Position numbers and translations under genes: made by a program
Shown here: piece by piece, positions 1 to 64,000 of the stretch
Layout of the letters: each line of letters begins with the position of its first letter
Numbering within the stretch: the stretch's first letter is position 1
NCBI RefSeq assembly: GCF_016862195.1
Contig: NZ_BOMM01000001.1
Location: 248,001-312,000, forward strand
Source: Paractinoplanes ferrugineus
GTDB lineage: Bacteria > Actinomycetota > Actinomycetes > Mycobacteriales > Micromonosporaceae
Direction of reading: 5' to 3'
DNA length: 64,000 nucleotides
Notes under the pieces: model-generated
Told to the model about the DNA's origin: nothing
Database searches by the model: none
What the model saw: the letters and a program-made list of their open reading frames with translations, nothing else

Positions 1-108
1 GCGCCCGGCCAGGTGCTGCTGGCCAGCGCCCCGATCACAGTCGAGAACGGCGTAGCCACCCTCCCGCCGGACACCACCGTCTGGTGGTCCATCGGAAAAG
101 TCCGGTGA
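1..108 (+). CDS. C-terminal end of a probable glycoside hydrolase (partial)
   Basis: An open frame enters from the left edge and stops with TGA at 106-108, leaving 35 residues. The visible tail ends in TTVWWSIGKVR and contains a short beta-rich stretch (LASAPITVENGVATLPPDTTVW). This resembles the C-terminal beta-sandwich of GH13-type enzymes such as alpha-glucosidases and maltooligosyl transferases, where a PPDTT(A/V)W ending is common. No catalytic region is in the window, so the assignment rests on this tail alone. Confidence 0.45.
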   Translation, partial: APGQVLLASAPITVENGVATLPPDTTVWWSIGKVR

Positions 109-121
109 CTTATCGTTGACC

Positions 122-219
122 GGTGAGCGAGCGCCGGCGATCCACCCGAGTCGCGTCAGCGGACCTCGGGTGAGCGAACGCCGACGATCGTTCACCCGAG
201 TCGCGGTAAGCGGACATCG
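122..219 (+). repeat. Imperfect tandem duplication over a translation start
   Basis: Two adjacent copies (122-168 and 169-219) share GGTGAGCGA, a CGCCG(G/A)CGAT core, CACCCGAGTCGCG and AGCGGAC.TCG. Each has a GTGAGCGA start-like element, at 123 and 170. Only the second is in frame with the SLOG-like gene. The copies differ in length by 4 nt and by several substitutions. Confidence 0.75.
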
Positions 220-676
220 CGGCCTGCCGTCCGACGTGGAGGCCTACGTCGCGGCCGAGATCGGACACGAACTCCGCCGCCTGACCGCCGACCACCACCA
301 GCTGGTCGGCGTCTCCTGCCTGGCCGACGGCGCGGACCAGATCTTCGCCCGCGCCGTCCTGGCCGCCGGCGGCACCCTGGAAGCCGTCATCCCCGCCGAC
401 GACTACCGTGCCGGACTGCCGCCGCAAGCCCGAGCCGGCCTCGACGACCTGCTGAATCGGGCGACCGCCGTTCTCCGCTGCCCGCACCCCCGGTCGACCC
501 CCACCGCCTACATGGACGCCAGCCGCCTGATGATCGACCGCGCCGACCGCCTGATAGCCGTCTGGGACGGTCGCCCCGCCCGCTCCTTCGGCGGCACCGG
601 CGACGTGGTCGACTACGCCCGCGAGAAGTCGATCCCCACCGTCGTGATCTGGCCCCCCGGCGTCACCCGAACCTAG
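170..676 (+). CDS. SLOG-like (Rossmannoid nucleotide-sensing) domain protein
   Basis: A small single-domain protein of about 168 residues. It opens with RVAVSGHRGLP and continues with VGVSCLADGADQIFA, followed by IPADDYRAG, a run of alternating strands and helices, and a late DRADRLIAVWDG. This pattern fits the SLOG/DprA-like Rossmannoid superfamily, which is thought to bind nucleotides or their derivatives; no substrate can be assigned. The frame stays open to a TTG at 116, but GTG 170 places the protein start just before the first strand. The start region is an imperfect tandem duplication (122-219), so the 5' end may have been rearranged. The downstream flank holds no gene for about 780 bp. 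Confidence 0.6.
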   Translation: MSERRRSFTRVAVSGHRGLPSDVEAYVAAEIGHELRRLTADHHQLVGVSCLADGADQIFARAVLAAGGTLEAVIPADDYRAGLPPQARAGLDDLLNRATAVLRCPHPRSTPTAYMDASRLMIDRADRLIAVWDGRPARSFGGTGDVVDYAREKSIPTVVIWPPGVTRT

Positions 677-1454
677 CCCCGCTCCGGCTCCGGCTCCTGC
701 TCCGCAGCGACCCTTTTTCACTGAGGATGGGGCCTCCCAGGCGAGACCCCTCTTTCACTGAAGTTGGGTTGGCCTTGGGCTTGTCGAGCAGCCGCCAACC
801 GCCTTACGTCCGTTCTGCGGCAGTCGTCGAGGTGTTGTCGAGCCCTCAGCCCGCATGACCAGGTCATGTCGGCGACCAGCTCTTCCTTGACCAGGCCCGC
901 TCGCCCGCAAGTCGCCGGGTGATGCCCCGTGCCACCACCGCACCGCCATTGCCACCGGCCGTCGCACTCCAGCCGGCCGCCTCACGGCGCGCTCGGGGCC
1001 GGCCGCCTCACGGCGCGCCCTTGACGTCGGCAACCTCACGGCGCGCCCTTGGGGTCGGCGACCCCGCCTGGTACTCGATGCTCCGAGTGGCCGGCATATT
1101 TCCTCGGGCTCGGGCTCGGGCTCGGGCCGGTCGTCTCGCGGCGGGTCGGGGACTTCCCCTGCGGTGGGCGTCCCGCATCGCCGCCTCGCGTTGGGGTTGA
1201 GGCTCGGCGGTGGGCTTTCCGCCTCACGATGGGGCTGGGCTCGGCGGTGGGCTTTCCGTCTCGCTGCCGGTTCGCCGGTGTGGTCATCTTGCGAAGGATG
1301 GCCCGGTTTGGTCGTCTCGCAGTGGGCGTCTCGGGCCGGACACGGTGGGGGTGGGCCGGCGTGGTCGGGCGGCCCCCCACGCGCATGCCGATGGGGCTCG
1401 CGCCGGCCGGGTCGCGGTGAGGCTCCCGCTAAGCGATATCGGGGTGTGGTCCCG
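677..1454. other. Gene-free, repeat-rich GC stretch
   Basis: I see no convincing gene in these roughly 780 bp: the open frames are Arg/Pro/Gly-rich products of GC composition with no family signature. The stretch holds degenerate direct repeats. CCTCACGGCGCGC recurs three times at about 980-1050, CTCGGG repeats four times at 1103-1126, and a 37-bp-period repeat lies at 1201-1265. GTCTCGC-like motifs are scattered through it. It could be a decayed gene or a repeat-expanded spacer. Confidence 0.6.
1201..1265. repeat. Direct repeat, two copies of about 28 bp
   Basis: Copy one (1201-1228) and copy two (1238-1265) both begin GGCTCGGCGGTGGGCTTTCC and continue G(C/T)CTC(A/G)C. The first 21 bases are identical. 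The period is 37 bp. Confidence 0.8.
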
Positions 1455-1883
1455 CTACGTGGTGGTGGGTGGGGCGGTGAGCTCGGCGTATTCGGGTGAG
1501 CTCAGGAAAGTGCTGATCACCTCGGCGCTGCCGGGGGTGAACGGGCGGGCGAGGGCCGAGGCGGCGGGGATGAAGAGCATGGCGGCGCCTTCGCCGAGGA
1601 CCACGTCGGACTGGGTGGCGGTGGTGGGGCCGTAGAAGTAGTGCTTGAGGCGGTGCTGGGGGGCGAGTTTCTGGGTGGTGAAGGGGCGCAGTGGGGTGGC
1701 GGGGCGCAGGGACGTCTCCTCCCACAGTTCGCGTTCGGCGGCTTCGAGGGGGGTTTCGCCGGGCTCGATGGCGCCGCCGGGCAGGCCCCAGACGTTGGGG
1801 TAGTAGGGCGCTTGGTCGTCGCGTAGTTGCAGCAGCAGGGCGCCGGACCGGGCGACCAGCAAGACGCAGGCGATCCGGAGCAT
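1455..1883 (-). CDS. NUDIX hydrolase
   Basis: A 142-residue NUDIX protein that should hydrolyse a nucleoside-diphosphate-linked substrate with a divalent metal. The NUDIX box is at about residues 37-60: GGAIEPGETPLEAAERELWEE, giving G, E, RE and EE in the right register. The usual glycine after EE.. is a serine (EETSL). The ATG at 1883 overlaps the TGA of the upstream helicase gene by one base (TGATG), so the two are probably translationally coupled. The remaining substrate loops are not diagnostic; MutT-like cleaning or ADP-ribose hydrolysis are both possible. Confidence 0.88.
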   Translation of the reverse strand: MLRIACVLLVARSGALLLQLRDDQAPYYPNVWGLPGGAIEPGETPLEAAERELWEETSLRPATPLRPFTTQKLAPQHRLKHYFYGPTTATQSDVVLGEGAAMLFIPAASALARPFTPGSAEVISTFLSSPEYAELTAPPTTT

Positions 1884-3937
1884 CAGCTCTTGCCCAGGCG
1901 TTGCAGGGCGCCCAGCGCCACCTCCGGTTTGGTGGTGTACCAGAACGGGGGCAGTGACTTGCGCAGGAAAGCGCCGTAACCGCGGGCGGTCTCGAGGCGG
2001 GAGTCGAGGACGGCGACCACGCCCTTGTCGCCTTTGGAGCGGATCAGCCGGCCGACGCCCTGGGCCAGTCGGATGGCGGCGATGGGGACGCTCACGGAGG
2101 CGAAGCCGGAGCCGCCGGCGGCGTCGACGGCGGCGGAGCGGGCGGCGGCGAGGGGCTCGTCGGGGCGGGGGAAGGGGAGGCGGTCGATCACTACCAGCTG
2201 GCAGGCCTCGCCGGGCACGTCGACGCCCTGCCACAGGGACATGACGCCGAACAGGCAGCTCTCTTTGACTTCGCGGAATTTGCGGACCAGCAACGGCAGG
2301 GCCTCTTCACCCTGCAGGAGGATCGGCAGGTCGGTGCGGGCGCGCAGCAGCTCGGCGGCCTGGGTGGCGGCTTTGCGGGAGGAGAACAAGCCGAGGGTAC
2401 GACCACCGATCGCCTCGACCAGTTTGAGCAGTTCCTCGCCGGCCGCGTCGGGCAGCCCGGACGCCATCGGGCGGGGCAGGTGCGCGGCCACGTAGAGGAT
2501 GCCCTGTTTGGGGTAGTCGAAGGGGGAGCCGACGTCGAGTGACGTCCAGCCGTCGCCGGCGGTGGGTGGGGCGTCGGCGGTCAGTGAGCCGGGGGCGGCG
2601 GTCTCGGCCACGGCGGAGCGGGCGGACGGCACGGCCGGGGCGGCGGCGGGCAGGCCGAGTGAGCGGGCCACGGTGTCGAAGCGGCCGCCGAGGGTGAGGG
2701 TGGCCGAGGTGGCCACGACCGTACGGTCCGCGTAGAGGCCCTGGGCCAGGGTGCCGGCCACCGACAGCGGGGCGACCACCAGGGCTCGGCGGCCGTTGCC
2801 GAGGTCGGACTTCTCGACCCAGGCCACGTCGAAGTCGGACTCCTCCAGGAGGCGCTGGGCGGTGTCGGACAGGTCGCTGAGGGCGGTTTTGGCCTGCTGT
2901 TTGCGGACCGGGTCGGGGTCGTCGCCCTTGATGTCGCCAATGGCGGTCAGGCCGGCCCGGGTGCCCGCCTCCAGCAGGGTGACCGCCTGGCGCAGCAGGT
3001 CGGGCAGGCCGCTGGTGAGCCGGCCCGCGGGGTGGTCGGCGAGGCCGACGGTGAGGGCGTCGGCGGCCTCGGCCAGTTGCTCGGCGGTGGCCGGGGGGAT
3101 GAACGGCTTGGCGCGGCGGGACGAGCGCTCGATCGCCTCCGGGGTCAACTCGGCCTGGGCGGCGGAGGAGACGCGGTCGGCCAGCTCGTGGGCCTCGTCG
3201 ATGACGAGCAGTTTGTGCGGCGGGACGATGTGCCGGTCGGCGAGCATGTCGACGGCCAGCAGGCTGTGGTTGGTGACGACGATGTCGGCCTCGCGGGCGC
3301 GGGCGCGGGACGCCTCGGCGAAGCACTCGGCACCGTACGGGCATTTCTGCGCGCCCACGCAGTCACGGGCCGGCATGGACACCTGGCGCCAGGCGGTCTC
3401 GTCGACGCCGGGGTCGAGCTCGTCGCGGTCGCCCGTGGTGGTCTTCTCCGACCAGGCGTGCAGGCGCTGGATCTGCTTGCCGAGCTTGCCCGCCTCGCCG
3501 AGCCACTGGGTGGCCCGCGGCGCGTCGTCGAACAGCGTGTCGGTCGGCTGTTCCTCGTCGGCGTGCTCCATCTTGGCCAGGCACAGGTAGTGGTGGCGGC
3601 CCTTGAGGACGGCGAACGTGGGGCGGCGGCCGAGGACCGGCTCGACCGCCTCGGCGAGTCGGGGCAGGTCGTGCTCGACGAGTTGGTTCTGCAACGCCAG
3701 CGTGGCCGTGGAGACGACCACCGGGCCGTCGACGAGCAGGGACGGGGTCAGGTAGGCAAGACTTTTTCCGGTGCCGGTGCCGGCCTGCACGAGCAGGTGC
3801 TCGCGGTCCCGGATGGCCCGGTCGATGGCGGCGACCATGGCCTGCTGACCGGGGCGTTCGCCGCCGCCGGGGACCGCGCCGACGGCGGCGGCGAGGAGTT
3901 GGTCGGCGGTCGCCTTCTTGCGGGTAGCTGCGGGCAC
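1883..3937 (-). CDS. dinG: DinG/XPD-family ATP-dependent DNA helicase
   Basis: A 684-residue superfamily 2 helicase. Walker A is AGTGTGKS at residues 52-59 and the DEAH box reads VIDEAHEL. A cysteine cluster (C..A.KC.YG..C) lies between them, as expected for the 4Fe-4S domain of DinG/XPD proteins. VVTNHSLL and a C-terminal LPFPRPDEP and QGVGRLIRS (motif VI) complete the family pattern. DinG unwinds 5'-tailed, forked and R-loop DNA during repair. Translation starts at GTG 3937, and the stop overlaps the start of the NUDIX gene by one base. The gene is divergent from the DUF402 gene at 3994. Confidence 0.9.
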   Translation of the reverse strand: MPAATRKKATADQLLAAAVGAVPGGGERPGQQAMVAAIDRAIRDREHLLVQAGTGTGKSLAYLTPSLLVDGPVVVSTATLALQNQLVEHDLPRLAEAVEPVLGRRPTFAVLKGRHHYLCLAKMEHADEEQPTDTLFDDAPRATQWLGEAGKLGKQIQRLHAWSEKTTTGDRDELDPGVDETAWRQVSMPARDCVGAQKCPYGAECFAEASRARAREADIVVTNHSLLAVDMLADRHIVPPHKLLVIDEAHELADRVSSAAQAELTPEAIERSSRRAKPFIPPATAEQLAEAADALTVGLADHPAGRLTSGLPDLLRQAVTLLEAGTRAGLTAIGDIKGDDPDPVRKQQAKTALSDLSDTAQRLLEESDFDVAWVEKSDLGNGRRALVVAPLSVAGTLAQGLYADRTVVATSATLTLGGRFDTVARSLGLPAAAPAVPSARSAVAETAAPGSLTADAPPTAGDGWTSLDVGSPFDYPKQGILYVAAHLPRPMASGLPDAAGEELLKLVEAIGGRTLGLFSSRKAATQAAELLRARTDLPILLQGEEALPLLVRKFREVKESCLFGVMSLWQGVDVPGEACQLVVIDRLPFPRPDEPLAAARSAAVDAAGGSGFASVSVPIAAIRLAQGVGRLIRSKGDKGVVAVLDSRLETARGYGAFLRKSLPPFWYTTKPEVALGALQRLGKS

Positions 3938-3993
3938 GCGAAGACGGTACCCGCCACCACCGACAGATTCCGACCACCGTTAGGGTTCGAGTC

Positions 3994-4500
3994 ATGCCGC
4001 ACGACATGGTCCGGGTCGTCTACACGAAGTACGACGGCGCGGCCCACCGGGACTATCCGGCCCGCCGCTTCGGCTCCGACGACCTCGGCGTCTGGGTCGG
4101 GGTGACGCACGGCACGAAGTCGGTCTACCACGGCCGCCCGTCGGTCGAGCAGATCCCGTTCGTCCTGCTGATCCCGCATCACGCCTGGTGGACCGGGATG
4201 TTCAACCCGCCGCCGCGGACCAGCGAGGCCTACTGCGACATCACCACGCCGGCCCGGTGGGAGGGTGACACCGTACACATCATTGATCTTGACCTTGATG
4301 TGGTGCGCCGGCGGGAGACCGGCGTGGTGGAGTTGCGCGACGAGGACGAGTTCGAGGAGCACCGGGTCCGGTTCGGTTACCCGGACGATCTGGTGCTCGA
4401 GGCGCAGGCGGCCGCGGCCCGGCTGCTGGGCGCGCTGGGCGACGGCAGCGAGCCGTTCGCCACGGAGTACCAGAAATATCTAGCCCAGGTCGCCCAGTGA
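3994..4500 (+). CDS. DUF402 family protein
   Basis: A 168-residue protein with the DUF402/FomD-like beta-barrel pattern: an N-terminal KYDG...DYPARRFGSD, then W..MFN and YCDI.TP.....D.V..IDLDLDVVR, ending in a helical tail with L.A...A..LL. Relatives are nucleotide phosphate phosphatases or of unknown role. The ATG lies 56 bp from the divergent helicase start. The last 21 bp overlap tail-to-tail with the SigJ-like gene on the other strand. The exact substrate cannot be read from the sequence. Confidence 0.8.
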   Translation: MPHDMVRVVYTKYDGAAHRDYPARRFGSDDLGVWVGVTHGTKSVYHGRPSVEQIPFVLLIPHHAWWTGMFNPPPRTSEAYCDITTPARWEGDTVHIIDLDLDVVRRRETGVVELRDEDEFEEHRVRFGYPDDLVLEAQAAAARLLGALGDGSEPFATEYQKYLAQVAQ

Positions 4501-5361
4501 CAATTTGCCCGGGTTGAGCTGGTTGAACAGCCCGGTGATCCGGCCCTCGTCGACCGTCACGGCGAGCACCGACAGCAGCGGGCGCCCGTCGGCGAAGGTG
4601 CCGCGCACCAGCACCCCCGCCGCGCCGTTGACCACCACCGGCTCGACCGTGACCGCGCTGAGCCGGTTGCCGAGGATGCCGAGGTAGAAGCGGGCCACCC
4701 GGTCCGCGCCGACGACCGGGCGGGTGCCGACGCCGGGGACGAGACCGCCGCCGTCGCCGATCGCGACCACGTCGGGCGCGAGCACGGCCGCGAGCGCTTG
4801 CAGATCACCGCTGCTCGCCGCGGCCAGGAACGCGTTGAGCACCTCGCGCTGTTCGGCCGGCCCGGCCGAGTGCCGCACCGTGCCCTCGTTGATCGCGCGC
4901 CGGCCGCGGGAGGCGTGCTGGCGGGCGGCGCTCTCGGTGGTGCCGAGCACGGTCGCGACGTCTTCGAACGGCAGGCCGAAGGCGTCGTGCAGGACCAGGG
5001 CGACCCGCTGTTCGGGGCTCAGTCGCTCGAGGACGATCAGCAGGGCCAGCCCGACCTGGTCGCTCATCTCGGCGTGGGCGGCCGGTCCGGGATCAGGATC
5101 AACGGTGTACGCCGGGAGCCACTGACCGGGGTAGGCCTCCCGGCTGACCCGCGCCGATTTCAGCACGTCGAGACAGATGCGCCCGGTCACCGTCGTCAGC
5201 CAGCCGCGCAGGTCGTGGATCTTGCCGCCGGTCCGGGCCCGATCGAAGCGCAGCCACGCCTCCTGCACCGCGTCCTCGGCTTCGGCCCGGCTGCCCAGCA
5301 TGCGATAGGCGAGGGCGAGCAGGTGCGGCCGCTCGGCCTCGAACTCGGTGGTCGACGGCAT
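4480..5361 (-). CDS. SigJ-like ECF RNA polymerase sigma factor with SnoaL-like C-terminus
   Basis: The 293-residue product has sigma region 2 (RPHLLALAYRMLGS..EAEDAVQEAWLRF), region 4 (LSPEQRVALVLHDAFGLPFE with a helix-turn-helix at TTESAARQHASRGRR) and a C-terminal NTF2/SnoaL-like domain of about 115 residues. That layout defines the ECF41/SigJ type, in which the C-terminal domain controls activity and no separate anti-sigma factor is needed. I chose ATG 5361 because the helix of region 2 follows at once; the frame is open to 5427. No partner carboxymuconolactone decarboxylase or oxidoreductase, common next to ECF41 genes, is visible. Confidence 0.88.
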   Translation of the reverse strand: MPSTTEFEAERPHLLALAYRMLGSRAEAEDAVQEAWLRFDRARTGGKIHDLRGWLTTVTGRICLDVLKSARVSREAYPGQWLPAYTVDPDPGPAAHAEMSDQVGLALLIVLERLSPEQRVALVLHDAFGLPFEDVATVLGTTESAARQHASRGRRAINEGTVRHSAGPAEQREVLNAFLAAASSGDLQALAAVLAPDVVAIGDGGGLVPGVGTRPVVGADRVARFYLGILGNRLSAVTVEPVVVNGAAGVLVRGTFADGRPLLSVLAVTVDEGRITGLFNQLNPGKLSLGDLG

Positions 5362-5441
5362 GGCTGAAATTCTGCGTGACAAAGCCGTGCTGCCGGTACC
5401 GGATGTGACACAGTAGTAATCGCCCATATCGTACGAATCGG

Positions 5442-6419
5442 ATGTTGCAATCGGATGGTGTGCTCGTGAGCAACGGTGCGACTATCGCCTGCGGCCTGGC
5501 CGGGCTGGCCGCGGGCGCCGGTGCCGTGTCGATCGGGGCCGTGCGGTCGCGCCGGCCCGGTCCGTACCTGGCCGCCGGGCATGCGCTCGCCCTGCCCCGG
5601 CACGCCGACCCGCTGCCCGAGGTGCTGCGGAGCGGCCTCGGCGGGCTGACCGTGCCGGTCACTCCCGGCCCGCACGGCGAGTTGTTCCTCGGACCGGGCG
5701 GGCCGCAACCCGGCCGTACGCTGCGCCGGCTGGTCCTGACCCCGCTCCTGGCCCGCGCCCGGAGCCGGGGTGGGCGTCTCGCTCACAACCAGGTGACGCC
5801 GTTCCGGCTGGTCGTGGAGTTCGTCGGGGAAAACCGCGAGGCGGAGACGCTGCTCCGGGCGTACCGCATGCTCGACCAGCAGTTGCGTGACCATGCCGCC
5901 CTGCTCAGCCACTGCGCCGGCGAAACCCTCGTGCCGGGTGCCGTCACCGTCTCGGTCGCCGGCATCGTCGACGTCCGGCAGCTGCTGGCCGGGCAGGACG
6001 AGCGGTACGCCTTCGCCGACGGCACGTTCGACGACATCGGCTCCCGGTCGGCCCCGCCCCGGCTCGTCCCGATGATCAGCGAGCCGTGGAACCGCCGGTT
6101 CGGCTGGGACGGCCGCGAGCCGATCTCCGCCGAGGAACGTCACCTGCTGCACGCGATGGTTCGCGCGGCCCACGAGGACGGCCGTACCGTGCGCATCTCC
6201 GGCCTGCCGACCGCCTCGCGCGCGGCCCGCCGGGCGCTCTGGACCGAGCTGGGCGCGGCCGGGGTGGACGTGATCGCCGACTTCGACAAGCGCGGACTGG
6301 CTCGGCACCTGCGCCGGCACCCGGTCAGCAGCTGGGCGCCACGCACCCCGATGCCGGGCGTCGCGGTCCGCCGAGACCTGCCCCGGCCGCATCCGGATCG
6401 TCCCCGCGAATCGGTGTAG
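5442..6419 (+). CDS. PI-PLC/AIM6-like TIM-barrel protein with degenerate active site
   Basis: The 325-residue product has a hydrophobic N-terminus (residues 9-32). It then follows the AIM6/PI-PLC-like layout: HALALPRHADPLPEVLRSGL, GRTLRRLVLTPL, a long helix, RYAFADGTFDDIGS, ISEPWNRRFGWDG..PISAEE, and a last barrel strand AGVDVIADFDKRGLARHL. The later half matches the family well. The residues that should be catalytic are changed: the HAHNDY-like motif reads HALALP, the E.D strand reads GLTVPV, and the next H-D motif reads LGPG. The protein is therefore probably a non-enzymatic relative. ATG 5442 is used; GTG 5466 is an alternative. The gene is divergent from the sigma gene. Confidence 0.6.
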   Translation: MLQSDGVLVSNGATIACGLAGLAAGAGAVSIGAVRSRRPGPYLAAGHALALPRHADPLPEVLRSGLGGLTVPVTPGPHGELFLGPGGPQPGRTLRRLVLTPLLARARSRGGRLAHNQVTPFRLVVEFVGENREAETLLRAYRMLDQQLRDHAALLSHCAGETLVPGAVTVSVAGIVDVRQLLAGQDERYAFADGTFDDIGSRSAPPRLVPMISEPWNRRFGWDGREPISAEERHLLHAMVRAAHEDGRTVRISGLPTASRAARRALWTELGAAGVDVIADFDKRGLARHLRRHPVSSWAPRTPMPGVAVRRDLPRPHPDRPRESV

Positions 6420-6452
6420 AACAGCGCCGCCGGGGGCATCACTGCCCCGCCC

Positions 6453-6485
6453 ACCGGGCGAACGAAAGGTGAACCGTGGGCGACC
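6453..6485 (-). promoter_or_regulatory. PHO-box-like triple direct repeat (PhoP site)
   Basis: Read on the minus strand there are three consecutive 11-bp units: GGTCGCCCACG, GTTCACCTTTC and GTTCGCCCGGT. Actinomycete PHO boxes are 11-bp direct repeats built on GTTCACC. The site lies 51 bp before the DUF47-pit genes, which import phosphate, so PhoP control is a natural inference. Confidence 0.65.
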
Positions 6486-6535
6486 GCTAGCATTCCCGGA
6501 GATCCATCCCACCTCCGTCGATCGAGGTCCGCGTC

Positions 6536-7162
6536 GTGAAGTTCTCCTTCCGCCCCGTCGAGGGGGCCTTCTACGAGCTGTTCACGTCCGCCGCCCACAA
6601 CCTCGTCAAAGGCACCGAGCTGCTCAACGAGCTGGCGCTGCCGGGCGTCGACGTGATGTCGGTGAGCGAGCGGCTGACCGATGTGGAACACGACAGCGAC
6701 CAGATCACCCACGATCTCTACAAGAAGATCAACTCGACGTTCATCACACCGTTCGACCGGGCCGACATCTACAACCTCGGCTCCGGGCTCGATGACGTGA
6801 TGGATCACCTCGAAGCCGTCGGAAACCTTCTCTACCTGTACGGGCTGACCGAGCTCCCGTCGCTGCCCCGGGAGATGCACGAGCTCGTCAACGTGCTCGA
6901 CCAGCAGGCGAAGATCACCGCTGAGGCGATGCCGCGGTTGCGCTCCATGAAGGGTCTCGAGGAGTACTGGATCGAGATCAACCGCCTCGAGAACGACGGC
7001 GACCGTTCCTACCGCATGCTGCTGGTCCGGCTGTTCTCCGGCGAGTACGACGCCCTCACCGTGCTGAAGATGAAGGAGGTCGCCGACGAGCTGGAGGCCG
7101 CCTGCGACGCCTTCGAGCACGTGGCGAACACGGTCGAGACCATCGCGGTCAAGGAGTCCTAG
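6536..7162 (+). CDS. DUF47 family (PhoU-like) phosphate transport accessory protein
   Basis: A 208-residue all-helical protein typical of the DUF47/PhoU-like family, usually encoded next to Pit transporters and thought to modulate them. Conserved features include FYELF..AA.N...G, VEHDSDQITHDLY, TFITPFDRADIYNL (a metal-binding E/DxxxD motif) and DDVMDHLEA, repeated in the second half as LENDGDRSYR. Translation begins at GTG 6536. The stop is 3 nt from the TTG of the transporter gene, so the pair is one operon. A PHO-box-like repeat lies upstream. Confidence 0.92.
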   Translation: MKFSFRPVEGAFYELFTSAAHNLVKGTELLNELALPGVDVMSVSERLTDVEHDSDQITHDLYKKINSTFITPFDRADIYNLGSGLDDVMDHLEAVGNLLYLYGLTELPSLPREMHELVNVLDQQAKITAEAMPRLRSMKGLEEYWIEINRLENDGDRSYRMLLVRLFSGEYDALTVLKMKEVADELEAACDAFEHVANTVETIAVKES

Positions 7163-7165
7163 GCC

Positions 7166-8170
7166 TTGTCTGCCGAACTCGTCGCCGTCCTCGCGGTGAT
7201 CCTGGCGGCGATGGTGTTCGACTACACCAACGGCTTCCACGACGCGGCGAACGCCATCGCCACCAGTGTCAGCACCCGGGCGCTGACCCCTCGGATCGCG
7301 CTGCTGATGGCCGCCATCGGCAACTTCATCGGCGCCCACTTCGGCGAGAAGGTCGCGAAGACCGTCGGCAGTGGCCTGATCGACGTGCCCCAGGTGGTCG
7401 GTGGCCTGGCCCTGGTGCTGGCCGGGGTGCTGGGCGCCATCGCCTGGAACCTGATCACGTGGTACTTCGGCCTGCCCTCGTCCTCCTCGCACGCCCTGAT
7501 CGGCGGCCTGGTCGGCGCGGCCCTGGTCGCCGGTGAGACGGTGCACTGGGCCGGCATCGTCAAGAAGGTCCTGCTGCCGATGGTGCTGTCCCCGGTGGCC
7601 GGCTTCGTCCTCGGCTTCATCGTGATGGTCGCCCTGATGTGGATCTTCCGGCGTGGTCGCCCGGCCAAGCTGAACCGTGGCTTCCGCTGGGCCCAGACCG
7701 TCTCGGCGGCGCTGATGTCGATCGGCCACGGCCTGCAGGACGCCGCGAAGACCATCGGCGTGATCGTGCTGGCCCTCTACGTGGGCGGCTACCAGGACTC
7801 CACGTCGCACATCCCGCAGTGGGCGTACTGGACGTCGGCGACGGTGCTGGCGCTCGGCACGTACGCGGGTGGCTGGCGCATCATCCGGACCCTGGGCCGC
7901 AAGATCATCGACCTCGGCCCGCCCGAGGGTTTCGCCGCCGAGACGGTGGCGAGCAGCCTGCTCTTCACGTTCGGCATCGGCCTGGGCGCCCCGATCAGCA
8001 CCACCCACACGATCACGTCGGCCATCATGGGCGTCGGCGCCACCAAGAAGCTGTCCGCCGTCCGCTGGGGCGTGGCCGGCAACATCGTCGGCGCGTGGAT
8101 CCTGACCTTCCCGGGTGCGGGCGGCATCGCGGCGCTCTGCTACTTCGTGGTCCGCCCGTTCTTCTCCTGA
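7166..8170 (+). CDS. pit: Inorganic phosphate transporter, PiT family
   Basis: A 334-residue membrane protein with about ten hydrophobic segments. The first PiT signature is DYTNGFHDAANAIATSVSTRAL at about residues 19-40. The second, inverted half carries GHGLQDAAKTIG, and a late GLGAPISTTHTI segment is also typical. PiT proteins carry metal phosphate with protons or sodium at low affinity. TTG 7166 is the likely start: it is 3 nt after the DUF47 stop and directly begins the first helix. A strong hairpin follows the stop codon. Confidence 0.95.
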   Translation: MSAELVAVLAVILAAMVFDYTNGFHDAANAIATSVSTRALTPRIALLMAAIGNFIGAHFGEKVAKTVGSGLIDVPQVVGGLALVLAGVLGAIAWNLITWYFGLPSSSSHALIGGLVGAALVAGETVHWAGIVKKVLLPMVLSPVAGFVLGFIVMVALMWIFRRGRPAKLNRGFRWAQTVSAALMSIGHGLQDAAKTIGVIVLALYVGGYQDSTSHIPQWAYWTSATVLALGTYAGGWRIIRTLGRKIIDLGPPEGFAAETVASSLLFTFGIGLGAPISTTHTITSAIMGVGATKKLSAVRWGVAGNIVGAWILTFPGAGGIAALCYFVVRPFFS

Positions 8171-8205
8171 CTCACCGCCCGGACCCGCCGGTCCGGCCGG
8201 TGAGT
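8170..8205 (+). terminator. Hairpin after pit
   Basis: Arms at 8170-8185 and 8190-8205 form a 16-bp stem with one mismatch around loop CGCC. It starts on the last base of the pit stop codon. There is no T-run, as is common in GC-rich actinomycetes. Confidence 0.75.
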
Positions 8206-8245
8206 CGCCGATCGCCTTGAAGCCCGCGAGGCCGGTCATGTCACC

Positions 8246-9076
8246 ATGGCTGCCGTGACGGGTCCGGAGGTTGGCGGGTTGCTGCGGCAGGGGAAGCGGC
8301 GGCGGTTGCTCATCGGCGCGGTGATCGCGTGGATTGTCGTGCTTGTCGGGCTTTCCATCTGGTCGGTCGAGCGAGAGCCGGCCACCGTGCCGGAGCAGCG
8401 CGACATCGCCCACGCCGTGCCGGAACTCCAACAGGCGGCCGGGACGCTCTTCACCGCGGCCGACGGCGACGGGCGGGCCCTCGTTCTCGGCGAGCTCGAG
8501 CTCATCGGTGACTGCCGCATCACGCCCGTGCGCAGCGGCACCGAAGCGGCCCGCGACCTCACGATCTATGTGGCCGACGGTGGCGCCAAGGCCGCGCTCG
8601 ACCAGATCGCGGCCGGGCTGCCGAAGCGCTACCAGGCTTATTCGATCTCCACCAAGGGCGGGACCCGGCTCACCTTCCACGCCGACGCCGGCAACTTCAT
8701 CGGGATCGACGGGCGGGTCGACGCCACCGCCAAGGTGCTGACGTTGCGGCTCACCAGCGGATGCCGGCCGGACAGCGACGACATCCCGGGGGAGGCCGAC
8801 CCCAGCGCGGGAGCGCCGCCGGCGGTGTTCGGGGCGGTGCTGGCCGCGCTCAGCGGCGAGGCGACGTCGGTGCCGGCGACCACCGCGGTGCCCGGAGCGA
8901 CCAGTTGGACGGTTGCCCTCGACGAGCCCACCGACCTGCAGGAACGCTTGCGGAAAGTGAGCGCGGGCGCGGCGGTGATCCGCGGCGACGCGAGCGTCTG
9001 GGCCTACCGGACCGGCGACGACTCGGTGGTCGTGGTGCCGGACGGTAAGCGGGTGCGGGTCACGGTCAGTCAGTAG
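8246..9076 (+). CDS. Membrane-anchored protein of unknown function
   Basis: The 276-residue product has a basic start (RQGKRRR), one transmembrane segment at about residues 21-41 (LLIGAVIAWIVVLVGLSIW) and an extracytoplasmic part. That part has two similar alpha/beta halves: one around HAVPELQQAAGTLF...CRITPVRSGTEAARDLTIYV, the other around CRPDSDD...TSWTVALDEPTDLQERL. Each half holds a single cysteine (C.IT, C.PD), so one disulfide is possible. I do not recognise a family. The stop overlaps the DsrE-like gene on the other strand by 7 bp. Confidence 0.7.
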   Translation: MAAVTGPEVGGLLRQGKRRRLLIGAVIAWIVVLVGLSIWSVEREPATVPEQRDIAHAVPELQQAAGTLFTAADGDGRALVLGELELIGDCRITPVRSGTEAARDLTIYVADGGAKAALDQIAAGLPKRYQAYSISTKGGTRLTFHADAGNFIGIDGRVDATAKVLTLRLTSGCRPDSDDIPGEADPSAGAPPAVFGAVLAALSGEATSVPATTAVPGATSWTVALDEPTDLQERLRKVSAGAAVIRGDASVWAYRTGDDSVVVVPDGKRVRVTVSQ

Positions 9077-9432
9077 ACCAGGGCCTGCGCCTCCGGCGCG
9101 GTCACTTCCTCGACGAAGACGGCGGCCCCCGCGATGCGGATGCCCGGGAGCACCGCGTCGGGGGTGATCTCGCGCCGCGCCGCGCACTGGGTGCAGGCCG
9201 TCACGCGGCCCGACGACAGCAGCAGGTCGAGCAGGTCGGGCAGGGGAGCGGCGTGCGGCAACTCGAACTCGGCGGCCCGGCCCGGCAGGGCGAACCAGGT
9301 GGACTCACCGGTCAGCCAGAACGAGACGTCCACGCCGGACGCGACGGCCGTCGACGCCACCGTGAACGCCTGCGAACAGCGCTCCGGAGCATCGGCGCCG
9401 GCGGTTGCCTTGACGACCAGCAAACGTGCCAT
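9070..9432 (-). CDS. DsrE/DsrF-like family protein
   Basis: A 120-residue alpha/beta protein: MARLLVVKATAGADAPERCSQAF, then GVDVSFWLTGE, PLPDLLDLLLSSGRVTACTQC and RREITP..VLPGIRIAGAAVFV. This is the order of the DsrE/TusD-like fold, and CTQC is where sulfur-relay members carry their cysteine. Actinobacterial versions are small cytoplasmic proteins of uncertain role. I chose ATG 9432 rather than 9444 because the first beta strand follows directly. Confidence 0.82.
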   Translation of the reverse strand: MARLLVVKATAGADAPERCSQAFTVASTAVASGVDVSFWLTGESTWFALPGRAAEFELPHAAPLPDLLDLLLSSGRVTACTQCAARREITPDAVLPGIRIAGAAVFVEEVTAPEAQALVY

Positions 9433-9458
9433 GGACGCCAGCATAGGATGGGCCGGTC

Positions 9459-9563
9459 ATGGTTACCGAGATCGGGTTCGTGAGTCTGCTGGTCGCCGGT
9501 TTGGGTGCGCTGGCGGGCGGCATCGGCTATCTGGCCGTTCGAGTTTCGAGAGGACGTTGGTGA
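9459..9563 (+). CDS. Small single-pass membrane protein (34 aa)
   Basis: A short frame, MVTEIGFVSLLVAGLGALAG and then GIGYLAVRVSRGRW, between the divergent DsrE-like gene and nitrobindin. Residues 5-29 form one glycine-rich hydrophobic helix followed by a basic tail, which suggests N-out/C-in insertion. It ends 4 nt before the GTG of nitrobindin, so the two are probably cotranscribed. No family is recognised; the support is the clean start, coding composition and tight spacing. Confidence 0.55.
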   Translation: MVTEIGFVSLLVAGLGALAGGIGYLAVRVSRGRW

Positions 9564-9567
9564 ACCA

Positions 9568-10164
9568 GTGAGCGACGACAACCCACTCGGGCCCCCGCCG
9601 TGGCTCAACGCGCCACCGGTGGAGCCCTACCCCTACGAGGACACGCACGACCTGCGCAAGGGTGCCGATCTGCACCCGGCGCTGCTGGGTCTGCTGCCGT
9701 TCGTGGGGCTGTGGCGCGGGCGCGGGCAGGGCGGCTTCCCGGCCGACGACGACTACAATTTCGCCCAGGAGGTCCGGATCAGCCACGACGGCCGGCCGTT
9801 CCTGCGGTTCGAGTCGCGGTCCTGGCTGCTCGACGACGACTCGAAGCCGATCGGCGAGTGGTCCCTGGAGTCCGGTTTCTGGCGGCCCGTTCTCGATCAG
9901 GGCCGGGCGACCGACGAGATGGAAGCCACGATCATCACCCCGGAAGGCACGGCGGAGCTGTACCTCGGCAAGGCGATCGGCACGACGCGCCTCGAGATGG
10001 CGGCCGATGCCATCGCGTACACGCCGTCGGGCCGCAAGCTGACCGGCGCGCACCGGCTGTTCGGCATCGTCGAGGGCGCGCTGCTCTATGCGCACGAGGT
10101 GGCCATCGCCGACAGCGGGCTGCGTCCGCACATGTCGGCCCGGCTGCTGCGGATCGGCGGCTGA
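9568..10164 (+). CDS. Nitrobindin-like heme-binding beta-barrel (peroxynitrite isomerase family)
   Basis: The 198-residue product has the nitrobindin (DUF1794, THAP4-like) signature GLWRGRGQGGFP at about residues 47-58, corresponding to GxWxGxGxG. It then has NFAQEVRISHDGRPFLRFESRSW and G...ESGFWRP, and ends with LYAHEVAIADSGLRPHMSARLLR. The C-terminal histidine is expected to ligate ferric heme. Family members isomerise peroxynitrite to nitrate. The ORF extends upstream, but GTG 9568 follows the small membrane gene and starts the family's N-terminal tail (SDDNPLGPP). Confidence 0.88.
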   Translation: MSDDNPLGPPPWLNAPPVEPYPYEDTHDLRKGADLHPALLGLLPFVGLWRGRGQGGFPADDDYNFAQEVRISHDGRPFLRFESRSWLLDDDSKPIGEWSLESGFWRPVLDQGRATDEMEATIITPEGTAELYLGKAIGTTRLEMAADAIAYTPSGRKLTGAHRLFGIVEGALLYAHEVAIADSGLRPHMSARLLRIGG

Positions 10165-10206
10165 CTAGTAGCCGAGCAGCGCCAGCTAGTAGCCGAGCAG
10201 CGCCAG
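10165..10206 (-). repeat. Exact 21-bp tandem duplication including a stop codon
   Basis: The 21-bp unit at 10165-10185 is repeated exactly at 10186-10206. On the minus strand each copy encodes LALLGY followed by TAG, the end of the aminotransferase gene. The second in-frame stop lies exactly one unit downstream of the first. Confidence 0.9.
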
Positions 10207-10920
10207 CAGGCGGGGGGTCCAGGGCGAGCGAGCTCGGGCGACCCCGTCGAGCGAGGTCACTTCGGCGAGGCCACGCAGGGCGGAGGCGAACCAGATCGCG
10301 TCCGCCCGGGCCAGCTCGGAGAGGGTGCTCATCCGGTAGGAGCCGCGCAGGTCGACGGCGGCCGCGCGGGACAACAGCTCGGCGGCGGTGGTTCCGGCCA
10401 GGACGCCGGCCGATTCCGGTACGGAGTGCAGCTCGTCCCCGGCCAGCCAGACGACCGAGGCCGTGGGCCCTTCCAGCGCGTACCCGGCAGGTGAGACCCA
10501 CAGGAGGTCGTCGCCGCCCTGCGCCTGAGCCCACCGCTTGGCCGCGAAGTTGGGTCCGTAGGACAGGGTTTTCGCCGCCGCCGTCGACCAGGGTGGTGGG
10601 TCGGCGACCGGTGCGCTGAGCACTCGGATGCCGTCGCGGCGCTCGGCCAGGACCGAGGCCGGGATGGGCGAGACCGTCACGTGCAGTGACTCCCGGGTCT
10701 GGATGATCCGCAACGCGCTCGCCGCGGTCACCGGCGGTAACGCCGCCACCCGGGCCCGCACCTCGTCCGGCGCCAGCGCGAGATCAAGTCGCCCGGCCGA
10801 CCGGGCGAGCCGGGCCAGATGCTGATCAAGCAGCCAAGGGCCGTCGGGACGCAGATGGACAGTCTCGAACACGCCGTCGCCGAAGAGCTCGGCCGGCGAG
10901 ACCAGAACACGGTCGGTCAC
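10186..10920 (-). CDS. Class IV aminotransferase (aminodeoxychorismate lyase / branched-chain type)
   Basis: The 244-residue product has the fold type IV PLP pattern: GDGVFETVHLRPDGPWLLDQHLARL near the N-terminus (the R/H and E region), TLSYGPNFAAKRWAQ with the PLP lysine, DDLLWVSPAGYALEGPTASVVW (the E-G-T motif) and GVLAGTT. This fits aminodeoxychorismate lyase, giving p-aminobenzoate for folate, or a D-amino acid or branched-chain aminotransferase. Start GTG 10920 places DRVLVSPAELFGDG first. A folate link would suit the YgfZ neighbour but is inference. The last seven codons are tandemly duplicated beyond the stop. Confidence 0.85.
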   Translation of the reverse strand: MTDRVLVSPAELFGDGVFETVHLRPDGPWLLDQHLARLARSAGRLDLALAPDEVRARVAALPPVTAASALRIIQTRESLHVTVSPIPASVLAERRDGIRVLSAPVADPPPWSTAAAKTLSYGPNFAAKRWAQAQGGDDLLWVSPAGYALEGPTASVVWLAGDELHSVPESAGVLAGTTAAELLSRAAAVDLRGSYRMSTLSELARADAIWFASALRGLAEVTSLDGVARARSPWTPRLLALLGY

Positions 10921-10946
10921 GGGCGGAGCGTAACGGCGGATCGAAC

Positions 10947-10958
10947 TATGCTCGTAAC
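10947..10958 (+). promoter_or_regulatory. Promoter of fur-like gene, probably leaderless
   Basis: A -10 element TATGCT at 10947-10952 ends 6 nt before the GTG at 10959, so transcription would begin at the start codon. No Shine-Dalgarno is visible. Confidence 0.55.
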
Positions 10959-11378
10959 GTGTCCGCCACATCGCTAGCTGAAATGCTCCGGGAACGCGGC
11001 CTGCGCCTGACCCCGCAGCGCCAGCTCATCCTGGAGGCGGTGCACGACCTCGGCCATGCCACCCCCGAGCAGGTGCACACCGCGGTCCGGGAGCGGGTCG
11101 CCGGAGTCAACATCACCACCGTCTACCGCACGCTCGAGCTTCTCGAGGAACTCGGGCTCGTCAACCACACCCACCTGTCGCACGGTTCGCCGACCTACCA
11201 CGCGGCGGGTGAGGATCAGCACGTTCACCTCGTCTGCCGTGGATGTGGGTCGATCGATGAGGTAGACCCGACAGTGATGCAACCGGTGACCGACCGGCTG
11301 CTGGCGGAGCGGGGCTTCCGGGTCGACGTCGGCCACGTCTCGCTCTTCGGCGTCTGCGGGCAGTGCAAGGAGCTTTAG
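10959..11378 (+). CDS. Fur-family metalloregulator
   Basis: The 139-residue product has the Fur winged helix (RLTPQRQLILEAV..LGHATPEQVH, recognition helix VNITTVYRTLELLEELGLV), the HVHLVCRGCG metal/hinge motif, and a second CxxC near the end (VCGQCKEL). The four cysteines form the structural zinc site. The sequence alone does not separate iron (Fur), zinc (Zur) and peroxide (PerR) sensing. The stop TAG is directly followed by the ATG of the ygfZ-like gene, so they form one operon, a common actinobacterial pairing. Confidence 0.92.
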   Translation: MSATSLAEMLRERGLRLTPQRQLILEAVHDLGHATPEQVHTAVRERVAGVNITTVYRTLELLEELGLVNHTHLSHGSPTYHAAGEDQHVHLVCRGCGSIDEVDPTVMQPVTDRLLAERGFRVDVGHVSLFGVCGQCKEL

Positions 11379-12419
11379 ATGACCGTCGTGATGGTCGAGG
11401 ACCTCGATCCGTCGTCCGCTGACGCGGGGGTGGCCGCGCATTACGGCGATCCCGTGCGGGAGCAGCGCACCCTGGCCACCGCGGTGGGTCTGGTCGACCG
11501 TTCCAACCGGGACGTGATCGCCGTCCCGGGCGATGAACGGGCGAGCTGGCTGCACACCTTGACCACCCAGCACCTGAGCGACCTGTCCGCCATGACGGGT
11601 TCGGAACTGCTCGTCCTGTCGCCGCACGGGCACGTCGAGCAGCACGCCTACGTCACCGAGGACGGCACCACCGCCTGGCTCGACACCGAGCCGGGGGCGG
11701 GTGCCGGGTTGCTGAAATACCTGGAGATGATGCGGTTCTTCACCCGGGTCGAGCCACGCGACGCGACCGCCGAGATGGCGGTGCTGTCGCTTGTCGGGCC
11801 GGGTGCCGCCGACCTGTTCCCGGAACTCGCGGCACCCCGGGTGGCGGCCGTGCCGGGGGCGAAGTTCGCGGCCGGCGAGATCCCGGCCCACGCCACCAGT
11901 CTCTACGCGGTCCGCGAGTTCGAGGGCGGTCTCGCCCGCCGGGTGCCGCTGGGCGTCGACCTGCTCGTGCCCCGCGCCGCCCGCACCGCCGTGATCGAGA
12001 AGCTCGGCGTGCCGCTGGCCGGGCTCTGGGCCTACGAGGCGATCCGGGTCGAGCACCACATGCCCCGGCTCGGCTGGGAGACCGACCACCGCACGATCCC
12101 GGCCGAGGCCGAGTTCGTCGCCCCGGCCGTGCACCTCGACAAGGGTTGCTACCGCGGGCAGGAGACGGTCGCGCGGGTGCACCACCTGGGCCGGCCGCCG
12201 CGCCGGCTGGTGCTGCTGCACTTCGACGGCATCGCCTCCGACCACCCGCCGGCCCAGGGCACCCCGGTGACCCTGGCCGGCCGCGAGGTCGGGTTCATCG
12301 GCACCGCGGTGCGCCATCACGAGCTGGGCCAGATCGCGCTGGCCGTGCTGAAGCGCAACGTGGCCGACGACGCCGCACTGAACGTCGGGGAATCGGTGGC
12401 GGCGATCGATCCGGCCTGA
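11379..12419 (+). CDS. ygfZ: YgfZ/GcvT-like folate-binding protein
   Basis: A 346-residue GcvT-fold protein. The defining motif KGCYRGQE starts at K255, followed by TVARVHHLGRPPRRLV. N-terminal landmarks are RSNRDVIAVPGDERASWLHTL and the D..GAGAGLL.YLEM.RF..RVEP region. YgfZ/IBA57-type proteins use folate and the motif cysteine to support Fe-S cluster assembly and repair. Its ATG is the base after the fur-like stop codon, so the two are co-translated. Confidence 0.92.
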   Translation: MTVVMVEDLDPSSADAGVAAHYGDPVREQRTLATAVGLVDRSNRDVIAVPGDERASWLHTLTTQHLSDLSAMTGSELLVLSPHGHVEQHAYVTEDGTTAWLDTEPGAGAGLLKYLEMMRFFTRVEPRDATAEMAVLSLVGPGAADLFPELAAPRVAAVPGAKFAAGEIPAHATSLYAVREFEGGLARRVPLGVDLLVPRAARTAVIEKLGVPLAGLWAYEAIRVEHHMPRLGWETDHRTIPAEAEFVAPAVHLDKGCYRGQETVARVHHLGRPPRRLVLLHFDGIASDHPPAQGTPVTLAGREVGFIGTAVRHHELGQIALAVLKRNVADDAALNVGESVAAIDPA

Positions 12420-12441
12420 CCCGGGTGGCACTATGCAAAGC

Positions 12442-13275
12442 ATGACCGGGACCGTGATCACCGTTGCTCCGACCGGTGCGGAGAACAGCAAGACCGACGT
12501 ACCAGCCTTGCCAGTGACCCTGGACGAGCTGGTGCTGACCGCCAAGGAGTGCGAGGCGCTCGGCGCCTCGATCATCCACGTCCACATCCGGGACGCCGAC
12601 GCCCGGCCCACCCTCGACCCGGGCCGCCTGCGGGACACCGTGGCCGGCCTGCGCGAGTCGACCGACCTGATCGTGCAGCTCTCCTCGGGCGGGGCCGTGA
12701 CCGACCCCGAGTCCGACCGGCTGGCCGTGCTCGACGCCGGCCCCGAGATGGCCTCCTGCACGATGGGCACGGTCAACTTCGGTGACGGCGTGTTCATGAA
12801 CCGCTGGGAGTTCATCGTCGAGCTGCACACCCGCATGCAGGAGCGGGGCATCGTGCCGGAATACGAGATCTTCGACCTGGGCCAGCTCGCCACCCTGCAG
12901 CGGCTGCTCGGCAAGCACGGACTGCCGGCCGGCGGCCACGTGCACGTCGACCTGGTGATGGGCGTGCCGGGCGGGATGCCGGGCACGACGGCCGCGCTGG
13001 TGGCGTGCGAGCAGGCGATCCGCGACCTGCCGGCCGGCACGACATTTTCCGCGACCGGCATCGGGCGCTCCACCATCCCGGTGATGCTGGCCTCGCTGTC
13101 GGCGGGTGGGCACCTGCGGGTCGGGATGGAAGACACCGTCACCTATGCGAAGGGCCAGTCGGTCGACTCGAACATGCAGCTGGTGGCGCGGGCGGCCGGG
13201 TTCGCCGAGCTGGCCCAGCGCTCGCCGCTGACCACCCGGGAAGCGCGCGCGCTGCTCGGCGTGCCGACCCGATGA
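12442..13275 (+). CDS. BKACE (DUF849) beta-keto acid cleavage enzyme
   Basis: The product (277 residues) belongs to the 3-keto-5-aminohexanoate cleavage enzyme family. Family landmarks are TVAPTGAENSK, ALGASIIHVHIRD (zinc-binding His pair), DLIVQLSSGG, PEMASCTMGTVNFG, VPEYEIFD and HVDLVMGVPGGMPG. These TIM barrels condense a beta-keto acid with acetyl-CoA; the substrate is unknown. ATG 12433 is also in frame, but CACTAT at 12429-12434 sits one -10 spacing before ATG 12442, arguing for a leaderless start there. The last 4 nt overlap the asparaginase start (ATGA). Confidence 0.9.
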   Translation: MTGTVITVAPTGAENSKTDVPALPVTLDELVLTAKECEALGASIIHVHIRDADARPTLDPGRLRDTVAGLRESTDLIVQLSSGGAVTDPESDRLAVLDAGPEMASCTMGTVNFGDGVFMNRWEFIVELHTRMQERGIVPEYEIFDLGQLATLQRLLGKHGLPAGGHVHVDLVMGVPGGMPGTTAALVACEQAIRDLPAGTTFSATGIGRSTIPVMLASLSAGGHLRVGMEDTVTYAKGQSVDSNMQLVARAAGFAELAQRSPLTTREARALLGVPTR

Positions 13276-14207
13276 TCATCGCCGAGGTGGTCCGCTCGGG
13301 CTTCGTCGAGAGCGTGCACCACGGTTCGGTCGCCGTGTTGACCGCCGCCCCCTGGCCGGCCGACGGCGGCGGACGCGGTCGGGGTGAGGTGGTGCGGCCG
13401 ATCTTTCCGCGGTCGGCGCTCAAGCCGCTGCAGACGGTCGGCATGCTTCGCGCCGGGCTGGTGCCGCGGGACGAGTCCGACCTCGCCATGATCAGCGCGA
13501 GCCATTTCGGCGAGCCGCTCCACATCCGGCGGGTCCGGGAGATCCTCGAGGCGGCCGGGCTGGAACCGGCCGCACTGCGTTGCCCGGCCGCGCTGCCGAT
13601 GGCCGAGTCGGCGCGCGACGACTGGCTGCGCCGGCAGGGCGGCCCCGAGCGGATCCTGATGAACTGCTCCGGCAAGCACGCCGGGATGTTGGCGACCTGC
13701 GTGGCCAACGGCTGGCCGACCGACTCGTACCTCGATCCGGCGCACCCGCTGCAGAAGACCCTGGCCGAGGCGGTGGCCGAGCTGGCCGGCGAGCCGATCG
13801 CCGCGGTCGGCGTGGACGGCTGCGGCGCGCCCTGCCTCGCGCTGTCCCTGACCGGTCTCGCCCGCGCGTTCCAGCGTCTCGTCGAAGCCGCGCCGGACAC
13901 CTTCGAGCGCCGGGTGGCGAACGCGATGCGCGCCCACCCGGTGCTGGTGGCGGGCACCGGGGTGGACGACTCGGTGCTGATGGAGGCGGTGCCGGGCCTG
14001 CTTGCCAAGGGCGGGGCCGAGGGTGTCGTGGCGGTCGGCGTGCCGGGGGTCGGCGCGGTGGCGATAAAGGTGGACGACGGCGGTCAGCGGGCGCGGATGC
14101 CGGTGCTCCTCGCCGAGCTGCGTGGCCTGGGCGTCGCGGTGCCGGCGATGGAGCAGCTGGTGCTGGGTGGCGGCGAGCCGGTGGGAGAGATCCGCGCGGT
14201 CGGGTGA
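13272..14207 (+). CDS. Asparaginase II-type protein
   Basis: A 311-residue member of the AnsA-type asparaginase family found in actinobacteria and rhizobia (family II in annotation). Motifs are EVVRSGFVESVHHGSVAV, FPRSALKPLQTVG (the S..K pair), SASHFGEP.H, MNCSGKHAGMLATC (likely catalytic Ser-Lys) and VDGCGAPCLALSL. It should deamidate L-asparagine to aspartate and ammonia. It starts at ATG 13272, overlapping the BKACE stop by 4 nt, so the pair is coupled. The perfect palindrome at 14218 begins 11 bp after its stop. Confidence 0.88.
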   Translation: MIIAEVVRSGFVESVHHGSVAVLTAAPWPADGGGRGRGEVVRPIFPRSALKPLQTVGMLRAGLVPRDESDLAMISASHFGEPLHIRRVREILEAAGLEPAALRCPAALPMAESARDDWLRRQGGPERILMNCSGKHAGMLATCVANGWPTDSYLDPAHPLQKTLAEAVAELAGEPIAAVGVDGCGAPCLALSLTGLARAFQRLVEAAPDTFERRVANAMRAHPVLVAGTGVDDSVLMEAVPGLLAKGGAEGVVAVGVPGVGAVAIKVDDGGQRARMPVLLAELRGLGVAVPAMEQLVLGGGEPVGEIRAVG

Positions 14208-14217
14208 CTCGTTTCAC

Positions 14218-14254
14218 GCTAGCTGTTGCAAGCATTCTGCTTGCAACAGCTAGC
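14218..14254. promoter_or_regulatory. Perfect 17-bp palindrome over the -35 of the XRE gene (operator)
   Basis: The arms GCTAGCTGTTGCAAGCA (14218-14234) and its exact reverse complement (14238-14254) flank TTC. The right arm contains TTGCAA at 14241-14246, which with 17 bp spacing precedes TACGTT at 14264-14269; ATG follows at 14276. A dimeric regulator bound here would cover the -35 box. It could also fold as a terminator for asparaginase, but there is no T-run. Confidence 0.8.
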
Positions 14255-14275
14255 ACTCCGGGCTACGTTCGGAGC

Positions 14276-14683
14276 ATGGCCACCCCCAAGGATCTGCCTC
14301 AGGACATCGGAAGTTTCATCCGTGACCTGCGACAGACCGCGAAGATCTCGCTGCGCCAGCTCGCCGACAAGGCGGGCGTGAGCAATCCCTACCTCAGCCA
14401 GATCGAGCGTGGCCTGCGCAAGCCGAGCGCCGAAGTGTTGCAGCAGATCGCCAGTGCGCTGCGGGTGTCGACGCCCGCGATGTATTTGCGGGCCGGCCTG
14501 CTGGACGGCGAGGGCCAGCCGGGGGTGCTGGCCGCGATCGCGGTGGATCCGGACCTCACGATCGCCCAGAAGCAGTCGCTGTCGCAGATCTACGAGACCT
14601 TTCGCAACGAGAATGCCCGGCATGCGCCCGAGACCGACGAAATCGCCGAGGAGAGCCGAGATGACCGACCAGACCAACACTAA
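14276..14683 (+). CDS. XRE-family regulator upstream of HBHA-like gene (Rv0474-like)
   Basis: The 135-residue product has one N-terminal helix-turn-helix: IRDLRQTAKISLRQLADKAGVSNPYLSQIERGLRKPS at about residues 15-51, followed by VLQQIASALRVSTPAMYLRAG. The C-terminal half is helical and charged. Gene order XRE, HBHA-like, DUF2516 matches the mycobacterial Rv0474-Rv0475-Rv0476 order as I know it. ATG 14276 follows a -10-like TACGTT by 6 nt, so the mRNA is probably leaderless. The palindrome on its promoter makes autoregulation likely. The 3' end overlaps the next gene by 23 bp. Confidence 0.85.
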   Translation: MATPKDLPQDIGSFIRDLRQTAKISLRQLADKAGVSNPYLSQIERGLRKPSAEVLQQIASALRVSTPAMYLRAGLLDGEGQPGVLAAIAVDPDLTIAQKQSLSQIYETFRNENARHAPETDEIAEESRDDRPDQH

Positions 14684-15119
14684 GCTGCCCGCCCCGCTCT
14701 ACGCCGCCGCCGGCGCCGGTGACCTGGCCTACCAGCAGCTGCGCAAGCTGCCCGCCGTGGTGACCGAGCTGAGCGAGCGCGCCGCCGCCTCGCTGCGCAC
14801 CTACAACGAGCAGGCCGGCGTCAAGGCCGCCCAGCTGCGCGAGAAGGCCAACACCACCGACTTCGACGCCCTTCGGGGCAACGCCGCCAGCGTGGCGACC
14901 TCGTTCGCCCAGCTCGCCCAGGAGCGCGCGGTCACGGCGTACACCCAGCTTGTCGCCCGCGGCGAGCGAGTGGTCGGCAGCGGCATCGTCGAGGCCGCCG
15001 ACGTGGTCAACGCCGACATCGAGACCACCGAGGAGCCCAAGGTGATCGAGGCGGCCACGCCCACCCCGAAGCCCCGCAAGCGCGCCACCAAGCCGGTCGT
15101 CAACCCGGCCGACCAGTAA
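14661..15119 (+). CDS. HBHA-like (heparin-binding hemagglutinin-like) coiled-coil protein
   Basis: A 152-residue Ala-rich helical protein. Residues 10-100 form a predicted coiled coil (YAAAGAGDLAYQQLRKLP, ELSERAAASLRTYNEQAG). The C-terminal tail is rich in Lys, Pro and Thr (TPTPKPRKRATKPVV), like the HBHA tail that binds glycosaminoglycans in mycobacteria. There is no signal peptide, as in HBHA. In a soil organism the partner is unlikely to be host heparan sulfate; a role in surface or membrane organisation is possible. It overlaps the XRE gene by 23 bp. A hairpin follows. Confidence 0.75.
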   Translation: MTDQTNTKLPAPLYAAAGAGDLAYQQLRKLPAVVTELSERAAASLRTYNEQAGVKAAQLREKANTTDFDALRGNAASVATSFAQLAQERAVTAYTQLVARGERVVGSGIVEAADVVNADIETTEEPKVIEAATPTPKPRKRATKPVVNPADQ

Positions 15120-15128
15120 TCGTGATCA

Positions 15129-15156
15129 GCGGGCCTCGGTGGTTGCCGGGGCCCGC
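15129..15156 (+). terminator. Hairpin after the HBHA-like gene
   Basis: GCGGGCCTCGG (15129-15139) pairs with CCGGGGCCCGC (15146-15156) with one T-G wobble and a 6-nt loop. It lies between the HBHA-like stop and a -10-like TAGACT (15161-15166) that serves the DUF2516 gene. Confidence 0.6.
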
Positions 15157-15173
15157 GTCATAGACTTTCCCTC

Positions 15174-15488
15174 ATGGCCTACTCCGCGCCGATCTTCTAC
15201 GGTTACGTCTACGCGTATATCAACATCGTCATCTTGATCTTCTCGTTGGCCATCCAGGCGGTCGCTCTCATCCACTGCCTGACCCAGCGAGGCGACGGTT
15301 TCCAGGCCATCGGCACGCTCCCCAAGGGCGCCTGGGCGGCGATTCTCTCCGTCTGCATCGTGCTGACCCTGCTGGTCAGCGGATCGATCGGCATCTTCAG
15401 CCTGATCGGCATCGGAGCCGCGCTGGTCTATCTTCTCGACGTCCGGCCCGGCCTCAAGGACCTGTCGGACGGCAAAGGCTTCTGGTGA
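15174..15488 (+). CDS. DUF2516 family membrane protein
   Basis: A 104-residue membrane protein with an N-terminal helix (YVYAYINIVILIFSLAIQAVALIHCL), a short loop with GDGFQAIGTLPKGAWAAIL and two closely packed helices, then a D-V-R-P-G-L-K-D tail. This is the DUF2516 layout, seen in the mycobacterial Rv0476 position. ATG 15174 lies 7 nt after TAGACT, suggesting a leaderless transcript independent of the upstream hairpin. Its stop overlaps the GTG of the hydrolase gene (GTGA), so the two are coupled. Confidence 0.85.
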   Translation: MAYSAPIFYGYVYAYINIVILIFSLAIQAVALIHCLTQRGDGFQAIGTLPKGAWAAILSVCIVLTLLVSGSIGIFSLIGIGAALVYLLDVRPGLKDLSDGKGFW

Positions 15489-16369
15489 GGCGGTTCGGTC
15501 CGCCCCCGCCCGACGGCGGACCTAGGTTGCAACGAGCCGACCGCACCGGTCCACGGACCGGGCGTCCGACTCTGCCGGGTCCGCCCACCGAGCTCGTCTC
15601 CACCCCGTCCGGCGTACGCCTCGAACAGCTCGTCACCGGGGTGGGCGAGCCGGTCACGGTCTTCGCGCACGGCCTCGGCGGGGACATCGCCGGCACCCGT
15701 CCGCTGGGCAGCGCGGTGACCGGGCGCCGGGTGTTCTTCCACTTCCGTGGCCACGGTCGCTCCGACGCGCCGGTCGGTCCGTGGAGCTTCGGTGATCTGG
15801 CCGGCGACCTGCGGGCGGTGGCCGATCTGGCCGGGGCCACCCGGGCGCTCGGCGTGAGCATGGGGGCGGGCGCGCTGGCCCGGCTGCTCAGTGCGTCACC
15901 CGACCGCTTCGAGCGGGTGGTCTGCTATCTCCCGGCGCCGCTCGACGGCACCCGCCCGGCCGCCGCCGAGGCCCGGGTGGAACGCCTGCTGGCCGCGGTC
16001 GAATCGGGTGAGGCCGCGTCGATCGCCGCCGCCGTCGAGTCCGAGTTGCCGGCTCCGGTGCGCAACACCCCGACCGGTTGGAGCTATCTGCGGCAGCGGG
16101 TCGAGCAGCTGCAGAAGGACGGTCTCGGGGCCGAGCTGACCACGCTGTGGCACGAGCCCGCGGTGCCCGACGAGGCGGCGCTGGCCGCCTTCCGGGGCCG
16201 GGCGCTGGTGCTCGGCTGTCTGGGCGACGAGGTGCACCCGGCGGCCTGGGCCGAACGTCTGGCCGGGCTGCTGCCGGGTGCCGAGCTACACGTCTACGAC
16301 CGGCCCGCGGTGCTCTGGACCAACCGGGCCGAGCTTCGTGAGCGCATCTCGTCGTTCCTCAACGACTGA
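15485..16369 (+). CDS. Alpha/beta hydrolase-fold protein
   Basis: A 294-residue alpha/beta hydrolase: VTVFAHGLGGDIAG (oxyanion HG motif), FFHFRGHGRSDAP, and nucleophile elbow GVSMGAGAL. The acid loop is LGDEVHP. The segment that should carry the catalytic histidine reads HVYDRPAVLWTNRAEL, where the usual late His is not obvious. HVYD may supply it, or the triad may be incomplete. It is translationally coupled to DUF2516 by GTGA, as often seen in actinobacteria. The first 40 residues are Pro/Arg-rich and may be disordered. Confidence 0.8.
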   Translation: MRRFGPPPPDGGPRLQRADRTGPRTGRPTLPGPPTELVSTPSGVRLEQLVTGVGEPVTVFAHGLGGDIAGTRPLGSAVTGRRVFFHFRGHGRSDAPVGPWSFGDLAGDLRAVADLAGATRALGVSMGAGALARLLSASPDRFERVVCYLPAPLDGTRPAAAEARVERLLAAVESGEAASIAAAVESELPAPVRNTPTGWSYLRQRVEQLQKDGLGAELTTLWHEPAVPDEAALAAFRGRALVLGCLGDEVHPAAWAERLAGLLPGAELHVYDRPAVLWTNRAELRERISSFLND

Positions 16370-16413
16370 CGGACAGCCGTAACCTTTTCGGCCGCTGATC
16401 CGGTTGTCCCGGC

Positions 16414-16857
16414 GTGCAGGTATCCCCCAAATCTATCTTTTTCGGACTCGTAGCTTTCGGACTGCCGATTGCTGTCGCGACCGGCTGGACCCTCGCCTCC
16501 CCGCCCACCGGCCCGGCGGCGTTCGGTGTGCCCGCCATCGGCGGCCTCGGCCCGGCGACCGGCAACGGTGCCGTCGGGGCCGCTCCCGAACGGGCCAAGC
16601 CCCGGCCGGCCATCACCACGCGAAGGGCCTTGCCTCCACCGGTCCGGTCGGCCGTCGTGCTTCCGCCGGCCAAGGCGCCCGCGGCCGCCCCCACCGCCAC
16701 CACGATGCCGCCGATCACCGTGCGGCCGACGGCCGGGTTGCCGACGCTCGACCAGCCGCCGGTGCCGACTCCCACCGAGATCCTGGAGTTCCCGACCGAT
16801 CCGGCGGACCCCTCGGACTGGCCCAGCGACGAGCCGTGGTACTTCCCCGAGCCGTGA
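16414..16857 (+). CDS. Exported proline-rich protein of unknown function
   Basis: The 147-residue product starts with a lysine and a hydrophobic segment (residues 8-28, IFFGLVAFGLPIAVATGWTLA), either a signal peptide or an anchor. The rest is low complexity, rich in Pro, Ala and Thr, with a short acidic aromatic end (DWPSDEPWYFPEP). No catalytic or binding motif is visible. GTG 16414 is the first start in the frame. The tail motif is conserved-looking and could be a protein-binding peptide, but this is inference. Confidence 0.6.
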   Translation: MQVSPKSIFFGLVAFGLPIAVATGWTLASPPTGPAAFGVPAIGGLGPATGNGAVGAAPERAKPRPAITTRRALPPPVRSAVVLPPAKAPAAAPTATTMPPITVRPTAGLPTLDQPPVPTPTEILEFPTDPADPSDWPSDEPWYFPEP

Positions 16858-16876
16858 CCTAATAGGCTGCCGGATC

Positions 16877-17665
16877 GTGAGTGCAGCTCGGCAATTCCTG
16901 CAGGGTGCCACCCTGCTCGTCCGGGGCCTCGGCCTGGTCCTGCGCAGCCCCAAGCTGCTCGGACTCGGGTTGCTGCCCGCCGTGATCTCCGGCGTCCTCT
17001 ACGCGGTCGCCCTGTTCCTGCTGCTCGACTTCCTCCCGCAGCTGTCGCGGGGTGTCACCTGGTTCGCCGACGACTGGTCGGCCGGCGGGCGTGACGTGGT
17101 GCGGGTGGTGGCCGGGTTCGGTCTGCTCGGAGTGGCCGGCCTGCTCGGCATCCTCACCTTCACCGCCGTGACGCTGCTGATCGGCGACCCGTTCTACGAA
17201 CGCATCTCGGAGCTGGTCGAGGACCGCTTCGGCGGTGTGCGGGACGCGGTCGAGGTCAGCTTCTGGGAGTCGCTGCGCCGCAGCCTGGTCGACTCGGTCC
17301 GGCTCATCGGGCTGTCCATCCTGTTCGGCGTGCCGCTGTTCGCTCTCGGTTTCGTGCCGATCATCGGGCAGACCGTCATCCCGGTGCTCGGGGCGCTGGT
17401 CGGCGGCTGGCTGTTGGCGGTCGAGCTGACCGGCGTGCCGTTCCAGCGGCGAGGCAAGCGGATCGGCGACCGGCGGGCGGCGCTGCGGGGTGCCCGGCCG
17501 CTCGCGCTCGGCTTCGGCGTCGCGGTCTTCTGCTGCTTCCTGATCCCGCTCGGCGCCGTGCTGCTCATGCCGGCCGCGGTGGCCGGTGCGACGCTGCTCT
17601 CCCGCTCGGTGCTGGGTCACCCGATAAACACCGTCGAGGTGGCGCTCGAGAGCGGATCCCGCTGA
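16877..17665 (+). CDS. EI24 (CysZ-like) domain membrane protein
   Basis: A 262-residue membrane protein beginning RQFLQGATLLVRGLGLVLRSPKLLGLGLLPA, the EI24 family opening. It has about four to six hydrophobic segments, an IGDPFYERISELVEDRFGG loop and DSVRLIGLSILFGVPLF. CysZ, the best-known member, imports sulfate; actinobacterial members are poorly characterised, and no sulfur genes lie nearby. GTG 16877 follows TAGGCT (16864-16869) by 7 nt, again suggesting a leaderless transcript. Confidence 0.82.
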   Translation: MSAARQFLQGATLLVRGLGLVLRSPKLLGLGLLPAVISGVLYAVALFLLLDFLPQLSRGVTWFADDWSAGGRDVVRVVAGFGLLGVAGLLGILTFTAVTLLIGDPFYERISELVEDRFGGVRDAVEVSFWESLRRSLVDSVRLIGLSILFGVPLFALGFVPIIGQTVIPVLGALVGGWLLAVELTGVPFQRRGKRIGDRRAALRGARPLALGFGVAVFCCFLIPLGAVLLMPAAVAGATLLSRSVLGHPINTVEVALESGSR

Positions 17666-17671
17666 GCCGGC

Positions 17672-18682
17672 TCACGCCGTCTCGCGGATCACCAGCTCGG
17701 TCGGCAGCACCACGGCGTCGGGCTGGTGCGGCTCGTCGTTGATCAGGCCGAGCAGCTGGCGGGCCATCGTGCGCCCCATCTCCACGATCGGCTGGCGCAC
17801 GGTGGTCAGCGGCGGCTCGCTGTAGCGGCTGATCTCGAAGTCGTCGAAGCCGATCACCGCGACGTCGCCGGGCACCCGGCGGCCGGCGTCCTTCAGTGCG
17901 GTCAGCGCGCCGTGCGCCATCATGTCCGAGGCGACGAAGACCGCGTCCAGGGCCGGGTCGTCGTCGAGTAGTTTGCGCATCGCGACCATGCCGGACTCGC
18001 GGGTGAAGTCGCCGATCCGCACGTGCTGGGCGAGACCGGCCTCCTCGAGGGTGGCGCGATAACCGGCGAGCCGGTCGATGCCGGCCACCATGTCCTGCGG
18101 GCCGGCGATGGTGGCGATCCGGCGCCGACCGGCCGTGACCAGGTGGCGGACCGCGCCGCAGACGCCGCCGAAGTGGTCGACGTCCACGTAGGGCACGGCC
18201 GCCGCACCGATCGGGCGGCCGGAGCAGACGACCGGGATGCCGAGGCGGACCAGGGTGCCGGGCAGTGGGTCGGCGCCGTGCATGGACGCGAACATCACGC
18301 CGTCCACGTGCCCGGCCACCGCGTACCGCTCGACGCGGTCGTGGCTCTTGGCCGAGCCCGCCATCATCAGCACCAGCTGTTTGTCGGCGGCCTCGAGCTC
18401 GCCGCCGACGCCGCGGATGATCGCCGGGAAGAAGAGGTCATCGGAGAAGACCCGGTTGGCTGTCTCCGGCAGGATCAACGCGATCGACTCGGTGCGCTGG
18501 GTGACCAGGCTGCGGGCGGCCTGGTTGGGCACATAGCCCAGTTCCTCGACGGCCCGGTTGACCGCCTCGCGGATGGAGGCGGCCACCGACGTCGAACCGT
18601 TGACGACGCGGGAGACGGTCGCCCTGGACACTCCGGCGCGGCGCGCCACGGCTTCCAGGGTCGGTCGCTCCCGTATCACCAA
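17672..18682 (-). CDS. LacI-family transcriptional regulator of the beta-glucosidase gene
   Basis: The 336-residue product has a LacI DNA-binding domain (PTLEAVARRAGVSRATVSRVVNGS and a hinge helix YVPNQAARSLVTQRT) and a periplasmic-binding-protein-like sensor domain (GIPVVCSGRPIG, VDVDHFGGV, DAVFVASDMMAHGAL, VAVIGFDDFEISRYSEPPLTTVRQP). It probably binds a beta-glucoside-derived sugar. It starts at TTG 18682 (GTG 18679 is an alternative), 10 nt after the GH1 stop, so it is the second gene of a bgl operon. It likely acts on the palindromes upstream of GH1. Confidence 0.92.
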   Translation of the reverse strand: MVIRERPTLEAVARRAGVSRATVSRVVNGSTSVAASIREAVNRAVEELGYVPNQAARSLVTQRTESIALILPETANRVFSDDLFFPAIIRGVGGELEAADKQLVLMMAGSAKSHDRVERYAVAGHVDGVMFASMHGADPLPGTLVRLGIPVVCSGRPIGAAAVPYVDVDHFGGVCGAVRHLVTAGRRRIATIAGPQDMVAGIDRLAGYRATLEEAGLAQHVRIGDFTRESGMVAMRKLLDDDPALDAVFVASDMMAHGALTALKDAGRRVPGDVAVIGFDDFEISRYSEPPLTTVRQPIVEMGRTMARQLLGLINDEPHQPDAVVLPTELVIRETA

Positions 18683-18692
18683 CTGCGCACCC

Positions 18693-20111
18693 CTAGCTCT
18701 CGGCGGGCTCGGCGATGCCGTTGCGGCGGATCACCTCCCGGTACCACTTCGCGCTGTCCTTGAGCCGCCGCTCCTGCGTGGCGTAATCGACGTGCACGAT
18801 CCCGAAGCGCTTCGCGTATCCCTCGGCCCACTCGAAGTTGTCCATGAGCGACCAGACGAAGTAACCGCGCAGATCCACGCCGGCCGCCAAGGCATCATGG
18901 CAGGCTCGCAGGTGACCGTCGAGATATTCGATGCGTCGGGTGTCGCGCACTTCGCCGTCGGCGTCCGGTCCCTCGGGATATGCGGCGCCGTTCTCGGTGA
19001 TCATGAGCGCGGTGCCCGGGTAGTCGTCGTGGACCCGTTTGAGCAGGTGAGTCAGGCCGGACGGCTCGATCAGCCAGTTCATGTCGGTCACCGGGCCGTC
19101 CGGGTCGCGGAACGCGATGCCCTCGCTGCCCGGCTGGTCGGGGGCACCGGGCGAGCCGGGCTTGGCCGACACGTACGCCGGCTGGTAGAAGTTGATCCCC
19201 AGCACGTCGATCGGCTCGCTCATCGTCTTCAGGTCGCCGTCCTGGATGTAGGACAGGTCGGTGAAGCGGGCCATGTGGGTGAGCATGTCGGCCGGGTATT
19301 CGCCCTTGAGCAGCGGGTCGAAGAAGATCCGGTTGGACAGGCCGTCGATGATCCGCACAGCCTCGAGGTCGGCCGCGCTTGTCGGGTCGACCGGGAAGGC
19401 CACCGACGGGTTGAGCGTGATGCTGATGCTGCGGGCGCCGGCCGCGCGCAGTTCCCGGGCCGCGAGACCGTGGCCGAGCAGCAGGTGGTGCACGGCCGCG
19501 AAGGTGGCGGCCGGGTCCTGCTTGCCGGGCGCGTGCCGGCCGCTGGCGTAACCCAGGTAGGCCGAGCACCACGGTTCGTTCAGCGTGGTCCAGGTGGCGA
19601 CGCGGTCACCGAGCCGGGAGTGGACGATCTGGGCGTACTCCGCGAAGGCCTCCGCGGTGTGCCGGTTGGCCCAGCCGCCGAGGTCTTCCAGGGTCTGCGG
19701 CAGGTCCCAGTGATAGAGCGTGACCACCGGGTCGATGCCCTTGCCGAGCAGTTCGTCGGTGAGCCGGTCGTAGAAGTCCAGGCCTTTGACGTTGACCGGC
19801 CCGGAGCCGTCGGGCTGGATCCGCGGCCAGGCGACGGAGAACCGGTAGGACGCGAGGCCGAGGTCCGCCATCAGCGCCACGTCCTCGACGTAGCGGTGGT
19901 AGTGGTCGTCGGCCACGTCGCCGGTGTGCCCGAGGTAGACCTTCCCCGGCGTACGGCAGAAGGTGTCCCAGATGGACGGGCCGCGACCGTCTTCCCGCGC
20001 CGCGCCCTCGATCTGGTACGACGCGGTGGCCGCGCCCCAGATGAAGCCGTCGGGGAAGGTGATCCCGGCGAGGGCCGGCTGGGCCGACGTGGACGTGACG
20101 GTTGCCGTCAT
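18693..20111 (-). CDS. GH1 beta-glucosidase
   Basis: A 472-residue family 1 glycoside hydrolase. FIWGAATASYQIEGA is at residues 23-37, the acid/base TLNEP glutamate is E179, and the nucleophile ITENG glutamate is E373. VWSLMDNFEWAEGY near the C-terminus binds the glycone. There is no signal peptide, so it acts on imported cellobiose or aryl-glucosides in the cytoplasm. ATG 20111 is downstream of two inverted repeats. The LacI gene follows in the same operon. Confidence 0.96.
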   Translation of the reverse strand: MTATVTSTSAQPALAGITFPDGFIWGAATASYQIEGAAREDGRGPSIWDTFCRTPGKVYLGHTGDVADDHYHRYVEDVALMADLGLASYRFSVAWPRIQPDGSGPVNVKGLDFYDRLTDELLGKGIDPVVTLYHWDLPQTLEDLGGWANRHTAEAFAEYAQIVHSRLGDRVATWTTLNEPWCSAYLGYASGRHAPGKQDPAATFAAVHHLLLGHGLAARELRAAGARSISITLNPSVAFPVDPTSAADLEAVRIIDGLSNRIFFDPLLKGEYPADMLTHMARFTDLSYIQDGDLKTMSEPIDVLGINFYQPAYVSAKPGSPGAPDQPGSEGIAFRDPDGPVTDMNWLIEPSGLTHLLKRVHDDYPGTALMITENGAAYPEGPDADGEVRDTRRIEYLDGHLRACHDALAAGVDLRGYFVWSLMDNFEWAEGYAKRFGIVHVDYATQERRLKDSAKWYREVIRRNGIAEPAES

Positions 20112-20134
20112 GCGTTCCCCGCTTCCTGGTGTTT

Positions 20135-20150
20135 CCGAAATTTGTTTCGG
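20135..20150. promoter_or_regulatory. Inverted repeat upstream of GH1 (candidate operator)
   Basis: CCGAAA (20135-20140) and TTTCGG (20145-20150) flank TTTG, 24 bp before the GH1 start. The size and GAAA...TTTC pattern suit a LacI-type operator. Confidence 0.5.
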
Positions 20151-20157
20151 CTCTCGC

Positions 20158-20169
20158 TTAACCGGTTAA
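20158..20169. promoter_or_regulatory. Perfect palindrome TTAACCGGTTAA (candidate LacI operator)
   Basis: A 12-bp perfect palindrome with central CCGG lies 47 bp before the GH1 start. LacI-family operators are palindromes with a central CG step. Together with the repeat at 20135 it makes a two-operator region for the adjacent LacI regulator. Confidence 0.65.
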
Positions 20170-20223
20170 TCATAGGGGCCGCCACCGTAACGACGTACCG
20201 GTGGTAAGGCGAATGTAACCGGG

Positions 20224-20988
20224 TCAGCCTGTGCGCAGGGCCGAGACCAGGCGCGGATCACCGGTAACCACCAGGCGATCCATCCGCATCCGGCCCATCA
20301 GAGCGAGCAGCAGGTCGCTTGCCGGACCGGTCACCTGGGCCCGTGCGTGATGGTCGTCGGAGTCGAGAATCGTGCTCGTGTCGAGCAGTGCCACCCCGGC
20401 GCCACGCAGCCGAACGAACCACTCGTAACCGGCGTCACCCGCCACCAAGTGCACCACGCCGTGCAGGTCGGTGGGGCCGTTCCGGCGTCCGGCGGGCAAC
20501 CAGGTGTCGAGCACCTCGCTCACCCCGTCGGCGGCCAGCTTGGTCTCGATCGGCGTGGCCCGACCGGCCATGGACTCGGCGTCCCACCGGTGCACGGAGA
20601 TCTCGTGCGCCATCCGCCGGTGCCAGAAGCCGGCCTGCTTGGCCTGCGGCGCCCAGTTCCACGCCGGGGAGTCGGCCTCGACCGCCTCGAGCGTCTCGAT
20701 CGTGCCGGTCAGCTCCCGGCGCAGCTCGTCGAGGGCGGCCTCCCACTCGGGCCGCTCACCCTCGCGCACCGGTGCGGTGGTGGGGCGGGCGGTGACGCCT
20801 CGCGGCACGGTCTCGCGCACCCAGTGCGTCAGGGTGGTGATGTGTTCGACCAGATCGGCGCAGGTCCAGCCCGGACACGAGGGCACCTCCGCGGTCGGGC
20901 CGGCCTCGGCCACCGCATCCCGCAGTGCCGGGCTGTCGGCCCGGAGGGCGGCGATCCAGAACTCCTTGGTCGCGTGCAGCCTGTTCAT
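20224..20988 (-). CDS. Maleylpyruvate isomerase / DinB family protein (mycothiol-dependent type)
   Basis: The 254-residue product has the MDMPI N-terminal DinB-like bundle: VPSCPGWTCADLVEHITTLTHWV, then a metal-binding histidine region FWHRRMAHEISVHRWDAESMAG (residues 121-142). A C-terminal SCP2-like part follows (DLHGVVHLVAGDAGYEWFVRL...ARAQVTGPASDLLLALMGR). Members are mycothiol-dependent isomerases or transferases, or of unknown substrate. ATG 20988 fits the helix start. It is divergent from murB. Confidence 0.85.
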   Translation of the reverse strand: MNRLHATKEFWIAALRADSPALRDAVAEAGPTAEVPSCPGWTCADLVEHITTLTHWVRETVPRGVTARPTTAPVREGERPEWEAALDELRRELTGTIETLEAVEADSPAWNWAPQAKQAGFWHRRMAHEISVHRWDAESMAGRATPIETKLAADGVSEVLDTWLPAGRRNGPTDLHGVVHLVAGDAGYEWFVRLRGAGVALLDTSTILDSDDHHARAQVTGPASDLLLALMGRMRMDRLVVTGDPRLVSALRTG

Positions 20989-21055
20989 CGCGCATCTCTC
21001 CGCTTCATCGGACCGCCGATGAGTGCCCCGGCGTCTTGAGCCTAGGGTGAACGTC

Positions 21056-22117
21056 GTGCCTGACGTTAGTAGCCAACGCCAAACCGACGAACCCGTGAAC
21101 TCCCTCGCGGCGTACACGACGCTACGCCTCGGTGGTCGGCCCGGCAGGTTGACAGTAACCGCCGAAACCGACGAAGCGGTCGCTACCGTGCGTAATGCCG
21201 CGGCTGAGGGACGACCGGTCCTCATTCTTGCCGGTGGCAGCAACGTCGTGATCGGCGACGCCGGGTTCCCCGGCGAGGTGCTCCTGCTGCGCACGCGCGG
21301 CATCGAGGTGGTGCGGGCGCACGGCGAGAGCGTGGTCGTGCGGGTCGCCGCGGGCGAGGTCTGGGACGACTTCGTGGCGTACGCCGTGGCGAACGGCTGG
21401 TCGGGAATCGAGTTCCTGTCCGGCATCCCGGGTTCGGCGGGCGCCACCCCGATCCAGAACGTGGGCGCGTACGGGTCGGAGGTCGCGCACACGATCGTGG
21501 CGGTGCACGCGTACGACCGGCAAAGCGACACCGTCCGCGCGATGTCCCCGGCCGAGTGCGCGTTCGCCTACCGCTCGAGCGTCTTCAAGCACAGCGACCG
21601 CTATCTGGTGTTGCACGTCGACTTCCAGCTCACGGTGTCGGCCGAGTCGGCCCCGATCCGCTACGCCGAGCTGGCCCGCAGTCTGGGCACGGAAGCCGGC
21701 GACCGGGTCCCGTTGAGCCTGGCCCGCGACACCGTCGGCAAGCTCCGGGCGGGCAAGGGCATGGTGCTCGACGCCGAGGACCCGGACACCTGGTCGGTGG
21801 GTTCCTTCTTCACCAACCCGGTGGTGCCGGCCGCGGTCCGGGAGTCGCTCGGCCTCGACCACGCACCGTACTGGCCGGGCGAGGGCGGCACGGTCAAGAT
21901 CCCGGCGGCCTGGCTCATCGAGAACGCGGGCTTCCCCAAGGGGTACGCGGGTGCCGGCGTCTCGATCTCGACCAAGCACACGCTGGCGCTCACCAATCGC
22001 GGCAGCGGCACCACGTCGGCGCTGCTCGACCTGGCCCGGACGATCCGCGACGGGGTGCGCGACCGGTTCGGGATCGAGTTGCATCCCGAACCGGTCCTGA
22101 TCAACTGCGCGCTATAG
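21056..22117 (+). CDS. murB: UDP-N-acetylenolpyruvoylglucosamine reductase
   Basis: The 353-residue product reduces UDP-GlcNAc-enolpyruvate to UDP-MurNAc in peptidoglycan synthesis. FAD-binding motifs are TTLRLGGRPGRL, LILAGGSNVVIGD and SGIPGSAGATPIQNVGAYGSE. The active-site region includes YRSSVFK, WSVGSFFTNPVV (proton-donating Ser) and a late HPEPVLI with the conserved Glu. AGGG eight nt before GTG 21056 decides the start; the frame is open to 21023. The stop overlaps the convergent chitinase gene by 6 bp. Confidence 0.95.
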   Translation: MPDVSSQRQTDEPVNSLAAYTTLRLGGRPGRLTVTAETDEAVATVRNAAAEGRPVLILAGGSNVVIGDAGFPGEVLLLRTRGIEVVRAHGESVVVRVAAGEVWDDFVAYAVANGWSGIEFLSGIPGSAGATPIQNVGAYGSEVAHTIVAVHAYDRQSDTVRAMSPAECAFAYRSSVFKHSDRYLVLHVDFQLTVSAESAPIRYAELARSLGTEAGDRVPLSLARDTVGKLRAGKGMVLDAEDPDTWSVGSFFTNPVVPAAVRESLGLDHAPYWPGEGGTVKIPAAWLIENAGFPKGYAGAGVSISTKHTLALTNRGSGTTSALLDLARTIRDGVRDRFGIELHPEPVLINCAL

Positions 22118-23407
22118 CGGCAGCCAGAGCGCCGGCGTGGTCGGCGGTTCCCAGCCCGGCAGCGAGGTGTGCGACTGCCGGCACTGGTAGCGCTTGCCGC
22201 CGTAGGTGACGACCTGCCCGGCGCTGTACGCGGTGTACGGGGCCCAGGTCGTCGTGCCCGGCGCCGTCGTGGGCGGAGTCGTCGGCGGCTTGGTGGTGGG
22301 TGTCGTGGTCGGCTTGGTGGTGGGGGCCGTGGTGGGTGTCGTGGTCGGCGGCGTGGTGCTCGTCGAGCCCGAGGTGAACGACTGCATGATCTTGCTGAAC
22401 TGCCAGGTGCTCTGCGCGACGCCGGAGCAGTTGTCGGCGGCCGCGCCGCCCGGGCAGCCGCCGTTGTCGCGCTGCAACGCCCAGAACGACAGAGCCGCGA
22501 TGCCCTGCGTCTTGGCCCAGTTGGTGACGGTCTGCGCGTTGGCGATGGTGAACGTCTCGGCCGGGCCGAAGTCGTCCACGCCGATCATCTCGATGATCCC
22601 GACCATCGCCCAGAGCTGGGCCGTGGTTTTGCTCGGGTACAGCGCCTTCAGCTGGTTGACCAGGCCGTTGGCCGAGGTCTGGGTGTCGGTCGCCATGTTG
22701 TGCGTGGCGCCGTCGTAGTAGTCGAACGTCATCATGTTGACGATGTCGATCCGCGCGCCGTTGCTGACCGCGTTGCGGAGCACGGCCAGACCCGATTCGG
22801 CCAGGCCCGCGGTGGTCGTCGGCAGGGTGTAGGTGAACTGGACGGGCCGCCCGTTCGCGGCCGCCCAGTCCTCGACCTTCTTGATCGCCTTGTTGCGGCG
22901 GTCGATGCCGGCCGTGTTGGTGAGCGAGTTGTCCTCGATGTCGAGGTCGATCCGGGTCACGTCGTAGGTCGTGATCACCTTCTCGAACTGAGCGGCGATC
23001 GAGTCGACGCTGGTGCAGCTGTCGGCGATCTCGGTCCCGCCGTTGTCGGCCGCGTAACCGCCGAAGGAGGGGATGACGTCACCGCCGGCCGCCCGGATCG
23101 CCGTGATGTCGCTGCCGAAGGTGCCGGACGAGATCGGCATCGAGGTGTCGCCGTTGAAGTAGACGGTGCACGAGCCGGGGCTGGGCGTCTGGACGAACGC
23201 CAGGGTGAGGAACTTGTTGCCGGACTGGCTGGACAGCCCGGCCAGGCTGTCGCCGTTGTAGGCCTCGAAGTACGGCGCGAAGACGTGGGCGGGGATGCGT
23301 GACGTGGTGGCGGCCTGGGCCATCGGTGAGGTGGCGGTGACGAACCCCGCCACACCGGCGGCGACCGTGACGGCCGCCGCCAACAGGGCGGTACGGGATC
23401 GGCGCAT
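22112..23407 (-). CDS. Secreted GH18 chitinase with C-terminal carbohydrate-binding module
   Basis: The 431-residue product has a signal peptide (residues 1-32, ending MAQA). The GH18 barrel has SFGGYAA and the catalytic strand RIDLDIE (D154, D156, E158 in the DxDxE pattern), plus MMTFDYYD. A Thr/Pro linker (about 355-388) precedes a C-terminal CBM5/12-like module (APYTAYSAGQVVTYGGKRYQCRQSH...W.PP..PALW). It should cut chitin outside the cell. It is convergent with murB. An AT-rich palindrome lies upstream. Confidence 0.92.
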   Translation of the reverse strand: MRRSRTALLAAAVTVAAGVAGFVTATSPMAQAATTSRIPAHVFAPYFEAYNGDSLAGLSSQSGNKFLTLAFVQTPSPGSCTVYFNGDTSMPISSGTFGSDITAIRAAGGDVIPSFGGYAADNGGTEIADSCTSVDSIAAQFEKVITTYDVTRIDLDIEDNSLTNTAGIDRRNKAIKKVEDWAAANGRPVQFTYTLPTTTAGLAESGLAVLRNAVSNGARIDIVNMMTFDYYDGATHNMATDTQTSANGLVNQLKALYPSKTTAQLWAMVGIIEMIGVDDFGPAETFTIANAQTVTNWAKTQGIAALSFWALQRDNGGCPGGAAADNCSGVAQSTWQFSKIMQSFTSGSTSTTPPTTTPTTAPTTKPTTTPTTKPPTTPPTTAPGTTTWAPYTAYSAGQVVTYGGKRYQCRQSHTSLPGWEPPTTPALWLPL

Positions 23408-23431
23408 GGGGATGACCTCTTCCGGGAATAG

Positions 23432-23450
23432 ATTAGTTAACCTAACTAAT
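23432..23450. promoter_or_regulatory. AT-rich 8-bp inverted repeat upstream of chitinase
   Basis: ATTAGTTA (23432-23439) and TAACTAAT (23443-23450) flank ACC, 25 bp before the chitinase start. It overlaps the likely promoter and is AT-rich in a GC-rich genome. It resembles, but is shorter than, the actinobacterial iron box; it is not a DasR site. Confidence 0.5.
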
Positions 23451-23489
23451 AGAAGAGGGAAGAGAAGTCTGTCAATAGCGGAGTTCGCC

Positions 23490-24008
23490 TCACTCGTACC
23501 CGAAGACCTGGGTGTAATAGGGCAGACCGTTGTCGCCGTAGGCGACGCCGGTGCCGATCGAGTGCGCGCCGCAGTTGAGGATGTTCTCCCGGTGGTCCGG
23601 GCTGGCCATCCACGCGTCGATCACCTCGTCCGCGGTTCGGTAGCCCCAGGCGATGTTCTCGCCCGAGGGCTGCTCGTAACCGGCCGCGTGCGAGCGCGCG
23701 ACGAACGTGGTGCCGTCCGTCCAGATGTGGGTGAACCGCCCGGTCCGAGCCATGTAGAGGCTCTGCCGGATGGAGGCGATGGTCAGCTCCCGGTCGACCG
23801 CGAGGGTGGCGCAGCCGTTGGCTCGCCGTTGCTGGTTGGTCCTCGTCACGACCTCGGACATCAGCTGAGCGGGGGCGAGCGCGCTGGCCGGTGCGTCCGG
23901 CGGCAGTGGCGGTGCCGGCACCCGGGCCTCGGCCGGCGTGCCGAATGCCAGCAGCGCGGCGGGCGCGGCGACGAGCAGGGCGAGACGACTGGCCACCTGG
24001 ACGAGCAC
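23490..24008 (-). CDS. Secreted CAP/SCP-domain protein
   Basis: The 172-residue product has a signal peptide (VASRLALLVAAPAALLAFGTPAEA), a Pro-rich spacer and a CAP domain: LMSEVVTRTNQQRRANGCATL, SLYMARTGRFTH, SGENIAWGYRTADEVIDAWMASPDHRENIL and YYTQVFGYE. The CAP-cavity residues (H, E, H) are present. Bacterial CAP proteins are extracytoplasmic and of poorly defined function. GTG 24008 has GGGAGG 6 nt upstream, so it is preferred over the longer frame from 24125. Confidence 0.88.
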   Translation of the reverse strand: MLVQVASRLALLVAAPAALLAFGTPAEARVPAPPLPPDAPASALAPAQLMSEVVTRTNQQRRANGCATLAVDRELTIASIRQSLYMARTGRFTHIWTDGTTFVARSHAAGYEQPSGENIAWGYRTADEVIDAWMASPDHRENILNCGAHSIGTGVAYGDNGLPYYTQVFGYE

Positions 24009-24411
24009 GGGTGCCTCCCGGATCAGGGGTGGGCCGAGTCGCCCACATCGGCATATCGCACCCTTTTCTTGGGCGTATGTCTCTTTTTCGGGCGAAAACG
24101 GTATTGGCGGCAGCAAAAGTGTCACGCTGATCGGATGGCCGAGTGCGCCCGACGCACCCTCTTCGGCCGTGTCATTCCGGAAACGTGCGGACCGCCCCCG
24201 CTGGCCGGATAGCTCGCTAAACTGTCACTGTCCGTAAATAGGCCGTGACATCACGCTATCGTGGTTTTGCACGGTTAAATCCACTGCTCGCGGTCGCGGG
24301 CAATGCCGAGCAAGACGCTGACTTTTTCGACGGGCCGTCACCGGCTGGCCCGGCGGTCAGCCGTGTGCGGACGCGGCGTGAGCGAGGGGTGGGGGCCAGG
24401 GTGAGGACACG
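24009..24411. other. Divergent intergenic region before the chemotaxis cluster
   Basis: About 400 bp between the CAP gene and the response regulator, with no gene-like frame. It holds the divergent promoters, including somewhat AT-richer patches at about 24060-24120 and 24220-24290. I found no CTCA-N16-GCCGA element and recognise no riboswitch. Confidence 0.6.
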
Positions 24412-25110
24412 ATGAGTCGCCTTCTCGTCGTCGAGGACGACCCGGATATCGCACTCGCCCTCCGGCTGCTTTTCAGCCGTGCGGGCTACGAGGTGGCGCA
24501 CGCCGGAGACGGGCGTACCGGTCTCAAGGAGGCCTACGCCGAACACCCCGATCTGGTGGTGCTCGACGTCGGTCTGCCCGAGATGGACGGCTGGCAGGTG
24601 CTCGAGCGGCTGCGCGACGTCTCCGACGTACCGGTGCTGGTGCTCACCGCACACGGCCAGGAAGCGGAGAAGGTGCGCGGCCTGCGCGGCGGGGCCGACG
24701 ACTACCTGACCAAGCCGTTCGCCAACAACGAGCTGCTCGCCCGGGTCGAGGCGCTGCTGCGGCGCTCCTCGAGCGGCCAGAACAGCTGGGCCAGTCAGGT
24801 CTACGACGACGGCCTCGTGCATCTCGACCCGACCAAGCGGCGGGTGTACGTCAAGGGCGATGAGAAACGCCTGACGCCCACCGAGTTCCGCCTGCTCAAT
24901 GCCCTTGTCCGGCACGCCGGCGCGGTGCTGAGCCCCAATCAACTGCTGACCCAGGCGTGGGACGACCCCACGGGCATCGGTCAGGAGCGGGTGAAGTTCG
25001 CCGTCCTGCGCCTGCGTCGCAAGCTCGGGTGGTCCGATCCCGACGAATCGCCCATCGAATCTGTCCGAGGATTCGGATATCGCTACCGACGGCCGGGCGG
25101 GGAAGCCTGA
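24412..25110 (+). CDS. OmpR/PhoB-type response regulator
   Basis: The 232-residue product has a receiver domain (residues 3-117) with acidic pocket E8-D9-D10, phosphoacceptor D52 (LVVLDVGLPEMDG), a T in VLVLTAHG and lysine in YLTKPF. A winged helix follows: LTPTEFRLLNALVRHAGAVLSPNQLL and VKFAVLRLRRKL...SVRGFGYRYR. No histidine kinase gene is adjacent except cheA, 61 bp downstream. It may be an orphan regulator linked to the motility region; phosphorylation by CheA is possible but only inferred from position. Confidence 0.93.
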   Translation: MSRLLVVEDDPDIALALRLLFSRAGYEVAHAGDGRTGLKEAYAEHPDLVVLDVGLPEMDGWQVLERLRDVSDVPVLVLTAHGQEAEKVRGLRGGADDYLTKPFANNELLARVEALLRRSSSGQNSWASQVYDDGLVHLDPTKRRVYVKGDEKRLTPTEFRLLNALVRHAGAVLSPNQLLTQAWDDPTGIGQERVKFAVLRLRRKLGWSDPDESPIESVRGFGYRYRRPGGEA

Positions 25111-25113
25111 GTT

Positions 25114-25139
25114 CTCAGGTGACGGCAGTCTCCGACGAT
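25114..25139 (+). promoter_or_regulatory. FliA-type promoter of the cheA operon
   Basis: CTCA at 25114-25117, a 16-nt spacer, then GACGAT at 25134-25139, differing from GCCGAT by one base. The implied start is near 25146, 26 nt before GTG 25172. It is weaker than the exact sites in the cluster. Confidence 0.5.
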
Positions 25140-25171
25140 GAGAGCTGTGGAAGCCGAGCAGGAGGTACAGC

Positions 25172-27535
25172 GTGGAAGACCTAGGTGAGATCGTTGGCGA
25201 ATTCCTTTTGGAGAGCCACGAGAACCTGGACCAGATCGACCGTGATCTGGTATCCCTCGAGCAGGAGCCGGACTCGCGCGACCTGATCTCGCGGATCTTC
25301 CGGGCGATTCACACGATCAAGGGTACGAGCGGCTTCCTTGCCTTCAGTCGGCTGGAGAAGCTCGCCCACGGTGGTGAGTCCCTGCTCTCCAAGCTGCGTG
25401 ACGGCGTGCAGCCGGTCACCCCGGCGACGATCACCGTGCTGCTCGCGATGATCGACGGCGTGCGGTCGATCCTCTCCTCGATCGAGGAGAACGGCAGCGA
25501 GAACGACGTCGACATCGACAGCATTCTCGCGCAGGTCCACGCCCAGATGAACGTCGGCGAGGCGGCCGCGGAAGCGGCTGCTCCGGCTGCCCCCGCCGCG
25601 CCGGCCCCGGCGGCCGAGACGCCGGAACCGCTCGACGAGACGCCCGCCGCCGTGCGGCCGGCCCCCGAGCCGGTCGAGGAGCAGCGCAAGCCGATCGGCG
25701 AGCTTCTCGTCGAGTCCGGCGGGGCGCAACCGCAGGACGTCGGCTCGGCGCTCGCCCAGCAGCTCGATGGTGACGAGCGCAAGCTCGGCACGATCCTGCT
25801 TGAGGAGGGCAAGGCCAAACCGGCCGCGGTCAACGAGGCGTTGTCGCAGCAGGCCCCCAAGCGGAGCATCGCCGACAGCGCGATCCGGGTCGACGTCGAT
25901 CTGCTCGACACCCTGCTGAACATGGTCGGTGAGCTCGTCCTCGCTCGCAACCAACTGGTCCGCGGCGTGATGGAGACCGGTGACGCCACCCTGGTGCGCA
26001 GCGCGCAGCGGCTCGGCATGATCACCAGTGAGCTGCAAGAGGGCATCATGAAGACTCGGATGCAGCCCATCGAGCACATCTGGTCGAAGCTGCCCCGAGT
26101 CATCCGGGACCTGAGCAACTCGCTCGGCAAGAAGGTCGAGCTGGTCATGCAGGGCAAGGAGACCGAGCTCGACCGAAGCCTGCTGGAGGCGGTCAAGGAC
26201 CCGCTCACCCACCTGGTGCGTAACGCGGTCGACCACGGCATCGAGGATCCCGACAAGCGCGTCGCGGCCGGCAAGGACCCGGAGGGCATTCTGACCCTGC
26301 GGGCCTACCACGAAGGCGGTCACGTCGCGGTCGAGGTCGCCGACGACGGCGCCGGCCTGGACGTGGACCGGATCGCGCAGAAGGCCGTGGAGAAGGGTCT
26401 GCTCCGCCCGGAGCAGGTCCCCAACATGGACAAGCGCGAAATCATGGCAATGGTCTTCCAGCCCGGCTTCTCCACCGCCGCGAAGGTCACCAACGTGTCC
26501 GGCCGCGGGGTCGGCATGGACGTCGTGAAGACCAACATCGAGAACATCGGCGGCGCCGTCAGCGTCGACTCGACGCCCGGTCAGGGCACGGTCTGGCGGC
26601 TCACGATCCCGCTGACCCTGGCCATCATCCAGGCGCTCACCGTCGATTGCGGCGAGCAGCGCTACGTCGTACCCCAGGTCGCAGTTCTGGAACTGGTGTT
26701 CATCGACGGAACTTCCACCAAGATCGAGTACGCCTCCGGCGCGCCCGTCTACCGCCTGCGCGGCAAGTTGCTCCCCCTGGTCCGGTTGGACAAGTCGCTC
26801 GGCCTCGAGCCCAGCGGCGACCAGGGCGTCTACATCATGGTGCTGCAGGCCGACGGGCGCCGGTTCGGCCTGGTCGTCGACCGGGTGCTGAACACCGAAG
26901 AAGTCGTGGTCAAAGCCCTGAACAGCCGCTTCAAGGACATCGGCCTCTACGCCGGCGCCACCATCCTCGGCGACGGCAAGGTCGGGCTGATCCTGGACGT
27001 GTCGTCGCTGGCCCGGCGCAGCCACCTGGCCGCCGACTCCGATCGCAAGAACCTGGAGGGCTCGTCCCGGGCCAACGCCGGTGCGGGCAGCGGCGAACGG
27101 CTGCTGGTCACCGCGGTCGGCGAGCGGCGGGTCGCGATCCCGCTGGACACCGTCACCCGGCTCGAGGAGTTCCCGCGGGCACGCATCGAGCACGCCGGCT
27201 CCCGCGAGGTCGTGCAGTACCGCGGCCAGATCCTGCCGCTGGTGCGGCTGTCGCATCTGCTCGGCGCCTACGGCGAAGAGCCCGAAGGCGACACCGTGTC
27301 GGTGGTGGTCTACAGCGAGGGCGAGCGGAGCGTGGCGCTGGTGGTGGACCGCATCGTCGACATCGCCGAGAACTCGACCACGGCCCGCCGGGACGCCGAG
27401 GAGGACGGCCTGGTCGGCACCGCGGTGATCCAGCAGCGGGTGACCGAGCTGCTCGACGTCCGCCGCGCCATCCTGGCCGCCGACCCGAACTTCTACACCG
27501 ACCTGGAGAGCGACGAGATGCTGGTGGAGGCCTGA
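25172..27535 (+). CDS. cheA: Chemotaxis histidine kinase CheA with two CheW-like domains
   Basis: A 787-residue kinase. P1 (HPt) carries phospho-histidine H47 in FRAIHTIKGTSGF. A Pro/Ala linker (130-170) leads to a repeated 24-residue motif (174-197 and 204-227) where P2 would normally lie. P3 dimerisation (about 235-310) is followed by P4: N box HLVRNAVDHGIEDP (348-361), DDGAGLD (391-397) and GRGVGMD (444-450). Two CheW-like P5 domains follow (486-615 and 641-772). AGGAGG precedes GTG 25172. It heads the che operon; cheW is 1 nt downstream. Confidence 0.96.
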   Translation: MEDLGEIVGEFLLESHENLDQIDRDLVSLEQEPDSRDLISRIFRAIHTIKGTSGFLAFSRLEKLAHGGESLLSKLRDGVQPVTPATITVLLAMIDGVRSILSSIEENGSENDVDIDSILAQVHAQMNVGEAAAEAAAPAAPAAPAPAAETPEPLDETPAAVRPAPEPVEEQRKPIGELLVESGGAQPQDVGSALAQQLDGDERKLGTILLEEGKAKPAAVNEALSQQAPKRSIADSAIRVDVDLLDTLLNMVGELVLARNQLVRGVMETGDATLVRSAQRLGMITSELQEGIMKTRMQPIEHIWSKLPRVIRDLSNSLGKKVELVMQGKETELDRSLLEAVKDPLTHLVRNAVDHGIEDPDKRVAAGKDPEGILTLRAYHEGGHVAVEVADDGAGLDVDRIAQKAVEKGLLRPEQVPNMDKREIMAMVFQPGFSTAAKVTNVSGRGVGMDVVKTNIENIGGAVSVDSTPGQGTVWRLTIPLTLAIIQALTVDCGEQRYVVPQVAVLELVFIDGTSTKIEYASGAPVYRLRGKLLPLVRLDKSLGLEPSGDQGVYIMVLQADGRRFGLVVDRVLNTEEVVVKALNSRFKDIGLYAGATILGDGKVGLILDVSSLARRSHLAADSDRKNLEGSSRANAGAGSGERLLVTAVGERRVAIPLDTVTRLEEFPRARIEHAGSREVVQYRGQILPLVRLSHLLGAYGEEPEGDTVSVVVYSEGERSVALVVDRIVDIAENSTTARRDAEEDGLVGTAVIQQRVTELLDVRRAILAADPNFYTDLESDEMLVEA

Positions 27536-27536
27536 G

Positions 27537-27974
27537 ATGGCGAGCCGACAGTTCGCCACGTTCGAGGTGGCTGAGCAGCTTTTCGGGGTCGAGGTGCACA
27601 CGGTGCAGGAGGTGCTCTCCTACAACGAGTACACCCCGGTGCCGCTCGCCCCGCCGGCCGTGGGCGGCCTGTTCAACCTGCGCGGCCAGGTGATCGCCGC
27701 GGTCGACCTGCGGGTGCAGCTGGGCATGGCGCGCAAGGCGCTCCAAGGCCCGGTGATGAACGTGATCCTGCGGGGCGACGGCGAGCCGGTCAGCCTGCTG
27801 GTCGACAAGATCGGCGAAGTGGTCGATCTGGACGACGAGGCGTTCGAGCCACCACCGGACACGCTCAGCGGTCCGACCCGGGAGCTCGTGGTGGGCACGT
27901 TCAAGTTGGACGGACGGTTGATGCTGGCGCTCGACGTCAACCAGGCGGTCGATACGTACCGCGCAACAACCTGA
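27537..27974 (+). CDS. cheW: Chemotaxis coupling protein CheW
   Basis: A 145-residue single CheW domain: QFATFEVAEQLFGVEVHTVQEVL, PPAVGGLFNLRGQVIAAVDLR (the NLRG motif for receptor binding) and LLVDKIGEVVDL. It bridges methyl-accepting receptors to CheA in membrane arrays. Its ATG is 1 nt after the cheA stop, and its TGA overlaps the next gene's ATG by one base. It is one of three CheW-like units here, the other two being within CheA. Confidence 0.95.
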   Translation: MASRQFATFEVAEQLFGVEVHTVQEVLSYNEYTPVPLAPPAVGGLFNLRGQVIAAVDLRVQLGMARKALQGPVMNVILRGDGEPVSLLVDKIGEVVDLDDEAFEPPPDTLSGPTRELVVGTFKLDGRLMLALDVNQAVDTYRATT

Positions 27975-28846
27975 TGTACAGCCTGGTCAGCGCCCCGGTG
28001 CTCGGCTTCGACCTGACCCGCCTGGCCGGCGGGTCGGCGACGGCCGAAGTGGTGCTGCGTGGCCTGCGGTTGAAGCAGGACGATCTGAGCATCCTCGCCG
28101 AGCGGCTGCCGGACGAAGGGGTCCGGGGGCCGCTCTGGGTCGAGGTGGAGAGCGCGGCTCGCCGGATGCCGTCGCTCAAGGGGATGTCGAAGGAAGACCC
28201 GGCCGGCAGCCTCGCGCTTGTCGAGCGGGCGCCGATCGGTTCGGTCGACGCGCTGCTCACCTGCCTGCGCTACGACGTCATGTCCTGGACCTGGACCGGG
28301 ACCGGCAAAGACGCGCAGCAGACCGAGACGGCCGCGGCCGCCACGGGGCTGCTCTGCGACGCCGCGGTCGCCAGCTATCTGCGCGAGGTGCTGGACGACC
28401 AGACGCGCCGGATGCTCGGCGCGGGATGGGTGTCGGCCATGCGCAAGCTGCCGACCGGCGCCCCGATCGACCTGGGCCCCCACCACTACACGGTGTCGGC
28501 CCTGCTGGACCGCCTGCGCTCGCTGCGGTCCAAGGACATGAACCGGCTCTCGTCCTCGGCGGAGGACGCGCGCCGTAACGCCGGTGGCTGGTCCCCAGCC
28601 GTGCATTCGGCGTCCTGGGCCGCGTATCTCTCGGATCGGGTCCGCACCGCCGCCGCGGCGCAGATGCTGTTGGTACAGGCCGTCGACACGGCCGACATTC
28701 CGCTTGCCGACCGGGCCGGCGGGGTTTGGAACATGCTCAGCGGTGCCGTGCAGGCGCTGGTGGTACGTGACCTTCTGGACACTGCCACGGCGCATCGGTT
28801 GCTCGCACCGGTGGTCGCGGCATTGGGCCCGGCGTGGCTCGGGTGA
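27974..28846 (+). CDS. Unrecognised protein coupled between cheW and cheB
   Basis: A 290-residue soluble, Leu/Ala/Arg-rich, mostly helical protein that I cannot assign to a family. It has no signal peptide or transmembrane segment. Its N-terminus is YSLVSAPVLGFDLTRLAGG; the centre has YDVMSWTWTGTGKDAQQTE and LCDAAVASYLREVLDDQTRRML; the C-terminal third is two long helices around VQAVDTADIPLAD and GAVQALVVRDLLDTATAHRLL. ATG 27974 overlaps the cheW stop (TGATG), and the stop is 13 nt before cheB, with GGAGG serving cheB. Its position suggests an adaptor or regulator of the CheA/CheW/CheB signalling unit; this is inference. Confidence 0.75.
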   Translation: MYSLVSAPVLGFDLTRLAGGSATAEVVLRGLRLKQDDLSILAERLPDEGVRGPLWVEVESAARRMPSLKGMSKEDPAGSLALVERAPIGSVDALLTCLRYDVMSWTWTGTGKDAQQTETAAAATGLLCDAAVASYLREVLDDQTRRMLGAGWVSAMRKLPTGAPIDLGPHHYTVSALLDRLRSLRSKDMNRLSSSAEDARRNAGGWSPAVHSASWAAYLSDRVRTAAAAQMLLVQAVDTADIPLADRAGGVWNMLSGAVQALVVRDLLDTATAHRLLAPVVAALGPAWLG

Positions 28847-28859
28847 AGGAGGTGGTCGG

Positions 28860-30050
28860 ATGATTACGGTGCTTGTCGTCGACGACTCCGTCGTGGTCCG
28901 TCGGCTCATCGTCGATGCCCTCGGCGGCGCGGAGAACATCGAGGTCGTCGGTACGGCCTCCAACGGTCTGCTGGCCCAGGCGAAGATCGATCAGCTGAAG
29001 CCCGACGTGATCACGATGGACATCGAGATGCCCCAGATGAACGGCATCGAGGCGGTCCGGGAGTTGCGCAAGCGACACAAACACATCCCGGTGATCATGT
29101 TCAGCACGCTGTCCGCGGCGGGTGCGTCGGCCACGCTCGAGGCGCTCTCGGCCGGTGCGACCGACTACGTCACCAAGCCCAGCAACGTGGGTTCGGTGAA
29201 CGAGTCCATCGCGGCGGTCCGCAGCGAACTGGTCCCGAAGATCCACGCACTGGGCGGCAAACGACGGATGTCCGGTGCGCCGGCCGGCCCCCCCGGCCGT
29301 CCGGCCCCCGCCATGCCGACCCGGCCGGGTCCCGGAACCGCGCCGCCGCGAGCGGGTCTTCCGCCCGCCGGCCGACCCGGCCGACCCGGTGCGGTACCGG
29401 CCGGTCCGCCCGGTGCGCCGGCTCGCCCGGCCAAGCGCGGCACCCCCGGCGGCAAGGTCGACATCCTGGCCATCGGCTCTTCCACCGGCGGCCCCGACGC
29501 GCTCACCAAGGTGCTCACCAGTCTGCCGTCCGACCTGGCGGTGCCGATCGTGATCACACAGCACATGCCCCCGGTCTTCACCAAGATGTTCGCCGAGCGG
29601 CTCGACCGCAGCACCCCCCTGCGCGTGGTCGAGGCCGGCGACGGAATGGAACTTCAGGCCGGCTGTGCCTACATCGCCCCGGGGGACTCACATCTGGTGC
29701 TGCACCGCCGGGGAACGTCGACGCTGACGCAACTCAGCAGCGCACCGCCGGAGAACTCCTGCCGCCCGGCCGTGGACGTGATGTTCCGGTCGGTCGCGGC
29801 CCTCTACGGGGCATCTGCCTATGCCACCGTGCTTACCGGAATGGGACATGACGGACGAGGTGGTGCGAAAGTGCTGAGAGACGCGGGCGCCGAGATCCTG
29901 GCCCAGGACGAGGCCAGCTCGGTGGTTTGGGGCATGCCGGGGGCCGTGGTCGGCGCCGGCCTGGCGGACGAGGTGCTGCCGCTGGACCGGATCGCCGCGC
30001 ACCTGGTCAACCGGGTCAAGGCCGGCCGATCCGCGGCGGTGGCGCGATGA
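28860..30050 (+). CDS. cheB: Protein-glutamate methylesterase CheB
   Basis: The 396-residue product has an N-terminal receiver (DDS, phosphoacceptor D in VITMDIEMPQMNG, YVTKPS), a long Pro/Gly/Ala-rich linker (about residues 140-200) and the methylesterase domain. Catalytic residues are Ser in IGSSTGGPDAL, His in ITQHMPP and Asp in GMGHDGRGG. It removes methyl groups from receptors after phosphorylation by CheA. ATG 28860 has GGAGG upstream. Its end overlaps cheR by 4 nt (ATGA). Confidence 0.96.
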   Translation: MITVLVVDDSVVVRRLIVDALGGAENIEVVGTASNGLLAQAKIDQLKPDVITMDIEMPQMNGIEAVRELRKRHKHIPVIMFSTLSAAGASATLEALSAGATDYVTKPSNVGSVNESIAAVRSELVPKIHALGGKRRMSGAPAGPPGRPAPAMPTRPGPGTAPPRAGLPPAGRPGRPGAVPAGPPGAPARPAKRGTPGGKVDILAIGSSTGGPDALTKVLTSLPSDLAVPIVITQHMPPVFTKMFAERLDRSTPLRVVEAGDGMELQAGCAYIAPGDSHLVLHRRGTSTLTQLSSAPPENSCRPAVDVMFRSVAALYGASAYATVLTGMGHDGRGGAKVLRDAGAEILAQDEASSVVWGMPGAVVGAGLADEVLPLDRIAAHLVNRVKAGRSAAVAR

Positions 30051-30892
30051 GCCTCTCCCCGGCCGAGTTCAACTACGTCTCGCAGTTGGTCCGCAAGGAA
30101 GCCTCCATCGTGCTGGCCCCCGGCAAGGAATACCTCGTCGAGGCCCGGCTCATCCCGGTGGCGCGGGCGGTCGGCGCGGCCAACGTCAACGAGTTCCTGG
30201 CCGAGCTGCAACGCCGGCCCAATCCGGCCAACCAGCGGCGGATCATCGACGCGCTCACCACCAACGAGACGTCCTGGTTCCGTGACCGCGAGCCGTTCCT
30301 GGCACTCACCGACGTGGTGCTGCCCGAACTGATCAAGGCCCGCGCCTCGACCCGCAAGATCCGGGTCTGGTCGGCCGCCAGCTCGAGCGGCCAGGAGGCC
30401 TACAGCCTGGCCATCACGCTGCAGGAAAACCTGCCCGCCGGTTGGTCGTACGAGATCATGGGCACCGACATCTCCACCGTGATGATCGAGCGGGCGGAGA
30501 AGGCCGAGTACAGCCAGGTCGAGGTCAACCGGGGCCTGCCCGCCCAGCAGCTGGTCCAGTATTTCGAACGGGCCGGGGCGCACTGGCGGATCACCCAGCA
30601 GTTGCGCAAGAACGTCTCGTTCCGCCTCATGAACCTCACCACGCCGCTGCCGGCCATGCAGCCCTTCGACATCGTCTTCCTCCGCAACGTCCTGATCTAT
30701 TTCGACGTCGCGACCAAGCGGACCGTGTTGCAGAACGCGGCCAAGCTGCTCCGCCCCGACGGCTGGCTGTTCCTCGGTGCGGCCGAGACGACCATCGGGA
30801 TCGACGACAACTACGAGCGGGTGGCCGCCGGCCGCACCTCTGCCTACCGAGTTCGTACCGGAGCGCCCGCGGGCGCCGTCAGAAGGGGGTGA
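30047..30892 (+). CDS. cheR: Chemotaxis protein methyltransferase CheR
   Basis: A 281-residue SAM-dependent methyltransferase: N-terminal helical domain with YVSQLVRKEASIVLAPGKEYLVEARL, a TTNETSWFRDREPF loop, the SAM motif IRVWSAASSSGQEAYSLAITL, the acidic GTDIS, FDIVFLRNVLIYF and LFLGAAET. It methylates receptor glutamates. ATG 30047 overlaps the cheB stop by 4 nt; the frame extends further upstream but that part belongs to the cheB reading. A cheY gene starts 7 nt after its stop. Confidence 0.96.
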   Translation: MSLSPAEFNYVSQLVRKEASIVLAPGKEYLVEARLIPVARAVGAANVNEFLAELQRRPNPANQRRIIDALTTNETSWFRDREPFLALTDVVLPELIKARASTRKIRVWSAASSSGQEAYSLAITLQENLPAGWSYEIMGTDISTVMIERAEKAEYSQVEVNRGLPAQQLVQYFERAGAHWRITQQLRKNVSFRLMNLTTPLPAMQPFDIVFLRNVLIYFDVATKRTVLQNAAKLLRPDGWLFLGAAETTIGIDDNYERVAAGRTSAYRVRTGAPAGAVRRG

Positions 30893-30899
30893 CGCCGCG

Positions 30900-31286
30900 A
30901 TGCGCGCCATGGTGATCGACGATTCCCGCGCGATGCGCATGATCCTCAAGCGCATTGTCACCAAGCTGAACTTCGACGCGGTGGAAGCAGGCGACGGCAA
31001 GGAAGCTCTCGACCTGCTCACCGATATGCCCGAGGTGCCGGAACTGGCCCTCATCGACTGGAACATGCCGAACATGAACGGGCTCGAGTTCGTCACCCAC
31101 GTCCGCGCCGACCCGCGACTGCGCGAGATGACGCTGGTCATGGTCACTACCGAGAGCGAACAGAGCCAGATCGTACGAGCGCTCGCCGCCGGCGCGCACG
31201 AGTACGTGATCAAGCCCTTCACCGAGGGCGCCATGATCGAAAAGCTGGCCCTGCTGGGCCTCGTCCCGACCGGAGCGAACTCATGA
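30900..31286 (+). CDS. cheY: CheY-type single-domain response regulator (first copy)
   Basis: A 128-residue receiver: IDDSRAMR (acidic pair), phosphoacceptor D53 in LALIDWNMPNMNG, a T-T pair in VMVTTESEQ and K in YVIKPF. There is no output domain. It should bind the FliM/FliN switch after phosphorylation by CheA. It overlaps the cheX gene by 4 nt. A second cheY follows at 31767, so the cluster has two. Confidence 0.94.
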   Translation: MRAMVIDDSRAMRMILKRIVTKLNFDAVEAGDGKEALDLLTDMPEVPELALIDWNMPNMNGLEFVTHVRADPRLREMTLVMVTTESEQSQIVRALAAGAHEYVIKPFTEGAMIEKLALLGLVPTGANS

Positions 31287-31786
31287 GCGTCGAAGTCGAG
31301 GTCAACGAGAATGACCTCGCTGAGATGGTAGGACAGGTCTGGGAGTCGTACCTGGATCCGGAGGGCATCAACCCCCTGATCCCGACGTACGACGAGAACC
31401 AGCCCTCCGAGGTGCATTCCTCGGTCTCCATCACCGGTTCCTGGACCGGGCACCTGGTTTATTCCTCTTCGATCGACGCGGCCAAGCGGGCCGCCGCCGC
31501 CTTCCTGGCCATGGAGCCGGGCGAGGTCAGCGAGGAGGACATGTCCGACGTGCTCGGTGAACTCGCGAACATCGTCGGCGGCAACGTCAAGGCGATGCTG
31601 CCGCCCGGCGCCTTTCTCTCCCTGCCCCAGGTGGTGCTCGCCCCCGAGTCGTCGGCCCGGTTCCCGAACACCGAGCGGATCGGCGGGGTGTACGGCATCT
31701 GGGAAGGCGAACCCGTGTCCATCTCCATGTGGCAGAGCCGCGCGGAAAAGAAGGAGGAGAAGGCGCATGAAGATTCTCATCGCTGA
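31283..31786 (+). CDS. cheX: CheX-like CheY-P phosphatase
   Basis: A 167-residue CheC/CheX-fold protein. The catalytic helix reads DVLGELANIVGGNVKAML with E93 and N96 in the E-x-x-N pattern of CheX. An upstream HSSVSITGSWTGHLVYSSS strand pair and FLSLPQVV match the family. Only one catalytic motif is present, as in CheX rather than CheC. It lies between the two cheY genes and overlaps both, which fits its job of dephosphorylating CheY-P. Confidence 0.85.
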   Translation: MSVEVEVNENDLAEMVGQVWESYLDPEGINPLIPTYDENQPSEVHSSVSITGSWTGHLVYSSSIDAAKRAAAAFLAMEPGEVSEEDMSDVLGELANIVGGNVKAMLPPGAFLSLPQVVLAPESSARFPNTERIGGVYGIWEGEPVSISMWQSRAEKKEEKAHEDSHR

Positions 31787-32129
31787 CGACAGCCGGGTCA
31801 TGCGGCAGATCGTCGTTCGTACGCTGCGCCAGGCCGGCTTTGGTGACCACGATCTGATCGAGGCCAGCAACGGGCGGGAGGCGTTCGACATGACCACGTC
31901 GGAGAACCCGGATCTGGTGCTTTCTGACTGGAATATGCCGGAAATGACCGGTATCGAGGTGCTACGGCAGCTCCGGGCGGCCGGCAACGCCGTGAAGTTC
32001 GGTTTCGTCACCTCGGAGAGCACTCCCGAGATGAAGGACCAGGCCGATGCGGCCGGTGCACTCTTTTTCATCGTGAAGCCGTTCTCAGCTGAGCGATTCG
32101 ATGAGGTATTCGCTCCTATTCTGGGATGA
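31767..32129 (+). CDS. cheY: CheY-type single-domain response regulator (second copy)
   Basis: A 120-residue receiver: ADDSRVMRQIV, phosphoacceptor D54 in LVLSDWNMPEMTG, T/S in FVTSEST and K in FIVKPFS. It is distinct from the 30900 copy, with roughly half of positions conserved in the motifs seen. The start ATG 31767 lies inside the end of cheX (20-bp overlap) with AAGGAGGAG upstream. Either copy could be the motor-binding CheY, with the other acting as a phosphate sink. Confidence 0.93.
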   Translation: MKILIADDSRVMRQIVVRTLRQAGFGDHDLIEASNGREAFDMTTSENPDLVLSDWNMPEMTGIEVLRQLRAAGNAVKFGFVTSESTPEMKDQADAAGALFFIVKPFSAERFDEVFAPILG

Positions 32130-32136
32130 TTACGAC

Positions 32137-32625
32137 ATGTCCGACGTCTCGGTTCTTCCTGGCACACCCGCCGTACGCAACCTCTTCGAGGACCTGCTCG
32201 GCCGAGAGGTGACCGTCGCTCCCGGCGATCCGATCTCCGCTGACGAGATCCCGACGGCAACGGTCGCGATTTTCACCGACACCGCACAGCAAATCTATGC
32301 CGTCATGGGAATGGATCTTTCCCTGTCGGCCAACGCGGGAGCGGCCCTCGGCCTGCTCCCGGCCGGCGCGGCCGAGGACAGCATCGACGAGAAGAAGCTG
32401 TTCCCGAACCTCGCTGAGAACGTCTTCGAACTCTGCAACGTGCTGACCAGCCTGCTCAACCGAGAGGGTGGCCCGCACATCAAGATGTATCAGGTGATCT
32501 ACCCCGGCGATCCGCTGCCGGCCGACGCTCGGGCACACCTGATGGCCCTCGGCCGCCGGGTCGACCTGACGATCGAGGTCAACCGGTACGGCAAGGGAAA
32601 GTTCAGCCTGTCCCTGGCGCCGTGA
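32137..32625 (+). CDS. Probable second CheX-like phosphatase-fold protein
   Basis: A 162-residue protein starting VLPGTPAVRNLFEDLLGREV, then beta strands TATVAIFTDTAQQIYAVMGMD, a helix with ENVFELCNVLTSLLN, and strands IKMYQVIY and LTIEVNRYGKGKFSLSL. The helix carries E98-L-C-N101, the E-x-x-N arrangement of CheC/CheX enzymes. The overall strand-helix-strand order also fits. It is 7 nt downstream of the second cheY. I infer a CheX-like role; a catalytically dead relative or a FliN-fold protein is possible. A strong terminator follows. Confidence 0.6.
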   Translation: MSDVSVLPGTPAVRNLFEDLLGREVTVAPGDPISADEIPTATVAIFTDTAQQIYAVMGMDLSLSANAGAALGLLPAGAAEDSIDEKKLFPNLAENVFELCNVLTSLLNREGGPHIKMYQVIYPGDPLPADARAHLMALGRRVDLTIEVNRYGKGKFSLSLAP

Positions 32626-32642
32626 CCGGCGCTACAGAATGC

Positions 32643-32679
32643 ATCGCGGGCCCGCTGGTTGCGGGCCCGCGATTTTTTT
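32643..32679 (+). terminator. Rho-independent terminator ending the che operon
   Basis: ATCGCGGGCCCGC (32643-32655) pairs perfectly with GCGGGCCCGCGAT (32661-32673) around TGGTT and is followed by a run of seven T to 32679. This is the clearest intrinsic terminator in the window. Confidence 0.95.
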
Positions 32680-32683
32680 GGTG

Positions 32684-32709
32684 CTAAGCAATTTCCGGGT
32701 CCGGTCGAA
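32684..32709 (+). promoter_or_regulatory. Candidate FliA-type promoter of flgD-flgE
   Basis: CTAA at 32684-32687, a 16-nt spacer, then GTCGAA at 32704-32709. Each element differs by one base from the CTCA/GCCGAA pattern seen elsewhere in the cluster. It lies just after the che terminator and 36 bp before ATG 32746. Confidence 0.45.
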
Positions 32710-32745
32710 GCTCAGGTTGAGCGACGCAAACGGACAGGAGAAATC

Positions 32746-33336
32746 ATGACCTCGCCGACCTCGGGAATTTCCGGCACTCCGGCCGCCGCGGCCGCGGCCG
32801 CCGCGGCCGCGGCCGCCGCGTCCGGTTCCAAAAGCATCGCGGACAAGGCCAAGGACCTCGGGGACAAGGACACCTTTCTCAAACTGCTCGTGGCCCAGCT
32901 GAAGTATCAGGACCCGAGCAATCCGGCCGACTCGACCCAGTTCCTGGCGCAGACCGCCCAGTTCACCCAGGTCGAGAAGCTCGGCGACATCGCCGACCTG
33001 CTCAAGTCACAGCGCATGATCGGCGCGAGCAGTCTGGTCGGGCACGAGGTCACCTTCATGGACGGGAACGGCGACCACCAGAGCGGCGTCGTCTCGGCCG
33101 CGAAGCTCAACGGGGACAGCGAACCGATGCTTCGGATCGGGAACACGGACGTGCTGCTGTCCAAGGTCATGGAAGTCCAAACACTGGCCCAGTCGGCCGG
33201 TAGCGCGGCGCTCGCGGCCGCGGCCGGCCCGACCGGAATCGCCGCCGGTGCCGCGGCCGCTCCACCGGCGGTCAAGCCGGCCGAGCCGGCGCCCGGCAAA
33301 CCGGCCGACGAGAAGACCGGTCCCGCGACCGCCTGA
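32746..33336 (+). CDS. flgD: Flagellar hook-capping protein FlgD
   Basis: A 196-residue scaffold for hook assembly. The conserved FlgD core is DKDTFLKLLVAQLKYQDPSNPADSTQFLAQTAQFTQVEKL (about residues 45-84), then LVGHEVTFMDGNG. A run of 13 alanines (residues 13-25, DNA 32782-32820, alternating GCC/GCG) precedes it. The C-terminal 60 residues are Ala/Pro-rich and lack the usual FlgD tudor/fibronectin part, so this is a short form. ATG 32746 has AGGAGAA upstream. Confidence 0.92.
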   Translation: MTSPTSGISGTPAAAAAAAAAAAAASGSKSIADKAKDLGDKDTFLKLLVAQLKYQDPSNPADSTQFLAQTAQFTQVEKLGDIADLLKSQRMIGASSLVGHEVTFMDGNGDHQSGVVSAAKLNGDSEPMLRIGNTDVLLSKVMEVQTLAQSAGSAALAAAAGPTGIAAGAAAAPPAVKPAEPAPGKPADEKTGPATA

Positions 33337-33371
33337 TCCCGCGTTCCCGCAACCGCAAAGGACATCGGTAA

Positions 33372-34610
33372 ATGCTGCGCTCTCTCTACTCCGGCATCAG
33401 TGGCCTGCACGCCCACCAGCAGATGATGGACGTCACCGGTAACAACATCGCCAACGTCAACACCGTCGGCTTCAAGGCGAGCAGCGTGCAGTTCCAGGAC
33501 ACGCTCAGCCAGATGCTCGGCGCCGCCGGTGCGCCCCAGAACAACCAGGGCGGCACCAACCCGGCCCAGGTCGGCCTGGGTGTGAGCAACGCCGGCATCC
33601 TCTCCAACTGGTCCCAGGGCTCGCAGGAGACCACCGGCCGGTCCGGCGACATGATGATCCAAGGCGACGGCTTCTTCATCACGCGCAACGGCAACGAGAA
33701 CATCTACACCCGGGCCGGCTCGTTCTCCTTCGACGGCAACGGTCTGCTGACCACCGCGAGCGGGGAGGCGGTGCAGGGCTGGACCGCGCAGGACGGGGTG
33801 GTCAACTCGGCCGCCAAGCCGGGTGACATCACCATGCCGCTGGGCAGCACGATCTCGCCGAAGGCGACCACGAACATCACGCTGAAGGGCAACCTGACAA
33901 GCGATGTGGACACCGCCAACCCGACGGCCTACCCGAAGAACTACGCGATCCCGGTGAAGTGTTTCGACAAACTCGGCACACCGAGCACCCAGGTCGTCAA
34001 CTTCCAGCAGGCGGCGGACGGGACCTACAGCGCGATCTACCCCTGGGACACCGCGACCAACAGCGCGGTCACCGGCGCCACCACGACCCCGATCCCGTTC
34101 GGCACCACCACGCCCGGTAAACCGGACAGCCCCAGCTTCACCATCACCAACCCCAACGGTGACGCGTACACCGTCGACGTCTCGGACATCACCAACTTCT
34201 CCGGTCAGTCCGACGCCCGCGTCTTCGAGGCGGACGGTCAGGTGGCCGGTGCGCTGACGTCACTGTCGTACACCGTCTCCGACACCGGCCAGATCATCGG
34301 GGTCTACAGCAACGGCCTCAAGCAGGTCCTGGGGCAGATCGCGATGGCGACCTTCAAGAACACCAACGGGCTCGAGAAGACCGGAAACTCGGGGTACCGG
34401 GAGACGGTCAACTCCGGGTACGCGCAAGTGGGCGTGCCGGCCAGCGCCGGCATGGGCCAAGTCATCAGCGGTGCACTGGAGATGTCGAACGTCGACCTCG
34501 CCCAGGAGTTCACCAACCTGGTCATCGCCCAGCGCGGTTTCCAGGCGAACTCCCGCGTCATCACCACCTCCGACGAGCTCCTGCAGGAACTCGTCAGCAT
34601 GAAGCGCTAG
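33372..34610 (+). CDS. flgE: Flagellar hook protein FlgE
   Basis: The 412-residue product starts with the rod/hook family helix MLRSLYSGISGLHAHQQMMD, then VTGNNIANVNTVGFKAS, GDMMIQGDGFFI (hook core) and ends with SNVDLAQEFTNLVIAQRGFQANSRVITTSDELLQELVSMKR. The middle D1/D2 region is variable. It forms the universal joint outside the cell after export by the flagellar secretion system. It lies 35 bp after flgD, as in most clusters, and is followed by a terminator. Confidence 0.95.
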   Translation: MLRSLYSGISGLHAHQQMMDVTGNNIANVNTVGFKASSVQFQDTLSQMLGAAGAPQNNQGGTNPAQVGLGVSNAGILSNWSQGSQETTGRSGDMMIQGDGFFITRNGNENIYTRAGSFSFDGNGLLTTASGEAVQGWTAQDGVVNSAAKPGDITMPLGSTISPKATTNITLKGNLTSDVDTANPTAYPKNYAIPVKCFDKLGTPSTQVVNFQQAADGTYSAIYPWDTATNSAVTGATTTPIPFGTTTPGKPDSPSFTITNPNGDAYTVDVSDITNFSGQSDARVFEADGQVAGALTSLSYTVSDTGQIIGVYSNGLKQVLGQIAMATFKNTNGLEKTGNSGYRETVNSGYAQVGVPASAGMGQVISGALEMSNVDLAQEFTNLVIAQRGFQANSRVITTSDELLQELVSMKR

Positions 34611-34634
34611 TACCACGAGCGAGCGATACGGCTG

Positions 34635-34673
34635 ACGGCCGGGACGGACACCACGAGTGTCCGTCCCGGCCGT
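34635..34673 (+). terminator. Hairpin terminator after flgE
   Basis: A 17-bp perfect stem (34635-34651 with 34657-34673) around CACGA, followed by TCGTCTT. It separates flgD-flgE from the flbD unit. Confidence 0.85.
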
Positions 34674-34718
34674 TCGTCTTCAGCCGAACGGCTGCACCCG
34701 ATATGCGACCGGTTGGTT

Positions 34719-34745
34719 CTCATCGGCAACCGTCAAGTCGCCGAA
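34719..34745 (+). promoter_or_regulatory. FliA-type promoter of flbD-motA-motB-fliL
   Basis: CTCA at 34719-34722 and GCCGAA at 34740-34745 with a 17-nt spacer, 64 bp before ATG 34810. Both elements are exact; the spacer is one longer than the others in this cluster. Confidence 0.65.
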
Positions 34746-34809
34746 GTGACATGTGAAAGCGGGCCACGGACGGCCCACCAGCCAGGACCACACCACCACC
34801 CAAGGACGG

Positions 34810-35100
34810 ATGCAAGTGATCCTCGTAACTCGCCTAAACGGTGCCGTGTTCGCCCTGAATCCGGACCTGATCGAGCGTGTGGAGTGCACGCCCGACACGG
34901 TCGTAACGCTGGTCGACGGCACCAAGTACATCGTTGCCGAGTCCGTGCCCGAGTTCATCGACTCGGTCCGTCACTACCGCGCCTCCCTGATCGCCCAGGC
35001 GAGCCGCCTTGAGTCAGAGCCCGCGCCAGTTGCCATGCCGTCCACGGACGACGAAGACCACGACGCCAAGGTGCTCCCGCTGCACCGGAAGGAACACTGA
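34810..35100 (+). CDS. flbD: FlbD-family small flagellar protein
   Basis: A 96-residue protein with the short FlbD (not NtrC-like) signature: MQVILVTRLNGAVFALNPDLIERVE and VVTLVDGTKYIVAESVPEFIDSV. This family sits before motA in Gram-positive clusters and is of unknown function. ATG 34810 is used, as the first strand begins directly. Its TGA overlaps motA ATG by one base. The C-terminal 30 residues are an acidic tail not found in all members. Confidence 0.88.
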   Translation: MQVILVTRLNGAVFALNPDLIERVECTPDTVVTLVDGTKYIVAESVPEFIDSVRHYRASLIAQASRLESEPAPVAMPSTDDEDHDAKVLPLHRKEH

Positions 35101-35891
35101 TGGACATCTCAACCATCGTCGGTGTAGTTGTTGCACTGATCATCGTCTTCACGGTTCAGATCCTCGAAGGCGGTTCGCCCTCCTCGATCATCCTGATCCC
35201 GTCGATGCTGCTGGTGTTCGGCGGAGCGTTCATGGCCGGTATGGCCGGCGGTGTTCTGAAGGACGCGACCGGCGCCGGCAAGACCTTGCAGAAGGCGTTC
35301 CTGGCCAAGGTCACGCCGCCGACGCAGCTGGTCGACAACATCGTGAAGCTGGCCGAGCGGGCCCGCCGCGAAGGCCTGCTGGCCCTCGAGGACGCGGTCA
35401 AGACGGTCGAGCACCCGTTCCTCAAGCGCGGTCTGCAGCTGGCGATCGACGGCACCGACCCGGAGGAACTGCACGACATCCTGCACGCCGAGATCGCCGC
35501 CAAGAAGAAGGCCGACAAGGCCAGCGCCAAGCTCTTCGAGAACATGGGCGGTTACGCCCCCACGATCGGCATCATCGGCACGGTCATGGGCCTCGTGCAC
35601 GTGCTCGAGAACCTGAACAAGCCGGAGACGCTCGGTCACTCGATCTCCGCCGCGTTCGTCGCGACCCTCTGGGGTGTGCTGAGCGCCAACGTCATCTGGC
35701 TGCCGGTCGCCGCTCGGCTGAACCGCCTCAGCGCGGTCGAGGCGGAGGAGATGGAACTGGTCGTCGACGGTGTACTCGCGATCCAGGCCGGCTCGAACCC
35801 GCGCCTCGTTGCCCAGAAGCTCCGCTCCCTGCTCCCGCCGGACGAGGCCAAGAAGGCCGAGGCGGCCGCGAACACCAAGAAGGCGGCATAA
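35100..35891 (+). CDS. motA: Flagellar stator protein MotA
   Basis: A 263-residue membrane protein with four helices: residues 2-20, 31-50, a central cytoplasmic domain, then GYAPTIGIIGTVMGLVHVL and AAFVATLWGVLSANVIWLPVAARL. The cytoplasmic loop carries the charged positions that contact FliG (FLKRGLQLAIDGTDPEEL). With MotB it couples ion flow to rotation. The overlap with flbD (TGATG) and 3-nt gap to motB show tight coupling. The C-terminus is Lys/Ala-rich. Confidence 0.95.
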   Translation: MDISTIVGVVVALIIVFTVQILEGGSPSSIILIPSMLLVFGGAFMAGMAGGVLKDATGAGKTLQKAFLAKVTPPTQLVDNIVKLAERARREGLLALEDAVKTVEHPFLKRGLQLAIDGTDPEELHDILHAEIAAKKKADKASAKLFENMGGYAPTIGIIGTVMGLVHVLENLNKPETLGHSISAAFVATLWGVLSANVIWLPVAARLNRLSAVEAEEMELVVDGVLAIQAGSNPRLVAQKLRSLLPPDEAKKAEAAANTKKAA

Positions 35892-35894
35892 CCG

Positions 35895-36950
35895 ATGAGC
35901 TCAGGCGGCGGCAAGCGCAAGAAGGCCCACGAGGAACACGAGGAGCACGTCAACCACGAGCGCTGGCTTGTTTCGTACGCCGACATGCTCACCCTGCTGT
36001 TTGTTCTGTTCGTAGTGCTGTACTCCATGTCCGACGTCAACATGAAGAAGTTCGCTCAGCTGGCGTCCGGTCTGTCGCAGGGCTTCGGGGCGCAGAGCGC
36101 CGCGTTCTCCGGCTCCCAGTCGACGCTTGACGGCGCCGGCCAGAGCGCCGAGATCGTGCAGATCGACCCGGGTGCCAACCCGGGGGACGGCAAGACCGGC
36201 ACCTCGAATATGACTGAGAAGGAGAAGGCGGCGGTCAAGGCGGCCGTGCAGGCCGAGGACCGGCTCAAGCAGTCGCAGAACGCTGAGGCGGCGGCCAAGG
36301 AGTCCGAGAACCTGAAGAAGGTCGAGAACAAGCTGTCCGACGCGCTTGCCAAGCAGGGCCTGCTCAACGCGGTCAAGTTCACCATCGACCGGCGCGGCCT
36401 GGTGGTCACCATCGTCACCAACGAGGTGGTCTTCGCCGGTAACCGGGCCGACCTGCAGGCCGGTGGCAAGAAGATCCTGAACGCGCTGGCTCCGACGCTG
36501 GCGAAGCTGCCCAACAACCTCGAGGTCGACGGCAACACCAACCAGCTCAAGGCGGTCACCACGTTCTACCCGAGCGGCTGGGAGCTCTCCGCGGCTCGCG
36601 CCTCGACCACGGTCCGCTATTTCGCCGGCCACGGCATCGCCAAGAACCGGATGAGCGCCGTCGGTTTCTCCGACACCAAGCCGCTCATCGACCCGAGCGA
36701 CCCGCGCTCGATCACCATGAACCGCCGGGTGGACGTCGTCGTCCTCACCACCCTCCCGGCCGACCAGGCAGCGCTCCTGCCGGCCGCGTCCGGCTCGGAC
36801 GCGAAGCTGCACTCCGGTCAGACCACGGCCCAGGCCGCGGCGATCGCCAAGGCAGTCGAGCAGGCTGACAGCTCCACCGGCACGACGGGCACGACGGGCA
36901 CGACTGGTTCGACCGGCACGCCTGCTTCCAACACGACCACGCACGACTGA
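35895..36950 (+). CDS. motB: Flagellar stator protein MotB
   Basis: A 351-residue protein with a basic His/Glu N-terminus, one transmembrane helix (about 28-47, YADMLTLLFVLFVVLYSMSD) holding the ion-binding D30, a charged helical linker and an OmpA-like peptidoglycan-binding domain (NLEVDGNTNQL..., WELSAARASTTVRYFAGHGI, NRMSAVGFSDTKPL, NRRVDVVVL). D30 in YADM is typical of stators; the flanking residues do not settle proton versus sodium. The end has GTT repeats. Confidence 0.95.
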   Translation: MSSGGGKRKKAHEEHEEHVNHERWLVSYADMLTLLFVLFVVLYSMSDVNMKKFAQLASGLSQGFGAQSAAFSGSQSTLDGAGQSAEIVQIDPGANPGDGKTGTSNMTEKEKAAVKAAVQAEDRLKQSQNAEAAAKESENLKKVENKLSDALAKQGLLNAVKFTIDRRGLVVTIVTNEVVFAGNRADLQAGGKKILNALAPTLAKLPNNLEVDGNTNQLKAVTTFYPSGWELSAARASTTVRYFAGHGIAKNRMSAVGFSDTKPLIDPSDPRSITMNRRVDVVVLTTLPADQAALLPAASGSDAKLHSGQTTAQAAAIAKAVEQADSSTGTTGTTGTTGSTGTPASNTTTHD

Positions 36951-36964
36951 CGGGGGGATCACCG

Positions 36965-37423
36965 ATGGCTGACGAGACGAAGGACGGCGCTGCCGAGGCG
37001 CCGAAGAAGTCCAAGAAGATGCTCATGATCATCGTGATCGCCGTGGTCGTGCTGCTGGGCGGTGGCGGCGGAGCGTACTTCATGCTGAAGGGTGACAAGG
37101 CGGAGGCGGCCAAGACGCCCGAGAAGGGCGCGGTCACCGGGATCGACGACGCACTGACGATCAACCTGGCCGACAGTCACTACCTCAAGATCAAGTTTGC
37201 TCTGCAGCAGACGGCGGAGGCCGGCACCGAGGAAGTCGACACGAGCGAGGCCATCGAGCTGACGATCGACGCCTACACCGGCAAGACGGTCGCCGAGCTG
37301 AGCACCGAGAAGGGCCGCGAGGAGATCAAGAGCGAGCTGCTGGCGAAGATCGTGAAGGCGTACACCGAAGAGAAGAAAGAAATGGTCATGGGCATCTACT
37401 ACACCCAGTTCGTGACCCAGTAA
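36965..37423 (+). CDS. fliL: Flagellar basal body-associated protein FliL
   Basis: A 152-residue single-pass protein with a transmembrane helix at residues 18-39 (KMLMIIVIAVVVLLGGGGGAYFML) and an extracytoplasmic domain: ALTINLADSHYLKIKFALQQT and TAYTGKTVAELSTEKGREEIKSEL, ending YYTQFVTQ. FliL supports stator function. It is 14 nt after motB and is followed by a strong hairpin, so it ends the flbD unit. Confidence 0.93.
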   Translation: MADETKDGAAEAPKKSKKMLMIIVIAVVVLLGGGGGAYFMLKGDKAEAAKTPEKGAVTGIDDALTINLADSHYLKIKFALQQTAEAGTEEVDTSEAIELTIDAYTGKTVAELSTEKGREEIKSELLAKIVKAYTEEKKEMVMGIYYTQFVTQ

Positions 37424-37447
37424 GTCGCTGAGCCGGCGTAACCGGAC

Positions 37448-37475
37448 GGGCGGGATCACTTCGGTGATCCCGCCC
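37448..37475 (+). terminator. Hairpin terminator after fliL (UUCG loop)
   Basis: GGGCGGGATCAC (37448-37459) pairs perfectly with GTGATCCCGCCC (37464-37475) around TTCG, then ATTTG. Confidence 0.9.
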
Positions 37476-37509
37476 ATTTGCCGATCTGCGGATAAATACG
37501 GCCCTCGCG

Positions 37510-37535
37510 CTCAGCGGTTCCGGAAATGAGCCGAT
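37510..37535 (+). promoter_or_regulatory. FliA-type promoter of the fliM export operon
   Basis: CTCA at 37510-37513, a 16-nt spacer, GCCGAT at 37530-37535. The fliM GTG is at 37545, so transcription starts only about 2-3 nt before translation. No good Shine-Dalgarno fits, so the message would be nearly leaderless. Confidence 0.7.
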
Positions 37536-37544
37536 GGGGACGAC

Positions 37545-38489
37545 GTGACCTCCGCAACACGATCCCCGGGCAAGATGTCGCGTCGCGGGCAGAGCGGAGG
37601 GCCGACGGCGTACGACTTCCGCCGGCCGGTCAAGCTCTCCCGGGACCACGTGCGCACGCTGCAGACCGCGTTCGAGACGTACGCGCGCAGCTGCGGCACC
37701 CTGCTGACCACCCGCCTGCGCGTGGTCAGCAGCGTCACGCTCGCCGCCATCGAGCAGCTCAACTACGACGAGTACGTCGCCTCCCTGAACAACCCCACAG
37801 TGATCGCGGTGGTGACCCTCGATCCGCTCGACGGTACGGCGTTGATGGAGCTGTCCTCCTCCGCCGCGATGACCGCCATCGACCACATGCTCGGCGGTCC
37901 CGGGGGCCCGCAGCCGGAGCGGCCGCTCACCGAGGTCGAGATGCCGCTGCTGCGTGGCCTGCTGGAGCGGATGCTGGGCGAGCTGCGGTACGGCTTCGAG
38001 ACCCTGGTCGCCATGCAGCCGAAGCTCAAAGAGATCGAGTACAACGCCCAGTTCCTGCGTGCGCACGCCCCCGGCGACGCCTGCGTCGTCGCCACGTTCG
38101 ATCTGAAGATCGGCGCCGAGGAGTGCCTCGCCAGTCTCTGCATGCCGTTCAACATGATCCTGCCGGTGCTGTCGCGCACCGAGACGGTCGTGCTCAGTGA
38201 CAAGGAGCGGGCCAGCAAGGACCTGGCGCTGCGCAACCTGACCGCCGGCCTTTTCTCGGCTCCGATCGACGTCGCGGTCCGATTCCAGCCCATTCGGATG
38301 CGTACCGATGACATCGTGGATCTGCGACCCGGTGACGTCGTGCCGCTGACGCACGCGACCAGCCGCCCGCTCGAGGTGACCGTCAACGAGACCGTCTTCG
38401 CTCACGCAGTTCCCGGTAATCAGGGCGCCCGGCTTGCCTGTCTCGTGGTGCCGTCGCCCAAGGAGTCTCCCAAGGAGTCAGGCCGCTAA
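37545..38489 (+). CDS. fliM: Flagellar motor switch protein FliM
   Basis: The 314-residue product has a CheC-like middle domain: LRVVSSVTLAAIEQLNYDEYVASLNNPTVIAVV, AAMTAIDHMLGGPGG and GFETLVAMQPKLKEIEYN. A SpoA domain closes it (LRPGDVVPLTHATSRPLEVTVNETVFAHAVPGNQG). The classical N-terminal CheY-binding LSQ.EID motif is not evident: the start is SATRSPGKMSRRGQ. CheY may therefore bind elsewhere. GTG 37545 is closely preceded by the promoter. The stop TAATG overlaps fliN. Confidence 0.92.
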   Translation: MTSATRSPGKMSRRGQSGGPTAYDFRRPVKLSRDHVRTLQTAFETYARSCGTLLTTRLRVVSSVTLAAIEQLNYDEYVASLNNPTVIAVVTLDPLDGTALMELSSSAAMTAIDHMLGGPGGPQPERPLTEVEMPLLRGLLERMLGELRYGFETLVAMQPKLKEIEYNAQFLRAHAPGDACVVATFDLKIGAEECLASLCMPFNMILPVLSRTETVVLSDKERASKDLALRNLTAGLFSAPIDVAVRFQPIRMRTDDIVDLRPGDVVPLTHATSRPLEVTVNETVFAHAVPGNQGARLACLVVPSPKESPKESGR

Positions 38490-39253
38490 TGACCGCGCCC
38501 ACGATCACCGCACCCCAGCTGGCGCTCGCCCGGAGCGCCGCGGAAGCCGCTCTTGCCGTCCTGCCCACCAGCCGCGCTCTCACCGCCGCCGCGCCGGTGG
38601 CCGCGTCCGCCGACACCGTCATCGACGGCCAGGCGGTGACCGCCCGGTTCAGCGGCGCGGCGAACGGTGAGGTCGTCGTGGTGGTCGGCCAGGACCTCGC
38701 GGACGCGCTCAAGGAGAGTCCGCTCGGCGAGCTCGACCTGACCGCCGCGGTTCGGCCCGCTCTGGAGGCTGCCTCGCGGGTCTTCGGACCGGTCGTGGTC
38801 GACCCCGGCACGGTGATGGAGCCGGGCGTCGCGCTGAGCTCGATGGCCACCAAGGAAGACGCCGTGGTGGTCCCGCTGGTCGAGGGCGAGGAGGTCCGCG
38901 CGATCCTCGGGCTCGCGCTCAGCCCGTGGCCCACCGAGGAGCCGGGTCAGATGAACCTCGCGGCCACCCGGGCCCCGGCTCCGTCGTCCGCCATGGCCAT
39001 GGCCCACGGCCTGGACATGCTCCACGACGTGGAGATGGAGGTCTCGGCCGAGCTCGGCCGCACCCGGATGAGCGTGCGCGAACTCCTCTCCCTCAACCCG
39101 GGCGCCATCGTCGAGCTGGACCGGGCCGCCGGCAGCCCGGCCGACCTGCTGGTCAACGGCCGGCTGATCGCCCGCGGCGAGGTCGTGGTGGTGGACGAGA
39201 ACTTCGGCATCCGGATCACCGAGATCGTCGCGCCCGGCACCGAGCGGGAGTAA
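38489..39253 (+). CDS. fliN: Flagellar motor switch protein FliN, long (FliY-like) form
   Basis: A 254-residue protein whose last 80 residues are a SpoA domain (DVEMEVSAELGRTRMSVRELLSLNPGAIVELDRAAGSPADLLVNG). The N-terminal 165 residues form an Ala-rich CheC-like domain (FGPVVVDPGTVM, VVPLVEGEEV..ILGLALSP). Standard FliN is about 100-140 residues, so this is nearer the FliY layout, though I see no E-x-x-N phosphatase motif. It starts at ATG 38489 within the fliM stop. Confidence 0.88.
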   Translation: MTAPTITAPQLALARSAAEAALAVLPTSRALTAAAPVAASADTVIDGQAVTARFSGAANGEVVVVVGQDLADALKESPLGELDLTAAVRPALEAASRVFGPVVVDPGTVMEPGVALSSMATKEDAVVVPLVEGEEVRAILGLALSPWPTEEPGQMNLAATRAPAPSSAMAMAHGLDMLHDVEMEVSAELGRTRMSVRELLSLNPGAIVELDRAAGSPADLLVNGRLIARGEVVVVDENFGIRITEIVAPGTERE

Positions 39254-39258
39254 CCGCC

Positions 39259-39648
39259 GTGTTCGAGCTCGCGCTGCGGATCGGCTTCTCGGTATTCATC
39301 GTGCTGGGCCTGATGTGGGCCCTGGCCCGGGTGTTACGCCGCCCGCTGAGCGCCCGCCGCGCGCACGGCTCGCTCGCCGTGCTGAACCATCAGCAGCTCA
39401 CCCGCAACGCGGCGGTGACCGTGGTCAAGGTGGCCGACCGGGCGTTCGTCCTCGGTGTCACCGAGACCCAGGTCAGCCTGCTTGGCGAGGCCGAGGTGGC
39501 GGCCTTCGAGCGACACGAGCACGAGGAACACGTACACCTCGACCCGGACGAGTTGCCCGGCATGCACCCGGCCGGTGACGGCCGACCGACCCCGCGCACC
39601 TGGACTTCGACGCTTGACCTCATTCGCGACCGGACATCGAGGCGATAA
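39259..39648 (+). CDS. fliO: Flagellar biosynthesis protein FliO
   Basis: A 129-residue protein with one N-terminal helix (FELALRIGFSVFIVLGLMWAL) and a cytoplasmic part: GSLAVLNHQQLTRNAAVTVVKVADRAFVLGVTETQVSLL, the FliO strand pattern. It assists FliP assembly into the export gate. GTG 39259 is the likely start, 5 nt after fliN. Codon 26 is TTA (39334-39336), rare in this genome. The gene ends 3 nt before fliP. Confidence 0.88.
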   Translation: MFELALRIGFSVFIVLGLMWALARVLRRPLSARRAHGSLAVLNHQQLTRNAAVTVVKVADRAFVLGVTETQVSLLGEAEVAAFERHEHEEHVHLDPDELPGMHPAGDGRPTPRTWTSTLDLIRDRTSRR

Positions 39649-39651
39649 GCC

Positions 39652-40491
39652 ATGCGACGCGCGATCCTGCTGCTGTTCGTCACTTTCGGCCTGGCCCTGG
39701 TGCTGGCCCCCGGTGCGGCTCAGGCCGAGCCGAGACCGGTGCCCATGCCGATGGCCCCGGCGGTGGTGACCGTCGCGATGCCGGATCGGGTGCCCCAGGC
39801 GCCCACCCCGCCGTCGCCGCCGAGCATCAACCTCAACGTCAACGGCACCAATCCGGACGGCAGCCGGCCGGCTTCGTCACTGGTGATCATGCTGGGTCTG
39901 ACCGTGCTGTCGGTGGCCCCGGCCGTACTGTTGCTCTGCACGTCCTTCACCAAGGTCTTCATGGTCCTCGGCATCACCCGCAACGCGCTCGGCCTGACCA
40001 GCATGCCGCCCAACCAGGTGCTCGCCGGGCTGGCCCTGTTCCTGAGCCTGTTCATCATGGGACCGACCGTCTCGGCCATGAACGAGCAGGGTGTGCAGCC
40101 CTATCTCAAGGGCGACAAGACCCAGACGCAGGCGTTCAAGGACGGCGTGAAGCCGTTGCGCGAGTTCATGTGGAAGACGACCCGTGAGGACGAGGTCGGC
40201 CTCATGCTCAAGCTGTCCGACTCCAAGCAGCCCCGCAACAAGGACGACGTCGAGCTGACCACGCTGATCCCCGCGTTCGTGCTGTCCGAGCTGCGGGCCG
40301 CGTTCATCATCGGCTTCGTCATCTTCATCCCGTTCCTGCTCATCGACATGGTGGTCTCGGCGTCACTGATGTCGCTGGGCATGATGATGCTGCCCCCGGT
40401 GACCATCTCCCTGCCCTTCAAGCTGCTGTTGTTCGTGATGGTCAACGGCTGGGGGCTGATTCTGACCGCCCTGGTGGCGTCGTACCGATGA
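39652..40491 (+). CDS. fliP: Flagellar export gate protein FliP
   Basis: The 279-residue product has an N-terminal signal peptide (residues 1-25, LLLFVTFGLALVLAPGAAQA) as in FliP. The core is VIMLGLTVLSVAPAVLLLCTSFTKVFMVLGITRNALG, PPNQVLAGLALFLSLFIMGP, LIPAFVLSELRAAFIIGFVIFIPFLLIDMVV and SMGMMMLPP. FliP oligomerises with FliQ and FliR to form the secretion pore. The stop overlaps the ATG of fliR (ATGA), leaving no room for fliQ, which normally lies between them. Confidence 0.96.
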   Translation: MRRAILLLFVTFGLALVLAPGAAQAEPRPVPMPMAPAVVTVAMPDRVPQAPTPPSPPSINLNVNGTNPDGSRPASSLVIMLGLTVLSVAPAVLLLCTSFTKVFMVLGITRNALGLTSMPPNQVLAGLALFLSLFIMGPTVSAMNEQGVQPYLKGDKTQTQAFKDGVKPLREFMWKTTREDEVGLMLKLSDSKQPRNKDDVELTTLIPAFVLSELRAAFIIGFVIFIPFLLIDMVVSASLMSLGMMMLPPVTISLPFKLLLFVMVNGWGLILTALVASYR

Positions 40492-41252
40492 ACTGGAACG
40501 TCCCGATCGCGGACCTTCTGGCGATCATGCTGGGTTCCGCCCGGACCGGGGCCTTCCTGATGATCAGCCCGCCGTTCAACTCGCGGTTCATCCCGGGGAA
40601 CGTCAAGGTGCTGCTGTCGATCGGGCTCACCCTGCCGCTCGCGCCGTACCTGCGGGGCACCATCCCGAGTCTGGAGACGGCCGACATCCTGGCCAGTGCC
40701 GCGCTGCAGGTCTTCGTGGGAGCCTCGCTCGGCTTCCTGGTGGCGATGCTGTTCGCCGCCCTGCAGGCGGCCGGTGACCTGCTCGACGTGTTCGGCGGGT
40801 TCACCCTGGCGATGGGTTACGACCCGCTGTCGATGAACCAGAGCTCGGTGTTCGGCCGGTTCTACAACCTGATCGCGGTCACCATCCTGTTCGCCACCGA
40901 GGGCCACCAGATGATCCTGCGCGGGTTCCTCCAGTCGTTCCGGACCATGCCGCTGAACCTGCACTTCGATCTGCCCACGCTCAGCCAGCTGCTGCTCAAG
41001 GGTCTCGGCGAGTTGTTCGTGGCGGCACTGCAGATCGCCGGCCCACTGGTGATCGTGCTGTTCCTCACCGACGTGGCGTTCGGCCTGCTCAACCGGGTCG
41101 CGCCGGCACTGAACGCGTTCCAGCTCGGGTTCCCGGCCAAGATCCTGGTGCTCCTGCTGCTCTCCGGGATGGCGATCACGCTGCTGCCTCCGGTCATCGA
41201 GTCGATCGTCGAGAAGGCGGTCACCGGCGTACTCAAATTGACCGGGGGTTGA
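40488..41252 (+). CDS. fliR: Flagellar export gate protein FliR
   Basis: A 254-residue multi-pass membrane protein: LGSARTGAFLMISPPFNSRFIPGNVKVLLSIGLTL, VFVGASLGFLVAMLFAALQAAGDLLD, QMILRGFLQSF, VLFLTDVAFGLLNRVAPALNAFQLGFPAKI. It completes the export pore with FliP (and FliQ). Its ATG overlaps the fliP stop, and flhB follows 12 nt later. Length and motifs are normal, so no fused FliQ is seen. Confidence 0.95.
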   Translation: MNWNVPIADLLAIMLGSARTGAFLMISPPFNSRFIPGNVKVLLSIGLTLPLAPYLRGTIPSLETADILASAALQVFVGASLGFLVAMLFAALQAAGDLLDVFGGFTLAMGYDPLSMNQSSVFGRFYNLIAVTILFATEGHQMILRGFLQSFRTMPLNLHFDLPTLSQLLLKGLGELFVAALQIAGPLVIVLFLTDVAFGLLNRVAPALNAFQLGFPAKILVLLLLSGMAITLLPPVIESIVEKAVTGVLKLTGG

Positions 41253-41264
41253 GGGTGGTGAGCC

Positions 41265-42356
41265 ATGTCCGGTGAGAAGACCGAACAGCCGACACCGCAG
41301 AAGCTCAAGAAGGCCAAGCGCGAGGGCCAGATCGGCCGCACCCAGGACATCGGGGCCTGGTTCGGCATGCTGGCCGCGAGCATCCTGCTGCCCCGCACCC
41401 TCAGCGCCGCGGTGCAGCACGCCGAGGAACTGTTCTCCCAGGTGCCCCAGGTGATCGACCGGCCCGAGCCGGCCATCGCGATGCGGATGCTCAAGGATGC
41501 CGGGTTCGGCATCGCCTGGGCGGTGCTGCCGCTGGCCGGCACGCTGATGCTGGTCGGCATCGCGTCGGCGGGCGCGCAGGGCGGCATCCGGGTCGCCACC
41601 AAGCTGTTCATCCCGAAGTTCAACCGGCTCAACCCGCTGCCCGGCATCAAGAAGATGTTCGGCCCGCAGGCCCTCTGGGAGGCGGTCAAGGCCCTGGTCA
41701 AGACGGCGGTGCTGGCCGCCGTGCTGTACACCACGACCAAGGACAAGATCCCGATCCTGATGACCGCCGGTCAGTTGCCGCTCGGCTCGCTGGTGTCGGT
41801 GGTCAAGGACTCCACCCTCGGCCTGATCCGGGCCGCCGCCGCGGCCGGCATCGTGATGGCCGCCGCCGACTATTTCGTGGTGCGCCGCCGCACCAACAAG
41901 CAGCTGCGGATGACCAAGGAAGAGGTCAAGCAGGAGAACAAGAACGCCGATGGCGACCCGCTGGTCAAGGCCCAGATCCGGGCCCGGCAGATGGCGATGT
42001 CCCGGAACCGGCAGATGGCCGACATCCCGATGGCCGACGTGGTGCTGGTGAACCCGACGCACGTGGCCGTGGCACTGCGCTACGAGCCGACCAAGGGCGC
42101 GCCTCGGGTGGTGGCCAAGGGCCAGGGCCCGATCGCCACCAAGATCCGGGAGATCGCCCTGGAAGCGCGGGTTCCGCTGGTCCAGGACGTGCCGCTGGCT
42201 CGGGCCATGCACCAGAACGTCGAGGTGGGGGCGGAGATCCCGGCCGAGTTCTTCGGTGCGGTGGCCAAGGTGCTCGCCTTCGTGATGAGCCTGAAGGCGC
42301 GGGGCTCGGCGGCAGGAATGCACCGCAACCCCAATTCTGCCTCATCAGCCGCATAA
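41265..42356 (+). CDS. flhB: Flagellar export switch protein FlhB
   Basis: A 363-residue protein with an N-terminal GEKTEQPTPQKLKKAKREGQI, four transmembrane helices and a cytoplasmic C-terminal domain. The autocleavage site NPTH is at N263-H266 (DVVLVNPTHVAVALRYEP), with GQGPIATKIREIALEARVPLVQDVPLARAM after it. Cleavage switches export from rod/hook to filament substrates. It is followed by a structured leader before flhA. Confidence 0.96.
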   Translation: MSGEKTEQPTPQKLKKAKREGQIGRTQDIGAWFGMLAASILLPRTLSAAVQHAEELFSQVPQVIDRPEPAIAMRMLKDAGFGIAWAVLPLAGTLMLVGIASAGAQGGIRVATKLFIPKFNRLNPLPGIKKMFGPQALWEAVKALVKTAVLAAVLYTTTKDKIPILMTAGQLPLGSLVSVVKDSTLGLIRAAAAAGIVMAAADYFVVRRRTNKQLRMTKEEVKQENKNADGDPLVKAQIRARQMAMSRNRQMADIPMADVVLVNPTHVAVALRYEPTKGAPRVVAKGQGPIATKIREIALEARVPLVQDVPLARAMHQNVEVGAEIPAEFFGAVAKVLAFVMSLKARGSAAGMHRNPNSASSAA

Positions 42357-42375
42357 CCGAGTTTTCAGGAGATTT

Positions 42376-42416
42376 CCTCACATGCGTCCCTCGAAAGAGG
42401 GAGACTCTGCGTGAGG
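42376..42416 (+). promoter_or_regulatory. Structured element between flhB and flhA
   Basis: CCTCAC (42376-42381) pairs with GTGAGG (42411-42416); within it CCCTC pairs with GAGGG (42388-42401) around a GAAA tetraloop. It lies in the only sizeable gap (92 bp) in the fliM-flhF operon and could be an RNA control or processing point. Confidence 0.45.
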
Positions 42417-42448
42417 GGTGAGGTACACCCTGTGCTCGGGAAGGTGCC

Positions 42449-44503
42449 GTGAAAAAGCGCAACATCAGTCGACTGGCCGTACCCGTCGGGGTCATCGGCA
42501 TCATCATCATGATGGTCGTCCCGTTGCCGACGTTCCTCCTCGACCTCTTGATCGCGCTCAACATCACCGCCGCCCTGCTCATCCTGCTGACCAGCATGTT
42601 CGTCGAGAAACCGCTGGACTTCGCGGTCTTCCCGGCGCTGCTGCTGGTGGCCACGCTGTTCCGGCTGGCACTCAACATCAGCGCCACCCGGCTGGTGCTG
42701 CGCGACGGTGACGCGGGCAAGGTGATCCACGCGTTCGGCAGCTTCGTGGTCGGCGGCAATCTGGTGATCGGCCTGGTGATCTTCCTGATCCTGGTGATCG
42801 TCCAGATGGTCGTGGTGACCAAGGGTGCCGAGCGGGTCGCCGAGGTCGGCGCCCGGTTCACCCTCGACGCCATGCCCGGTAAGCAGATGGCCATCGACGC
42901 CGACCTCAACGCCGGTCTGATCGACGAGGACCAGGCCAAGAAGCGCCGCGCCGAGGTGGCCGCCGAGGCCGAGTTCTACGGCGCGATGGACGGTGGCTCC
43001 AAGTTCGTCAAGGGCGACGCCATCGCGGCCGTCATCATCACCCTGGTCAACCTGGTCGGTGGATTCGCCATCGGCCTGATCCAGCAGGGCATGTCGGCCG
43101 GCGACGCGATGAACCACTACAGCATGCTCAGCGTCGGCGACGGCCTGGTCTCCCAGGTGCCGGCCCTGCTGCTCTCGGTCGCCACCGGTCTGATCGTGAC
43201 CCGCTCGGCCACCTCCGGCGACATGGGTTCCAGCGTCACCGCCCAGCTCGGCCAGAACAAGCTCGCGCTGCGCATCGCCGGTGGTGCCGCGCTCGCCCTC
43301 TGCGTCATCCCCGGTCTGCCCAAGGTCCCGTTCCTGATCATCGGGGTGGCGGTGCTGGCGATCGCCCAGCGGGTCAAGGAACCGGAACCGGAGGCCGACG
43401 CCGCCGCGGCCGCGGCCGCCGCCGAGGCCGTCGACATGCCGGCCCCCGACTCGCCCGAGCAACTGCTCGGCGAGATGCGGGTCGACCCGCTCGAACTCGC
43501 CCTCTCACCCGACCTCGTCGACCTCGTCGACACGAGCAGCGGCGACCTGCTCGACCGGGTTCGCGCCCTGCGCCGCAAGATGGCCATGGAACTGGGCGTG
43601 ATCATGCCGCCCGTACGCACCCGGGACGACCTGGACCTGCCGCTGTCCTCGTACGCGATCCGGATCTCCGGGGTCGACGCGGGAACCGGCGAGGCCCCAC
43701 CCGGCACCGTGCTGGCGATCGGGGACGGCCTGCACGGGCTGCCCGGCCGCGCCGGTGTCGAACCGGTCTTCGGCCTGCCCGGCAAATGGGTGCCGGCCGA
43801 ACTGCACTATCAGGCCGAGCTCTCCGGAGCCACGGTCGTGGACCGGGCCAGCGTGATCATCACGCACCTGGCCGAGGTCGTCCGCAGCAACGCGAGCCGA
43901 TTGCTCGGCCGCGAAGACGTCCGGGCGCTTACCGAGATGGTGAAGCGTTCGCACCCGGTCGTCGTGGAGGAACTGACCCCGGCTGTGCTCAGCCTCGGTC
44001 AGATCCAAAAAGTGCTGCAGGCCATGCTGGACGAGGGCGTGCCCATCCGCGACCTGGTCCGAATCTTCGAGGCGCTCTCCCTGAGAGCGAAGGTCTCCGT
44101 CGACCAGGACAGCCTGGTGGAGTCGGCGCGCGCCGCACTCGGCCCGGCCATCGCCGCCCAGTACGTCGCGGGCGGACGGCTCACGGTGATCACCCTCGAT
44201 CCGATGCTCGAGCAACAACTGCTCGAATCGTTGCGGCCCAGCGAGACGGGAGCCTTCATGGCGATCGACGGATTGCGCGCCGAGGCGATCGTCACGGAGG
44301 CCGCCCGCCTGGCCGAGACCGCCGAGCAACAGGGCTTGACGCCCGTGCTCGCCTGCTCGCCACAGCTGCGGCTCCCACTGATGCGACTGCTCCGCGCCGG
44401 CTCCCGCCGGGTGCAGGTGCTGTCGTACGGCGAAATCTCTGGTTCCACAGCACAGATCGAGACGATAGGGGTGGTGAACGGTGCCTACGCGGGTGCTGCT
44501 TGA
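42449..44503 (+). CDS. flhA: Flagellar export protein FlhA
   Basis: The 684-residue product has the FHIPEP N-terminus: eight helices (LDLLIALNITAALLILLTSMFVEKPLDF, VFPALLLVATLFRLALNISATRLVL), the cytoplasmic loop FTLDAMPGKQMAIDADLNAGLIDEDQAKKRR, then DGAMDGGSKFVKGDAIAA and GLVSQVPALLLSVATGLIVTRS. A large cytoplasmic domain binds chaperone-substrate complexes. GTG 42449 is used. The 3' end overlaps the flhF-like gene by 23 bp. Confidence 0.97.
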   Translation: MKKRNISRLAVPVGVIGIIIMMVVPLPTFLLDLLIALNITAALLILLTSMFVEKPLDFAVFPALLLVATLFRLALNISATRLVLRDGDAGKVIHAFGSFVVGGNLVIGLVIFLILVIVQMVVVTKGAERVAEVGARFTLDAMPGKQMAIDADLNAGLIDEDQAKKRRAEVAAEAEFYGAMDGGSKFVKGDAIAAVIITLVNLVGGFAIGLIQQGMSAGDAMNHYSMLSVGDGLVSQVPALLLSVATGLIVTRSATSGDMGSSVTAQLGQNKLALRIAGGAALALCVIPGLPKVPFLIIGVAVLAIAQRVKEPEPEADAAAAAAAAEAVDMPAPDSPEQLLGEMRVDPLELALSPDLVDLVDTSSGDLLDRVRALRRKMAMELGVIMPPVRTRDDLDLPLSSYAIRISGVDAGTGEAPPGTVLAIGDGLHGLPGRAGVEPVFGLPGKWVPAELHYQAELSGATVVDRASVIITHLAEVVRSNASRLLGREDVRALTEMVKRSHPVVVEELTPAVLSLGQIQKVLQAMLDEGVPIRDLVRIFEALSLRAKVSVDQDSLVESARAALGPAIAAQYVAGGRLTVITLDPMLEQQLLESLRPSETGAFMAIDGLRAEAIVTEAARLAETAEQQGLTPVLACSPQLRLPLMRLLRAGSRRVQVLSYGEISGSTAQIETIGVVNGAYAGAA

Positions 44504-46067
44504 GGGACCGGCCATCGAGCCATTGTTGGCTCAGGTACGTGATGAGTACGGCTCCGGTGTCCGGATCATCTCAGCCGACAAGGTCCGCAGTGGCGGAGTC
44601 GGGGGCTTCTTCGCGAAGCAGCATTACGAGCTTTCCGTGGAGGTGCCGGACCCGAACGAGGACAGGACTGACATGGCGAAACGGACAACGACCGGGGAGA
44701 CCGGCCACACGCTGGAACGACTTCTGGAACGGGCCGAATCGCAGGATCGGCTCGACGAACCGGCCCGCCCGGCGGCCCGGAACGTGACACCTGCCGCTTT
44801 CGGTCAGGTGCGGCCCGGGGAGACGACGTTCTCCCGGCCGCCCCGCCCGGCCGCGGTGCCACGGCCGGCCGAGGACGACAACTTCGGCGCCGACGAGGGA
44901 CGGGGTGCCGCGCACAGCGACACCAATGCGGCCTTCGCCGAGCTGATGGCGGGTCTGAGCCAGACCGGGCACGCGCCCCAGCCGGACGAGGAACGTCACC
45001 CTCCCCGGCCGAAGGCGACGTCACCGCTGCGGGGCGAGGACACGCCGACGGTGCGCCCGTTCCGGCCCGCCGCGACCACCGAGGCCGCGGTGAACCACCC
45101 GCCGAAGCCGACCATGCCGGTCGCGTCGGCTCCGCCCGCGCCGGTTCCCGAGCCGGTGCACGTCGCCCAGCACGCGGCGCCGACCGTCACTCAGCCGAGC
45201 CTGGCCGAGCGCATCGGGGGTCTCGGGGCGAGTGAGGTCGAGATCGACGAGACGCCCATCGAGGCGATCGAGGAGCCGGTGACCCCGGCCCCCTCGGTGG
45301 CCGAGGCGTTCGGGCTGAAGCCGATCGCGCCGAGCACGCCGGTCGCACCGGTCGCCCCGGTGGCCGACAGCGACCCGGTCATCCGCAACCTCATGTCGGT
45401 CGGCATGCCGGCGGAGATGGCCAACCAGATCACCGGTGCGGACACGTACGCGGGGGTGCTCAGCGTGCTGGCCGCGCGGCCCTCGGCGCCGGGCATCCCG
45501 GACGGTCCGGGCGAGATCCTGGTGCTGGCGGGGGACATCAACCTCGGCGTACCGATCGCGCGGCACCTGCTCGACCAGATCGGCGTGCCGGAGAACCACC
45601 TGCTGCTGGCCGCCCCGTCGGTCGCCGGCACCGGGCTGCACTCGTCCCGGCTGATCCCGAACCGGGATGCCGCCGAGTCGCGTGTGGACAAGCTGCACAA
45701 CGCCGAGCAGGCCTGGGTCGTCGTGCTGGACTCGCCGGTCGGGGGCACCGACCCGCTGTGGGTCAACGAGATGTGCGACGCGATCGGCGCCACCGCGGTC
45801 TGGGCGATCGTCGACGCCACCCGCAAGACCGCCGACACGGCTCGCCACCTGCGTACGCTCGGCGAGGTCGAGGCGCTCGTGGTGCACGGCGTGGAGCTCA
45901 CCCAGGACCCGGCCTCGGTTCTCGGCCTGGACCTGCCGATCTACTCGCTTGACGGTAAGCCGGCCACCCCGCACGCCTGGGCTGCCATGCTCTGCGCGCG
46001 GATCGCCACCGAGGTGATGCCGGTAGCGGCGCCGCCTCGCCGGGCCGTACGCCCGGTGCGGCAGTGA
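44481..46067 (+). CDS. FlhF-like protein with degenerate NG (GTPase) domain
   Basis: The 528-residue product opens like FlhF: TRVLLEGPAIEPLLAQVRDEYGSGVRIISADKVRSGGVGGFFAKQHYELSVEV. A long Pro/Ala-rich linker (about 70-330) follows. The C-terminal domain looks like an SRP-type NG domain: N-domain helices (PVIRNLMSVGMPAEMANQI), then GEILVLAGDINLGVPIARHLLDQIG where a P-loop should be (about residues 351-357). The DTAGR-like position reads VLDSPVGGTDP. No GTP-binding motif survives, so it may be a structural partner rather than a GTPase. No flhG is adjacent. GTG 44481 start. Confidence 0.7.
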   Translation: MPTRVLLEGPAIEPLLAQVRDEYGSGVRIISADKVRSGGVGGFFAKQHYELSVEVPDPNEDRTDMAKRTTTGETGHTLERLLERAESQDRLDEPARPAARNVTPAAFGQVRPGETTFSRPPRPAAVPRPAEDDNFGADEGRGAAHSDTNAAFAELMAGLSQTGHAPQPDEERHPPRPKATSPLRGEDTPTVRPFRPAATTEAAVNHPPKPTMPVASAPPAPVPEPVHVAQHAAPTVTQPSLAERIGGLGASEVEIDETPIEAIEEPVTPAPSVAEAFGLKPIAPSTPVAPVAPVADSDPVIRNLMSVGMPAEMANQITGADTYAGVLSVLAARPSAPGIPDGPGEILVLAGDINLGVPIARHLLDQIGVPENHLLLAAPSVAGTGLHSSRLIPNRDAAESRVDKLHNAEQAWVVVLDSPVGGTDPLWVNEMCDAIGATAVWAIVDATRKTADTARHLRTLGEVEALVVHGVELTQDPASVLGLDLPIYSLDGKPATPHAWAAMLCARIATEVMPVAAPPRRAVRPVRQ

Positions 46068-46306
46068 TCCGTCCGTCGGTCCTGCTGTTCGCGTTGGTGA
46101 TCAGCGCCCCGGCACTGTACCGGTACGTGCTCGACCAGCTGGACCTCACCGACGTGTTCATCCGGTTCATCATCGCGGTGCCGATCGCGGCACTGTTGTT
46201 GGCCGCGTTGCGATTCGTCACGGCGGGGTACGGGCGCAACGGCGACGGAGGGGAAGCCACCGCTGTCACGCCCACCCCGACCGAGAGGCACGAAAGACCG
46301 GCCTGA
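46064..46306 (+). CDS. Small two-helix membrane protein ending the export operon
   Basis: An 80-residue protein with two predicted helices: PSVLLFALVISAPALYRYVL (4-23) and FIIAVPIAALLLAALRFV (about 34-51), then a hydrophilic Thr/Pro/Glu tail. GTG 46064 overlaps the flhF-like stop by 4 nt (GTGA), so it is translated as part of the operon. No family is recognised. It is the size of FliQ but lacks FliQ's loop motif; see findings. Confidence 0.65.
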   Translation: MIRPSVLLFALVISAPALYRYVLDQLDLTDVFIRFIIAVPIAALLLAALRFVTAGYGRNGDGGEATAVTPTPTERHERPA

Positions 46307-46314
46307 GGAAACGA

Positions 46315-46351
46315 CGAAGCCGGTGGACACGGTTGGTGTCCACCGGCTTCG
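46315..46351. terminator. Perfect bidirectional terminator between convergent operons
   Basis: Sixteen base pairs (46315-46330 with 46336-46351, reading GAAGCCGGTGGACAC on the left arm) around GGTTG. It sits between the rightward export operon and the 3' end of fliK on the other strand and can act for both. Confidence 0.9.
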
Positions 46352-46357
46352 CTGGGT

Positions 46358-48445
46358 CTACGCCTGGATGTCGATCCGGCTGTTGCCGGGCGCGCGACGC
46401 GGCACGGTGGCCGGCTCGGTAGCCGGGGTGTTCGGTCCGTTCGACCCGCCGTCCCGCTGTCCGCCTCCCGGCCGGCCCGGTGCCGAGAACTGCTGCCGCG
46501 CCTGCTCCTGCTGGGCGTTGCCCTGCCGCAGGTCCAGGTTGCAGTTGCCGAAGCCGGCGTCCTCGAGCTCCCGGCGCAGATCGCCGAGCGCGTTACGCAG
46601 CGCGTCGGTCCCCGCATCGGTGGTTCCGGTCAGTTGCAGGTTGATGTCGCCGTTGCGGATCTCGGCCACCACCTGCACCGGTCCGAGGTCGGCCGGATGC
46701 AGGTTGACGGTCAGCCGGTGGATGCCGTCGGCCTCCAGCCGCAGCGGCGTGATCCGCATCGCCATCTGGGCGGCGGCGGGGTGCAGCGGGGCCTGCGGCG
46801 CGGTCGGTGGCGCGGCCGGGGCGGTGGGCGCGGCCGGCGTGGTGGCCTGCGGTCCGGTCACCCCAGCAAGACCGGCCTGCCCGAGTACGCCCGGAGCAGT
46901 CGTCCCGTCCGGTGCGATCCCCGGGGTGGTCGCCACGGCCGGCGGCATGCCGGTGGTGGCCTCGGGAGTGGCCCGGTCGGGTTGCGCGCCGACGGGAGCC
47001 GGCGGCCCGGTGGGGGCGTCCGGAGCGGCTTGCGGTGCTTGGCTAGGACCCTGGGCCGGCGTGGTCGGAGCGGGCGCCGGGGCGGCCGGCTGGATGGTCG
47101 CGGCCGGACCCGGAGCCGGGGTGGTCGCCGGGGCCGGCTGGGCCGGAGCGGGCGTCGTCGTGCTCGGCTGGGTCGGTGCCGCGGTGGTCGCCGGCGCGCC
47201 GGTCGGGCCGCCGAGTTGGGCGTCGGGTTGGGCGCCCGGCCGGGCCGCGAGTTGGCCCACGGCTTGCGCCTCCGATCCGGTCCGTCCGGCTTGGCCGAGC
47301 TCCGCGGCCAGGGCCTGGCCGGCTGGGCCGGTTCCGGCGCCGGTCACCGGCTTGCCGGAGGCGTCCCGGAGGTCGCCGGCCGGCAGGTTCGCGACCTCGG
47401 CCGAGGTCGCGGCGGTGGTCTGCGGACCGGTGGCCGGCTTGGCGGCCGGGGTGGCCGGGCGGCCGTCGGGCGAGACGCCGCCGACCCCGGAGACAGTGCC
47501 GGTCGTGCCCGCCGCTTGTCCCGGCGCCGGTGTCTGGGCCTGCACCTGGGCCTGCACCTGGGCCTGGGCCGATTGCGCGGCAGTCGCCGCGAGCGGGCCG
47601 GCCGTGGCGGGCGTGGGCAGGGGCTGAGTTTCCCCGGTCTTGGCGTCTGCGGGCGGGGCCGTCGCCGGGTCCGTCTTCGTCGCGTCCCCGGCCTGGTCGG
47701 CGTCGGCGGTCTTGGCCTCATCGGTCTTCGGGTCGCTCTTGGCCTGCGTCACCTCGGGCCGGTCGCGATCCATGTCGCTCCGGTCGGTCCGGGCGCGGTC
47801 GTCGGCGGCGCGGCGGCTGTCCGGCCGGTCCGCTGCCGACCGGTCGCCGGCCGCTCGATCGGCGGCCGTCCGGTCCATGTCGGCCCGGCTCGCATCCGCT
47901 CGGTCCGCGGCCGTCCGGCTCGCGCCGGCCCGGTTCGTGTCGGCCCGGTTCGCGTCGGCCCGGTCGGCGTCCGCGCGGCGGGTGGCGGCGTCGGCGGCGC
48001 GGGCGGCGGCGGCCCGGTTGACGGCCTCCCGCGACTGGGCGCCGCGGTTGGCGACGGCCCGGTCCCCGGCCCGCTCGTCGGCGGCCCGACTCGCGGCGCG
48101 GTCATCGGCCGCACGACCGGCGGCCCGATCGGTGGTAGCCCGGTCGGTGGCGGCCCGGTCGGTGGCGGCCCGGTTGGCGGCCACCCGGTCCAGCGAGGCC
48201 CGGGCCGCGGCGGTCCGGTCGGCGTCGGCGCGAGCCGCTCGTGCGATGCCGGCCCGCTCGGCCGTCTCCGGGGCGGTGGCCCGTCGCGCCGAGCTGGCGT
48301 CGTCCTCGTCGCGATCCGGCCGGTCCAGCGCCGCCGTCAGCGCCGAACCGAACTCGTCGCCGCCGTCCCGCTTACCGCTGGTCCGGCGTCCGTGATCGAT
48401 GATGTTCGGGCGATCCGCTCCGGTGACGGAACTCGGCGTCTTCAT
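46358..48445 (-). CDS. fliK: Flagellar hook-length control protein FliK with pentapeptide-repeat N-terminus
   Basis: The 695-residue product has a C-terminal Flg_hook domain: LRLEADGIHRLTVNLHPADLGPVQVVAEI, DALRNALGDLRRELEDAGF and DLRQG. The middle is Ala/Pro/Thr/Gln-rich, as for a molecular ruler. Residues about 66-228 are built from a five-residue RAxxD-like repeat, 15-nt period, with abundant Arg and Asp. It is longer than typical FliK (about 400). It is the last gene of the fliJ unit and overlaps no neighbour; a terminator follows. Confidence 0.85.
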   Translation of the reverse strand: MKTPSSVTGADRPNIIDHGRRTSGKRDGGDEFGSALTAALDRPDRDEDDASSARRATAPETAERAGIARAARADADRTAAARASLDRVAANRAATDRAATDRATTDRAAGRAADDRAASRAADERAGDRAVANRGAQSREAVNRAAAARAADAATRRADADRADANRADTNRAGASRTAADRADASRADMDRTAADRAAGDRSAADRPDSRRAADDRARTDRSDMDRDRPEVTQAKSDPKTDEAKTADADQAGDATKTDPATAPPADAKTGETQPLPTPATAGPLAATAAQSAQAQVQAQVQAQTPAPGQAAGTTGTVSGVGGVSPDGRPATPAAKPATGPQTTAATSAEVANLPAGDLRDASGKPVTGAGTGPAGQALAAELGQAGRTGSEAQAVGQLAARPGAQPDAQLGGPTGAPATTAAPTQPSTTTPAPAQPAPATTPAPGPAATIQPAAPAPAPTTPAQGPSQAPQAAPDAPTGPPAPVGAQPDRATPEATTGMPPAVATTPGIAPDGTTAPGVLGQAGLAGVTGPQATTPAAPTAPAAPPTAPQAPLHPAAAQMAMRITPLRLEADGIHRLTVNLHPADLGPVQVVAEIRNGDINLQLTGTTDAGTDALRNALGDLRRELEDAGFGNCNLDLRQGNAQQEQARQQFSAPGRPGGGQRDGGSNGPNTPATEPATVPRRAPGNSRIDIQA
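47762..48250 (-). repeat. 15-bp-period coding repeat within fliK
   Basis: Units such as DRAAT, DRATT, NRADA and DRADA repeat about 30 times, with Arg and Asp kept in phase. The DNA shows matching CGGTCGGTGG- and GGCCCGGTCG-type period-15 repeats, suitable for slippage expansion or contraction. Confidence 0.8.
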
Positions 48446-48466
48446 GCGGCTCTCCTTGGAAGATGA

Positions 48467-49471
48467 TCAGCCGCCGAGGGCGGCGAGGGCCTTCTGAACC
48501 TTCGGCACGTACGCCTGGGTCTCGGCGAACGGCGGGATGCCGCCGTACTTCTTGACCGCGCCGCCGCCCGCGTTGTAGGCGGCCAGCGCCAACGGAAGCG
48601 ACTTGAACTCCCGCAGGTTGTGGGCCAGCAGTTTGGCCCCGCCGAAGATGGCCTGCTCGGGGTCGAACGCGTTGTCGACGCCCAGGCCCTTCGCGGTCGA
48701 CGGCATCAGCTGCATCAGACCGCGGGCGCCCACCTTGCTGACCGCCTGCGGGTTGTAGCCCGACTCGACCTTGGCCACCGCGGCCAGCAGCTTCGGCGAG
48801 ATGCCGTACTTGGTGCCGGCCTTGACGAACAGATCGCCGTACGGGACACCGGCCAGTGCCCCCGAGCCGGACAGCGCCGCCGGGCGGACCGAGGCCAGGT
48901 TCTGGGCGGCCACGGCGGCGGTGTCGGTCACTACCCGGCGGATGTGGGTCGGGGTCTCGTACACCTTCTGGATCTTGACGTGATCGCCGGGCTTCGGAGC
49001 CGCGATCATCTGGTTGTTGCCGAGATAGATGCCGACGTGATCCACCGGCGAATCGAACGCGAGGATGTCACCCGGCTTGGCCTCGGCCATGCTCGCCACC
49101 GGCTGGCCGGCCTTCGCCTGCTGCCACGAGTTGCGGGGGAGCTGAATGCCCATGTCGCCGTAGGCGCGCTGGACCAGGCCGGAACAATCGAGGCCCTTGG
49201 CCGGGTCGGTACTTCCGAAGACGTACGGCGTACCCAGGTATTTCTTCGCCGCCGCCACCACATCGCCGCCCGACGTGCCGCCACCCGCCGTGGGCACCAG
49301 CGGCGAATCGGTCGCCCCGGCCAGCATCGAGGCGAACGTCTTGTCGCCCTTCGCCCCCGCCGAGCCGTTCACCACAGTGTTGTTCGGGTCGACGCTCATC
49401 GGGTTCAGACCCAGCTGACTCTGAAGCTCCTGGATCCGGGAAAGAACCCCGGAGACCCCCATCATCGTCAT
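48467..49471 (-). CDS. Bifunctional peptidoglycan hydrolase (NlpC/P60 plus SLT lytic transglycosylase)
   Basis: The 334-residue product carries an NlpC/P60 endopeptidase (about 70-180): nucleophile C96 in LDCSGLVQRAYG and H145 in DHVGIYLG. A lytic transglycosylase domain follows (about 212-330): E236 in VAKVESGYNPQAVSKVGARGLMQLMPSTAKGLG. No Sec signal is visible, so export through the flagellar system is a reasonable guess. Its place between fliJ and fliK suggests it opens the cell wall for the rod, as FlgJ does elsewhere. The ATG overlaps fliJ by 4 nt. Confidence 0.9.
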   Translation of the reverse strand: MTMMGVSGVLSRIQELQSQLGLNPMSVDPNNTVVNGSAGAKGDKTFASMLAGATDSPLVPTAGGGTSGGDVVAAAKKYLGTPYVFGSTDPAKGLDCSGLVQRAYGDMGIQLPRNSWQQAKAGQPVASMAEAKPGDILAFDSPVDHVGIYLGNNQMIAAPKPGDHVKIQKVYETPTHIRRVVTDTAAVAAQNLASVRPAALSGSGALAGVPYGDLFVKAGTKYGISPKLLAAVAKVESGYNPQAVSKVGARGLMQLMPSTAKGLGVDNAFDPEQAIFGGAKLLAHNLREFKSLPLALAAYNAGGGAVKKYGGIPPFAETQAYVPKVQKALAALGG

Positions 49472-49905
49472 GCCGGGCCCCGGGCGGCATTACGGGCCTT
49501 CGCGGTAGTGGAGAGCTCGTCCAGCGACGCCTGATCGACCCGCAGGTCGTGGGTGCGGACGAGCTCGGCATGCCGCTCCGCCATCATCTCGACGGCCCGG
49601 CGGCGCTTGGCGGTATCGGCCAGCACGGCCAACCGCTCGCGCTCGACCTCCTCGGCATCGGTCACCATGCGCTGCGCGTCGAACAGCGTCGCCGCCAGCG
49701 ACTGCCGAGCCACCAGCGAGGCGACCATGGCGCGGGCGGTGCCCTCGGTGGGCGCGTCGGCCCCCACCAGCTGAAGTGAACGGCGCTTGACAAGCGCCTG
49801 AGCGTCACGAACCTCGGCCCGCGAGGCGTTGACGGCGCCGCGGGCAGCGTCCTCCTGAGCCTTGCGGGCACGAAGAACAGGCTGAAGTCGAAAGAAGCGA
49901 TTCAA
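49468..49905 (-). CDS. fliJ: Flagellar export chaperone FliJ
   Basis: A 145-residue, Arg/Ala-rich coiled coil starting RFFRLQPVLRARKAQEDAARGAV, with a long helix of charged heptads and HAELVRTHDLRVDQASLDEL near the end. FliJ recycles chaperones and binds FliI. TTG 49905 has GGAGG 8 nt upstream, preferred over the longer frame. Unlike the packed fliF-fliI genes, it has its own FliA-type promoter in the 115-bp gap after fliI. Confidence 0.82.
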   Translation of the reverse strand: MNRFFRLQPVLRARKAQEDAARGAVNASRAEVRDAQALVKRRSLQLVGADAPTEGTARAMVASLVARQSLAATLFDAQRMVTDAEEVERERLAVLADTAKRRRAVEMMAERHAELVRTHDLRVDQASLDELSTTAKARNAARGPA

Positions 49906-49954
49906 GGTCCAGGCCTCCAAGCGACGGTCCGGGTCAGGACTCCACACAGTTGGG

Positions 49955-49980
49955 TTCGGCCTGGGTGGCAAAACTCTGAG
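49955..49980 (-). promoter_or_regulatory. FliA-type promoter of fliJ-hydrolase-fliK
   Basis: On the minus strand, CTCA (49980-49977), a 16-nt spacer, GCCGAA (49960-49955). The fliJ start is 50 bp downstream. Confidence 0.75.
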
Positions 49981-50020
49981 TGCTGCACCCGACCTGCAAC
50001 GGAGGCTGTGGGTGCGCCGT

Positions 50021-51328
50021 TCAGGCGGCGGTGACCAGGGCGTGGAGCATGGCCCAGGCGTCCGCCGGGTCGGTTTTCTCGTCCATGTCCTGGCGCAGGA
50101 AGGCGGTGATGTGGGACCAGAGCGCGTTGGCCCGGTCGGCTTCGGGGTTGGTGCCGGGGACGTAGGCGCCGATCTCGACCAGCTCGCGTACCTCTCGGTG
50201 GGCGGCCATCAGGCGGCGCAGCTCGGTGGCGTCGGCTCGCTGCTCCCGGGTGGTGATCTTGTTGGCCACCCGGGAGATCGAGTCGAGGGCCTGGATCGCC
50301 GGGAAGTGGCCGGCCGTGGCCAGTTTGCGGTCCAGCACCACGTGGCCGTCGAGGATCGAGCGGGCCGCGTCGGCGATCGGCTCGTTGTGGTCGTCGCCCT
50401 CGACGAGCACCGTGTAGAGGCCGGTGATGCTGCCGTGGGCGCCCGGACCGGCCCGCTCCAGCAACGACGCCAGCATCGCGAAGACGGACGGGGGATAGCC
50501 GCGGGTCGCCGGCGGTTCGCCGACCGACAAACCCACCTCACGCTGGGCCATGGCGGCGCGGGTCACGCTGTCCATCAGCAGGAGTACGTCCTTGCCCTCG
50601 TCCCGGTAGTACTCGGCGATGCGGGTCGCCACCGAACCGGCACGCAGGCGCACCAGCGGGGCCGCGTCGGAGGTGGCGATCACCAGCACCGAGCGCGCCA
50701 GTCCTTCGGGGCCGAGGTCGTGCTCGATGAACTCGCGCACCTCGCGGCCGCGCTCGCCGACCAGTGCCACCACGTTGATCTCGGCCGAGGTGCCTCTGGT
50801 GATCATGCTCAGCAGGCTCGACTTCCCGACGCCGGAACCGGCGAAGATGCCGATGCGCTGGCCGCGGCCGCAGGGCACGAGCGTGTCCAGGACGCGTACG
50901 CCCAACGCCATCGGCTTGTCGACCAGCTGGCGCTCCATCGCCGACGGCGGTGCGCTCTCGATGCCGACCAGGTCGCCGCGCAGCGGTGGCCCGCCGTCCA
51001 TCGGGCGGCCCAGCCCGTCCAGGATCCGGCCGCGCAGGTCGGGGCCGACCGCCACCCGCAGCGGGCCGCCGGTGTTGAGCACCGGCGTGCCCGAGCCGAT
51101 GCCGGCCAGCGGGCCCAGCGGCAGGCAGGAGAGATGCTGACCGTCGAGCGCGGCCACCTCGGCGAAGATCGCGTCGTCGCCCTCGCCCATCTGCACCAGG
51201 TCACCGACCCGGGCGGCCAGCCCGCTCACCGTGACCCGCAGGCCGACCGCCCCGGTCACCCGGCCGCGGGTGAGCGGCTTGGCGGCGGCCAGCGCGGCGG
51301 TCATCCGATTCCGCAGAAGGTCGGTCAT
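50021..51328 (-). CDS. fliI: Flagellum-specific ATPase FliI
   Basis: A 435-residue ATPase of the F1-like family. Walker A is GSGVGKSSLL and Walker B is LLLMDSVTRAAMA; ERGREVREF and a late R finger region are present. The N-terminal domain (residues 20-90) is the hexamer crown. It energises substrate unfolding with FliH and FliJ. The ATG at 51328 is 12 nt after fliH. Confidence 0.97.
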   Translation of the reverse strand: MTDLLRNRMTAALAAAKPLTRGRVTGAVGLRVTVSGLAARVGDLVQMGEGDDAIFAEVAALDGQHLSCLPLGPLAGIGSGTPVLNTGGPLRVAVGPDLRGRILDGLGRPMDGGPPLRGDLVGIESAPPSAMERQLVDKPMALGVRVLDTLVPCGRGQRIGIFAGSGVGKSSLLSMITRGTSAEINVVALVGERGREVREFIEHDLGPEGLARSVLVIATSDAAPLVRLRAGSVATRIAEYYRDEGKDVLLLMDSVTRAAMAQREVGLSVGEPPATRGYPPSVFAMLASLLERAGPGAHGSITGLYTVLVEGDDHNEPIADAARSILDGHVVLDRKLATAGHFPAIQALDSISRVANKITTREQRADATELRRLMAAHREVRELVEIGAYVPGTNPEADRANALWSHITAFLRQDMDEKTDPADAWAMLHALVTAA

Positions 51329-51340
51329 GGAAGCCTCCCG

Positions 51341-52024
51341 TCAAGAGATGCGAAGCGCCTCCCGGGCGCGGGTGACCGCGGCCCCGATGGTGGCGTCCAC
51401 CGACGCCATCCCGGTGTCGGCGACCGCGTCGCCGGGCCGGAGCGCCGGGTCGGAGCGCAGGGTGATCCGGCGCCCCTCGTGGTCGTAGTCGGCCGGGCCG
51501 TCGCCGACAAGCGTCTGGTAGTCGTCCGGGCAGAGGCTGACGATCAGCGCACCGGCCTCGGGCGCGGCCGCCATGGCCCGGCGCAGCGCGTCGGCGCCGC
51601 GTCGCTGCGGGTCGTCCAGGGTGCGTCCGACGATCGCCTCGGCCAGCTCGAAGGCGTGCGCGAGCACCACCTCCTGCAGCTCGGTGAAGGTCGGCATGAG
51701 CTGGTTCTCCATGGTGGTGACCGCCCGGCCGAGCGCGTTCACGGCCTGCGCCAGGGCGGCGGTGCGGCGCTGCTCGTGCGCCTGCTCGGCGGCCCGATGG
51801 CGGGCGGCCGACTCCTCCGCGGCGGCGGCCGAGTCGCGCTGGCCCTGGGCCCAGCCCTCGGCGTACCCGGCGACCCGGGCCTCCTCGCGCATCTTCGCCG
51901 ACACCGCGCCGGAGCCCGAGCCGGGCTTGTCGTTGCGCAGGTCGACGGCGAACCGGGCGGTCTCGGCGGTCTCCGCCACGGTGCCCCGCAGGAACGGGTG
52001 GCGGGACTCAGGCGATGAGCTCAT
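51341..52024 (-). CDS. fliH: Flagellar assembly protein FliH
   Basis: A 227-residue protein: a disordered N-terminus, an Ala/Glu helix with G-rich YAEGWAQGQRDS, a coiled coil, and a C-terminal domain (AFELAEAIVGRTLDDP, DPALRPGDAVADTGMASVDATI) like the V-ATPase E subunit. It binds FliI and regulates it. I use ATG 52024, which overlaps the fliG end by 17 nt; an upstream ATG at 52039 is also in frame. Confidence 0.9.
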   Translation of the reverse strand: MSSSPESRHPFLRGTVAETAETARFAVDLRNDKPGSGSGAVSAKMREEARVAGYAEGWAQGQRDSAAAAEESAARHRAAEQAHEQRRTAALAQAVNALGRAVTTMENQLMPTFTELQEVVLAHAFELAEAIVGRTLDDPQRRGADALRRAMAAAPEAGALIVSLCPDDYQTLVGDGPADYDHEGRRITLRSDPALRPGDAVADTGMASVDATIGAAVTRAREALRIS

Positions 52025-53033
52025 CGGCCTCGCCGCCACGCTGGACCTCGATCTGGCCGGAGTCCTCGAGCGAACGGATCACCGAGACGATCTTCGCCTG
52101 GGCCTCCTCGACCATCTTGACCTTGACCGGGCCGAGCAGGTCGATCTCCTCGATCAGGTTCTCCCGGCCCCGCTCGGACAGGTTCTTGGTGACCTTGTCG
52201 CGCACCGTGTCCGGCACCCCCTTGAGGGCGGTGGCCAGGTCGGCCGGCTCGACCTGCCGCAGCACCAGCTGAATGGCGCGGTCCTCGAGGTTGATGATGT
52301 CCTCGAACATGAACATCCGGCGCCGGATCTCCTCGGCCAGCTCGGGGCTGCGGGCGTCCAGGGCTTCCAGGATGAGGCGTTCGGTGGTGCGGTCGGCCCG
52401 GTTGATGATCTCCACGAGCGGGGCCAGGCCGCCGATCGAGGAGAGCTCGTCCGGCTGGAGCACGGACGAGAGCTTGCGCTGCAGGGCCGCCTCGACCTGG
52501 CGGATGATCTCGGGGGAGGTGCGGTCCATGACCGCGATCCGGTGCGCGACCTCGGTCTGCACCTCCAGCGAGAGGCCGGCCAGGATCGACGAGGCGAGCG
52601 CGGCCGGGATGTGCGCCAGGATCAGCGCGATCGTCTGCGGATGCTCGTACTGCACGTAGGAGAGCAACTGGCGGGGGTCGGCGTGGCTGAGGAAGTTGAA
52701 CGGGATGTCGTTCATCGAGGCTTCGAGACGGTCCAGGATCAGGGCCGCGCGCTCCTTGCCGAGCGACGCCTCGAGCAGCTCACGGGCGTACTCCATGCCA
52801 CCGGAGCCGGCGTAGCGCGTGGTCGCCATGGCGTAGAACTCGTCCATGACGTCGTCGACCTGGTGCGGGTCGAGCTTGCCCAGCCGAGCGATCTCGGCCG
52901 AGACCATCTCGACCTCTTTCTCCGACATGCTGGCCATGATCTGCGCGGACTGTTCCTTGCCGAACTGGACCAGCATGATCGCGGCCTTGCGCACGCCCGT
53001 CATCGACAGCGTCGTTAGCTGCGGTGTGCTCAA
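52008..53033 (-). CDS. fliG: Flagellar motor switch protein FliG
   Basis: A 341-residue protein with three helical domains: FliG-N (GVRKAAIMLVQFGKEQSAQIM), FliG-M (FLSHADPRQLLSYVQYEHPQTIALILAHI, the EHPQ motif) and FliG-C (MFMFEDIINLEDRAIQLVLRQVEPADLATALKG) with the torque-helix charges. Translation starts at TTG 53033 with GAGGAG upstream. It follows fliF by 87 bp, including a hairpin. Confidence 0.97.
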   Translation of the reverse strand: MSTPQLTTLSMTGVRKAAIMLVQFGKEQSAQIMASMSEKEVEMVSAEIARLGKLDPHQVDDVMDEFYAMATTRYAGSGGMEYARELLEASLGKERAALILDRLEASMNDIPFNFLSHADPRQLLSYVQYEHPQTIALILAHIPAALASSILAGLSLEVQTEVAHRIAVMDRTSPEIIRQVEAALQRKLSSVLQPDELSSIGGLAPLVEIINRADRTTERLILEALDARSPELAEEIRRRMFMFEDIINLEDRAIQLVLRQVEPADLATALKGVPDTVRDKVTKNLSERGRENLIEEIDLLGPVKVKMVEEAQAKIVSVIRSLEDSGQIEVQRGGEADELIA

Positions 53034-53087
53034 CGCGTACTCTCCTCAGCCCGTCGGCGAATCCCTCAAGCGAAACCAAGCGGAGAA

Positions 53088-53114
53088 GGGCGGCCGGCGC
53101 GAGCCGGGCCGCCC
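53088..53114 (-). terminator. Hairpin between fliF and fliG (attenuator or partial terminator)
   Basis: GGGCGGCCGGC (53088-53098) pairs with GCCGGGCCGCCC (53103-53114) with a single bulge, around a four-base loop. It could lower fliG expression relative to fliF or stabilise one of the mRNA segments. Confidence 0.55.
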
Positions 53115-53120
53115 GGTCCG

Positions 53121-54743
53121 TCAGTGCGTCGCGTCGGCGGCGAGCCAGCCGCGCAACAGCACCGCCATCTCCTCAGGCTGATCCTTGACCATCTGCTCGA
53201 TCTCGCGCACGCGTTCGTCGCGAGCTTCCCCGTCCGAGTAGCTCTCCGGGGCGGCTTCGAGCATCTGCGCGGGGATCGCCTGGTTCAGCTCGGCGAGGCG
53301 CTGCTGCTCGAGCGCGGCCTGCATGTCCTCGAGGTGCTTGCGCTCCTCCGGGGTCAACGCCTTGCGCTTCTTGGCGCGGCGGGTCGCCCGCCAGGCCAGG
53401 AAGAGCAGGGCCAGGACGATCGCGGCGAGGGCACCCGTCTTGATCAGCGAGGTCTGCTTGGCGGCCTGCTCGGCCGCGGAGGCCGCGCTGAGGGCCTGCT
53501 GGGCCTGCTGGGCGGCGCTGGTGTCGAACGGCATGGCGCTGACCGCGATGGTGTCGCCGCGGGTGGCGTCGATGCCGGCGGCCGCGCTGACCAGCTGTTG
53601 CACCTGAGCCGGGTCGACGGTGCCGGCAACGGTGCTGTCGAGCAGGACGGCGACGTTGAGCCGCTTGATGCTGCCGGGCGCGTTCTTGCGAACCTCGTTG
53701 GTCTCGTTGATCGCGTTGTTGCGCACGGTGTTGCTGTTCTCGTACTGGCCGGGGCCGCCGGAACTGCTCCCGGCGGCGCAACCGGGGCCGGAGACGTTGT
53801 CCGGGCCGAGGACACCGCCGGCACAGTTCCCGGAGCCGTTGTACGCCTCTCGGTTGTTGCTCTCCGACAGCGCCGGCAGCGACGGATCGGCGTTGTACGA
53901 CTTGCTGGACGTCTGCGTGGTGTCGAAGTCCAGCTCGGCGGTCGTGGTGACGACCGCGTGCCCCGGACCGACCACGCTGTCGAGCATCTTCTGGAGCGAG
54001 CTGTTCATCCGGTTCTGGAAGGCGACGGTCTGGCCCTCGTTACCGCTGTCCCCGCCGGTACCGACGGCCGCACCGCCGCCGGTCGAGAGGATCTTGCCGT
54101 CCGCACCCGCCACGGTCACCTCGGTCGGGTCCAGGCCCTCGACGCTGGAGGCGACCAGGTGCACGATGGCCTGCACCTGCTGGCTGCTCAGCGGCTGGGT
54201 CTGGCTCGAGGCGACGAGGACGGACGCGGTCGGCTGGTCCTGCGAGTCGGCGAAGACGTCCTTCTGCGGGATGACGAGGTGCACGGTGGCCGCCTCGACA
54301 CCGTCGATCGACTTGATCGTGTTGGAGAGCTCGCCTTCCAGAGCCCGCTGGTAGTTCGTGTGCTGCATGAAGTCGCTGGTGGTGATGCCCTGCTGGTCGA
54401 GCAGTGAGTAGCCGGTGCCGGCGTCGCCGGGCAGGCCCTCGGAGCTCAGCGACAGGCGCAGGTTGTTCACCTGGTCCTGCGGCACCAGCACGGTCTGCCC
54501 GTCGTTGGCGAGCTCGTACTTGGTGCCGGCTTTCTGCAGCGACTCGACAATCGCGCTCGCGTCCTTGGTCGACAGATTGTTGAACAGGATCGAGTAGGTC
54601 GGCTTCGACGCCCAGGTGGCGAAGAAATACGCGCCGACGGCAAGAGCGATCACCGCCGCGATCGTGACGGCCTTCTGTCCGGGCGTGAAAGACCGGAAGG
54701 TGTCCGTGACGCGGCGAACCGGAGCGGGAAGGCGGTCCGTCAT
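53121..54743 (-). CDS. fliF: Flagellar MS-ring protein FliF
   Basis: A 540-residue protein with two transmembrane helices (about 23-43 and 432-450) and periplasmic ring-building motifs: ILFNNLSTKDASAIVESLQ, GTGYSLLDQQGITTSDFMQHTNYQRALEGEL, VHLVIPQKDVF and the YECH-like repeats. The C-terminus (DERVREIEQMVKDQPEEMAVLLRGWLAAD) binds FliG. ATG 54743 is one base after the fliE stop. Confidence 0.96.
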   Translation of the reverse strand: MTDRLPAPVRRVTDTFRSFTPGQKAVTIAAVIALAVGAYFFATWASKPTYSILFNNLSTKDASAIVESLQKAGTKYELANDGQTVLVPQDQVNNLRLSLSSEGLPGDAGTGYSLLDQQGITTSDFMQHTNYQRALEGELSNTIKSIDGVEAATVHLVIPQKDVFADSQDQPTASVLVASSQTQPLSSQQVQAIVHLVASSVEGLDPTEVTVAGADGKILSTGGGAAVGTGGDSGNEGQTVAFQNRMNSSLQKMLDSVVGPGHAVVTTTAELDFDTTQTSSKSYNADPSLPALSESNNREAYNGSGNCAGGVLGPDNVSGPGCAAGSSSGGPGQYENSNTVRNNAINETNEVRKNAPGSIKRLNVAVLLDSTVAGTVDPAQVQQLVSAAAGIDATRGDTIAVSAMPFDTSAAQQAQQALSAASAAEQAAKQTSLIKTGALAAIVLALLFLAWRATRRAKKRKALTPEERKHLEDMQAALEQQRLAELNQAIPAQMLEAAPESYSDGEARDERVREIEQMVKDQPEEMAVLLRGWLAADATH

Positions 54744-54744
54744 C

Positions 54745-55092
54745 TCAGGCCTGCATCCTCATGATTTCCTGGAAGGCTTCCACGGCCTTGTTGCGCACGG
54801 CCAGCGTCAGCTGAAGGCCGAGCTGGGCCTCGGTGGCCGCCATCGTGTATTGCGCCGGGTCCTGCAGTTTCCCCTCGGCCGCCTGAACCGCGAGGTCGCT
54901 GGCCTTGGTCTGGGCGCCCTGCACGCTTTCCAGGCCCTTCGACAGCATGCTCGTGAAGCTCTCGCTGGGCCCGTTGACCGCGTCGTTGGCGTTCGTGGCC
55001 GGGCTGGACCCGCCCAGACCGGCGACGCTGGAGACGGCGTCCAGGCCGCCGATGGACGAAAGTCCGCTGATGGCACTGATCGGAGAGGTCAT
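54745..55092 (-). CDS. fliE: Flagellar hook-basal body protein FliE
   Basis: A 115-residue protein: a disordered Gly/Ser start, then FTSMLSKGLESVQGAQTKASDLAVQAAEGK and ATEAQLGLQLTLAVRNKAVEAFQEIMRMQ, the FliE C-terminal pattern. It joins the MS ring to the rod. The ATG is 5 nt after the flgC stop. Confidence 0.92.
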   Translation of the reverse strand: MTSPISAISGLSSIGGLDAVSSVAGLGGSSPATNANDAVNGPSESFTSMLSKGLESVQGAQTKASDLAVQAAEGKLQDPAQYTMAATEAQLGLQLTLAVRNKAVEAFQEIMRMQA

Positions 55093-55097
55093 CTAAC

Positions 55098-55490
55098 TCA
55101 CTTCCCCAGGTTGATCGCTGCGGCGTAGGAGTCCTTGGCGCGGTCGACGACCGCGAGGTTTGCCTGGTAGGCCCGCTGGGCCATCATCATCTGGGCCATC
55201 TGGCTGCCCAGGTCGATGTCGGGCCGGCGGACGTAACCCTTGTTGTCGGCGAGCGGGTTGTCCGGGTCGTAGGTCACGATGCCCTGGGCGCTGCCGAAGG
55301 CAACCCCGCCGACCTGGGCGCCGTTGCCGTCTGCCGCCTCCTGGGCGACGACGTAACGGGCCTGGAAGGCTTTCTCGGACGTACGGGTGACGGTGTCCAT
55401 GTTGGCGATGTTGTCGGACACGGCGTCGAGCCACTTGCGGTAGACGGTGACGCCGGTGCCGGCCACTCCGATGGCGTTGAACGTGCTCAT
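55098..55490 (-). CDS. flgC: Flagellar proximal rod protein FlgC
   Basis: The 130-residue product has the rod N-terminal motif GVAGTGVTVYRKWLDAVSDNIANMDT and the C-terminal rod helix (PDIDLGSQMAQMMMAQRAYQANLAVVDRAKDSYAAAINLGK). It builds the proximal rod with FlgB and FliE. The gap to flgB is 3 nt. Confidence 0.95.
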   Translation of the reverse strand: MSTFNAIGVAGTGVTVYRKWLDAVSDNIANMDTVTRTSEKAFQARYVVAQEAADGNGAQVGGVAFGSAQGIVTYDPDNPLADNKGYVRRPDIDLGSQMAQMMMAQRAYQANLAVVDRAKDSYAAAINLGK

Positions 55491-55493
55491 CTA

Positions 55494-55841
55494 TCAGGCC
55501 CCCTTGATCGCGTCGCGCAGCATCGAGTACTTGGTGTCCAGAGCCCGCAGCGTCAGCTGGTAGCGCATCGTGGTGTCGATGTGCGACAACGTCTCCTCGT
55601 CGAGGTTGACGTTGCTGCCGTTGAGCCGCGTCGGCTCCAGCGAGGACTTCGTGCTCGGGGCGACGCTCGACGGCGAATCCCCCCGCTTGATCGCGCCCGC
55701 GAGAGCGTCCTCGAATTCCACCTTACGGGCCCGGTAGCCGGGGGTTTCGATGTTCGCGATGTTGTTCGCGATGGCCGACTGACGGGCGGCGAGACCGGCG
55801 GCGGCGACGCGCAGCGAAGACGATGAGATGTCGTCGAACAC
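55494..55841 (-). CDS. flgB: Flagellar rod protein FlgB
   Basis: A 115-residue rod protein starting with a hydrophobic SSLRVAAAGLAARQSAIANNIANIETPGY, followed by the family segment VEFEDAL and a C-terminal helix (LSHIDTTMRYQLTLRALDTKYSMLRDAI). The GTG at 55841 with AAGGAG upstream is preferred to a longer frame from 55994. It heads the flgB-flgC-fliE-fliF-fliG-fliH-fliI run under its own FliA-type promoter. Confidence 0.93.
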   Translation of the reverse strand: MFDDISSSSLRVAAAGLAARQSAIANNIANIETPGYRARKVEFEDALAGAIKRGDSPSSVAPSTKSSLEPTRLNGSNVNLDEETLSHIDTTMRYQLTLRALDTKYSMLRDAIKGA

Positions 55842-55917
55842 AGCAGCTCCTTGGAGGATGAGTCCAGGTGCCGATCCGTGGCTTTCCGGGGAGCATTCCG
55901 TTGCTCGTATCATGCAG

Positions 55918-55943
55918 TTCGGCCTGACCGGCGATCCGCTGAG
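55918..55943 (-). promoter_or_regulatory. FliA-type promoter of the flgB operon
   Basis: On the minus strand, CTCA (55943-55940), a 16-nt spacer, GCCGAA (55923-55918), 77 bp before the flgB GTG. Confidence 0.8.
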
Positions 55944-55977
55944 CGCGTAATGGTTGCTGCGAGGTTGCACACACGAA

Positions 55978-56012
55978 GACGTCCCGGAACCCACTTCGGG
56001 CTCCGGGACGTC
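55978..56012 (-). terminator. Hairpin terminator after the fliT-like gene
   Basis: GACGTCCCGGA (55978-55988) pairs perfectly with TCCGGGACGTC (56002-56012) around 13 nt that can extend the stem by three pairs. It separates the fliD unit from flgB. Confidence 0.8.
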
Positions 56013-56025
56013 CGGGTTGTCGGGA

Positions 56026-56346
56026 TTACATCGCGCGGTCGACGTAGACCGGGCGTTTGATCGCCTCGCCGGTCTCGATCCGGGCCGTGACCGCGGTCTG
56101 CCGCCGGTTGGCGGTCAGCCGGCGGGCGATCTCCTCGGCCGCTTTGAGCTGGCGGGTGAGAATCTCGTCGGCCCGCGGTTTGAGCTCGAGCGGCAGGGCG
56201 CCGAGCTCGGTGGGCGGTTTCCAGAGGCTGGCCGGCGGAGTTTCGGCGTACCGGTGCTCGTCGGCCAGCATCGACTCGATGTGGGCGACGTCGAGCTCGA
56301 GCTCGTCCAGGGCTCCGGTCCAGGCACCGTGCCAGTCGCTGGTCAT
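56026..56346 (-). CDS. FliT-like small flagellar protein
   Basis: A 106-residue helical protein directly after fliS (TGATG overlap), the usual place of the FliD chaperone FliT. It starts TSDWHGAWTGALDELELDVAHIESMLAD, with a second helix ADEILTRQLKAAEEIARRLTANRR and a YVDRAM end. Similarity to FliT is by size, position and helical form only. Confidence 0.55.
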   Translation of the reverse strand: MTSDWHGAWTGALDELELDVAHIESMLADEHRYAETPPASLWKPPTELGALPLELKPRADEILTRQLKAAEEIARRLTANRRQTAVTARIETGEAIKRPVYVDRAM

Positions 56347-56729
56347 CAGCCGGCGACGGCCGCGGCGGCCGCCTCCCGCCAGGTGTCGCGCAGCGGCTCC
56401 ACGAGCTTGCGGACGGCGGCCACCCGCTCGTGGTCGCGGGCGATGTTGCCGCCGATCAGCTCGGTGAGCATCCAGGCGTAGAGGTTGGCCAGGCCGGGCG
56501 CCCCCGACCAGGCGTCGACGTCCAGGCTGGTGCGCAGCTCGATGACGATCTCCTGGGCGTGCGTGATCTTGTCGTGCGCCTCTTCGCGCTCGCCGTTCTG
56601 CAGCGCCTGCTCGGCCTGCATCAGATCGAGCACGAGGCGGTCGTACAGCATCAGCAGGAGCTTGGCGGGTGACGCCGTGTTGATGGAGTCCTGCAGGTAT
56701 CGGTCACGAAGATGCGGGGCGGCGGTCAT
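56346..56729 (-). CDS. fliS: Flagellin chaperone FliS
   Basis: A 127-residue four-helix protein with the FliS opening RYLQDSINTASPAKLLLMLYDRLVLDL and later AQEIVIELRTSLDV and LANLYAWMLTELIGGNI. It holds flagellin unpolymerised before export. ATG 56729 is 27 nt after the fliD stop. Confidence 0.95.
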   Translation of the reverse strand: MTAAPHLRDRYLQDSINTASPAKLLLMLYDRLVLDLMQAEQALQNGEREEAHDKITHAQEIVIELRTSLDVDAWSGAPGLANLYAWMLTELIGGNIARDHERVAAVRKLVEPLRDTWREAAAAAVAG

Positions 56730-56756
56730 CGGGCTCCTCGGTCTTGGCGGTCAGGG

Positions 56757-58175
56757 TCAGGAAAGGCCGGCGAGCTGGCCGGAGAGCCAGTTGGACTGGT
56801 CCTTGAGCTTGCCGAGCGAGACCTCGAGGTCGGAGTACTGCTTCTGCAGCGCCGTCTTCTTGGCCGCGAGCCGGATGTCCCAGTTGCTGATCTGGCTGTT
56901 GAGGCTGTCGATCTCGCTGTTGCGACCGGTGATGACCGACTGGAGGTTCGTCGTCATCGTCTTGGTGAGCTTGGTGGTCTGCTCGCCGAAGGCCATGCCG
57001 GCCTGCTTGATCTTGGCCGGGTCGTCGTTGTAGGCGGCCACGAAGTCGGACTTGCTGAACGTCAGTTGACCGGAGCGGTCCAGCTGGATGCCGAGCTGCT
57101 TGAGCGAGCCGAACTTGATCGGGGCGAGCGGGACCAGGTCGGTGGAGTCCGGGTTCGGGTAGGTCAGGCCGGTGCTGATCGCGCTGAGCAGCTTCTGCGA
57201 CATGTCACGCACCGAGAAGTCGCCGGTCAGCGGCGAGCCCTTCTTGGTGGCGGGGTCGTAGGCGGTCTGGTTGCTGATCTCGCCGAGCGCGGCGTTGGTG
57301 GCGTCGACGAACGCCTGCATCTTGTCGGCGATCGAGCTGACGTCGTTGGAGACGTCGACGGTCACCCCGGTCTCCACCTTGCTGACGTTTACCGTCACAC
57401 CGTTCATCAGGTTGCTGAAGGTGTTGCTGTCGCTGCTGACCGTGTAGGTGGTGCCGCCGCCGCCGGAAACCTGGATCTGCGCGCTCTTGGGCGGCGTGGT
57501 GGCGATCGACTCGCCGTTCTGGCCGGCACCTTCCAGGCCCTCGATCACGAAGCCGTTGTTGGCGCCGGTCTTGCTGCCGTTGATCTGCAGGACGCCGGTG
57601 GAGTCCGAGGTCTTCAGGACGTACGCCGACGCGCCGGCCGAGGCCGCGTTGATCGCCTTGGCCACGCCGGCGGCCGACTTGTCCGCGCTGATGTCGATCG
57701 TGACCGGGTCGCCGACCTGGGTGAAGTTGCCGTACGTGTCGTACGTGCCCTTCTTCAGGGTGATCGACGAGGCGGTCGTGATGGGCGCCGGCGTGGTGTC
57801 CAGCTTGCCGTCGGCGTCGGCGTCCGTGTAGGTGGTCACCGGAATCGTGCTCGACTGCTTGCTGGCCAGCGACGTCACGTCGAAGGTCAGGCTGCCGGTG
57901 GTGGCGCTGAGGTTGGTCGAGGTGGACGTGGTGACCGAGGGGGAGCTGGAGGTCGCCGAGATAGCCCGCCAGGTGCCGAGCTGGTTCAGCGTGTCCGCGG
58001 CCGACTTGATGCCGGCGATCTTCGTGTTGACCGCCTGGTAGGAGGACACGGCGGTCTGCGCGCCGGCCACCTTGACCTTGAGCCGGGTCTGCGGGGCCGC
58101 CTCGACCTGCATCAGCTGGGTGATCATCGAGGAGGTGCTCAGGCCACTGACGAGTCCATCAACCGAGCTGCTCAC
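56757..58175 (-). CDS. fliD: Flagellar filament cap protein FliD
   Basis: The 472-residue product starts SSSVDGLVSGLSTSSMITQLMQVEAAPQTRLKVKV (FliD N-terminal domain), has a central variable region with SLTFDVTSLASKQSSTIPV repeats, and ends with DMSQKLLSAI, IGIQLDRSGQLTFSK-like and a coiled-coil tail (DIRLAAKKTALQKQYSDLEVSLGKLKDQSNWLSGQL). It folds flagellin at the filament tip. I chose GTG 58175 over the longer frame. No FliA-type promoter is found in the gap to fliC. Confidence 0.95.
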   Translation of the reverse strand: MSSSVDGLVSGLSTSSMITQLMQVEAAPQTRLKVKVAGAQTAVSSYQAVNTKIAGIKSAADTLNQLGTWRAISATSSSPSVTTSTSTNLSATTGSLTFDVTSLASKQSSTIPVTTYTDADADGKLDTTPAPITTASSITLKKGTYDTYGNFTQVGDPVTIDISADKSAAGVAKAINAASAGASAYVLKTSDSTGVLQINGSKTGANNGFVIEGLEGAGQNGESIATTPPKSAQIQVSGGGGTTYTVSSDSNTFSNLMNGVTVNVSKVETGVTVDVSNDVSSIADKMQAFVDATNAALGEISNQTAYDPATKKGSPLTGDFSVRDMSQKLLSAISTGLTYPNPDSTDLVPLAPIKFGSLKQLGIQLDRSGQLTFSKSDFVAAYNDDPAKIKQAGMAFGEQTTKLTKTMTTNLQSVITGRNSEIDSLNSQISNWDIRLAAKKTALQKQYSDLEVSLGKLKDQSNWLSGQLAGLS

Positions 58176-58207
58176 GTGAGGCCCTGCCTTTCGTGCGGAA
58201 CGCAAGA

Positions 58208-58244
58208 GTGGGGGCAGCCGGCTTGGTGCGCCGGCTACCCCCAC
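58208..58244 (-). terminator. Hairpin terminator after fliC
   Basis: A 15-bp stem with one mismatch (58208-58222 with 58230-58244, loop of 7 nt) lies between the fliC stop and fliD. It would end most fliC transcripts, leaving some read-through to fliD. Confidence 0.8.
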
Positions 58245-58294
58245 CTATTCGGTCGTACGAGCTGTGTATTCAGTGCCAACCGGTGGCAGTTCGG

Positions 58295-59578
58295 TTAGCG
58301 CAGCAGCGACAGCACGTTCTGCGCGGACTGGTTCGCCTGCGACAGCATCGAGGTGCCGGCCTGGGTCAGGATCTGCGACCGGGTGAAGGACACCATCTCC
58401 TGCGCCATGTCGGTGTCCCGGATGCGGGACTCCGAGGCGGAGAGGTTCTCCACCGCGACGTTGAGGTTGTTGATGGTGTGCTCGAAACGGTTCTGGTAAG
58501 CACCGAGCGAGGCGCGCTGGTCCGAGACCGTGGAGAGCGCCTTGTCCAGGACGGTGATCGCCGACGTCGGGTCCTTGGTCAGGTCGACCGTCTTGGTGCC
58601 GAGCGTGCCGGAGTCGGTCGCGCCGATGTTGAACGCGATGCGCTCCTTGGCGTTCGCGCCGACCTGGAACTGGCCGGTGTTGCCACCGGTCACCGCGTTC
58701 AGGGTCGAGGCGGCCATGGTCGACGTGGCGTCGATCTTCAGGGCGGCCAGGGCACCACCGGTGCCGTCGGCGACCTCGAAGTTGCCGACCCCCTGCATCT
58801 GGTAGGTCGACGTGCCGTCCTTGGCCACCGTGGCGGTCATGGACATCTCGTTGCCGCTCAGGTTGATGTCCCGCAGGGCCGAGCCGATCGCCTCGTTCGC
58901 CCGCTTGAGGACGTCGGCCGGAGCGGTGTCGGTGGCAGCGCCGTTGACCGTGATGGTGAGCGGGGTCGCCGTCAGGTCGAGCTTGGTGCCGTCCTTCTGG
59001 GTGATCGACGTCTGGCCGTTGACGCCCTTGAGGGTCAGCGTGTACGTGCCCTGCGCGGCGGCCGGAACCACCGGCTGCCCGTCGGTGCCGGGCGAGAGGG
59101 AGGTGTTGGCCGGGGTCGCGGTGTCCAGCTTGGAGCGGGTGGTGGCGCCGAAGCTGCCGTCGAGCAGCTTCGCCTTGCCGAAGGCGGTGGTGCTGCCGAT
59201 GCGGTCGAGCTCCGCGTTCAGCTGCGTCATTTCCTTGTTGGCGGCGCCGGCCGCCTCCGCGTCGGTGGCGCCGTTGTTGGCGGCCTGGACCGACAGGTCA
59301 CGCATGCGCTGCAGGATCGTGGTGACCTCGTTGAGCGCACCTTCAGCGGTCTGCGCGACGCTGACGCCGTCCTGGGTGTTGCGCACGGCCACCTTCAGGC
59401 CACCGACCTGCGCACGCAGGCCCTCGGAGATCGAGAGGCCGGCCGCGTCGTCGGCCGCCCGGTTGATGCGGAAACCGCTGGACAACTTCTCCAGCGACTT
59501 CGACATCTGCCCGTCGGTGATCGACAGGTTCCGGTAGGCGTTCTGAGCAGCGATGTTCTGGTTGATGCGGAGACCCAT
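58295..59578 (-). CDS. fliC: Flagellin (filament protein)
   Basis: The 427-residue product has the conserved flagellin N-terminus ([39 protein letters not shown]) and C-terminus ([35 protein letters not shown]...NVLSLLR), with a variable Thr/Gly/Val-rich middle. The AAGGAGG at 59593-59587, 8 nt before ATG 59578, is the strongest ribosome site in the area. It is the only flagellin here. Transcription uses a FliA-type promoter; the leader carries likely CsrA sites. Confidence 0.97.
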
Positions 59579-59586
59579 TGGTGAAT

Positions 59587-59624
59587 CCTCCTTGAGTGGG
59601 GTCTTTCCGGCCCATCCATGAGCC
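59587..59624 (-). promoter_or_regulatory. fliC mRNA leader with likely CsrA-binding hairpin and Shine-Dalgarno
   Basis: On the minus strand, GGCTC and GGGCC (59624-59609) form a five-pair stem that presents ATGGAT as a hexaloop. The loop GGA fits the A-N-G-G-A CsrA core. A second GGA-rich site is the AAGGAGGA Shine-Dalgarno. csrA and fliW lie about 3-4 kb away in the same cluster. Confidence 0.65.
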
Positions 59625-59645
59625 GCTGGCGTTACGCCGGGTCCG

Positions 59646-59671
59646 ATCGGCGCAGCACCGACGGTCATGAG
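59646..59671 (-). promoter_or_regulatory. FliA-type promoter of fliC
   Basis: On the minus strand, CTCA (59671-59668), a 16-nt spacer, GCCGAT (59651-59646). The implied start is near 59639, giving a leader of about 60 nt. Confidence 0.8.
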
Positions 59672-59744
59672 CAGTCTCTGAGATTTCTTCGCCCTTCTCC
59701 GGCAAACGCGAAAAAACGTGAAAAGGCCGGATCGGGGGAAATTC

Positions 59745-59770
59745 CTCAGCGGAGCGGCGGGCGTGCCGAC
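59745..59770 (+). promoter_or_regulatory. FliA-type promoter of the flgN operon
   Basis: CTCA (59745-59748), a 16-nt spacer, GCCGAC (59765-59770), 54 bp before GTG 59825. It faces away from the fliC promoter, 74 bp apart. Confidence 0.78.
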
Positions 59771-59824
59771 CTGTCCGAATGAGCGGGTATCTCGGCCCGA
59801 CCGGAAGCGAGACGGAGGACCAGG

Positions 59825-60310
59825 GTGAGTCTGACCGACCTGGCCAGCGTCCTGTGGCGATCACGTGAGCTACTGGAAATGCTGCTGTTCAAGCTCGAGG
59901 AGGAGCAGCTGCTCCTCGCGTCCAACCGCTCACGCTGGCTCAGCCACGCCACCCGCGAGGTGGAAGTCGTGCTGGATCAGATCCGGCAGACCGAGGTCAT
60001 CCGGGCCGCCTACTCCCAGGACGTCGCGGTCGAACTCGGGCTCGAGCCGGAAGCCTCCCTCGGCGAGCTCGCCGATGCCGCCCCGGCGCCCTGGTCGGAC
60101 CTTCTGCACCAGCACCGAAAGGCGTTCCTGATGCTGACCTCCGAGATCAGCGCCCTCGCGGACGTGAATCGTGACCTGCTCACCGCCGGTCAACGCGCAG
60201 CACGCGAAACCATGCTCGCGTTCGCCGAAACTGTGGAAACGTACGGACCGCAGGGCCAGTCCGTTTCCGGCGGCGTGCGCCGCTCCAGCCTGGTTGACGA
60301 GGCGATCTGA
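59825..60310 (+). CDS. flgN: FlgN-like chaperone of hook-filament junction proteins
   Basis: A 161-residue helical protein ([56 protein letters not shown]) directly before flgK and flgL, the usual position of the FlgK/FlgL chaperone FlgN. The first two helices match the FlgN domain. The GTG at 59825 follows AGGGTG; a FliA-type promoter lies 54 bp upstream. The stop is 1 nt before the flgK ATG. Confidence 0.85.
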
Positions 60311-60311
60311 A

Positions 60312-61727
60312 ATGGCCAGCACTTTCGGCGGTATCAACACGGCGCTCAGCTCGCTCTACGCGCAGCGGCGCGGGCTCGACATAGCCGGGCAGAACATCGC
60401 GAACGCCAACACCGAGGGCTACACCCGCCAGCGCGTCCGGATGCAGGCGCAGGGCGGGGTGAACCCGGGCATCTACTCCACGACCGACGCGGTCGCCGGG
60501 GGTGTCGGGGTCGCCTCCATCGAACGCGGGCGCAACCAGTACCTCGAGGACCGCGGCCGCGTCGAACACGGCAATTCGGCTTATCTGACCAGCTCGAAAG
60601 CGGCGTACGACCAGATCGAGAGCGTGCTCGCCGAACCGAGCGACACCGCGCTGCAGGCCCGCCTGCACGACATGTGGGACGGCTGGAACGACGTCGCCAA
60701 CAACTGGCAGGACCCGTCGACGCGTAGTGCCCTCATCGAGCGCAGCCACACCGTGGCCATCTCGCTCAACGACGCGCACACCTCGCTGTCCAACCAGTTC
60801 GACGCGACGCATTCCCAGATGAGCGCCTACGTCGACCAGATCAACACGCTCTCCAGCAGCATCGCCGACATGAACAACCAGATCGTGGTCGCGACCAAGG
60901 CCGGCCTGCCCTCCAACGAGCTCCAGGATCAGCGCGACCTCAAGGTCATGAACCTGTCCGAGCTGGTCGGAGCGTCCGCACACATCAAGCCGGACGGGTC
61001 CGCCAACGTTTATGTCGGCGGCGCCGCGCTGGTCGAGGGATTCCAGTCCCGGCAATTGACGATGACCGGCCCGGTCACCCTGGACGGCATCAACGACACC
61101 GACAAGGTGGCGTTGGAGTTCACCGACAGTCCCGGCCTGAAAGCGAGCGCCGGCGGCACCATGGGCGCGATGCTCGACACGATGAACTCCACGCTGTCGG
61201 GCGTCGCCAGGGACCTCGACAGTGTCGCCGAGAGCCTCACGACCTCGGTCAACACCGCCACCGCCGACGGTTACACGATGAACGGCACCAAGGGCGACGT
61301 CACCCCGTTCTTCATGGGCACGACGGCGGCCACGATCAAGGTGAACATCACCGACCCGAGCCAGGTCGCCTTCTCGACCGGCAATCCCACCGACCCGGAC
61401 CCGAACGTGGCCGCGATCGACCACGGCGTCGCCGACGCGCTGTCCGATGTGGGCGCTTCCGGCAGCGGGCCGGACGCGACCTATCAGGCGGTGATCGGCC
61501 GGCTCGGGGTCGCGGCCCAGGCAACGTCGCGGCGCAGCGAGATCCAGAACGCGGTCACCGATCAGGTGGATGTGTCCCGACAGGGCGAGGCCGGGGTCAA
61601 CCTCGACGAGGAAATGACCCACCTGCTCACGTACCAGCGCGGTTACGAGGCGGCGTCGCGGGTGCTCACGACGATCGACTCGATGCTCGACCAGCTCATC
61701 AACCGTACCGGCATGGTCGGCCGATAA
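60312..61727 (+). CDS. flgK: Hook-filament junction protein FlgK
   Basis: The 471-residue product has the FlgK N-terminus TFGGINTALSSLYAQRRGLDIAGQNIANANTEGYTRQRV and a C-terminal helix (ISRQGEAGVNLDEEMTHLLTYQRGYEAASRVLTTIDSMLDQLI-like). It is the first filament adaptor above the hook. ATG 60312 follows the flgN stop. The next gene is flgL, 19 bp downstream. Confidence 0.96.
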   Translation: MASTFGGINTALSSLYAQRRGLDIAGQNIANANTEGYTRQRVRMQAQGGVNPGIYSTTDAVAGGVGVASIERGRNQYLEDRGRVEHGNSAYLTSSKAAYDQIESVLAEPSDTALQARLHDMWDGWNDVANNWQDPSTRSALIERSHTVAISLNDAHTSLSNQFDATHSQMSAYVDQINTLSSSIADMNNQIVVATKAGLPSNELQDQRDLKVMNLSELVGASAHIKPDGSANVYVGGAALVEGFQSRQLTMTGPVTLDGINDTDKVALEFTDSPGLKASAGGTMGAMLDTMNSTLSGVARDLDSVAESLTTSVNTATADGYTMNGTKGDVTPFFMGTTAATIKVNITDPSQVAFSTGNPTDPDPNVAAIDHGVADALSDVGASGSGPDATYQAVIGRLGVAAQATSRRSEIQNAVTDQVDVSRQGEAGVNLDEEMTHLLTYQRGYEAASRVLTTIDSMLDQLINRTGMVGR

Positions 61728-61746
61728 ATCGCGGGGGTAATCGGCA

Positions 61747-62658
61747 ATGACAATTTCCAGCCGGGTCACGAATACCGGCATGATGACGAAGGCGATCGGG
61801 GATCTCCAACGCGGCCTCGCCAATTCGCAGAAGCTGCAGTCCCAGATCTCCGGCGGCAAACTGCTGACCCGGCCGTCGGATTCGCCGACCGGCACGGTCA
61901 CCTCGCTGCAACTGCGCGGCGAGGTGCGCGCGACCCAGCAGTACAGCCGTAATGCCAATGACGGTCTCGGCTGGCTCGGCACCATTCAGGACACCCTGGG
62001 TGACGCGTCGGGCGAGATCATCCGCGTACGCGACCTGACCGTCCAGGCCCTGAACACGGCCAACGACGGCGGTTCCCGGCAGGCGCTGGTCGACGAGATC
62101 CAGAACATCCGGGACCAGCTGATGGGCCAGGCCAACGCCAAGTACATGGACCGGCCGGTCTTCGGTGGCACGACCCCGGGCTCGACCTCCTACACCAAGG
62201 ACGGCACGACCGGCGCGGTCACGTTCAGCGGCAACCAGAATCAGACGACCCGGACCGTCGGCCCGAATGCCAAAGTGCGTATCGAGGTCAGCGGCCCGGA
62301 GGCATTCGGAACGCCTGGCACGGACACCGAGCTCTTCGGTGTTCTGCAAAAGATTTCGGACAGCATCAAGAACAACGATTCGGCCGGCATGAGCGATGGC
62401 CTGGAAAATCTCGATAGCGCCCACGACTTACTAAAATCGGCCCTTTCCGACGTAGGCGCCCGATATAATCGGATTGAACAGATGAAGCAGTCCGCGGACG
62501 ACCATCTGTTGTCCGTGACGTCGCAGCTTTCCGACATCGAAGATGTCGATCTGCCCAAGGCGATCATGGAACTGCAGATCCAGCAGACCTCGTACCAGGC
62601 CGCCTTGGCCGCCACGGCCAAGGTGATCCAGCCCTCGCTCATCGATTTCCTGAGGTGA
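61747..62658 (+). CDS. flgL: Hook-filament junction protein FlgL
   Basis: A 303-residue flagellin-like junction protein: ISSRVTNTGMMTKAIGDLQRGLANSQKLQSQISGGKLLTRPSDSPTGT and the C-terminal helix ARYNRIEQMKQSADDHLL...DIEDVDLPKAIMELQIQQTSYQAALAA. Codon 228 is TTA (62428-62430), rare in this genome, and the surrounding 120 bp are AT-richer than the rest. The stop overlaps fliW (GTGA). Confidence 0.95.
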   Translation: MTISSRVTNTGMMTKAIGDLQRGLANSQKLQSQISGGKLLTRPSDSPTGTVTSLQLRGEVRATQQYSRNANDGLGWLGTIQDTLGDASGEIIRVRDLTVQALNTANDGGSRQALVDEIQNIRDQLMGQANAKYMDRPVFGGTTPGSTSYTKDGTTGAVTFSGNQNQTTRTVGPNAKVRIEVSGPEAFGTPGTDTELFGVLQKISDSIKNNDSAGMSDGLENLDSAHDLLKSALSDVGARYNRIEQMKQSADDHLLSVTSQLSDIEDVDLPKAIMELQIQQTSYQAALAATAKVIQPSLIDFLR

Positions 62659-63098
62659 CCATGACTACTCGCACCGCGTCCCGACCGATTGAGGCGTCCA
62701 TGATCGACCCGTCGCTGGGTCTGCCGACCATCCACATGGCGGTACCCATGCCCGGATTCCCGGCACACCGCGACTTCGTCCTGGTGCGGCTCAACGAGGA
62801 CGGACTGCTCTACGCTTTCACGTCCATCCAGGACCCGGACCTGCGTTTCCTGGTGGCCCCGCCGGAGCCGTTCTTCCCGGACTACGCCCCGGAGATCGAG
62901 CAGGACGTCTTCCAGGCTCTGAACACCAAGGACCCGGACCGGCTCCTGCTGATGGCGGTCATCACGGCCGGCACCGACGAGACCACGGCCAACCTGATGG
63001 CGCCGATCGTGGTCGACCGCGACACCATGCGGGCCGTGCAGGTCGTGCTCAGCGGCTCCGGGTACCCGGTCCGCGCGATCATGCACCGGGCCTACTGA
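62655..63098 (+). CDS. fliW: Flagellar assembly factor FliW
   Basis: The 147-residue product has the FliW fold: PTIHMAVPMPGFPAHRDFVLVRLNEDGLLYAFTSIQDPDLRFLVAPP, then DRLLLMAVITAG and TANLMAPIVVDRDTMRAVQVVL. FliW binds CsrA and flagellin, and so releases flagellin translation once flagellin is exported. GTG 62655 (overlapping flgL) or ATG 62661 is the start. csrA lies 85 bp downstream, the standard pairing. Confidence 0.95.
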   Translation: MTMTTRTASRPIEASMIDPSLGLPTIHMAVPMPGFPAHRDFVLVRLNEDGLLYAFTSIQDPDLRFLVAPPEPFFPDYAPEIEQDVFQALNTKDPDRLLLMAVITAGTDETTANLMAPIVVDRDTMRAVQVVLSGSGYPVRAIMHRAY

Positions 63099-63183
63099 CG
63101 TCCCGGCGCCGGCGCGGCCGCCCGGTCCGCGGTCGCGCCTCTCACGATGCTGTCCGTCCACGGATGGGGGAGGGCACCGGACG

Positions 63184-63426
63184 ATGCTAGTGCTGACACG
63201 CCGGGCCGGGGAGAGCGTGATGATCGGGAACGACGTGATCATCACGGTGCTCGAGGCCCGCGGGGACGTCATCCGGCTGGGCATCCAAGCCCCGCGCGAC
63301 GTCCAGGTCCATCGTGAGGAAGTGTTCCGGGAATTGCAGGCGGCCAACCGCGAGGCGGCCTCGCCCACCGAAGATGCGGTTCGGGCGGTCACGAAGATGC
63401 TGCAGTCGCCGGAGGAATCCGGTTGA
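63184..63426 (+). CDS. csrA: Carbon storage regulator CsrA (translation repressor)
   Basis: An 80-residue protein with the CsrA core MLVLTRRAGESVMIGNDVIITVLE and the RNA-binding VIRLGIQAPRDVQVHREEVFRE, followed by a 20-residue acidic extension. It binds GGA motifs, here probably the fliC leader. ATG 63184 follows GGGGGAGGG upstream. The gene pairs with fliW and ends before a hairpin. Confidence 0.97.
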   Translation: MLVLTRRAGESVMIGNDVIITVLEARGDVIRLGIQAPRDVQVHREEVFRELQAANREAASPTEDAVRAVTKMLQSPEESG

Positions 63427-63429
63427 TCG

Positions 63430-63462
63430 GGTACGCCCCGGCGCGCCGCGCCGGGGCGTACC
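63430..63462 (+). terminator. Hairpin terminator after csrA
   Basis: GGTACGCCCCGGCG (63430-63443) pairs perfectly with CGCCGGGGCGTACC (63449-63462) around a 5-nt loop. Confidence 0.85.
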
Positions 63463-63480
63463 AGTCTCAGGGGGTAACCG

Positions 63481-64000
63481 ATGATGAAGAGACTGGCTGA
63501 TCTCGGGATCGCGAAGCGGCTCACGTTGATCGTGACGCTCGGGGCGGTCATCCTGACGGCCCTCGGGATCATCACGATGATCAGCCAGAACCGGATGACG
63601 GCCCACAGCCGGATGCTCGTCGGTCTGCAAGCCGGTGCGGCGGCGCTCAACCACCTGGACACCCGGCAGAGTGAACTGAAGGTCGACGGCTACCGGGCCG
63701 CGCTCGGCCAGGACGTCACCCAGGACGTCATCGACGACGTGCAGTCGTCGGTCGAGGCCGCCGACGCCGTCGAGGCCGCCGGGATGCCGGCCGCGCAGAC
63801 CGCGAAGTTCGCCGGCTACCGGACCGACTTCACCGCGTTCAGCGAGTTCATCACCCAGTTCGCGAGCGACGCCAAGACCAACGTCAGGTCGGTGCGGTCG
63901 CGGCTCGACGAGATCTCCGAGCGCAACCACGTCACCGACGACGAACTCGGCGGGCTGGTCGACGAGGTGGACGCCCTGGTCGTCACGGGGCGCGCCGAGA
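63481..64000 (+). CDS. Methyl-accepting chemotaxis protein, 5' part (cut by window edge)
   Basis: The frame runs from ATG 63481 (or 63484) off the right end. It has a basic start (KRLADLGIAKR), a first transmembrane helix (about 14-34, TLIVTLGAVILTALGIITMI) and a helical ligand-binding region (SRMLVGLQAGAAALNHLDTRQSEL) like a four-helix-bundle sensor (4HB_MCP). The HAMP and signalling domains would lie outside the window. It is preceded by GGGGG as Shine-Dalgarno, just after the csrA terminator. Confidence 0.85.
   Translation, partial: MMKRLADLGIAKRLTLIVTLGAVILTALGIITMISQNRMTAHSRMLVGLQAGAAALNHLDTRQSELKVDGYRAALGQDVTQDVIDDVQSSVEAADAVEAAGMPAAQTAKFAGYRTDFTAFSEFITQFASDAKTNVRSVRSRLDEISERNHVTDDELGGLVDEVDALVVTGRAE

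Follow-up and report, generated by a model that had tools for sequence, protein, structure and literature searches.

In most bacteria fliP, fliQ, and fliR are adjacent and make up a very widely conserved block of export-gate genes. Actinoplanes missouriensis is reportedly different: Jang et al. are said to have described in 2016 a fliQ separate from a 33-gene flagellar cluster and to have disrupted it to test its part in flagellation. The separate fliQ reported there resembles the arrangement described here, but that work reportedly dealt with one strain and one copy, whereas we find 12 neighborhoods, extra copies, homogenization, and a stage in which fliQ has a promoter-like stretch of its own while still in place. 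New, within the literature searched, is a roaming, multicopy, homogenized fliQ; a separate fliQ in A. missouriensis was reportedly already known. Judging by the titles among the matches listed in our literature search, no report of several fliQ copies or of shifting sites in Actinoplanes was found.

The solved export gate is FliP5Q4R1, and excerpts of the work describing it state that FliQ dissociates easily in detergent (PMC7064499). For Salmonella, assembly is proposed to begin when FliP forms a ring with the help of FliO, followed by FliQ, FliR, and FlhB, and then FlhA (PMC5542437). The same three gate proteins occur in the genus studied here, but FliQ is encoded apart from FliP and FliR. 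Supply of FliQ in trans would fit both the Salmonella assembly order and the loose hold of FliQ in the gate. A further point of comparison is the concerted evolution described, in the excerpted portion of one study, for tuf and 25 other prokaryotic genes, mostly of stable complexes (PMC6053082); the word fliQ is absent from the main text of that paper.

A fliP-fliR junction without fliQ, and a remote fliQ

The window, by which we mean the whole stretch of 64,000 nucleotides of Paractinoplanes ferrugineus DNA that was analyzed, contains the following flagellar genes around the junction.

39253..39648, + strand, fliO-like frame, start codon not fixed; TIGR03500, 52.7 bits (cutoff, 55.25)
39652..40491, + strand, fliP, 279 amino acids; TIGR01103, 252.4 bits (cutoff, 217.45) over residues 83 to 278
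40488..40491, + strand, ATGA in which the fliP stop (TGA) and the fliR start (ATG) overlap, seen in the sequence; the position of fliQ in other genera
40488..41252, + strand, fliR, 254 amino acids; TIGR01400, 159.1 bits over residues 12 to 246, the best match, just under the cutoff of 168.6
41265..42356, + strand, flhB, 363 amino acids; TIGR00328, 325 bits, the best family (cutoff, 349.25)
42449..44503, + strand, flhA, 684 amino acids; TIGR01398, 777.4 bits (cutoff, 772.1)

An earlier note on this DNA had described a 4-nt overlap of fliP and fliR in a shared ATGA, which the sequence confirms at 40488 to 40491, and unfused proteins of 279 and 254 amino acids, which NCBIfam names FliP and FliR; no FliP-FliR or FliR-FlhB fusion was seen in that comparison. 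The overlapping genes are presumably translationally coupled. The same note saw no FliQ in the window, and this too held, since the sole PF01313 match of the genome falls outside it.

That match, the only one in the whole genome at an E value of ≤0.001, lies on a separate contig at G000:C23:29075-29290 (E value, 2e-25). The remote fliQ has 89 codons and adjoins a divergent mshC (TIGR03447, 645.3 bits); a convergent gene of 201 codons on its other side had no Pfam or NCBIfam match. The FliQ protein scores 92.3 bits against PF01313 (cutoff, 25) and 88.4 bits against TIGR01402, which is 0.5 bit under the cutoff of 88.9; TIGR01402 is still its best family, 30 bits above SctS (TIGR01403, 58.5). Residues 1 to 88 of the 89 align to residues 1 to 88 of a solved chain named FliQ (36hu_G1; E value, 2.1e-18). 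Across the genus fliQ is under purifying selection, with dN/dS values of 0 to 0.175 in all 13 of the pairs that we chose for comparison. The earlier note had left two options, a fliQ elsewhere in the genome or one lost or replaced. The first stands, and the second falls to a full-length FliQ under purifying selection; a FliQ match elsewhere, which the note had equated with relocation, is present on C23, and loss or replacement of FliQ in this genome is thereby refuted.

An 11-nt perfect inverted repeat (CGCAACCGGCA and TGCCGGTTGCG, at L069:7020-7030 and 7326-7336) flanks this fliQ. Its left arm belongs to neither gene's frame shared with the other copies, and the repeat may be due to chance.

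Distribution in the genus and in other genera

The earlier note had proposed a FliQ profile search of related genomes and a comparison of fliP-fliR spacing. Every one of the 67 genomes sampled from the genus (Actinoplanes in the broad sense) has fliP and fliR as neighbors and a fliQ, above the Pfam cutoff, that lies elsewhere. FliP and FliR are each encoded once and contiguously in 67 of 67, so their adjacency is due neither to chance nor to an assembly break. Spacing between the fliP stop and the fliR start measures exactly -4 nt in 44 genomes, -1 to +13 nt in 21, and +43 nt in one (G124); the remaining genome, G145, shows the same overlap, but its fliR contains a run of N. Among the 16 genomes assembled as a single contig, fliQ copies lie 0.74 to 5.2 Mb from fliP; in one of 8,773,466 bp (G148), for example, a single fliQ lies about 751 kb away.

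In a sample of 121 genomes from the family, 33 have FliP, FliQ, and FliR. All eight of these that belong to the genus of the window have adjacent fliP and fliR with fliQ elsewhere, and in 24 of the 25 from other genera fliQ sits between the two. Four of those 24, all of one genus (code g7), carry two fliQ copies there. The 25th genome, G006, is also g7; its two copies there, each near a contig end (L085:3480-3690 and L086:512-731), look broken at the 3' end and in one shared region. Misassembly of a repeat is the most likely cause, failing which both copies are damaged. Between the tandem copies of the g7 genomes (L081 to L084) there is a palindromic repeat with arms CTTTGCTCTGCTTAC and GTAAGCAGAGCAAAG, and four CTTTGCTCTGCTTAC arms occur upstream of the G170 fliQ (L155); the palindrome was not found in the window. 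A weak second FliR match in another genome (G024:C22:9074-9556), with an internal stop and overlapping fliP and fliQ, is probably spurious.

Named FliQ loci, of which 80 were kept from 307 matches with up to 6 kb of DNA per side, gave the same division, but many lie on the same contigs as the genome sets and are not independent of them. There was no fliP or fliR nearby in 55 of the 80, a figure that includes five loci shorter than 12 kb and so checked over less than 6 kb on one side (L276, L282, L286, L294, and L305). The names on these 55 all belong to the Actinoplanes group (Actinoplanes, Paractinoplanes, Couchioplanes, Pseudosporangium, Winogradskya, Amorphoplanes, and others), and the remaining 25 all have fliP, fliQ, and fliR in order. 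The nearest named FliQ is that of Paractinoplanes toevensis (98%).

The fliQ cassette

The relocated fliQ is part of a unit of about 0.4 kb that comprises a TcrA-box-like repeat, a FliA-like promoter, the gene, and often a terminator. Each of the 91 copies from the 67 genomes has an ATG start codon and a product of 89 or 90 amino acids. Between copies of one genome, homology begins 59 to 128 bp 5' of the start codon in 25 of 28 pairs, the exceptions being G125 (15 bp), G149b/c (about 200 bp), and G163 (homologous throughout), and its 3' limit falls from 4 bp short of the stop codon to 61 bp past it in 26 of 28 (exceptions, G175b/c and G163). The shared length is 285 to 525 bp, with a median of 398, when G163 is left out, as its copies sit in a larger repeat (≥7 kb). 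This repeat is inverted and 99.9% identical, and its two fliQ copies (L160 and L161) are about 20 kb apart.

Upstream of the gene, the conserved string runs from a ACTTGAGG-like start through a TcrA-box-like direct repeat, GCACTC, about 16 bases, and GCCCGAA to a purine-rich ribosome site; a hairpin with a run of T follows many copies among the matches listed. We take the promoter to be FliA-like. The box and promoter occur as a composite in 69 of 91 copies, compared with 0 to 1 per shuffled window in eight shuffles. Excerpts of the relevant paper give the TcrA box consensus as nnGCA(A/C)CCG-n4-GCA(A/C)CCGn (PMC12691653). The best score upstream of 80 of the 91 copies was at least 12 of 14 (12 to 14), a level reached by 0.7% of shuffles, and the strict consensus was matched in one copy only. 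Judging from this likeness of promoters, which extends to the candidate box and promoter at 34694 to 34747 in the window, the remote fliQ would be expected to be expressed along with the flagellar cluster.

Copy number and sites

Excerpts of a survey of flagellar genes in Actinobacteria place FliQ among the proteins with a single-copy gene (PMC10746217). In contrast, 20 of the 67 genomes of this one genus have two copies (16 genomes) or three (4 genomes), and 47 have one; in draft assemblies these numbers are lower bounds. In G056, the start of contig C4 (L371:1-60) cuts through another fliQ copy, at site 4, which makes the draft counts minima. By conservative clustering of flanks, the 91 copies fall into 12 neighborhoods, a count that combines both flanks of about 2 kb under single linkage, depends on the threshold (19 by the upstream flank alone, 18 by the downstream flank alone), and includes two sites (3 and 6) in one pdx region. 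Representative neighbors were as follows.

ABC transporter gene: 22 copies
MDMPI_N gene (site 1): 18 copies
Glyoxalase and 6-phosphogluconolactonase genes: 11 copies
pdxS/pdxT: 11 copies, plus 3 in another orientation (sites 3 and 6)
Adenosine deaminase-like gene: 10 copies
F420H2-dependent quinone reductase-like gene: 10 copies
mshC, among the smaller sites: the window genome alone
truB, among the smaller sites: G170

Site occupancy required a minimum of 5, 6, 5, 7, 4, 2, 2, and 1 changes for sites 0 to 7 on a tree of FliP, FliR, and FlhB, a quick tree in which 22 of 64 inner branches fall below 80. In the window genome the copy adjoins mshC, and the site used by its near relatives is empty. 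Two pairs of empty and filled sites show that the cassette alone was gained or lost: the mshC site has 380 bp between alignable flanks in the window genome versus 9 bp in G176, and the MDMPI_N site has 367 bp in G177 versus 14 bp in the window genome. Thus, the position and copy number of fliQ are unusually fluid in Actinoplanes-type bacteria, and nothing is lost.

Probable homogenization of copies

Over the first 88 codons, copies within a genome were 94.3 to 100% identical in 27 of 28 pairs, which is above the identity to any other genome's copy; in three of the 28 pairs one copy occupies a site that no other genome shares, and the G163 copies belong to the larger repeat. The exception, G173, has two copies that are 87.5% identical (12.5% different) and form no clade. 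In a tree of coding sequences, the copies of one genome formed a clade in 19 of 20 multicopy genomes, and in 15 of the 20 their FliQ proteins were identical. Flanks at the same site nevertheless align across species, upstream in 18 of 19 comparisons and downstream in 17 of 19, drawn from nine species pairs that we selected. At sites 0 and 3 of G125 and G172, the within-genome identity is 99.2 and 99.6%, the same-site identity between the species is 92.0 and 92.4%, and the flanks are 85.7 to 94.5% identical.

Because copies cluster by genome although their sites are common to several species, we infer from the trees that they evolve in concert, most simply by gene conversion. As described for tuf in the excerpts of that study, paralogs of one species are closer than orthologs; synteny served there to exclude independent duplication, and same-site flanks align here too (PMC6053082). 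fliQ is unlike tuf in that its copy number and positions vary between species and its unit is just about 0.4 kb.

Probable departure of fliQ from the block and weighing of explanations

Gaps between fliP and fliQ were measured in genomes that keep fliQ in place. The gap of Spirilliplanes (L023) is 74 bp with a TcrA-box score of 12 of 14, those of four g7 genomes are 107 to 110 bp with scores of 11 to 13, and those of 11 other parsed loci are 12 to 61 bp with scores of 7 to 10; six further loci were not parsed. One of the six, L029 from another genus, has a long gap with a box-like stretch by eye, and for this reason a promoter gained before departure may not be confined to the closest relatives. 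Spirilliplanes and g7, with fliQ in place behind a promoter-like stretch of its own, are a plausible intermediate, which suggests that the promoter came first and departure later.

We consider it very probable that fliQ left the fliP-fliQ-fliR block and that a remote, promoter-bearing cassette supplies FliQ in trans, with sites that change and copies that are homogenized. The likely first step, judging from the present state of Spirilliplanes and g7, would be the gain of a promoter by fliQ inside the cluster. fliQ would then have departed and fliP and fliR closed up, mostly to the 4-nt overlap, with FliQ supplied in trans from a one-gene cassette bearing the TcrA-box-like repeat and FliA-like promoter. 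This cassette would then have come to occupy several chromosomal sites. Gene conversion would be the simplest way of keeping the copies within a genome similar, and gain and loss of single copies would leave species with different fliQ addresses or sets of addresses.

That fliQ was instead lost, with its role replaced or FliP and FliR working without it, was a reading invited by its absence from the window and from the fliP-fliR junction; with FliQ over the Pfam cutoff in every genome of the genus, intact start codons and lengths in all 91 copies, and purifying selection in each pair tried, it has practically no probability left. It is very unlikely as well that the copies and breaks are artefacts of assembly. 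Drafts do break inside fliQ, as in contig C4 of G056, but two or three copies were found in 10 of the 20 genomes with one or two contigs versus 10 of the 47 with more (Fisher P = 0.04, for a division made once the data were known), and drafts accordingly hide copies and do not invent them. The main rival to gene conversion is repeated independent insertion into a few preferred intergenic sites, with copies that are simply young, which would look similar. Patchy sites on the FliP, FliR, and FlhB tree, the different orientations of the cassette in the pdxS/pdxT region (sites 3 and 6), and cassette edges that differ from pair to pair all speak for it. However, two or three of the sites, with flanks that align, are common to closely related species (G129/G138, G124/G149, G125/G172, and G137/G146), and in G056, G102b, G111b, and G128b the cassette-opening ACTTGAG or ACCTGAG overlaps the same glyoxalase stop codon, a junction most simply explained as one old insertion. 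We therefore regard reinsertion without gene conversion as rather unlikely, and homogenization of resident copies as the better reading.

How the cassette moves is a matter for a more tentative proposal. Possibly, this unit of promoter, gene, and terminator moves and multiplies within Actinoplanes chromosomes by a DNA-level process with neither a transposase of its own nor element-like ends, while gene conversion keeps the copies interchangeable, so that a core gene would have become a dispersed, selfish-like cassette. The competing idea, that a transposable element carries the cassette or gave rise to it (MITE-like, with transposase in trans), draws on its compactness, its many sites, and its presence or absence as a cassette alone. 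The CTTTGCTCTGCTTAC-arm palindrome between the g7 tandem copies and the fourfold arm upstream of the G170 copy point the same way, as do inverted pairs of 11 to 22 nt (82 to 100% identity), 295 to 437 nt apart, in three of five scanned cassette stretches, though these differ from one another in sequence. Against it, the five stretches scanned (of 91) share no terminal repeat, and inspection by eye revealed no target duplication at either mshC or site 1, where the species compared are too distant to exclude a short one. None of 18 flanking proteins had a transposase domain in Pfam, and three of them had no match at all; these proteins were predicted with a simple reading-frame finder, were cut to 260 amino acids, and cover sites 0 to 5, 7, 8, 10, and 11. 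The CTTTGCTCTGCTTAC motif itself is present in just 1 of the 91 loci, and the palindrome was rejected as a general vehicle. Overall, we judge an origin in such an element improbable.

Other carriers were also considered. Retroposition of mRNA is disfavored, since the shared unit takes in the upstream promoter region. With one FliQ query, four phage records matched, one of a Salmonella phage and the other three of human fecal origin, and 93 plasmid records matched, all at less than 60% identity; among the 8 listed of the 93, the best were Pseudarthrobacter, Curtobacterium, and Arthrobacter (53 to 57%). Carriage by phage or plasmid was rejected on this basis, and a scan of viral contigs with one FliQ sequence gave no confirmed relative.

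The position and dosage of fliQ may not matter. With Q uncoupled, re-regulated, copied, and scattered, and P and R closed up, the genus offers a natural experiment on whether assembly of the P5Q4R1 pore depends on the order of the P, Q, and R genes. It also bears on the way in which a gene escapes from its operon, here probably by first acquiring its own promoter and then departing. On the practical side, FliQ is unsafe as a marker presumed to be single copy in this genus, and fliQ is a place where assemblies from short reads can break.

TcrA-box-like sequences in the window

At up to three mismatches, boxes number 94 in the window, compared with 79.5 ± 8.7 in shuffles, and are not clearly commoner. 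One candidate has a layout resembling the fliQ cassette promoter and lies upstream of reading frames at 34753 and 35100.

34694..34747, + strand, candidate TcrA box GCACCCG-n4-GCGACCG (one mismatch) with a CTCA/GCCGAA promoter-like pair, seen in the sequence

A stricter composite search of the window for box plus promoter did not pick this candidate; it returned three places in the real window, one of them near 55968. There, a TcrA-box-like repeat on the - strand (55951 to 55968) is followed by a CTCA/GGCCGAA promoter-like pair and is possibly another regulated promoter. The same may be true of a TcrA-box-like repeat on the + strand at 49985 to 50002.
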